Below, piece after piece: positions 1 through 25,281 of a stretch of DNA of 25,281 nucleotides (position 1 is the stretch's first letter; the number at the start of each line of letters is the position of its first letter). Made by a program: the position numbers and the translations under genes. Origin of the DNA: a virus. Location: positions 1 to 25,281 of the IMG/VR virus record IMGVR_UViG_3300008113_001569, one strand, 5' to 3'. The notes beneath the pieces were generated by a model. The model searched no databases. It saw only the letters and a program-made list of their open reading frames with translations, and had not been told where the DNA came from.

Positions 1-198
1 ATAATCATTTTCAATACTGCTAAATGCTTTAATTTTAGTAATAAACAAAACATTACTTGCACCAATATTTTGAGCCGTTTGGAGTGCTATAAGTGTTTTA
101 CCTACTCTAGGTTCTATTGAGTAGTAAACAAACTTTTTATTTTTTAGTATTTCAGTTCCTTTGTCTGATAATTCTACTTGGTATAATCGTAAATCCAT
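1..198 (-). CDS. SF2-type DNA helicase, N-terminal part (runs off window)
   Basis: The reading frame starts at an ATG at 198 and stays open to the window edge, giving the first 66 residues. Around residues 29-36 it reads EPRVGKTLIA, a Walker A-like motif (GKT) of the kind that follows the Q-motif region in SNF2/DEAD-type superfamily 2 helicases, and FVYYSIEPRVGKT is followed by a VLFITK strand like motif Ia. The start overlaps the stop of the upstream gene (TAATG), so the two are translationally coupled. Downstream of a primase and an HNH-like gene this fits a phage replication helicase. The rest of the protein, including the DEAD/H box, is outside the window. Confidence 0.7.
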   Translation of the reverse strand, partial: MDLRLYQVELSDKGTEILKNKKFVYYSIEPRVGKTLIALQTAQNIGASNVLFITKIKAFSSIENDY

Positions 199-800
199 TA
201 TAATTTTTGTCTTTTTTTACTAAGATTAGCAAATTGAGTAGTATATCTTAATGTTGTGTTTTGATTATGAAATTCAATAAAATAATCAATAAGGTGTTTA
301 TTATTAAAGAATCTTTTTGTATTTACTACTATAACATATTTGTATAAATCTGAATATGTTTTATTATATTTTTTTAAAAACAATTCAACTACAACTGAAA
401 AATCTTGGTTATGATGGTCAACGTGTAAGTTAGATAAACTTTTTATAATTTCTCCTGTAATAGCACATTTAGTAATATTTGGCTTAAAATCATTTTTAAA
501 TTTAATTATTTCAGAATCTATAGAAGTTCTAAAAGCTTTTAATGTTTCCTGTTTTTTTAAATCCTTAACTAAACTAAAAGTATGTGATATTGGTATTTTT
601 TCATTATTATCATTTAATATATAAAAGCAAAAGTTATTTTTCCCCCAAGTAGGATTGTTAGAATAAATATATCCATTATGACCATCTTTAATTTTATATA
701 AATAATCAGGATGGTTTTTCATAAATAAATCTATTTCTTTAAAAACATCACAATAAAAATATAACTTATCTTTTTCTATTCTTTTAATTAATTCTTTCAT
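198..800 (-). CDS. DCL/DUF3223-like protein with HNH-like motif
   Basis: A 200-residue basic protein. Residues 88-131 read like the conserved core of the DCL (DUF3223) family as I remember it: an AFRTSI..EI stretch, then CAITGE (C112, G116) and LHVDHH (H126, D128, H129), followed by a hydrophobic helix (FSVVVELF). The CxxTG plus HxDH arrangement is HNH-like, so a small nuclease or a nucleic-acid-binding role is possible. It lies between the TGCGCA repeat cluster and the helicase, whose ATG overlaps its stop. The N-terminal half (HPDYLYKI, GYIYSNNPTWG) also suits the DCL fold. Family assignment is from memory of the motif pattern; catalytic activity is inference. Confidence 0.5.
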   Translation of the reverse strand: MKELIKRIEKDKLYFYCDVFKEIDLFMKNHPDYLYKIKDGHNGYIYSNNPTWGKNNFCFYILNDNNEKIPISHTFSLVKDLKKQETLKAFRTSIDSEIIKFKNDFKPNITKCAITGEIIKSLSNLHVDHHNQDFSVVVELFLKKYNKTYSDLYKYVIVVNTKRFFNNKHLIDYFIEFHNQNTTLRYTTQFANLSKKRQKL

Positions 801-819
801 TTTTATATCTTTTTATTAC

Positions 820-1084
820 TGCGCACTTGCACAGTTGTTTTGCGCACTTTTTGCGCACCTTTTGCGCAGTAGATTATCAATGTTTATAAGGCTTTAGAAC
901 GTTTTACTGCGCAAATTGCGCACTTGCTTATAAAAATTATTATTTTTTTTATTTTTTATTTTTTTAATTATTCTTTAGGTACTGCGCAAATTGCGCACTT
1001 TAGCTTGTTAAGTATTGATTTTATTGAGTTTTTACTGCGCAATTTGATTTGCGCAGTTTACACTTTGCGCACTACTTTTGCGCA
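820..1084. repeat. Cluster of 12 TGCGCA repeats (iteron-like)
   Basis: The palindrome TGCGCA occurs 12 times, starting at 820, 841, 852, 863, 908, 917, 983, 992, 1036, 1050, 1066 and 1079. Many copies are followed by CTT or preceded by AC. Two copies of ACTGCGCAAATTGCGCACTT (906-925 and 981-1000) are identical 20-mers. Three copies at 841-863 are spaced by exactly 11 bp. Elsewhere in the window I found only isolated copies (11875 and 20390), so the clustering is not compositional. The last copy lies inside the 3' end of the primase gene. It looks like iterons of an origin or a multi-site operator. Confidence 0.85.
927..979. other. AT-rich tract inside the TGCGCA cluster (possible unwinding element)
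   Basis: About 50 bases consisting almost only of A and T, with long T runs, lie between the TGCGCA pair at 908/917 and the pair at 983/992. An AT-only tract flanked by repeated GC-rich boxes is the usual layout of a replication origin with an unwinding element. The function is inferred from this layout and from the primase gene next door. Confidence 0.4.
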
Positions 1085-3366
1085 CTTTCAAACTCTTTAA
1101 TCCAGTTTTGTGATGTTCTCCTACTTATACCTAAAAGTTCAGCTGTTTCACTTCTATTGAATTTTTTATTTACTTTCCATATTTCAAATAGCTTTTCTTT
1201 TTCATTTTTACCTTTGTTAAGTGTTATGGTATTTTTAATCTTTGAAACCTCAACTGAATTAACCTTTATCTTTTTAGCCGTAGCGATAAAGTACTTACTT
1301 AATTTCTCAGCGTTTAAGATACTTTCTTTTGATATTAGTAATGTATTACCACCCTCACTAAAAAACTCGTTAAAAACGTGCAATAAACAAGCAAAACGAG
1401 GTATGTAAGACTTTTGCTTAGGAAACATAGATTTTAAGTACTCATTTTCTTCTTCATTATTTTGTACATCGGTCATTTCATTAAATATACGCTTCCATTC
1501 AATTTTTGCATCCTCTGAGAATTTAGCAGTTAGAGTTATTATATCGCCATCTTCATCACGTTTGATAATGCTTTTAATTGTATCGTAAAAAGATATAACA
1601 CTTTCTTTATACCAGCTTAAAATAGCATCTTCAATTTCATTTTCATTATAATAATCAATTTTTAAATCAGGATAACAAAGTAACATCCTATCCATAAAAC
1701 CGTTATCTTTATTTTCATCAGTATAAAAAGTATTAAAAATACTTGGTTGAATACCCCCTAGAACTGGTATAAATGGTTTTTCTACAAATGAACTCTTAGC
1801 CGTTTTACGATTAAAGTTTACACTTTTACCGCTCCAAGTACTTAGCCAAAATTCTAAATCCGAACCCTCACGATACTTATTCATATCTTTAAGCCAGCCA
1901 GCAAGCTCATCTTTAAAAACTCCTACACAATTATCACTTTCTTGGTGTAAATCCACTAATGCTTCTAATGTAATATCGTTTGCTATAAATTGTGTTTTTG
2001 ATGGTTTTAAAACTTCGCTATGTTCCTTTTTATCTTTTTCGCTTAATTTAATATAATATTCATACTTTTCGTTTTCTTTCATAAAGTTTTTTATCTCTTT
2101 AGCGTTTATTTTTGCTAATGGATAAATAATATTATTAATACTCGGAGTTTTACCAAGTCCAGCTTTACCAACAATAGATAACCAAATAGATAAATTTTCA
2201 TTCCATCCTTTTTTAACCTCAACATCAATAGAGTTACCAACACATACAGAAATAAGCCAAAGTAAAGAACATCCCATATATTCAATAGAACTATCTAACT
2301 TTGAGTTACATTCTAAAATATAATTTTGTATATCAATAGGAAATATATCAATAGGGAATACTAAGTCCTCTTTTTTAATAATAGTTTGGATGTGAATATC
2401 TTCTTTAAGTTCGTTTATTTTTGACTTTAAACGAGAACCATAACCTTTTTGATAAATGTCTTTTGATGCTGCTGAAAAATCTCCGTTATGATATTTCCAA
2501 GTATAAGCTATAAAAGGAGTTATTTGTTTTTCGTGTGGGTAAATAGTACCTGTGCTAAAAAGAAACATTCTATTATCCTCTTTATACACATAACCACTAT
2601 GCGGAGAAGTAGAACCATGTCTTTTAATAATGTACTTTTTAGATTGATTAGCCACTACTTTAAAGTCAGAACCTATAACATCAAAAATATCTGTTTTATC
2701 ATTGTAGTCATCCCAGCACGCAATCTCATTTTCTTGAAACTCTTGTTTGTTTTTTTTTGGCTCGATTGGAATTTCTTCAACGTAGTTATACATTTTAGAA
2801 AATGACATCAAAGTAAAATGGTCGTTATCTGAAATATAATCTATTTGATGGTATGAATTTTTTGAAACTTTATTATCAGGATATGCAAAAACATAACCCG
2901 CCTTTCCTCGTGTTTCAATCACAGCTTCTTTATGACCTTTAAGTTTTGCTAATTTAAGATTACCCTCTACTCTTTTTGATTTATAAAGAATATGATACCC
3001 AGCATTTTTGGTTTTATAGATTACAAATTTTTCATCAAAGTCTAAAATATTATCTTTCAAATATCCTAAATATTCATCCCAAAACTCCTTTTGTTCTTTA
3101 GCAGTACTAAATACTTTTAAATCAATATCTATTACTTCTAAGTCATCAAATCCTGTTACAATACCGAAATTAGTAGTAGCTGGTATTTCAGTTCCATCTT
3201 TTCTAAATATTCCGCCTTTGTAATTATAGTTTTTAGAAAATTCATCAAAACTTATTTTTTCAGTTTGGCTTTTTTTCCATGAAAAGTTTGGAACTTTATT
3301 ATCCGAAACCGTAATTATACTAAAGTTATCGTGAAATAATTTTATTTTGTTTACCTCCATTTTCAT
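1072..3366 (-). CDS. Primase-polymerase/DUF3987-type helicase with C-terminal HTH
   Basis: 764 residues in three parts. Residues 1-200 look like an archaeo-eukaryotic primase (prim-pol) domain: NFGIVTG then VIDIDLK (D80, D82), GYHILYKS (H125) and IETRGKAGYVFAYP (R153) fit its DxD, sxH and basic motifs. Residues about 340-620 are a DUF3987-like ATPase: Walker A GKAGLGKT (400-407), Walker B VGVFKDE (D486, E487), then an EFWLSTWSGKS stretch and a GGIQP segment. The last about 30 residues (SETAELLGISRRTSQNWI) form a helix-turn-helix. It probably primes and unwinds phage DNA at the origin. Starts at ATG 3366 or 3360. The gene ends inside the TGCGCA cluster, so the HTH may recognise these repeats (inference). 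Confidence 0.85.
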   Translation of the reverse strand: MKMEVNKIKLFHDNFSIITVSDNKVPNFSWKKSQTEKISFDEFSKNYNYKGGIFRKDGTEIPATTNFGIVTGFDDLEVIDIDLKVFSTAKEQKEFWDEYLGYLKDNILDFDEKFVIYKTKNAGYHILYKSKRVEGNLKLAKLKGHKEAVIETRGKAGYVFAYPDNKVSKNSYHQIDYISDNDHFTLMSFSKMYNYVEEIPIEPKKNKQEFQENEIACWDDYNDKTDIFDVIGSDFKVVANQSKKYIIKRHGSTSPHSGYVYKEDNRMFLFSTGTIYPHEKQITPFIAYTWKYHNGDFSAASKDIYQKGYGSRLKSKINELKEDIHIQTIIKKEDLVFPIDIFPIDIQNYILECNSKLDSSIEYMGCSLLWLISVCVGNSIDVEVKKGWNENLSIWLSIVGKAGLGKTPSINNIIYPLAKINAKEIKNFMKENEKYEYYIKLSEKDKKEHSEVLKPSKTQFIANDITLEALVDLHQESDNCVGVFKDELAGWLKDMNKYREGSDLEFWLSTWSGKSVNFNRKTAKSSFVEKPFIPVLGGIQPSIFNTFYTDENKDNGFMDRMLLCYPDLKIDYYNENEIEDAILSWYKESVISFYDTIKSIIKRDEDGDIITLTAKFSEDAKIEWKRIFNEMTDVQNNEEENEYLKSMFPKQKSYIPRFACLLHVFNEFFSEGGNTLLISKESILNAEKLSKYFIATAKKIKVNSVEVSKIKNTITLNKGKNEKEKLFEIWKVNKKFNRSETAELLGISRRTSQNWIKEFESAQK

Positions 3367-3375
3367 AATTATTTT

Positions 3376-3630
3376 TTAAAAAGGTAAATTATAAAAGTAG
3401 ATAACTTTATTTGTTTTTAAAAGACGCTCTATCTTTTTTCTTAAATTCACTTCTCCTTTAAACTCATTTGATTCTTTAAAGCAAACAGTAAAATACAATT
3501 CTTCTACTCCCTCCTTAAATACGTCTAAAGTAACTGAATCTAATGTAACAGACTCAATTTTACTTTTAATACTTTCGTTCCAAGTACTCAAATCTACTGA
3601 TAAGATTTCTTTAGTTTTTGTTTTTTTCAT
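3376..3630 (-). CDS. Small hypothetical protein before primase
   Basis: An 84-residue charged protein beginning MKKTKTKEILS. An ATG 30 bases further upstream is possible, but it would add a hydrophobic decapeptide (MGFTYLIIYI) that looks like translated leader. The sequence contains an immediate repeat, SVTLDSVTLD. It is the first gene of the primase operon, ending 9 bases before the primase start, and sits behind a promoter and a structured leader. No family recognised. Confidence 0.65.
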   Translation of the reverse strand: MKKTKTKEILSVDLSTWNESIKSKIESVTLDSVTLDVFKEGVEELYFTVCFKESNEFKGEVNLRKKIERLLKTNKVIYFYNLPF

Positions 3631-3671
3631 AATATATATTATTAAATAAGTAAACCCCACAATTCAAAAGA

Positions 3672-3745
3672 GGTTTGGCGTTCTTTATCCTTGTAGGGTT
3701 ATATAATTTCTTTAAGTTACTATGTCGCCAAACCGTAACTACAAG
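3672..3745 (-). promoter_or_regulatory. Structured 5' leader with interleaved inverted repeats
   Basis: GGTTTGGCG at 3672-3680 is the exact reverse complement of 3726-3734 (9 bp), and CTTGTAG at 3690-3696 is the exact reverse complement of 3739-3745 (7 bp). The two pairs cross (arm a, arm b, a', b'), which as RNA would make a pseudoknot. A third pair, AGTTAC 3715-3720 with GTAACT 3735-3740, competes with it. The predicted transcription start from the promoter at 3748 is close to 3741-3744, so the arms would form most of the leader of the primase operon. A regulatory role is inferred. Confidence 0.45.
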
Positions 3746-3747
3746 TA

Positions 3748-3778
3748 CAAATATAAAACTTTTTTTTAAATAACCAAC
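3748..3778 (-). promoter_or_regulatory. Bacteroidota-type promoter for the primase operon
   Basis: Read on the minus strand, 3755-3748 is TATATTTG, a perfect TAnnTTTG -7 element, and GTTG at 3778-3775 lies 19 bases upstream, matching the -33 TTTG/TTG element of Bacteroidota sigma-ABfr promoters. It lies just after the terminator of the methyltransferase operon and points at the 84-aa gene and primase. Confidence 0.65.
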
Positions 3779-3808
3779 AAAAAAAACCCGCTATTTTCAT
3801 AACGGGTT
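3779..3808 (-). terminator. Intrinsic terminator (distal)
   Basis: On the minus strand AACCCG (3808-3803) pairs with CGGGTT (3790-3785), the stem can be extended by a TAT/ATA pairing, and eight T residues follow (3786-3779). This is the second of two terminators behind the methyltransferase gene. Confidence 0.75.
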
Positions 3809-3851
3809 AAAAAATGAATCACAACTAAAAGAGAGAGTTACAAATATACAT

Positions 3852-3880
3852 AAAAAAACCACATACTGCAATATGTGGTT
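3852..3880 (-). terminator. Intrinsic terminator of the methyltransferase operon
   Basis: A perfect 9-bp stem, AACCACATA (3880-3872 on the minus strand) with TATGTGGTT (3865-3857), a 6-base loop and a T7 run (3858-3852), 45 bases after the stop codon of the methyltransferase gene. Confidence 0.8.
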
Positions 3881-3924
3881 TAAAATAATCATTCAAATAA
3901 TTTAGAAAGTATAAAGATACAATT

Positions 3925-5274
3925 TTATTTTACATTTTCGGGTAGTGCAAAGCCCTTTAATTCTCCGTAGGCTTTATTAATTAAATACCAATCGTTTAAG
4001 TCTTTGAATTTAACGTGCATAGTTCCTTTTTTAAAGAATTTCACTTCAAAGAATCCCCAATCATACCAAGTATTAGTTTCAAAGTCTTGAAAAGCGTTGT
4101 AAATACCTCCAATCTTACTATAATTTTGAGCCGTGATATTACATAAAACTTTTACCAAGTCGTCAATTTTACGACCGCTAAATGAATCATACCTCAACTT
4201 TGTCTTACCGCTAAAGCTAATCTCGGTAATTCCCTCACAAATAAACTTTTTGTTTAACAAATGTCCTGAGTTTGTTTTCCAACCCTCAACATTAAAGCGG
4301 TTATCGTGAGTATATCGTGTAAAGTTATCGATTGCTTCCTCTAATGCTCGGTTAAATGTTTCTTGACGTGTACCGACTATAATTTGAAGCATCTTATAAA
4401 TGTTCTTCATTGTAAAAGGTACTTTCTCCTGTTCCTCTACAAATTTATTAATGTCTTTCATTACTCCAGAAGTCACATACTTTGCCATATTCATTTTATT
4501 AAAGATATGATTCCAAGACTGCTTTTGGATAGCTTTACCAAATTGCGCCTTTTCAGTTACGGTCTTATCGTAACCAACTGATAAGGATATTTTGCCAAGT
4601 CCAATTTGAGCTGTCATATAATTAATTGTATCAATACTTTCTTTCATTTGGTCAAAGGCTTTCATAGTTCCAACGTATCGATTAACCAATGCTCTAACCT
4701 CATTGTATTGCATCATTCCCTCGCTTTGTTCCTCCTCCTCGTCCTCGTCCATAAAGAATCCCTCGAACTCAAAATCACTCTTTGAAATTGGCTTAAATAA
4801 TCGAATCAATCCAATATCAATTCCTGTTGTTCTTTCAGCATCAGAAAAGCAGTCGCCTAAGTTTTCGGTGGTTCCGTATTGCTTAATAAGGCTTTGTAGG
4901 TTACGATTATCTAAAGTGGTAATATTACATAGGCTTACAATTTCGCAACCGTCAGGAGCAACCTCCCAAGCGTGGCGGATATGTCGCTCCGCATTGCTAA
5001 AAGGCGGGTTCATGTAGATGGCGTTCACATGGCTTATCTGTTCGGGTTTGCAGTTAAAAAAGTCGTCGCCAATGATATTGCACTTGCCTTTTAAAATCGC
5101 TCTGCAATTCTCGTTAATTTCAAAGGCGAGTACTTGTTTCGCTCCGTGCTCCTTGCAGTAGTCCACTATGTGTCCGAACCCAGCGGACGGCTCTAATATA
5201 ATTTTGTCTTTACAATCTAATTGCATTAACTCGATTGTGTGCAGTGGTGTTGGGTATAGCTCTTTATGAAACAT
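3925..5274 (-). CDS. Class I SAM-dependent (adenine-type) DNA methyltransferase fused to a DUF4942-like domain
   Basis: 449 residues. The N-terminal 160 residues form a Rossmann methyltransferase: motif I EPSAGFG (28-34), acidic strand end FEIN (51-54), GDDFF (69-73) and catalytic motif IV NPPF (89-92), which is the D/NPPY type of N6-adenine enzymes. No target-recognition domain is evident between. After an acidic linker (EDEEEEQSEG, around 177) the C-terminal half resembles DUF4942, ending with FFEVKFFKKGTMHVKF. Such fusions occur in phages and are thought to help against host restriction; the target site is unknown. It starts 11 bases inside the preceding HTH gene and is the last gene of its operon, followed by two terminators. 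Confidence 0.75.
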   Translation of the reverse strand: MFHKELYPTPLHTIELMQLDCKDKIILEPSAGFGHIVDYCKEHGAKQVLAFEINENCRAILKGKCNIIGDDFFNCKPEQISHVNAIYMNPPFSNAERHIRHAWEVAPDGCEIVSLCNITTLDNRNLQSLIKQYGTTENLGDCFSDAERTTGIDIGLIRLFKPISKSDFEFEGFFMDEDEEEEQSEGMMQYNEVRALVNRYVGTMKAFDQMKESIDTINYMTAQIGLGKISLSVGYDKTVTEKAQFGKAIQKQSWNHIFNKMNMAKYVTSGVMKDINKFVEEQEKVPFTMKNIYKMLQIIVGTRQETFNRALEEAIDNFTRYTHDNRFNVEGWKTNSGHLLNKKFICEGITEISFSGKTKLRYDSFSGRKIDDLVKVLCNITAQNYSKIGGIYNAFQDFETNTWYDWGFFEVKFFKKGTMHVKFKDLNDWYLINKAYGELKGFALPENVK

Positions 5275-5464
5275 CGTAATTCATTTTAGATTCTAATATT
5301 AAAAATTCAGGATTTAATATTTGATGTATTCGCTCTTCTTGTAATTTAGTGTACCTAAGCCTACCACCTATTTTTTTAATTATAAGCTTTTCATTATCTA
5401 CTATGTGCCTTATTTTGTTTTGTGTCACACTACACTCTCTCGCCATCTCTAGTGTTGTTTTCAT
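5264..5464 (-). CDS. Small helix-turn-helix protein (excisionase/MerR-like)
   Basis: 66 residues. Residues 3-45 read as a winged-helix DNA-binding domain of the excisionase/MerR kind: LEMARECSVTQNKIRHIV (helix-turn-helix), then KLIIKKIGGRLRYTK (beta wing) and a helix (LQEERIHQIL). It could be a repressor of this operon or a recombination directionality factor. Its ATG overlaps the stop of the 44-aa gene (ATGA) and its end overlaps the methyltransferase start by 11 bases, so the three genes are coupled. Confidence 0.65.
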   Translation of the reverse strand: MKTTLEMARECSVTQNKIRHIVDNEKLIIKKIGGRLRYTKLQEERIHQILNPEFLILESKMNYDVS

Positions 5465-5595
5465 TTCTTTGCGTGTTCAATTAATATATCCAATGCTTCC
5501 GTTATTGCTTTTGGCGTGTATTCTATTTCGTCTATTTTACCCAGTCGCCAATCTTGGTAATGTTGTACTATCTCTGTCGCTTGTTTTAGTGTCAT
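5461..5595 (-). CDS. Small conserved phage protein, 44 aa
   Basis: A 44-codon frame from ATG at 5595 to TGA at 5463. It overlaps both neighbours by ATGA, which strongly supports translation. The protein reads MTLKQATEIVQHYQDWRLG, a short linker, then YTPKAITEALDILIEHAKK. This two-helix layout (EAxEIVxxxxxWRxG ... xTPKxIxxAIDxLI) is common among short phage proteins of unknown function that lie near replication genes. Confidence 0.75.
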   Translation of the reverse strand: MTLKQATEIVQHYQDWRLGKIDEIEYTPKAITEALDILIEHAKK

Positions 5596-5963
5596 TTCTT
5601 TAATACTTTAGTGATTATTCCCTCTACTGATTTCGGGTCTTTTTCGTGTGCCATTAAAAAATTACAAATTAAAGCTTTATCCAGTATGTTGTAATTCATA
5701 ATGTACTCCGCATTCTTTTTTGTTACATCGTAAAAAGCAGTTATGCCCTCAGTTGATACATTATAAAACTCATTGTATAATTTAGTTTGCTTGTCCAAAC
5801 TTGGATAGATTGCTGTTAATTGGCTTTGTAAGGCTTTGTTTTTGAATTTATGGTCTATCCGTTTAAGCTCGTCTAATATTTCGATAGAACGTTGGAAAAG
5901 TACACTTAATTCAACAACGTTATAACCTATGTACTGCTCTTTTGTTAGTTCGATGTTTTCCAT
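5592..5963 (-). CDS. Hypothetical protein, 123 aa
   Basis: An acidic-to-neutral, mostly helical protein (for example SVLFQRSIEILDELKRIDHKFKN and a C-terminal KDPKSVEGIITKVLKK). No catalytic motif or family recognised. Its first codons overlap the end of the preceding frame by 19 bases and its stop overlaps the ATG of the 44-aa gene, placing it firmly in the methyltransferase operon. Confidence 0.7.
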   Translation of the reverse strand: MENIELTKEQYIGYNVVELSVLFQRSIEILDELKRIDHKFKNKALQSQLTAIYPSLDKQTKLYNEFYNVSTEGITAFYDVTKKNAEYIMNYNILDKALICNFLMAHEKDPKSVEGIITKVLKK

Positions 5964-6121
5964 TCTTTAACCATTTCTTTAAGTTGTTTTACTAAATCGT
6001 AACGCACGCTAAATGTTACTTTTTTTGTGGGAATTTCCAAAGGCTTTCTCCCAGCGTTTACCCTACTACCTCCGCTACGTTTAAAGCTACCGTCTTTTTT
6101 TTTTTTCTTAGTTTGTTTATT
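5945..6121 (-). CDS. Short basic frame without a canonical start codon
   Basis: A frame open from the TAA at 6124-6122 to the TAA at 5947-5945 (58 codons). It reads KKKDGSFKRSGGSRVNAGRK, then PLEIPTKKVTFSVRYDLVKQ and a basic helix. The GGxRxxAGRKP segment followed by a short strand and helix resembles small phage DNA-binding (ribbon-helix-helix-like) proteins with an AT-hook-like N-terminus. There is no ATG, GTG or TTG before codon 26, and a run of 12 A residues (minus strand, 6106-6095) sits where the start should be. It follows the promoter at 6140 and overlaps the 123-aa gene by 19 bases. Probably a real gene with an altered or unusual start. Confidence 0.45.
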   Translation of the reverse strand, partial: NKQTKKKKKDGSFKRSGGSRVNAGRKPLEIPTKKVTFSVRYDLVKQLKEMVKEWKTSN

Positions 6122-6139
6122 TTATCTTTATTGCTGGTA

Positions 6140-6147
6140 CAAATATA
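6140..6147 (-). promoter_or_regulatory. TATATTTG promoter element of the methyltransferase operon
   Basis: Minus-strand TATATTTG (6147-6140). The upstream 30 bases (a long T run, then TTCAAAAATAGC) closely resemble those of the element at 11730; no TTG is visible at -33, only T residues. It lies between the MazG-like terminator and the next operon. Confidence 0.55.
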
Positions 6148-6189
6148 AAGCTATTTTTGAATAAAAAAAACTTTTAATCAAAATAAGTG

Positions 6190-6217
6190 AAAAAAAACCC
6201 AACTTTTTAAGGCTGGG
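6190..6217 (-). terminator. Intrinsic terminator of the recombination operon
   Basis: On the minus strand CCCAGC (6217-6212) pairs with GTTGGG (6203-6198), including one G-T pair, followed by eight T residues (6197-6190). It begins 10 bases after the MazG-like stop codon. Confidence 0.75.
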
Positions 6218-6226
6218 ATTTTTTGG

Positions 6227-6592
6227 TTATACTAAATCACTTAAATCAACGGGTTTAAATCCGTCGGGTTTTAATATCTTTCCCTCAGCATCTCGCAATA
6301 TCTGACCATTTGGAAACTTACTCATATTGTTTTCGTGAACTCGATTAAATGCTTCGTCAAATATATCACTCATTCCGTGCTGTTGTATTGTTCCGATTAG
6401 CACATACATTTTATCTACGAGTGCATCAAGTATTTCTACTTTGTCGTGGTCGTGGCAAGCCTGTAAATACTCCCTATTCTCCTCTTTCATTAGATTATAG
6501 CGTAATGTATAATCGTTGTACTTTGTAAGGCTTGGCGATTCGTTTATAAGTTGTCGACCAATAGTCATAAAATCTTTAACTTTTTTCTGCAT
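6227..6592 (-). CDS. MazG-like nucleoside triphosphate pyrophosphohydrolase
   Basis: 121 residues with the layout of all-alpha NTP pyrophosphohydrolases of the phosphoribosyl-ATP/MazG-like group: LMKEENREYLQA (EExxE metal motif, about 35-46), then EILDALVDKMYVLIGTIQQHG (second acidic motif, 53-73), AFNRVHENNMSK and a C-terminal DAEGKILKPDGF. Phage members of this group act on the nucleotide pool; which nucleotide is hydrolysed here cannot be told. Last gene of its operon, directly before a terminator. Confidence 0.8.
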   Translation of the reverse strand: MQKKVKDFMTIGRQLINESPSLTKYNDYTLRYNLMKEENREYLQACHDHDKVEILDALVDKMYVLIGTIQQHGMSDIFDEAFNRVHENNMSKFPNGQILRDAEGKILKPDGFKPVDLSDLV

Positions 6593-6692
6593 CTTTCAGT
6601 ATTTTGTGATATAAATTATTAATTCTTTCCGAGTTGTGTCCTCTTTTGTAGTAGTACTCTAGTACCTTAGCTATTCTTTGTAGCTTGCTCAT
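6576..6692 (-). CDS. Small hypothetical protein, 38 aa
   Basis: ATG at 6692 to TAA at 6578-6576. The product begins MSKLQRIAKVLEYYYKRGHN and ends in a lysine-rich helix. It overlaps the 3' end of the DUF3310-like gene by 26 bases and the start of the MazG-like gene by 17, and fills the only gap between them. No family recognised. Confidence 0.5.
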   Translation of the reverse strand: MSKLQRIAKVLEYYYKRGHNSERINNLYHKILKDAEKS

Positions 6693-7050
6693 ATTCTTTT
6701 AAATAAAGTTCTAAAACTGCAATAGTCTTTTTTATGTCCTCCTCAAAGTTCCCTTTTTTTCTGCACCGAACCGTTCGTTTTAAAATGTCAAATTCCCAAG
6801 CGTTTAAGCCTTGTTGTTCTGCAAATTGGTATAAACTACCTTTACTATTATCGTAATGGCTAGGAGTGTTTATTTCGTTGTCTAGTAGTAGTCTAAAATG
6901 ATGCGTAATAACAACGCTATTTAACCTGTGTGGGTAGTTCTTTTCATTTTTTTCAGTTCTGAAATTATCATCAAAATCGTAAATATTACCTTTTTTAAAT
7001 GCTATATCTCCGTTAATATACATGTAATCTTTAGTACATAAGTATTTCAT
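6667..7050 (-). CDS. DUF3310-like protein
   Basis: 127 residues. The N-terminal 50 (CTKDYMYINGDIAFKKGNIY) look like a short beta domain. From about residue 62, TPSHYDNSKGSLYQFAEQQG followed by LNAWEFDILKRTVRCRKKG and an EDIKKTIAVLELYL helix match the pattern of DUF3310 (P.HY ... GN..KY..R...KG ... DL.KA..YL), a widespread phage protein often found beside nucleotide-metabolism genes. Here it is two genes upstream of the MazG-like enzyme. Function unknown. Confidence 0.6.
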   Translation of the reverse strand: MKYLCTKDYMYINGDIAFKKGNIYDFDDNFRTEKNEKNYPHRLNSVVITHHFRLLLDNEINTPSHYDNSKGSLYQFAEQQGLNAWEFDILKRTVRCRKKGNFEEDIKKTIAVLELYLKEYEQATKNS

Positions 7051-7052
7051 AA

Positions 7053-7220
7053 CTAATAAACTTTTGTTAATTCGTCTTTTATAAATTTTTGCATTGATTC
7101 TATTGTTTCAAAAACAAAAGGAGCTTTTCTAAGTGTCCCTGGTGTAAAGTCGCCATTTATATACACTAAAAATCCGTTTTGTGCAGTTTCGATTATTATT
7201 CTATTTGTTATTTCTTTCAT
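7053..7220 (-). CDS. Small hypothetical protein, 55 aa
   Basis: ATG at 7220 to TAG at 7055-7053. It begins MKEITNRIIIETAQNGFLVY, then a FTPGTLRKAPFVFET stretch and a C-terminal helix (SMQKFIKDELTKVY). The strand-turn-strand-helix layout with NGFxV is frequent among short phage proteins of unknown function. It ends 2 bases before the next gene and starts 17 bases after a 7-bp hairpin. Confidence 0.65.
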   Translation of the reverse strand: MKEITNRIIIETAQNGFLVYINGDFTPGTLRKAPFVFETIESMQKFIKDELTKVY

Positions 7221-7236
7221 AATCTATTTTTAAATT

Positions 7237-7262
7237 AACCGCCCTAAATTAATAAGGCGGTT
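7237..7262. other. 7-bp perfect hairpin between SSB-like and 55-aa genes
   Basis: AACCGCC (7237-7243) and GGCGGTT (7256-7262) pair perfectly around a 12-base AT-rich loop. On the transcribed (minus) strand there is no following T run, so this is more likely an RNA-processing or stabilising hairpin or a weak attenuator than a full terminator. Confidence 0.5.
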
Positions 7263-7272
7263 TTGTTGGTTG

Positions 7273-7641
7273 TTAGAATGGCAAATCATCAACTTCGACA
7301 TCCGTATCAATCACCGTAGCTTCTACGCTATCAGTATTTTTCTTTGCGAAAACTTTAAGATTACCTAAGTAAGGCAATTTAATTTCTTTGGCTTTTTCAG
7401 CACCAAGCTCTTTCCATTTGTCGCTTGGTAATTTCTGAACCTGAAAACCCCAATTCCCGTTAGTATCCTCACTATCCATTGTAACTACGTCTGTTTGCAT
7501 ATAAACAGCTCCGTCTTTTTCAGTTAGATAGTTATTATCTAAAGGAATAACTAAACATTTTGCGCCTGCTTTTGTTGTGATAAATCCGTGTTGCAATTTT
7601 GTTAAAGAAACACTTAACGAATAAGATTGTAATTTTGCCAT
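7273..7641 (-). CDS. Single-stranded DNA-binding protein-like, DDLPF tail
   Basis: 122 residues, beta-rich for the first 100 (strands such as LQSYSLSVSLTKL, CLVIPLDNN, VYMQTDVVTM, WGFQVQKL), then a short acidic linker ending in VEVDDLPF. The acidic C-terminus closing with DD(L/I)PF is the hallmark of bacterial and phage SSB proteins, where it binds replication and repair partners. The body is not the classic OB-fold sequence, so this is a divergent SSB or an analogue. It follows the annealing-like protein, the usual place for a phage SSB. Confidence 0.6.
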   Translation of the reverse strand: MAKLQSYSLSVSLTKLQHGFITTKAGAKCLVIPLDNNYLTEKDGAVYMQTDVVTMDSEDTNGNWGFQVQKLPSDKWKELGAEKAKEIKLPYLGNLKVFAKKNTDSVEATVIDTDVEVDDLPF

Positions 7642-7699
7642 TTTAAAATGATTTAATTTAGCCTACCTTTTTTTACTGTTGTCGGCTATTCAGTTTTTA

Positions 7700-8290
7700 T
7701 TATTTAATTTTATTTTCTAAATCTAAAATCTGTTTATGTGTAGCTTTTCTTAATCCCTTTTCAACTGCTAAAAGATACTTTTCAATTGTTTCTTTAGGTT
7801 GCTCTAATAATTCTAAAAACTTTTCATTTGAGATAAATTCTACTTCTTTTTTAGGCTCTGAAAATTCTTTAGTAACCTCAGCTAGATATTTAACATCGTC
7901 AAATAATCCCATAAAAATATCAGCATTAAAACCTAGTTTTGATATTGCTTTTGTTAAAGTATCTGTTTCTAATTTCTTTGCAAAATTATCATCTATCTTT
8001 GTTTTGGCATTATCAATAAAAATATTTTGAGCGTTTTTAATTGGAAACTCTCCATCAGGATAAAAGAAAACAGCGTGCAAAACAACTAACCCCAAACTTT
8101 CAGTTAATGTATAATCAAAATCAAGGCTTTTAAATCCCCAAGTTTTTCCATAGCTTCCAAATTGTTCGGTAACGTTTTTAATTTGGTATTGAGGCGAAAT
8201 AGCGGTAATATTATTACCTTTTACATTTGCTTTTTTTGTGTACTTCGGATTAGTCTTTTCGACTTTATTCCACAAATCTAAATTACTCAT
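7700..8290 (-). CDS. Single-strand annealing protein-like (Rad52/Erf-type recombinase candidate)
   Basis: 196 residues. The central part, KLETDTLTKAISKLGFNADI followed by FMGLFDDVKY (about 105-134), matches a conserved stretch (TDALTKALSxLGFxADVFxGxxDDxKY) that I associate with phage annealing or recombination proteins. Upstream, YGKTWGFKS and GLVVLHAVFFYPDGEFP are beta strands; the C-terminal 60 residues are helical. Placed directly before an SSB-like gene, it fits a phage recombination module. Exact family is uncertain. Confidence 0.5.
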   Translation of the reverse strand: MSNLDLWNKVEKTNPKYTKKANVKGNNITAISPQYQIKNVTEQFGSYGKTWGFKSLDFDYTLTESLGLVVLHAVFFYPDGEFPIKNAQNIFIDNAKTKIDDNFAKKLETDTLTKAISKLGFNADIFMGLFDDVKYLAEVTKEFSEPKKEVEFISNEKFLELLEQPKETIEKYLLAVEKGLRKATHKQILDLENKIK

Positions 8291-8295
8291 AATTA

Positions 8296-8742
8296 TTAAA
8301 ATTTTATCGTTATACTTGATTTACGGGGCGTTGTGCCTACTTTCGGTACTTCATTGCCATAAGTATCTAAAACGCTTTGTTTTTGTGCTAATTTTAGCAA
8401 TTCAACTCTAGCATCTAAATCCGACTTTAAAACATTGTAAACCTCATCGTCTGAGTAGTTCAAAGTATTTCCACCGTTAACAGGCGTAAATTCAACCCCT
8501 AAAACGGTCTGTTTTTCTTCTGGGATATGTTTCCTTATCTCAGTTAGTGCAGTGCTTATAACCTCGTTTAAACGTGCTAGATTAGCAGTAAATTGCATCG
8601 TATCTACGTTACCGCTTTCGAGTAGATTGTCCACCATTCTTTTGCCTGTTAAAATAGCTTGTTTTTTTGTAAAAGTTGCATCGTACATTGATACAAAGTC
8701 TTGTTCTCTTAATTCTAAAAATGTGTTTTTAGTTGCTCCCAT
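8296..8742 (-). CDS. Hypothetical protein of the recombination operon, 148 aa
   Basis: A helical protein: residues 1-80 (LRKH..; TGKRMVDNLLESGNVDTMQF; LNEVISTALTEIRKHIPEEK), a middle VEFTPVNGGNTLNYSDDEVY, a second helix (SDLDARVELLKLAQK) and a tail containing GNEVPKVGT. The ARVELLKxAxK...VPKV ending is often seen in phage genes beside annealing proteins, but I cannot name the family. It ends 5 bases before the annealing-like gene. Confidence 0.65.
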   Translation of the reverse strand: MGATKNTFLELREQDFVSMYDATFTKKQAILTGKRMVDNLLESGNVDTMQFTANLARLNEVISTALTEIRKHIPEEKQTVLGVEFTPVNGGNTLNYSDDEVYNVLKSDLDARVELLKLAQKQSVLDTYGNEVPKVGTTPRKSSITIKF

Positions 8743-8866
8743 CTTGTAATTCTTTTAATAGTTGTGTTAAAATTTCCTTTGCCTCGTTTAGCTGGCTTTG
8801 AAGTTTGGCGTTTTCTCTCTCCAATGCTTCAATTCTCTTTAATTGGTAATCTGTTAGTTGTTCCAT
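8729..8866 (-). CDS. Small coiled-coil protein, 45 aa
   Basis: ATG at 8866 to TAA at 8731-8729. The protein begins MEQLTDYQLKRIEALERENA and continues with heptad-patterned L/E/K residues, a clear coiled coil. It overlaps the next gene by 14 bases and is first in the operon, with its ATG only about 10 bases from the predicted transcription start. Confidence 0.65.
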   Translation of the reverse strand: MEQLTDYQLKRIEALERENAKLQSQLNEAKEILTQLLKELQDGSN

Positions 8867-8882
8867 TTGATTAATTTTTTTA

Positions 8883-8913
8883 CAAATATAATACTTTATT
8901 TTGATTAAACAAT
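8883..8913 (-). promoter_or_regulatory. Promoter of the recombination operon
   Basis: Minus-strand TATATTTG at 8890-8883, with ATTG at 8913-8910 exactly 19 bases upstream, the Bacteroidota promoter layout. The predicted start is around 8876-8879, giving a leader of only about 10-13 bases before the 45-aa gene. Confidence 0.65.
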
Positions 8914-8921
8914 ACTTTTAT

Positions 8922-9101
8922 TCAAAAAGGACAATTATTTTTTTCTTTAGGTATTAAATCTTTGTACTCTCTTTTGATTTTCTCAGCTATGGCTTCTCTA
9001 ATGAAATGCCCAACATCGACATTATAAGACTTCATTTTTTGGAGTGTTAAAAGTTGCGATTCAGTAACTCTGATTACTTTTGTTTTTGTTAGTATTTTCA
9101 T
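8922..9101 (-). CDS. Ribbon-helix-helix-like DNA-binding protein, 59 aa
   Basis: ATG at 9101 to TGA at 8924-8922. The sequence TKTKVIRVTESQLLTLQKMK, then YNVDVGHFIREAIAEKIKRE fits a strand followed by two helices of the ribbon-helix-helix fold (Arc/CopG type), ending in NCPF. Short proteins of this kind are common in Bacteroidota phages and plasmids and are probably transcription regulators. Its start is close to the outer end of the cassette-like array. Confidence 0.7.
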   Translation of the reverse strand: MKILTKTKVIRVTESQLLTLQKMKSYNVDVGHFIREAIAEKIKREYKDLIPKEKNNCPF

Positions 9102-9114
9102 AATATTGTAATAC

Positions 9115-9144
9115 GTTAGTTGCTGTTAGCGGGTAGTTATAACT
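9115..9144. repeat. Outer boundary of the cassette-like array, three phased GTTA sites
   Basis: On the plus strand G-TTA occurs at 9115 (GTTAGTTGC), 9125 (GTTAGCGGG) and 9136 (GTTATAACT), spaced 10 and 11 bp. On the minus strand AGTTATAAC (9144-9136) is the exact reverse complement of the first 9 bases of the last unit (GTTATAACT, 9462-9454). No second arm of a long palindrome is visible, so this looks like a truncated or different recombination site. Confidence 0.45.
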
Positions 9145-9209
9145 CAGCTTTGTTAAAGTCTGATAAATGGTCTGAAACAACTGAATCAATAACATCTGAA
9201 TAAGTAAAA

Positions 9210-9431
9210 TCAAACCATAACATAAAAAATAAGTTTCCAATAAATATTCATCCATTTTAATTTTAACTTAATTTCTATTCCTGATTTTACTCTTTTCATT
9301 TTTACCAAAACATCGCCATAACGACTATCTTTAGGGTTTAAATGAGCTTCTTTATCTCTTTCGTAATATCTTAAACATTCATAACCACTAATTGAATAAG
9401 CAGTCATTTCTTTATTCATAATTTGATACAT
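9210..9431 (-). CDS. Hypothetical protein of cassette unit 4, 73 aa
   Basis: Begins MYQIMNKEMTAYSISGYECL; the ATGs at 9419 and 9407 are also possible starts. The middle (RYYERDKEAHLNPKDSRYGD) is charged; the last 20 residues are hydrophobic and aromatic (WMNIYWKLIFYVMV), perhaps a membrane-associated or out-of-frame end. It is the only good frame in its unit, starting about 23 bases after the unit boundary. No family recognised. Confidence 0.45.
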   Translation of the reverse strand: MYQIMNKEMTAYSISGYECLRYYERDKEAHLNPKDSRYGDVLVKMKRVKSGIEIKLKLKWMNIYWKLIFYVMV

Positions 9432-9454
9432 AAATTTGTATGAATTAAGCCGAA

Positions 9455-9596
9455 GTTATAACAAGTGTTTTGCGATGATTTTCGGCTTTAGGTTAATATT
9501 AATGTTTGTTTTGTACTTGTAATCTTTTGTATTAATCTGAAAGGCTTGCGTTTCTCGTTCCGAAAAACCTCGCAAAGCACTCAACCGTTAGTAGCT
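9455..9596 (-). repeat. attC-like recombination site between units 3 and 4
   Basis: Outer ends on the minus strand are AGCTACTAAC (9596-9587) and GTTATAAC (9462-9455). Inside, 9464-9485 and 9560-9581 form an imperfect stem: AGTGTTTTGCGA against TCGCAAAGCACT pairs at 11 of 12 positions and the next 10 at 8 of 10. The loop is about 74 bases and AT-rich. It overlaps the stop codon of the preceding gene. Arms, ends and loop resemble the site at 10785-10921. Confidence 0.6.
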
Positions 9597-9762
9597 ATTT
9601 AAACATCGTTTTGTGTATAACGACATCATTTATCCGAATTGGGAATTTAAGGCGTGCTAAAGTGTGATATTTCAGGTTTTCACATTCACAACATTTTTTT
9701 AAGTTGCCGTAAGTTTCTATTCGTTCGCCTTGAATAAATACTATTATTGATTGTCTTTGCAT
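9595..9762 (-). CDS. Hypothetical protein of cassette unit 3, 55 aa
   Basis: ATG at 9762 to TAG at 9597-9595. It begins MQRQSIIVFIQGERIETYGN, continues LKKCCECENLKYHTLARLKF and ends IHKTMFK. CCEC could bind metal, but there is only one cluster. It overlaps the preceding gene by 19 bases and its stop codon lies inside the recombination-site end, as is typical for cassette genes. Confidence 0.6.
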   Translation of the reverse strand: MQRQSIIVFIQGERIETYGNLKKCCECENLKYHTLARLKFPIRINDVVIHKTMFK

Positions 9763-9896
9763 AATTCTAAATCTAAAGCGTAAATTCCTGTTCTAAAATC
9801 TCTTTTCCATACAATATCGTATTTGAATAAATTATAAGAGTAATCTATAACTATTCCTTTTTTACGACATCTTAATTTTATTTTTTTAGCTTCCAT
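9744..9896 (-). CDS. Hypothetical protein of cassette unit 3, 50 aa
   Basis: ATG at 9896 to TAA at 9746-9744. A basic, beta-rich protein: MEAKKIKLRCRKKGIVIDYS, then YNLFKYDIVWKRDFRTGIYA and an acidic end. Overlaps its upstream neighbour by 11 bases and its downstream neighbour by 19, so it is translated as part of a four-gene operon. No family recognised. Confidence 0.6.
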   Translation of the reverse strand: MEAKKIKLRCRKKGIVIDYSYNLFKYDIVWKRDFRTGIYALDLELCKDNQ

Positions 9897-10056
9897 ATTT
9901 GTTTTCGATTTCTATTTCATCAATAGCTAGTCTTATTTTTTCTAAATCTTCAAGTATTGGTTTTAAGTTTTCTAAAAGGCACTCTTTAGAATTTTCCAAG
10001 TGCCTTTTTCTTCTGTTTAATACTTCAAGTTTTTTCTTTTGTTTTTCGTTTAACAT
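9886..10056 (-). CDS. Coiled-coil protein of cassette unit 3, 56 aa
   Basis: ATG at 10056 to TAA at 9888-9886. The product is almost entirely helical and charged (MLNEKQKKKLEVLNRRKRHL, then LENLKPILEDLEKIRLAIDE). It overlaps its upstream neighbour by 7 bases. No family recognised. Confidence 0.6.
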   Translation of the reverse strand: MLNEKQKKKLEVLNRRKRHLENSKECLLENLKPILEDLEKIRLAIDEIEIENKYGS

Positions 10057-10238
10057 AATTTTAAGGCGTTTTCAATTACTATTGTAGATTGTTCTTGAGT
10101 TAAGTTAAATTTTTCAACTAACATATTTGAAAGAGCAAAAACATATTTTGTTTCTCCAAAACCTTGAGATACCATTTGTGCTAATACTTCTTTTGCAGTT
10201 AATAAAGCGTTTGCGATGTTTAATTCTTGAGTTGTCAT
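10050..10238 (-). CDS. Hypothetical protein of cassette unit 3, 62 aa
   Basis: A helical protein beginning MTTQELNIANALLTAKEVLA and ending EQSTIVIENALKLC. First gene of the four-gene operon behind the promoter at 10269. A frame in another register (10114-10302) covers the same DNA, but this one has better protein-like composition and coupling to the next gene. No family recognised. Confidence 0.65.
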   Translation of the reverse strand: MTTQELNIANALLTAKEVLAQMVSQGFGETKYVFALSNMLVEKFNLTQEQSTIVIENALKLC

Positions 10239-10268
10239 TTTGTTTTGTTTTAGTTGTTATTTCTTTTA

Positions 10269-10299
10269 CAAATATACGACTAATTTTGTAAATACCAAA
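10269..10299 (-). promoter_or_regulatory. Promoter inside cassette unit 3
   Basis: On the minus strand TTTG (10299-10296), exactly 19 bases, then TATATTTG (10276-10269): the best match to the Bacteroidota consensus in the window. It lies within a cassette-like unit, 31 bases before the 62-aa start codon. Confidence 0.75.
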
Positions 10300-10342
10300 C
10301 AAAATTACAAATATTTTAAAAATTTATGTAAAATAAATAAAC

Positions 10343-10425
10343 AGCTACTAACAATCAATAAACAATAGTGGCGGAATCTACTAAACCGCATACGCCACCA
10401 TCGTTTATTTTTAACGTTAGCAAAC
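10343..10425 (-). repeat. attC-like recombination site between units 2 and 3
   Basis: Outer ends on the minus strand: TTTGCTAAC (10424-10416) and GTTAGTAGCT (10352-10343). The stem pairs ATAAACAATAGTGGCG (10358-10373) with 10393-10408 at 14 of 16 positions, plus GCGG (10371-10374) with CCGC (10386-10389). The shortest and best-paired of the sites, about 80 bases. Confidence 0.65.
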
Positions 10426-10435
10426 ATTGTTACTA

Positions 10436-10756
10436 TTAGTTTTCAGAATGGAATTTTTTGTAAAATTTAGCTTCTATGTCCCGTTTTAAAAAACGCTCAC
10501 CATCTTTTTCTAACCAACTACCAAAGCCAGCTACATATCCATTTTTCTCTAAATATTCTTCATAGCTTATTTTTTGTTTGTAGTCTCTTTTATATTTAAT
10601 CATACTTTTCAATTCTTCTTTTACATCTTTTCCTTTCTCGATGTCATTTAAAAGAATTTGTAAACTATTAATTAAAGAAATATAATTTTCTTCTTTATCT
10701 TTTATTTCTTTAAATAATTTTTCTTCTCTTGATAATGGGTAAGGTTGTCTATTCAT
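10436..10756 (-). CDS. Hypothetical protein of cassette unit 2, 106 aa
   Basis: I choose the ATG at 10756 (MNRQPYPLSREEKLFKEIKD); the frame extends to 10795, but the extra 13 residues would be encoded by the unit boundary itself. The protein is charged and helical, with a C-terminal KISYEEYLEKNGYVAGFGSW and then KDGERFLKRDIEAKFYKKF. No family recognised. It stops 11 bases before the recombination-site end. Confidence 0.6.
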   Translation of the reverse strand: MNRQPYPLSREEKLFKEIKDKEENYISLINSLQILLNDIEKGKDVKEELKSMIKYKRDYKQKISYEEYLEKNGYVAGFGSWLEKDGERFLKRDIEAKFYKKFHSEN

Positions 10757-10784
10757 CACGTTTTGTTTTAAATACCCACAACGA

Positions 10785-10921
10785 TTTGCTAACAAGTGTT
10801 TGGCAAAAAAGCGGGTTCGGTTATTAATTTAAAGTTTGTTTTTTCTTTGTTAATTCTGTGCTTAATCGAAAGCTATTGCATTTTTAACCGCTTCTTCGCC
10901 AAGCCCGAAACCGTTATAAGC
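10785..10921 (-). repeat. attC-like recombination site between units 1 and 2
   Basis: Outer ends on the minus strand: GCTTATAAC (10921-10913) and GTTAGCAAA (10793-10785). Imperfect arms: GTTTGGCAAAAAAGCGG (10798-10814) against CCGCTTCTTCGCC plus AAGC (about 10889-10905). The AT-rich loop contains the stretch AAAACAAAC.TTAA..TTAA.AACC (minus strand) also found in the loop of the site at 9455-9596. Confidence 0.55.
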
Positions 10922-10932
10922 AAAAAAATTTA

Positions 10933-11130
10933 CTACCATTTCTCCGCGATATTATACGGTAAGTTTATAACCCACTCCATCGGTGCAAAAAATATATCTT
11001 GGTCTTCTTTGCCTGTAAATATGTATTTCGCTACTGCATAAATCGCAATTATTGGTATGCAAAATATCGCAGGGAATAATAATGGAAAGCAAAGAAGCCA
11101 TATAATAATTTTTAATATTCGTTTTATCAT
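10933..11130 (-). CDS. Small membrane protein of cassette unit 1, 65 aa
   Basis: Begins MIKRILKIIIWLLCFPLLFP followed by AIFCIPIIAIYAVAKYIFTG: two hydrophobic segments (about residues 4-24 and 24-40) and a C-terminal soluble tail with acidic and aromatic residues (KEDQDIFFAPMEWVINLPYN). Positive residues at the N-terminus. The only gene of its unit, starting 25 bases after the unit boundary. Function unknown. Confidence 0.65.
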   Translation of the reverse strand: MIKRILKIIIWLLCFPLLFPAIFCIPIIAIYAVAKYIFTGKEDQDIFFAPMEWVINLPYNIAEKW

Positions 11131-11146
11131 AACCGTAAATTTTTCA

Positions 11147-11169
11147 GTTTATAACACAGGGTTGTAAGC
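11147..11169 (-). repeat. Proximal boundary site of the cassette-like array
   Basis: On the minus strand TTACAAC, CCTGT, GTTATAA (11167-11149): two inverted 7-mers pairing at 6 of 7 around a 5-base spacer. The G-TTATAA end starts unit 1. It is far shorter than the other sites and could be the attachment site at the head of the array or a remnant of one. Confidence 0.4.
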
Positions 11170-11229
11170 AATAAAAAGTGCCATTTAGGTTTTTAATATT
11201 ACATCATTTTCTCAATTATAGATTCTATT

Positions 11230-11451
11230 CTACCTTTCATTCCGTGACCTGTAACCTTGAGTACGGTTATCCCAATGCGGAGTAAACTCATCTTTAAAAG
11301 TTTCTCTATTCATAGGACTATCACTATCGTGTAATCCTGTTTTGTAATCGTCGTAGTTGTTCATTGTATCTGTGTTTATAGTTTTATAAATTTTTCCGTT
11401 TTTAACGTATTCTTTTGGTAGCAAGTGGATATTAATAGGTGTTCCGAACAT
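11230..11451 (-). CDS. Hypothetical protein, 73 aa
   Basis: A polar protein starting MFGTPINIHLLPKEYVKNGK, rich in N, D and T in the middle and ending in an arginine-rich tail (HWDNRTQGYRSRNER). It follows the 67-aa gene after a short hairpin and precedes the cassette-like array. No family recognised. Confidence 0.55.
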   Translation of the reverse strand: MFGTPINIHLLPKEYVKNGKIYKTINTDTMNNYDDYKTGLHDSDSPMNRETFKDEFTPHWDNRTQGYRSRNER

Positions 11452-11467
11452 CTTATTTGTGTTTTAA

Positions 11468-11488
11468 AGGGAGGTTTTTACGCTCCCT
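11468..11488. other. Small hairpin between the 67-aa and 73-aa genes
   Basis: AGGGAG (11468-11473) pairs with CTCCCT (11483-11488). T residues follow on the plus strand (11491-11497), but on the transcribed minus strand only TTT follows, so read-through into the 73-aa gene is likely. Confidence 0.4.
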
Positions 11489-11495
11489 GATTTTT

Positions 11496-11699
11496 TTATT
11501 TTAATATTGATTTTAACGTTCTGTAAACTCTTCCTTTTTCATTTATAAAAGCTAATGCGCTACCATTTGTAATATCCGCTTCGAATTCTAATCCATTAAA
11601 CATAAAAAATATTTCTTTGTTAAATTCGTTATATCTATTTTCAATTGTAAAAGATATATTTGCTTTAGTTAATGCGGAGGTTATTCTTTTAGTTATCAT
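11496..11699 (-). CDS. Hypothetical protein, 67 aa
   Basis: Starts at the ATG at 11699 (MITKRITSALTKANISFTIE); a TTG at 11732 in the same frame is part of the promoter and can be excluded. The sequence alternates strands (FFMFNGLEFEADI, ALAFINEKGRVYRTL), a small alpha-beta protein. No family recognised. The predicted leader is about 25 bases. Confidence 0.6.
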   Translation of the reverse strand: MITKRITSALTKANISFTIENRYNEFNKEIFFMFNGLEFEADITNGSALAFINEKGRVYRTLKSILK

Positions 11700-11729
11700 A
11701 ATTCCTGTGTTTTTATCTGTTTTGTTATA

Positions 11730-11737
11730 CAAATATA
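11730..11737 (-). promoter_or_regulatory. TATATTTG promoter element before the 67-aa gene
   Basis: Minus-strand TATATTTG (11737-11730). With its upstream T-rich segment and TTCAAAAGATAG it is close to a copy of the element at 6140 over about 35 bases. Confidence 0.55.
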
Positions 11738-11781
11738 AAACTATCTTTTGAATTAAAAAAACTTTTTTTCAAAATTAACAT

Positions 11782-11809
11782 AAAAAAAACCGTTAAACTT
11801 AATTAACGG
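11782..11809 (-). terminator. Intrinsic terminator of the late operon
   Basis: On the minus strand CCGTTAA (11809-11803) pairs with TTAACGG (11796-11790) around a 6-base loop, followed by T8 (11789-11782). It lies 50 bases after the 52-aa gene and closes the lysis end of the late region. Confidence 0.8.
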
Positions 11810-11858
11810 CTTTAAAATAAGTGCTCTAAATGGTAGCAAATTCAAATAGACTGGTACA

Positions 11859-12017
11859 CTATTTACTCAACTTATGCGCAAACAATTTCACAACAACTCC
11901 AACAGGAACTATCTTTGCAATAAATCTTAAAATTCTACCTGCGTTGGTAGTTGCTGGACTTTGGCTGTATTTTGTGGCAGCGTTAGTCAATAAGTTTTCA
12001 ATTAATTCTTTTTCCAT
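11859..12017 (-). CDS. Small protein after endolysin, 52 aa
   Basis: ATG at 12017 to TAG at 11861-11859. It begins MEKELIENLLTNAATKYSQS and has one moderately hydrophobic stretch near the C-terminus (ILRFIAKIVPVGVVVKLFAH) flanked by lysines and arginines. It starts 5 bases after the endolysin stop and precedes the terminator, so it belongs to the lysis cassette by position. An accessory lysis or membrane role is only a guess. Confidence 0.6.
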   Translation of the reverse strand: MEKELIENLLTNAATKYSQSPATTNAGRILRFIAKIVPVGVVVKLFAHKLSK

Positions 12018-12021
12018 AATT

Positions 12022-12498
12022 TTAAATTTTTGGGTATGTTATCCCGTTGTTAGTAATTATAATCCCTTTATCAAATCTACTTTTTAAAGTTTTCCAATCA
12101 AAACCAAATGTCTTTTGAAAATGTGGCGCGTCTTTAAATTTTTTCCAATCACCGCCCCACTCGTAACCTTTGCCCTTAAAGTACTCAGCTACTTTATTCC
12201 AATGTTCATCTATTATCCAAGATGCACTTTCAAAATTACCGTCACCATTTTTATCGTATAATAATACAATGTCAAAAGCTAAGCCGTAATTGTGCATACT
12301 TTGAAACGAATCCGCATTCGTTACTTTAGGACGTTTTAAGAATAAAGCGTGTTGCTCTGCTGGACTTCGATAAACGTGGCTAAAACGTAGCCTTACGTAC
12401 TTAGGTAGCTTATTATTACATTCTTTGTAATAAACCATTAACTCCTCCCTAATCTTTGGGTGTGCTAATGCAATTCTTTCAAGTGTTATTTTATCCAT
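12022..12498 (-). CDS. Endolysin, M15-family peptidase (VanY/CwlK-like)
   Basis: 158 residues. The zinc-binding signature SMHNYGLAFD (67-76; H69 and D76) is the SxHxxGxAxD motif of M15 D,D-carboxypeptidases and L-Ala-D-Glu endopeptidases, and the third ligand is H126 in DAPHFQ after WGGDWKKF. VYRSPAEQHALF (42-53) is the usual RSxxEQ segment. It would cut peptidoglycan stem peptides at lysis. No signal peptide, so it depends on the holin encoded just upstream, with which it overlaps by 8 bases. Confidence 0.9.
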   Translation of the reverse strand: MDKITLERIALAHPKIREELMVYYKECNNKLPKYVRLRFSHVYRSPAEQHALFLKRPKVTNADSFQSMHNYGLAFDIVLLYDKNGDGNFESASWIIDEHWNKVAEYFKGKGYEWGGDWKKFKDAPHFQKTFGFDWKTLKSRFDKGIIITNNGITYPKI

Positions 12499-12847
12499 TT
12501 GTTATTTCGTTTAAGTCTTTTTTTAATTGTTTCATTTTTGAAAGTAAAGATTTGATAATATCAAAAAATGGTTTATTACCTAGCTTTACACTATTCTCAT
12601 CACAACTTTTAATTTCATTAAATACCCATACGGCAGTCATTGATTTTGCGAGTAGTAATTTTATACCCATTATCGAACCCTCAAATATATAAATATCTAT
12701 GCTAAAAGCTAGGATAATAGAAGCTAAATAAAAAAAAGATTTTACTACTATATTAAAAAACTTAGTACTTTGAAAAGACTTCCAACCATTTAACTTAATT
12801 GTGACGTATAAAGCGGTACAAGTATCTAATGCTATAAATAGTATCAT
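12491..12847 (-). CDS. Phage holin
   Basis: 118 residues with three hydrophobic segments: MILFIALDTCTALYVTI (1-17), FFYLASIILAFSIDIYIF (38-55) and MGIKLLLAKSMTAVWVF (60-76), and a basic, lysine-rich C-terminal tail. The LDTCTALYVTIKLNG pattern and length fit the Bacteroidota/Gram-positive phage holin family (holin 4-like). It would form membrane lesions that release the M15 endolysin. The first membrane segment looks shortened: codons for GLILT directly precede the ATG in frame, but the next upstream stop leaves no standard start, while an ATG at 12896 is one base out of frame. Confidence 0.75.
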   Translation of the reverse strand: MILFIALDTCTALYVTIKLNGWKSFQSTKFFNIVVKSFFYLASIILAFSIDIYIFEGSIMGIKLLLAKSMTAVWVFNEIKSCDENSVKLGNKPFFDIIKSLLSKMKQLKKDLNEITNG

Positions 12848-12901
12848 TGTTAAAATTAATCCTTTTATCTATTAATAAAGATGATAATGTTTTCATAATT
12901 A

Positions 12902-12909
12902 CAAAGATA
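12902..12909 (-). promoter_or_regulatory. Possible promoter element before the holin
   Basis: Minus-strand TATCTTTG (12909-12902) fits TAnnTTTG and would start transcription near 12895-12898, almost at the ATG at 12896. No -33 TTG is visible, so this is weak. Confidence 0.3.
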
Positions 12910-12916
12910 TACTTTT

Positions 12917-14227
12917 TTATGATGGTATTTTAATAATTGAAAAATTTAAATCTGAAACTCTAACATCAGGAGATTGTGAGTTTTTTACAAATAATTCTAA
13001 ATAGTCATTAGCAACTAAATCAATTACATATTGAGTACTTCCTGGATGCTCTTGGTTAGCCGTTGACGTTCTAATAGTCATTTCAGAATTAGCTAGTATA
13101 GTTCCATTTTTGGCAATCCCGATACTAATATTTTGATTAGTACTCCCTGACCTAACCGCTGTATTTACGGTTACTAAAAAAGAAGTATTAAACGCTCCTG
13201 TGTACGTTAGTCTGTTACTAGCGTGGTCAAACTTAGAGTTTCCCGTGTCTGCTGTTGTAGTACCTAGAGCCTTTACCCATACGTTAACATTTCCTGCACC
13301 TATAGTAGTATCGGTTGCGTTATTAATCATATACATAAATCCACGCGTTGCAGTATTCGCAATACCTACGCAGTTCACAAATAAAGCCTTATTTGAAGTA
13401 TTTAAAACCCCACTTGTATAAGTTCCACCACCTGAGAAGTTAATCGTATCTAAGATATACTTTTCATCGCCAACCGTTGCCGAAGTGCTAAAATTTACGC
13501 CTGTTTCCCCGCTACCAATAACGAATGAAGAGTAGATAATTCTTAACCTACGGCTTACATTACAAGTTGATAAGATATTAATTGCAGTAGTTCCAGTTGC
13601 GGTATTAAAAAGGCAATTACTATATCCAATAGTTCCAATCGTTCCGTCAAAGTTAAAACCTCCACTATTTAAAAAAGCACAGTCACTCATTACAAAATTA
13701 GCATAGTCTTTAATAGTTCCACCACTTGTACAATTCAAAAGATTAACTCCGAACCAATCCAAAGCAGTAGTGGTTATATCGCCTTGTAAATTAAACACTA
13801 AAGCGTGAGTAAATGAGATGCTTCTAATAGGTAAAGAATAAGTAGAAGTTATCAAAGCAGTGGCACCGCTTAACCCTGTAGAACTAATCGAGCAATTCTC
13901 TGAACTCCAACCAACTATTACAGTATTTTGACCGCACACTAAACGTGAGCCGAGTAAATCAATATGCTTTAAAAATAAGTAGGTATAGTTTGCAACTAAA
14001 GTAATCACTCCACTTACAGGAGTAGGCAAATCAGTTAAATCATTAACTTCTACAAATGTAGGATGATTTTCTGAGATGACTAACTCCCATACTCCATCTG
14101 TTTTATGGTAGTATTTACACCCTGTAACGGTATCTTCCCACCATTGACCTACATTATAACCAGCGCTAATATTTTGAGCGCTGGTCGGTGGGTTATTTTT
14201 AATGTGTGTAGCTTGTATTTTCTTCAT
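12917..14227 (-). CDS. Tail fibre/receptor-binding protein with jelly-roll-like C-terminus
   Basis: 436 residues. The N-terminus (residues 1-50, GYNVGQWWEDTVTGCKYYHK) resembles a short carbohydrate-binding or attachment module. Residues about 60-310 are a repetitive beta-solenoid rich in N, S, T and C, with rungs such as LNCTSGGTIKDYANF and VMSDCAFLNSGGF. The last 120 residues (FLVTVNTAVRSGSTNQNISI, then GIAKNGTILANSEM and YLELFVKNSQSPDVRVSDLN) read like a C1q/TNF-type jelly roll used for trimerisation and binding. A perfect 8-bp inverted repeat lies in the first codons (14159-14185). It follows another beta-helix protein by 20 bases. Confidence 0.65.
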   Translation of the reverse strand: MKKIQATHIKNNPPTSAQNISAGYNVGQWWEDTVTGCKYYHKTDGVWELVISENHPTFVEVNDLTDLPTPVSGVITLVANYTYLFLKHIDLLGSRLVCGQNTVIVGWSSENCSISSTGLSGATALITSTYSLPIRSISFTHALVFNLQGDITTTALDWFGVNLLNCTSGGTIKDYANFVMSDCAFLNSGGFNFDGTIGTIGYSNCLFNTATGTTAINILSTCNVSRRLRIIYSSFVIGSGETGVNFSTSATVGDEKYILDTINFSGGGTYTSGVLNTSNKALFVNCVGIANTATRGFMYMINNATDTTIGAGNVNVWVKALGTTTADTGNSKFDHASNRLTYTGAFNTSFLVTVNTAVRSGSTNQNISIGIAKNGTILANSEMTIRTSTANQEHPGSTQYVIDLVANDYLELFVKNSQSPDVRVSDLNFSIIKIPS

Positions 14228-14247
14228 TTATTAATAGTTTTTAAATA

Positions 14248-16125
14248 TTAGTGTATGTATGCTCCAATGTCCCACGTTGCTGGTTGCGTTTTGGTTGTTA
14301 CCGTTGGCATACCTGTAACCCAATTTGCACTTAATATACCTACTGAATCTGTTAAAGTAGCACCTGTATTCCAACATGAACTACCTGACTGTAAAGAGAA
14401 GTCTAAATTCACAATATCAGTAATTAAAGGATTTGTAGTTATGCTATTAGTATTAGTGAATGTACCTCCATTTTGATTAACATTTATTGTAGTATTAAGA
14501 TAAGTACAACATTTGTCAAACACAACTATTGCTAATGCTCCATTTGGATTTACAACTAAGTTAAGCCCTTGGAAAATTGTATTTTTTACTGTAATTCTAC
14601 TTCCTGCAGCTATACCTCTACCGGTTGAAGATGAGCCTACAAATGTACAGTTATTAACGATAGATGTTCCTGTTCCACCGTTTACGGTAGAAATTGCATA
14701 AACGTTAGTTCCTGAAATGTGTTTGAATATTGAGTAATTCAAATCATAAACAGCATTACCAGTTGAGGTTACTTTTGCGATTGTACTAACTTCAAAATAA
14801 CAACGTTTAAATCTTACTTTAGCAATGTCAGTTTGGTTACTTGTTACTTTAGATAATCCTAAGTATTTAGTATTGGTTACTTCAATAGAACCTAGCGAAG
14901 TAATAACTGTTTCACCTGATAACATTGTACAGTTGTTAATTTTTAAAGCAACTGAGCTATTAGCGGAAAGTTGACTTCTAAACGTACTTCTATTAACAGT
15001 AATATCTGAACTAGAATCAGGTTGTACATCTACTGTATTGTTCAAGAAATTAGAATCATTAATAGTACAAATACCTGTATTAATAGCGTTAACCCCTTGT
15101 GAGTTGTTCTCCATTGAGCAGTTATTTAATACAACGGTTGTATTATTTCCGTGTAAAGAAACTCCGTCATCCGTACCATTTTTAAAAGTACATCCATTAT
15201 AGGTAACTGATATTACATCGGTAATTACATTACCCTCGTGCTGTACTGTTTGGTTTCCTGATGTGTCAAAAGTACAATTATTATAAATAGTTCCTGTAGT
15301 AAGCATATTGTGAGCATTAGAAGTTTGCCCATTAATCATACTTAGATTGTTTACTGTTATATTATCGTAACCGTTAATTCTTAAACAAACTCTTGCGCTT
15401 TGAGCATCAATTATACCTGCACCACTTACGTGATTACCTACAATAGTAACTGCGCTTTGTTGTACGTTTAATTCTTCAAGATGCGTACCAACTACATTAA
15501 GCGTTTTTGTATTTAATACCGCCCAATTTACACCACTAAACCCAGTAAAAGCATTTGCAAAACTAGTTCCGCTACTATCTCCATAAGTTGTACCTAATGG
15601 TCTTACAAAGTATTCTGCTGGTACTGGTTGTGGGTCAATAACTACATTTGCACTATCGACTGAGGTTTCCCCATCACTTGTTACTTTAAATGTATAGGTA
15701 GTATCGTCTGTTAATCCTGTTATTGTAGTTGTTGAAGTGCTACCTGTTAACCCTGTTAATCCCGACGTTGTAGGTGTTTCGGTTATTACCCAATCAGCAG
15801 TAGGCAATCCATTTAAAATTACGCTACCTGTAGGAGTAACTAATGTAGGTTGTGTTATTGTTCCGATTGTAGGAGCGGTTATAAAATCAGTATCAATTAT
15901 AACATCACCAAATGAATCAAGTAAAATTAGCCCCGCATTTGTTCCGTCGGCTAAAGGTAAAGTAGCATCTGTACCCGTCGAACTTACTACTACTCCGTTT
16001 GTTGGACTTGCGGTGTAGGATAGGTCGGTTTCGCCACCGTCCGCATACCCAAAGAATAACTTAGCACCGTTAGTTTGCGCCCTTGCTAAATCGCCCTCGA
16101 TACCTCCAGCGTTGTTGGTTTGCAT
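14248..16125 (-). CDS. Tail fibre protein, beta-helix; N-terminus cut off by a frameshift
   Basis: The ATG-initiated frame has 625 residues. Residues about 85-165 look like a fibronectin type III domain (PTIGTITQPTLVTPTGSVIL, ADWVITETP, TTTITGLTDDTTYTFKVTS). From about 190 to 610 lies a right-handed parallel beta-helix of N/T/S-rich rungs (VNNLSMINGQTSN, YNNCTFDTSGNQ, YNGCTFKNGTDDGVSLHGNN), as in phage proteins that bind or cut host polysaccharide; catalytic residues cannot be assigned. The frame is open for another 165 codons upstream without a start codon and is protein-like there, joining to the fragment at 16587-16658 by a one-base shift. The intact gene would therefore be 14248-16658, about 800 residues. 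Confidence 0.75.
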   Translation of the reverse strand: MQTNNAGGIEGDLARAQTNGAKLFFGYADGGETDLSYTASPTNGVVVSSTGTDATLPLADGTNAGLILLDSFGDVIIDTDFITAPTIGTITQPTLVTPTGSVILNGLPTADWVITETPTTSGLTGLTGSTSTTTITGLTDDTTYTFKVTSDGETSVDSANVVIDPQPVPAEYFVRPLGTTYGDSSGTSFANAFTGFSGVNWAVLNTKTLNVVGTHLEELNVQQSAVTIVGNHVSGAGIIDAQSARVCLRINGYDNITVNNLSMINGQTSNAHNMLTTGTIYNNCTFDTSGNQTVQHEGNVITDVISVTYNGCTFKNGTDDGVSLHGNNTTVVLNNCSMENNSQGVNAINTGICTINDSNFLNNTVDVQPDSSSDITVNRSTFRSQLSANSSVALKINNCTMLSGETVITSLGSIEVTNTKYLGLSKVTSNQTDIAKVRFKRCYFEVSTIAKVTSTGNAVYDLNYSIFKHISGTNVYAISTVNGGTGTSIVNNCTFVGSSSTGRGIAAGSRITVKNTIFQGLNLVVNPNGALAIVVFDKCCTYLNTTINVNQNGGTFTNTNSITTNPLITDIVNLDFSLQSGSSCWNTGATLTDSVGILSANWVTGMPTVTTKTQPATWDIGAYIH

Positions 16126-16586
16126 TGATTTAGGTGCCCAAATTACAGCGGTTGAGCTATTAAAAAAATTGGTGTAATCGTTTGCGGTTGTTGTACCTAT
16201 TGTTCCGTATATTTCAAAGCGACCTGAAGAGTTTTCTGCAAAGAAATTAGAAGTACTTGAAAGTAAAATATTTCCTAATTTAGTAACGCCTCTTTGACCA
16301 TCAAAACAAGAATTCCCAAAAATACAATTCCCTAAAATATGACCATTTGCGCCACCAAAACAACCGCTACCAAAAGATGTAATAAGTCCTAAAGCATCTT
16401 CTATATAAGCAGGTGCATCGAATAAAAACCCATCTATTAACCCAAAACTACTTCCATTCGGAACGGTAAACCAAAACGTACCATTTGAATAACTTTCGTT
16501 TGTTATGGTTGCGCTTGTGAACGTTCTAATATAAGCCGAAGCAGTAGCTAAATTCGTGAAGAAATCGCCTGCTTTATCGACTATTT

Positions 16587-16658
16587 TTATAAGAGTCTTA
16601 AAGTATCGCCTGTACCGTCGTTTGCGCTTGCTCCTACGTTAATTATTTGCTGTGCCAT
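16587..16658 (-). pseudogene. Out-of-frame 5' end of the tail fibre gene
   Basis: ATG at 16658 begins MAQQIINVGASANDGTGDTL, a typical start of phage tail and fibre proteins (NVGxxANDGTGDxLRxxFxKIN), but the frame stops at TAA 16589-16587. One base added at about 16597-16599 (AAGACTC to AAGAACTC) would continue it as GDTLRTLIKIVDKAGDFFTN in the frame of the downstream 625-residue protein. Confidence 0.7.
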
Positions 16659-16749
16659 TCTTTTTTAAATAGATTTCTAATTTCGCAATAGTTTTTTTAG
16701 CCTCACGCTCTTGTTTTTCTTTAGAATCCAAAGTCTTCGTCGTTGTCAT
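16639..16749 (-). CDS. Small charged protein, 36 aa
   Basis: ATG at 16749 to TAA at 16641-16639. It begins MTTTKTLDSKEKQEREAKKT and continues as a helix (IAKLEIYLKKNG). It fills the gap between connector and tail fibre, overlapping the former by 29 bases and the latter by 20. The composition is coiled-coil-like. Short overlapping genes are usual in this genome, but independent support is lacking. Confidence 0.4.
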   Translation of the reverse strand: MTTTKTLDSKEKQEREAKKTIAKLEIYLKKNGTANN

Positions 16750-17278
16750 TATCGCTTTTATTTCGTTTATTACTATGATTTATGCCCTCAAAAAACCAGC
16801 TCCCCATGCTTTGCTTACGTGCTGGAACTACCGTACCTGATACATAAGAGTAATACTCAGGAATACGGTTTAAAGATAGCCATTTTTCCATCCTTTGCAT
16901 ATACATTTCAGCCTTTACCCTTTGATTTTCAACTAAAAAATCAACTTCATTCTTGTCTATTGCCGTTCCATTGTTCGGTGTATGCTTATAAATCCCTCCA
17001 TTACTAACGTGGTACGCCCCGATTTTAAGGTATTCCATAGCGCTTTGATGGATTAAAAAAGGCGTGATATACTTTGTATGCAATATAAGATAATCGCCTG
17101 TTAAATCGCCATTTTCAAAGTCTGTTTTTATCTTTTCGTATAGTGTTTCCCCTAAACTTTCTTCTAATTTAGATATTTGAGCATCTATAATACAAAATTT
17201 ATATCTGTCAACATCAATATTGCCACCCAATAGAGTACTTTCTGTTATCTGATTATCTGTTAATAGTATCGTTTCCAT
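16721..17278 (-). CDS. Head-tail connector-like protein (DUF6712-like)
   Basis: 185 residues. ITESTLLGGNIDVDRYKFCI, then IDAQISKLEESLGETLYEKI and a central helical region resemble the Bacteroidota phage family I know as DUF6712, which sits beside the portal and probably has the alpha-helical connector fold. The C-terminus is polar and acidic (NKSDNDNDEDFGF). Its ATG overlaps the portal stop (TAATG), so both are translated together. Confidence 0.55.
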   Translation of the reverse strand: METILLTDNQITESTLLGGNIDVDRYKFCIIDAQISKLEESLGETLYEKIKTDFENGDLTGDYLILHTKYITPFLIHQSAMEYLKIGAYHVSNGGIYKHTPNNGTAIDKNEVDFLVENQRVKAEMYMQRMEKWLSLNRIPEYYSYVSGTVVPARKQSMGSWFFEGINHSNKRNKSDNDNDEDFGF

Positions 17279-18966
17279 TAGTTTTTAGGTTTTAAAAATC
17301 CATTATTAGGCATATCGTTTGGCATTTTAGCAACTAAAGCATCGTTTTGCTCGAAGTTTGCCTCTTTTCTTAGCGACGGGTCAAGTTCATTAAGTAGTTC
17401 ACGTGCCTTTTTTGCGCTTATTTTATCGTTATTTTTCTTAATGTAGATGTTTCTCATAAAGAAATGGCGACATCGGGCACCGCCTTTATAGAGCCAAATT
17501 GAGTACTTATCTGCGCCCTCAGGACCAAAGCCTTTATTAACCGATTTGTTACCTGCTGCGATAATGTCCTCTTTACGATACATTAAATTAGCCTGCATCA
17601 TTTTACGGCAAAACTCGCGTTCAGGGTTTGGATTACCAGCATAAGAATATCTAATTTTAAACAAAGTTGTATCCTGCTCGCTATCTCTTTCAGGGAAGTT
17701 TGACGGTGCGTAAGCTAATTTAAAAGACGTTTCAGTTATCGGGTCGTCGTTGTCCGATTCTCTAGAGTCTATCAATTCCCATTCATCTAAATCTATTGAT
17801 TCCCCTAAGCCTACTAGCTCATCGGCTAAAATATCGTCTGCGTGTTCGTGGTTACTTTGCGCGCTTAATTGTGTAGGTTGCGCTTCAACCGCTTTAGTTC
17901 TTAACGGGATAAAATCCAAATCAATATTAATACCGCAAGCGTTAAAGATTTCCATTAAGCCGTCAAGTATTGTTTCCTTTTTTGGTTGAATAACATTAAT
18001 CATTAATTCATCAAATGCCACTTGCATTTCATCTGCATTGTTTCCAAATCCTGTATTATCTTTAATCCCGAAAAGAATAGGACTTACTACCCTATGCGAT
18101 AACATAATTTTCTGAGTTGCTTCCGAGCTTAAAAATTCGTATTGTTTATGTGCTTCGTTAACCTCTAGGGTTTCAACTGTAATAGCACTATCCTTATTAT
18201 CGTTGTAAGCCAAAAGAAACTTACCAGCATTATTAGAACCAGCTAAATTTTTACGATAGCTATCCATTGTTTCTATTTTCTGCTCATCGGTTCTATCCGC
18301 TCCATCATTAATATTAATGATATGTCCAAAGGATAAACCATTTTGAATATGATTAACGCAAAAATTACCTATCTCTTCTTCTAGTTTAGAGTAAGGCAAA
18401 GACGAAATATAGCTAGGGTCTGAATAATAATTTTTACCTACTTGGTAATCTTTAAAGATATAGATTGCACTTCCGCTCTTAGGCATTTTAGACAAGTCTA
18501 AAGCATCAATAGGTAAAGGCTCATATTTTCTAGTATCGGCAAAATTACGTGAATACCAATATATATTAATATCGCCATTCTCATCCATTTTATTAGGTGC
18601 GATAGTATTCTTAGGTACGTGTTTAATTTGCTTTAATTTACCTTTATCAAATATAATCTCAGCCGATGCTTCACCAAACAACTCGAAGTCGTGGCAAATG
18701 TTTTTTAAATCCTTTTTGCTAATGATTGATACCACCGTTGCAAATTGGATAGGCTTAATTGATTGTTGTTTACAAGTTAATCCTTTGCCATAAATAAACT
18801 GAGAATAAGCATCTATAATCGCTCTATTGGTTGGACTACCATTGTACCTATCAATTATTTCTTGGTAAAAGCTGTTTTTATCGCCATTTAAAACGAAGTC
18901 TTTAGAAGCTACTTCTTTAATCTCAGGTCTAAAGTAGTTGGACAGTTGTAATTTTTCTAGTATCAT
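17278..18966 (-). CDS. Portal protein with C-terminal extension
   Basis: 562 residues. Residues 1-345 have the portal pattern: NRAIIDAYSQFIYGKGL near the N-terminus, FELFGEASAEIIFDKG, KHVPKNTIAPNKMDENGDI, SYISSLPYSKLEEEIGNF, and a conserved helical end (HRVVSPILFGIKDNTGFGNN, then ADEMQVAFDELMINVI). It would form the dodecameric ring through which DNA is packaged. After a Q/S-rich linker (about 370) a separate domain of about 150 residues follows (SYAGNPNPEREFCRKMMQAN, then GADKYSIWLYKGGARCRHFF), a module often found attached to portal or protease proteins in Bacteroidota phages, of unknown role. Overlaps the upstream gene by ATGA. Confidence 0.8.
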   Translation of the reverse strand: MILEKLQLSNYFRPEIKEVASKDFVLNGDKNSFYQEIIDRYNGSPTNRAIIDAYSQFIYGKGLTCKQQSIKPIQFATVVSIISKKDLKNICHDFELFGEASAEIIFDKGKLKQIKHVPKNTIAPNKMDENGDINIYWYSRNFADTRKYEPLPIDALDLSKMPKSGSAIYIFKDYQVGKNYYSDPSYISSLPYSKLEEEIGNFCVNHIQNGLSFGHIININDGADRTDEQKIETMDSYRKNLAGSNNAGKFLLAYNDNKDSAITVETLEVNEAHKQYEFLSSEATQKIMLSHRVVSPILFGIKDNTGFGNNADEMQVAFDELMINVIQPKKETILDGLMEIFNACGINIDLDFIPLRTKAVEAQPTQLSAQSNHEHADDILADELVGLGESIDLDEWELIDSRESDNDDPITETSFKLAYAPSNFPERDSEQDTTLFKIRYSYAGNPNPEREFCRKMMQANLMYRKEDIIAAGNKSVNKGFGPEGADKYSIWLYKGGARCRHFFMRNIYIKKNNDKISAKKARELLNELDPSLRKEANFEQNDALVAKMPNDMPNNGFLKPKN

Positions 18967-19226
18967 ATATTTTCAGTTGCATACGCTTTACCCCGATAGA
19001 GTAAAACATCGTTAGTATCGTAAACTTCAAACTCGAAACTTTGTCCCTCACTCATTGTGTGTGTAAATGTAGCGGTTAAATATCCGTTTACATTCGTGCA
19101 AGTAAGATTGTGAGTTGTTTCTGTTTGCCTTAATTCATTCCTTAAAATCATAGTTGCAGTACTCACGTATTCACGTGGTATAATTTGCAAGGTGTGAGTT
19201 GTATCGGTTGGGTCAAATATCTTCAT
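18963..19226 (-). CDS. Small structural protein candidate, 87 aa
   Basis: Begins at ATG 19226 (MKIFDPTDTTHTLQIIPREY); an in-frame ATG at 19274 lies inside the terminator stem and is unlikely. Beta-rich protein (ATMILRNELRQTETTHNLTC, GYLTATFTHTMSEGQSFEFE, DVLLYRGKAYATENI) that looks like a head decoration or tail-completion protein. The 14 bases before the start (AAAAAGCGTTTAAT) match those before the XkdF-like gene. Confidence 0.6.
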   Translation of the reverse strand: MKIFDPTDTTHTLQIIPREYVSTATMILRNELRQTETTHNLTCTNVNGYLTATFTHTMSEGQSFEFEVYDTNDVLLYRGKAYATENI

Positions 19227-19230
19227 ACTT

Positions 19231-19246
19231 ATTAAACGCTTTTTTA
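19231..19246 (-). promoter_or_regulatory. Conserved start-upstream element AAAAAGCGTTTAAT
   Basis: On the minus strand AAAAAGCGTTTAAT followed by 4 bases and ATG. The same element (AAAAAACGTTTAAT, 4 bases, ATG) precedes the XkdF-like gene at 22004-21991. The identical spacing suggests a shared translation-initiation or RNA element. Confidence 0.4.
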
Positions 19247-19263
19247 CTCGTTTGGTATCAAAT

Positions 19264-19289
19264 AAAAAACCCACCTATTAAAGTGGGTT
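19264..19289 (-). terminator. Intrinsic terminator after the 172-aa gene
   Basis: On the minus strand AACCCAC (19289-19283) pairs with GTGGGTT (19274-19268) and T residues follow (to 19264). It lies 25 bases after the stop of the 172-aa gene and before the 87-aa gene. Confidence 0.8.
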
Positions 19290-19314
19290 TGATAAGATTG
19301 TTTCCTCCTTTCTT

Positions 19315-19833
19315 TTAAGGCGTTACTACATCGTTTGAAATTAAAGCTAATAAGGCAGTCTTTGCCGAACTAGATAAGAACGGAGCAAAGACTTTATCTT
19401 TTGCTTCCAAAGCTACTGTATAACCACTAACCTCAGTACTCATTACTGAAGTTGTAGCATCCATTCCGCTATCAATACCCACCACTTTTACATTTCCGTT
19501 GTAGTCAGTTACAAATGCAACCACACGACCATAAAGTAAAGATTGTAATTCCACTTCCGTTTCTTTACCTAACTTTTGTAAATTCAAGGCTAATGCTTGA
19601 ACTATCTCAGTAGTTCGGTTATCAGTATTTACAGTTGCGGTTTCAATTAACGAATTCCCAGCACCTTTAACTTCATATCTGAAAACCTCAGTTAAAGCAA
19701 CTGGTAAAGTAGCAATTTCTTGGTTCGCAACAGTGTAAGTCGTACCATCGTAAACAGCAAAATCCACGTATTTAATCCCTGTTCTTGAATCCTTACAAGA
19801 TAAGGTTCTACCTTTTAATATTTCACAAGCCAT
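19315..19833 (-). CDS. Structural protein candidate (tail tube or head protein), 172 aa
   Basis: Begins MACEILKGRTLSCKDSRTGI. The sequence is beta-rich with one long helix: VDFAVYDGTTYT, FRYEVKGAGNSLIETATVNT, DNRTTEIVQALALNLQKLG, VVAFVTDYNGNVKVVGID, ending in a helix (SSSAKTALLALISN). Length and composition fit a tail-tube or head protein; I recall similar proteins directly after the capsid gene in Bacteroidota phages but cannot name the family. Bracketed by terminators, so expressed separately or in stepped amounts relative to its neighbours. Confidence 0.55.
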   Translation of the reverse strand: MACEILKGRTLSCKDSRTGIKYVDFAVYDGTTYTVANQEIATLPVALTEVFRYEVKGAGNSLIETATVNTDNRTTEIVQALALNLQKLGKETEVELQSLLYGRVVAFVTDYNGNVKVVGIDSGMDATTSVMSTEVSGYTVALEAKDKVFAPFLSSSAKTALLALISNDVVTP

Positions 19834-19847
19834 ATCTGTATTTTATT

Positions 19848-19873
19848 AAAAACCGCCCTAGTTAAAGAGCGGT
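19848..19873 (-). terminator. Intrinsic terminator after the major capsid gene
   Basis: On the minus strand ACCGC (19873-19869) pairs with GCGGT (19856-19852), followed by T residues (19852-19848). It begins 11 bases after the capsid stop codon. The stem is short with one internal mismatch, so it is probably leaky. Confidence 0.6.
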
Positions 19874-19884
19874 CTTGATTAATA

Positions 19885-20907
19885 TTATCCTACGTATAAA
19901 ACGTTAAATTTCTGATTAACAACGTGAGCGGCTAATGTCATGTTGTGTTTAATAAACATGTCCTCTCTGTTGTTAGCGATTTTATCCAATTGAAGTAAGT
20001 TAATGTCAGATGCTAAATCAGTAGCCCAAACTAAGTGAGATTTCAAAGCGCAAATAACAACTTTCTCAGGAATCGGAACGAACTCAACTCTTAACCCATT
20101 AAAGTAAATGTTAGCAGCCGAAGCGTCAACATCAAACGGTTTAGTATAGTCGGTAGTTACGTTGTTCGCTGCAATAATAAACTGCTTATGAGAACGTGGA
20201 GCGTATAAGATTGGTTGCTCAGTACCAGCTAAAGTAGCAGCAGGAATAGCAGCATAAATTTTATCATACTCAGCTTTAATGTTAGAAGCAGTAATAGTCG
20301 TACCAGCTACTTTAATTCTAGTACCTACTCCAGCAGTTGCAGAAGCGTTAGAATCATTGTAAATCATTTTAACAACTATACCATCAGTTTGCGCATCAGT
20401 TAAAGAAGCGACTAAAGTCTTTTCAGCTGCACCTACGGCAGTATTAGCAGTACCAGCAGTTAAAGCAGCAACAGCCGTTTTAGTAGCGGATTTTGCACCA
20501 TTCCAAAACTCAAACTCAGCAGCTAAAGATACTTGTTTAGCATAAAGTCCACCGATAACAAGTTGCTCAAATTCGTTTGACATGATTTCCCAAGCTCCTG
20601 GCTTCATATCTCTTTTGAAGCGAGAAAAACGCAAAGTGTTAGGGTCAAATTCTTGGTAAAATTGTACTTTAGTAGGAGTCACCACCACATCAAAAGCAGT
20701 AAGTGAACCCGCACTAGTTGGCACTCCACTTGTGTATGCTTGTAAAGTTGCACTTGCAGTGGCTTCCGTAAAGATAGTTTCCGCTTTTACATCTGTTTCA
20801 AAAGTAACTAAAGACTTTGCAATAGTTTGATTTTCGAATAATAATTCCTCTGTAATCGGTTCAGCAGCTACACCTCTGTAGGCTACTTGGTTGTAAGTAA
20901 TCGCCAT
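19885..20907 (-). CDS. Major capsid protein
   Basis: 340 residues. An N-terminal arm (MAITYNQVAYRGVAAEPITE), a spine helix region, then FYQEFDPNTLRFSRFKRDMK, PGAWEIMSNEFEQLVIGGLY, an alanine/threonine-rich middle (TAVAALTAGTANTAVGAAEK), and a C-terminal half with ADGIV-type strands, ILYAPRSHKQFIIAANNV and NREDMFIKHNMTLAAHVVNQ. This profile, and its position directly after a protease/scaffold gene, fit an HK97-fold capsid protein. Terminator follows; composition (A, T, small residues) differs from neighbours as expected for an abundant protein. Confidence 0.75.
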   Translation of the reverse strand: MAITYNQVAYRGVAAEPITEELLFENQTIAKSLVTFETDVKAETIFTEATASATLQAYTSGVPTSAGSLTAFDVVVTPTKVQFYQEFDPNTLRFSRFKRDMKPGAWEIMSNEFEQLVIGGLYAKQVSLAAEFEFWNGAKSATKTAVAALTAGTANTAVGAAEKTLVASLTDAQTDGIVVKMIYNDSNASATAGVGTRIKVAGTTITASNIKAEYDKIYAAIPAATLAGTEQPILYAPRSHKQFIIAANNVTTDYTKPFDVDASAANIYFNGLRVEFVPIPEKVVICALKSHLVWATDLASDINLLQLDKIANNREDMFIKHNMTLAAHVVNQKFNVLYVG

Positions 20908-20918
20908 AATTTATTGTT

Positions 20919-21986
20919 TTATTTGGTTAGTCTAAATTTTTCTAAAGCAGTCATTTCTTCAAATGATTTTTCTTTAGCTGGTTTGTTTTTTGTCAAAGAA
21001 ATTACTTCTTTTTGTTCTTCTAGTTTAGCTTCAAAATCGGCTTTCAATTCCATCTTTAAAGACTCTAATTGCTTCCCGAACTCTTGCGCTAGTTGGTAAA
21101 AAATCTCTTGCGTATGCTTTTCAGATTTTACGCCATTAGGCTTAACTTCTTCAAGTTCCGCTGGCATTTCTTCTTCTACTTCTTCCGCCTTAGCTTCTGA
21201 AAGTTCAGATACTAAACCACCTACAACAGTTAAAGTCATTCCATTTTCTAAAATGTACTCTCCGTCAGGTAAAGGCATAGCTTCGCCATTTTCGTTTTTG
21301 ATAGTTAGCGGTAATCCAACTGCTAATGTATCACCCTCAAAGTCGATGCTTACCGCACCATCTTGGGTTTTAACGCTTCCAAGTTCTACTTTGCTTTTAG
21401 TTAGTGAAGCAAAGCCCTCCTTAATTGCGCTTAAAATTAAATCTACATTCATATTCTCGGTTTTTAAATTAATACGTTCTAGGTCAAAGAATCCGTCAAT
21501 ACTGAATCCTTTTACTTTGCCAGTCTTTACAAAGTCATTCCAAATATCATCATTATTCACTTTCATACTTGCGAACCAAGTTCCAACAGGTTCATTTAAT
21601 CCGTAGTGAACTGATTTATCCGTTTCACTTTCTTTTATCCAACTTTCTACAAAGGTTACATCTTTTATTACTTGCTTTTCATCGTGTTCTAAAGTCGATT
21701 GACTTTGATAACCTTGCTCAAAAAAGTTTTCCATTGATAGTCTAATTGTTTCAGCTGAGAAAACTATATTAAACTCTTTTCCATTTTGGTTGCGATATAC
21801 TGGCTTATTTGGTATTAAAACCGCACCCAATAATATACGTTTTTCAGTATCAATGGCTTTAAGTTGGATTTCTTTTTGTTCAGATAAAGCAATAAATTCC
21901 GATTCCATAGCAGGACTTTCCACTAAGGATATGCCGAATACTCCGTCGGTTTCATCTTTGTTAAAAATTACTTCGTATGTTTCCAT
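20919..21986 (-). CDS. XkdF-like prohead protease/scaffold protein
   Basis: I choose ATG 21986 (METYEVIFNKDETDGVFGIS); 21992 and 22031 are also possible. 355 residues. LVESPAMESEFIALSE near the start, ILLGAVLIPNKPVYRNQNGK, LEHDEK (His about 101) and GFSIDGFF (Ser about 162) match the XkdF family of phage serine proteases, with H and S as likely catalytic residues. The C-terminal third is acidic and coiled-coil (EEVEEEMPAELEEV, then LESLKMELKADFEAKLEEQK), like a scaffold joined to the protease and removed during head maturation. It precedes the capsid gene by 12 bases. Confidence 0.8.
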   Translation of the reverse strand: METYEVIFNKDETDGVFGISLVESPAMESEFIALSEQKEIQLKAIDTEKRILLGAVLIPNKPVYRNQNGKEFNIVFSAETIRLSMENFFEQGYQSQSTLEHDEKQVIKDVTFVESWIKESETDKSVHYGLNEPVGTWFASMKVNNDDIWNDFVKTGKVKGFSIDGFFDLERINLKTENMNVDLILSAIKEGFASLTKSKVELGSVKTQDGAVSIDFEGDTLAVGLPLTIKNENGEAMPLPDGEYILENGMTLTVVGGLVSELSEAKAEEVEEEMPAELEEVKPNGVKSEKHTQEIFYQLAQEFGKQLESLKMELKADFEAKLEEQKEVISLTKNKPAKEKSFEEMTALEKFRLTK

Positions 21987-22020
21987 ATTCATTAAACGTT
22001 TTTTATTGTTAGTGGTATCT

Positions 22021-23919
22021 TTAATTTCCAAAAGTCGCCGTTTTTACACGATTGCGGTCAAGTGCCTGTGAGGTCGTTACTGCTGAACTCACTACGAACG
22101 CTTCAATAGGTTTGTTTTGTTGTCCCGCTATTGTTTGCGCTAATTGGTTTGTTCCGCTTTGACCTACTATGTTGAATTGTGGAGGTGCTGGGGCTTGACC
22201 TCCTCCGCTACCAAGATTAGCGGAACTTCCACCCACTCCTCCTCCACCTAAGGCGGATAAGGCTTTTGCAGTTGCAGCAATATTAGAGGCTATACCAATA
22301 CCCGCGCTTATTTTATTTGCTATTATTTCTTGCGCTGCTAATCCTTGACCACCGGGCAAAAGAGCATATTTTAAAGTGGCTGCCGCATTAGCCGCTTGAG
22401 TATTAATTACAATTTTTGCAATACCCGCCGCACTTTCGGCAATCATTAAACCTTTTTGGATTGCTTTATTTTTAATTCCTAAATTTTGAAGTAAAGAAAT
22501 TCCAGCCGATATGTTATTTAATTGAGAATCTTGTATTGATTTTTTCGCATCAGCAACGGATTGCTCTATTGCTATTTGCTCTTTTGCATTTTCTTCGTCT
22601 TTCTCTTTTTTGTCTTTAGCATCTTTCTCCTCTTTAGCTTTTTTTTCTTCGGCTAATTTATACTCAATTTCTTGTTGCTTTAATGCTAAATCATTTTTAT
22701 CATTTAAGAATTTAATTTCTAAATCAAGCGTACTTACTTTTTGCTTTTTTAAAATTGTTAATTCCTTTTCATACTTTTCTGTTAGCCTTTCTAAATCTGT
22801 TTTAGATATTTCATCATTTGCTTTTTTAGCGTTGTCTGCAATATCTTGCGCTTCTTTTTTTAGCCTATCACGTTCTTCTTTTCTCTTGTCCCTAGCTTCC
22901 TTATTTTTAGCATCAATTTTATCTTGCTCCTCTTTTGCTTTTTTATCTTTCTCTGCCTTTCTATCTTTGTCGGCTAGTGCAATATCCCTATCTGCTTTAT
23001 CCCTTAAATCTTTAAGGTACTTTATTTTTTCTGCTTCAGTTCTCGTTTCATCTTCAGCAACCTCTTTTACTTTAGCAGCGTAATCAATATTAGCTTGTAT
23101 TTTTCTTTTTGTATAGTCATCGTACTTATCGCCTTGCGTGTCTAAAAAGTCCTGGTTTTTTCTAAGTGTCTTTTGGCTATCTGAAACCATTTTATCAAGC
23201 GACCTACTAGCATCGGATGTAACTCCTATAAAGTCAGTAACCGTATTTACAATACCCATTACTACATCACCAACAATTGACAAAGCAGGAACTAAATTCA
23301 TTACCACTTTCTTAACCTTATCAAAGTTTGCAATAAGTAAACCTACACCAACTACCAAAGCACCTACACCAGTTGCAACCAAAGCACCTCGTAAAGCCTT
23401 AGCCGCTAAAGTCGCACCATTCGTTACAAATGTTTGTATTGCGGTTGCAGCACTTAAAGCCTTTTGGAATAAAGTAGTATTTTTAATTGTAGAGCCTAAA
23501 ATTTTAAACGCGTCTACACTTTCCAAAACCATATCTACACCTTGAGCAAGTGCCATTGCGCTTTGAACTTTAAGAATCATTTTCTCTACGTCCTCACTTT
23601 CCTTACCCATAAGACCAATCGCACCTTGCACCGCACTAAATCCACCCGCTACTCCTCCAAGCGTGGAAGTAAGAGCCTTAAATTTAGCATCTGGATTAAA
23701 GGCATCGGTTAAGGCTTTTGCATCGCCTATAGCATCTTTAAGTTCAGCCGCTTTCTTAGCCGCTTCAACTGCTTCCTTGGAAGTCGCTCCAAACTTTTTA
23801 CTTAATTCGTTAACCTCGTTTTGTGCTTGCCTTAATTCCGTTTTAAGAGATACTACATTTTTTGTAGTATCTTGTATGTCATCATTAACCTTTAAATTAA
23901 CTACCTTTTCGATTGCCAT
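22021..23919 (-). CDS. Tail tape measure protein (short)
   Basis: 632 residues. N-terminal coiled coil (VSLKTELRQAQNEVNELSKK), a helical region with a hydrophobic segment (LVATGVGALVVGVGLLIANF, about 177-197), a very long charged coiled coil rich in K, E, D and A (about 270-450), then AGIAKIVINTQAANAAATLK, a glycine-rich stretch (GGGGVGGSSANLGSGGG) and a final beta region. This is the tape-measure layout, though short for one, which would predict a short tail if true. It overlaps the 49-aa gene by 19 bases. Its position upstream of protease and capsid is unusual. Confidence 0.7.
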   Translation of the reverse strand: MAIEKVVNLKVNDDIQDTTKNVVSLKTELRQAQNEVNELSKKFGATSKEAVEAAKKAAELKDAIGDAKALTDAFNPDAKFKALTSTLGGVAGGFSAVQGAIGLMGKESEDVEKMILKVQSAMALAQGVDMVLESVDAFKILGSTIKNTTLFQKALSAATAIQTFVTNGATLAAKALRGALVATGVGALVVGVGLLIANFDKVKKVVMNLVPALSIVGDVVMGIVNTVTDFIGVTSDASRSLDKMVSDSQKTLRKNQDFLDTQGDKYDDYTKRKIQANIDYAAKVKEVAEDETRTEAEKIKYLKDLRDKADRDIALADKDRKAEKDKKAKEEQDKIDAKNKEARDKRKEERDRLKKEAQDIADNAKKANDEISKTDLERLTEKYEKELTILKKQKVSTLDLEIKFLNDKNDLALKQQEIEYKLAEEKKAKEEKDAKDKKEKDEENAKEQIAIEQSVADAKKSIQDSQLNNISAGISLLQNLGIKNKAIQKGLMIAESAAGIAKIVINTQAANAAATLKYALLPGGQGLAAQEIIANKISAGIGIASNIAATAKALSALGGGGVGGSSANLGSGGGQAPAPPQFNIVGQSGTNQLAQTIAGQQNKPIEAFVVSSAVTTSQALDRNRVKTATFGN

Positions 23920-24050
23920 TGCCTTTTTATTTTTTTAGTTGCTCCTTTGAACGTTGTTGGTAATTGATATTTCCCTTTTGCAATCTCGATACATTCGCCA
24001 CCATTTAGCCAATCGTCAAGTTTTAGTAATTGTATAACCTCTTTTATCAT
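23901..24050 (-). CDS. Small hypothetical protein, 49 aa
   Basis: ATG at 24050 to TAG at 23903-23901. It begins MIKEVIQLLKLDDWLNGGEC, then a lysine-rich end. It overlaps the preceding tail gene by 4 bases (ATGA) and the tape measure by 19, a tight coupling that supports translation. No family recognised. Confidence 0.65.
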   Translation of the reverse strand: MIKEVIQLLKLDDWLNGGECIEIAKGKYQLPTTFKGATKKIKRQWQSKR

Positions 24051-25281
24051 TGTATAATTGTTAAGTCAAAATTAGTACCACCTATTATATAACGCAAAAC
24101 TCCGCTTCTAGTACTACCACTATTTGAATTCACATTTACCATCGTGTAATCGGATTTATTACCCACCGTTTTATCAACTCCAAACCAAGCCACGCCATCG
24201 CCTGTATCTACCTTTGTAACGCTCCAAGTAGTGTTTGCATTTACTTTAACCTCAAAGTATTCTTTTGCAGTTGTAGCCGTGTAAGTAGTTCTACTTATTC
24301 CATTAGTAATAAATGAATATAAGGCATCGTAAGTACTTATTCTATCTACGGTAATGGTATCAGTATCAACGGTTATATCCGTTCTATCCACCGTTAAAGG
24401 AATTTCATTCGCTATTGTATCGGCTGGTAAAGAGTAATCAGTAAACACTTCAATATCCGCTTGTGAGTTAATTAAATTTACTTTTACATTTGATATTTTG
24501 TACTTATTTTTATTGATTATAAATTTATCATTCAAGGATAGTTTAGTTAAAATCGAAATAGGTAACTTGCATTTTAAATTTAGTACTCTTGTTTTTTGGT
24601 TGTATAAATCTTCTATATAAGTTTTCCAAAAGTTAAAGTATAATGATTTTTGAATAGGACTAAAAAAATAAGTCGATATATCTGAGCCAAAGTTTAAACT
24701 ATTGGTTACTTGCTCAAGTAGTGAATTGTCCTCAGTAGCGGTTAAAAATACTTTGTCCAAAGCAACTCCATTTATATAAATTGTATCTTCTAAATCTATC
24801 AATCCGTTCTTATAAAAAATAAAAGGCTTACCGACATAAGGCTCTAGTTTTAAATCAATTGATTGTCCTATTTGTAGATTAGTGGTAACGCTTGGCGTAG
24901 CGCTTACGTCTTGTAATCTTTCAAATAGTAAGTTTTCAAAACCTACTTTTATACTCATATCATCGCCTGCAATATCATTGTATTTTGCGCTAAGGTCGCC
25001 ATATCCTATTCCGTTACTATCTAAGTATTGTTTTCCAAGTATTGCACCCGCTGGTTCGTATTTAAACTCTATTAGCTTCTTAACATCGGGTTTCTTAATA
25101 GTTATATCATCAATATTAATTAAGTGGCTTATATCGAACGTGTCGCCTTTACTATACCAATTATCTAGGGTGTCGATATAAAAACTATTTGTCGAAGTAG
25201 GTATAATTATAAGATTAAATTGATTTATTAAGCTACTGAATAAATCTTTTAATTTTATTGTTGGCACTTCATTCGCTACAG
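24047..25281 (-). CDS. Tail/baseplate protein with C-terminal BACON domain (5' end outside window)
   Basis: The frame is open to the window edge (codons for VANEV precede the first internal GTG at 25267), so the gene begins outside. About 410 residues are visible. The body is beta-rich with repeated D/N/T segments (LINIDDITIKKPDVKKLIEF, YINGVALDKVFLTATEDNS, LKCKLPISILTKLSLNDKF), fitting a baseplate or tail protein. The last about 75 residues (YFEVKVNANTTWSVTKVDTG, then VNSNSGSTRSGVLRYIIGG and a final IIQ) match the BACON domain of Bacteroidota, thought to bind carbohydrates or mucin. It overlaps the 49-aa gene by 4 bases. Confidence 0.65.
   Translation of the reverse strand, partial: VANEVPTIKLKDLFSSLINQFNLIIIPTSTNSFYIDTLDNWYSKGDTFDISHLINIDDITIKKPDVKKLIEFKYEPAGAILGKQYLDSNGIGYGDLSAKYNDIAGDDMSIKVGFENLLFERLQDVSATPSVTTNLQIGQSIDLKLEPYVGKPFIFYKNGLIDLEDTIYINGVALDKVFLTATEDNSLLEQVTNSLNFGSDISTYFFSPIQKSLYFNFWKTYIEDLYNQKTRVLNLKCKLPISILTKLSLNDKFIINKNKYKISNVKVNLINSQADIEVFTDYSLPADTIANEIPLTVDRTDITVDTDTITVDRISTYDALYSFITNGISRTTYTATTAKEYFEVKVNANTTWSVTKVDTGDGVAWFGVDKTVGNKSDYTMVNVNSNSGSTRSGVLRYIIGGTNFDLTIIQ

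Follow-up and report, generated by a model that had tools for sequence, protein, structure and literature searches.

The stretch of viral DNA analysed here (the window: 25,281 nucleotides, positions 1 to 25,281 of IMG/VR record IMGVR_UViG_3300008113_001569) encodes phage portal, endolysin, and helicase/primase genes and, from 9136 to 11155, holds four tandem units on the plus strand whose genes are small and lie on the minus strand. The units start at G|TT at positions 9136 (GTTATAACT), 9587 (GTTAGTAGC), 10416 (GTTAGCAAA), and 10913 (GTTATAAGC), and each ends with the reverse complement of its own first 8-9 bases (AGTTATAAC, up to 9462; GCTACTAAC, up to 10352; TTTGCTAAC, up to 10793; GTTTATAAC, up to 11155), followed by an imperfect palindrome. 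The inverted ends match at 9/9, 9/9, 9/9, and 8/9 bases, and the match is cognate: the ends differ between units. An array score combining hairpin and cognate ends reached 50.9, against a maximum of 20.9 in 200 dinucleotide-preserving shuffles of the whole window. A sequence-only reading of this DNA had proposed integron-like gene cassettes inside a phage genome, with each end matching its own unit rather than the neighbours, and the tandem arrangement and the cognate pairing were both borne out. The features of the array are as follows.

9099..9136, plus strand: left edge of the array, candidate attI-like site (CATAATATTGTAATACG|TTAG...GTAG|TTA), proposed by similarity only to the edge CATGTAATATTGTAG|TTA of 15 phages; boundary in the window approximate
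9136..9587, plus strand: cassette 1, G|TTATAACT ... AGTTATAAC-attC-G; cognate ends 9/9, attC model match, ORF
9210-9431, minus strand (antisense): cassette 1 ORF, 73 aa
9459..9591, plus strand: attC 1; 68.4 bits, E=1e-13, host-only model
9587..10416, plus strand: cassette 2, G|TTAGTAGC ... GCTACTAAC-attC-G; cognate ends 9/9, homologue of lillamy U10
10050-10238, minus strand: 62-aa ORF, among the small ORFs of cassette 2
10349..10420, plus strand: attC 2, short-loop form; 28.0 bits, E=1.7e-5, filters off; DNA fold z=-4.7 on the minus strand
10416..10913, plus strand: cassette 3, G|TTAGCAAA ... TTTGCTAAC-attC-G; cognate ends 9/9, homologue of U13
10436-10762, minus strand: cassette 3 ORF, about 106-108 aa
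10790..10917, plus strand: attC 3; 84.0 bits, E=3e-17, host-only model
10913..11270, plus strand: cassette 4, G|TTATAAGC ... GTTTATAAC with a weak or degenerate attC; cognate ends 8/9
10933-11130, minus strand: cassette 4 ORF, 65 aa
11152-11270, plus strand: attC 4, weak; 14.8 bits, E=0.017, filters off

A covariance model built from Flavobacterium chromosomal attC sites only matched the 25-kb window at 10790-10917 (E=3e-17) and 9459-9591 (E=1e-13), with no further match at E<=1 under default filters, while an unfiltered scan of 9000-11600 added 10349-10420 (28.0 bits, E=2e-5) and 11152-11270, all on the plus strand. The attC search proposed in the sequence-only reading was productive, on the strand opposite to the minus strand named there. 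Hairpins resembling attC follow three of the four units, and weakly all four; the fourth hairpin is weak or degenerate because it reached only 14.8 bits (E=0.017) with filters off. DNA folding gave z-scores of -4.7 for the middle hairpin (minus strand) and -3.0 for the first (plus strand), and about -0.5 for the third, where a long loop dilutes the signal. As anticipated, the sites deviate from the R' consensus GTTRRRY, and only GTTR is common to the cores in the window (GTTATAA, GTTAGTA, GTTAGCA, and GTTATAA). Also in line with the earlier reading, in which no integrase was visible, no tyrosine recombinase (PF00589) was detected in the 25-kb window or in eight Lillamy/Mumin/Hattifnatt phages searched; with at least two attC sites and no integrase in the window (the record may be a fragment), the array qualifies as a phage CALIN. 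Rfam returned no match, PHROGs gave no function for four proteins from the window cassettes, and neither plasmid DNA similar to the array nor IMG/VR protein relatives of cassette 3 were found.

By blastn, Flavobacterium LMO phages (Lillamyvirus, Muminvirus, and Hattifnattvirus) have homologues of unit 2 or 3, and part of unit 2 also has homologues in Polaribacter phages. The sequence-only reading had pointed to related phages as the place to look for reordered or absent units, and there the units do move: lillamy9-1 and lillamy9-6 are 99.5-99.6% identical except for one cassette swap, at which one of the two carries the unit-2 homologue (U10) and lillamy9-6 has the unit-3 homologue (U13) in place of U10. 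Whole-cassette differences ending at G|TT, in flanks that are 99.9-100% identical, likewise separate sniff from snork, mumin6-1 from mumin6-3, and morran from lillamy9-6. In 15 Lillamy/Mumin/Hattifnatt phages the left edge (...TATCATGTAATATTGTAG|TTA) is identical and leads into eight different first cassettes, which have little beyond GTTA in common; these phages also have one common right edge and nearly constant distal cassettes. This left edge is attI-like, and variability there with constancy at the far end is the attI polarity expected of an integron, a reading that extends to the window by similarity only.

Among 11 units found in multiple contexts, the left attC varies in ten and the right attC in two, so that, in the plus frame, a cassette consists of a unit and its right-hand attC; U10 in the mumin phages has an attC that differs from the one in other phages. 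The relatives carry chains of 9-14 sites with cognate ends at 8-9 of 9 bases, and in homologues both ends change together, as in window unit 2 (GTTAGTAGC/GCTACTAAC) versus lillamy U10 (GTTAACCGC/GCGGTTAAC), which have about 75% DNA identity. As in integrons, the crossover is at G|TT and the cassette is a body with its own attC. For the window itself there is no near-identical relative that differs in its cassettes, and we infer that the window cassettes are mobile from their homologues in related phages. The LMO phages occur together and have a gene annotated ‘recombination protein’, and the related phages 2A and Danklef_1 encode tyrosine recombinases; the paper describing the LMO phages does not mention integrons (PMC7077304).

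The attC type is common to phages and hosts. A pattern derived from the phages matched 57 IMG/VR stretches, ~36 of them with chains of at least three sites, and seven genome contigs, six of which are Flavobacterium or Flavobacteriales. Hairpins at 117 host sites and 191 phage sites show mostly 1- and 5-nt spacers and a T.G wobble at position 6; position 15 is an A/C mismatch in 110/116 host and 167/190 phage sites. The host-only alignment contains 204 compensatory cells versus 58.8 in shuffles (0/500), and its mismatch column is unpaired (A/C) in 41/41. Extra bases are found chiefly at stem position 11-14 of the R' arm (phage sites have 79 bulges on the R' arm versus 25 on the R'' arm), that is, on the opposite arm from canonical attC sites, for which extrahelical bases on the R''-L'' arm belong to the definition (PMC2727003). 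A minus-strand frame read from the position of these extrahelical bases (EHB) was considered and was overruled, since the plus frame is given by the association of cassettes with their attC, by natural insertions, and by the direction of host genes. The host-trained model found 108 sites in ten phage sequences, all on the plus strand, and matched 53/61 Flavobacterium genomes and, at a stricter threshold, 7/60 genomes from the order. Tandem cassettes between structured palindromic attC sites, as integrons have them, are found in the phages.

A recombinase of the IntI or another clade had been suggested as something to look for in the host, and an IntI-related enzyme indeed stands directly upstream of Flavobacterium arrays. 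In F. amnicola (L106), at least 11 sites lie directly downstream of a 356-aa tyrosine recombinase, whose family (E<=1e-60) occurs in 77/150 sampled Flavobacterium genomes. Long arrays after the recombinase comprise 27 sites in 17.7 kb (L147), 29 (L152), 23 (L150), and 15 (L153), and the 20 kb read at the recombinase showed no array in L146, L148, and L154. Several draft contigs end just past the recombinase, which is what repeats would lead one to expect, and in one genome (G077), attC matches run on one strand from 3,078,206 to 3,245,673 (about 170 kb). Candidate host attI sites (TATATTTATGAG|TTA and CATATAAACTAG|TTA) are located ~100-200 nt downstream of the recombinase stop, and among host duplicate cassettes the right attC was kept 5:0, with one tie.

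By alignment, the enzyme (about 340-355 aa) is IntI-related and without the IntI additional domain: it aligns to TIGR02249 at positions 2-176 and 240-314, below the cut-off, and among solved structures its sequence is nearest to VchIntIA (141.5 bits), the match being split in two where the domain is missing. Its best NCBIfam match is NF040815 (214.7 bits, just below the cut-off of 220). In a tree with long branches and few references, the Flavobacterium enzymes group with IntI, apart from Flavobacterium XerC/XerD, and we make no firm claim as to their sister-group position. The strict definition of an integron has an IntI with the additional domain; no integrase was detected in the window or in the Lillamy/Mumin/Hattifnatt phages searched, and the host recombinase lacks the domain.

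Gene orientation separates the two pools. Counted by longest ORF (50 aa or more), host cassettes hold 144 genes sense and four antisense to attC, whereas phage and other viral cassettes hold three sense and 133 antisense, the viral set having been gathered by one attC pattern that may miss rarer classes. The integron order of gene then attC in the same orientation is accordingly seen in the host arrays and not in the phages. The order ‘gene, then palindrome’ given in the sequence-only reading followed from reading the minus strand; since the left attC varies in 10/11 units and the right attC in 2/11, the hairpin that travels with a phage cassette lies 5' of the gene, i.e., upstream, and the genes are antisense to their own attC. 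Of the phage cargo, 41 ORFs form a large family of N6/N4 DNA methyltransferases and one type of protein is HTH; the rest has no assignment, and the cargo is consistent with counter-defence. No proteins matched between phage cassettes and sampled host cassettes, and a genome-collection search with one lillamy cassette protein gave no match. The idea that phage cassettes bring their own promoters was rejected, as the Bacteroidetes -7 motif TAnnTTTG lies upstream of 9/127 genes versus 11 in shuffles.

We consider that the window very probably holds an integrase-less phage integron of a Flavobacterium type, whose recombinase would most likely be the host's, acting in trans. Each cassette is the plus-strand unit G|TT-body-AAC-attC-G with its small gene or genes on the opposite strand. 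Gain and loss of cassettes probably come about through site-specific recombination at G|TT, both at the attI-like edge of the phage and at attC sites already present. Folded as single-stranded DNA, the attC would form the hairpin, and the enzyme that recombines it on phage DNA during infection is most likely the Flavobacterium integron recombinase encoded beside chromosomal arrays of the same attC type; the strand use is likewise presumed. A methyltransferase-rich cargo might then give fast variation in counter-defence. The array behaves as an integron, with several features of the strict definition failing.

Other explanations account for parts of these observations. Ordinary phage mosaicism, in which homologous or recombinase-assisted exchange during co-infection would use the conserved hairpins as short homology, could draw on the co-occurrence of the LMO phages and their ‘recombination protein’ gene, on the sequence that attC sites do have in common, and on U10 in the mumin phages, with its attC unlike that of other phages. 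We nevertheless regard it as unlikely: the junctions fall at G|TT in backgrounds that are 99.9-100% identical, first cassettes at the left edge share little beyond GTTA, and exchange of this kind leaves unexplained both the cognate terminal matches hundreds of bases apart and the joint change of both ends between window unit 2 and U10. It is also very unlikely that the same cassettes are moved by a different recombinase, such as host XerC/XerD or the integrase of a co-resident temperate phage; XerC/XerD-like genes do occur in Flavobacterium and tyrosine recombinases in phages 2A and Danklef_1, yet the enzyme of about 350 aa stands directly upstream of such arrays in many Flavobacterium genomes, and this array-linked enzyme is closest to VchIntIA among solved structures.

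That the hairpins serve transcription termination or RNA processing, with ends that match by chance in AT-rich DNA, is scarcely credible, even if hairpins are common between small genes and attC sites may act as weak terminators, given that 200 shuffles stay below half the observed score, that relatives carry such long chains with cognate ends, and that whole-unit insertions at the same boundary contradict this reading. We give just as little credence to non-autonomous transposons of the IS200/IS605 or MITE type with unit-specific terminal inverted repeats. Each unit does have short inverted ends, but these vary between units, the head-to-tail units share G|TT junctions and one hairpin class, and in the comparisons made, insertions occurred only at the G|TT of existing attC or attI-like sites. 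The reading first proposed for this phage, integron-like cassettes without a visible integrase, is the one we retain, as it is supported by whole-cassette insertions and swaps at G|TT between near-identical related phages, by the host-trained attC model, and by the absence of PF00589 from the window and the phages searched.

Integron integrases are customarily recognised by the IntI additional domain, which IntegronFinder uses in its search for integrons. Long Flavobacterium arrays beside a recombinase that lacks it would imply that integrons can do without the domain and that a large lineage of them has been overlooked. Further, phage gene capture becomes directly testable in virulent phages that have their own attI, polarised arrays, and natural one-cassette differences, and the almost complete reversal of gene direction from host to phage cassettes raises the sharp question of how and why the two pools are kept apart. 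On balance, we favor the broader view that Flavobacterium and its phages share an undescribed integron lineage, with a recombinase without the IntI domain and a different attC strand-asymmetry code, in which virulent phages would maintain their own attI and a gene-inverted cassette pool and borrow the host recombinase to reshuffle counter-defence genes, e.g., methyltransferases. Within the open-access literature (subscription journals and preprints were outside the scope), no description of Flavobacterium integrons of this kind was found. The recombinase family NF040815 (XerA-like, or ‘site-specific tyrosine recombinase/integron integrase’) is defined on recombinase sequence alone, with cassette arrays outside its definition.

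Among known systems, the Vibrio cholerae superintegron (VchIntIA/VCR) is alike in its recombinase beside long arrays, structured attC sites, G|TT crossover, cognate R''/R' ends, and attI-like first site, and is comparable in size to the array in G077. It differs in that the Flavobacterium recombinase has no IntI additional domain and is co-directional with and upstream of the array, and in that the Flavobacterium attC combines spacers of 1/5 nt with a fixed A/C mismatch and has its extra bases mostly in the R' arm. On the phage side, integrase-less attC clusters (CALINs) are already known from virulent phages, one of them the methyltransferase-carrying Polaribacter phage P12002L, and IntI1 recombined 5/6 tested phage attC sites in E. 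coli (Qi et al. 2023, PMC9892861). The suggestion of a new or poorly described cassette system stands for the Flavobacterium features and not for integrase-less phage clusters as such: what appears to be new is the shortened integrase, the altered attC, the attI in phages, and the inversion of the genes. Phage CALINs resemble the arrays described here in having tandem attC-bounded cassettes in virulent phages, no integrase, and DNA methyltransferase cassettes; they are short, were found by standard tools, and include no Flavobacterium phage in the main text of that study (PMC9892861). Unlike those CALINs, the Flavobacterium phages carry 9-14 sites, an attI-like edge, polarity, natural insertions, and consistently antisense genes.

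The two Flavobacterium phages mumin6-1 and mumin6-3 are 99.9% identical, yet the R'' end of U10, a phage cassette homologous to the second cassette of the window, is cognate only in mumin6-3 (GCGGTTAAC; L015, ~4845), whereas in mumin6-1 (L014, ~5350) it reads GCCTATAAC and is non-cognate to the cassette's own head, GTTAACCGC. Among the host attC loops, the promoter-like motif TAnnTTTG was present on the + strand in 30 of 126 and on the - strand in a single loop of the same set, with ~6% expected from shuffling, as if the promoter of the next cassette were carried in the loop.

The cassette region of the window is itself bracketed by an AT-rich direct repeat of 53 bp, which includes the promoter-like TACAAATATAA and has one copy on each side (81% identical):

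8875-8927, left copy of the direct repeat
11722-11774, right copy of the direct repeat

Elsewhere among viruses, cassette arrays were found in very long contigs (L036, 169,658 bp; L045, 102,859 bp; L057, 99,577 bp), one of them close to jumbo-phage size, and in Polaribacter phage Danklef_1 (MT732458) a tyrosine integrase match containing an internal TGA (41006-41455) adjoins the cassette region.

In each of two Flavobacterium chromosomal arrays (L152 and L150), identical cassettes are present twice, sharing the right attC and differing in the left one, which amounts to recent intragenomic cassette duplication. A recombinase of the Flavobacterium type also occurs on Chryseobacterium plasmid NZ_CP041688.1 (L161, 8007-13805); downstream of it lie a chain of at least four sites resembling attC and an IS110 element, with a group II intron further along, and this locus may represent a mobile form of the system. 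In one Flavobacterium chromosome (G077:C1:3074359-3245673, also L147), attC matches downstream of the recombinase span ~170 kb, all on one strand, an extent similar to that of the Vibrio superintegron.
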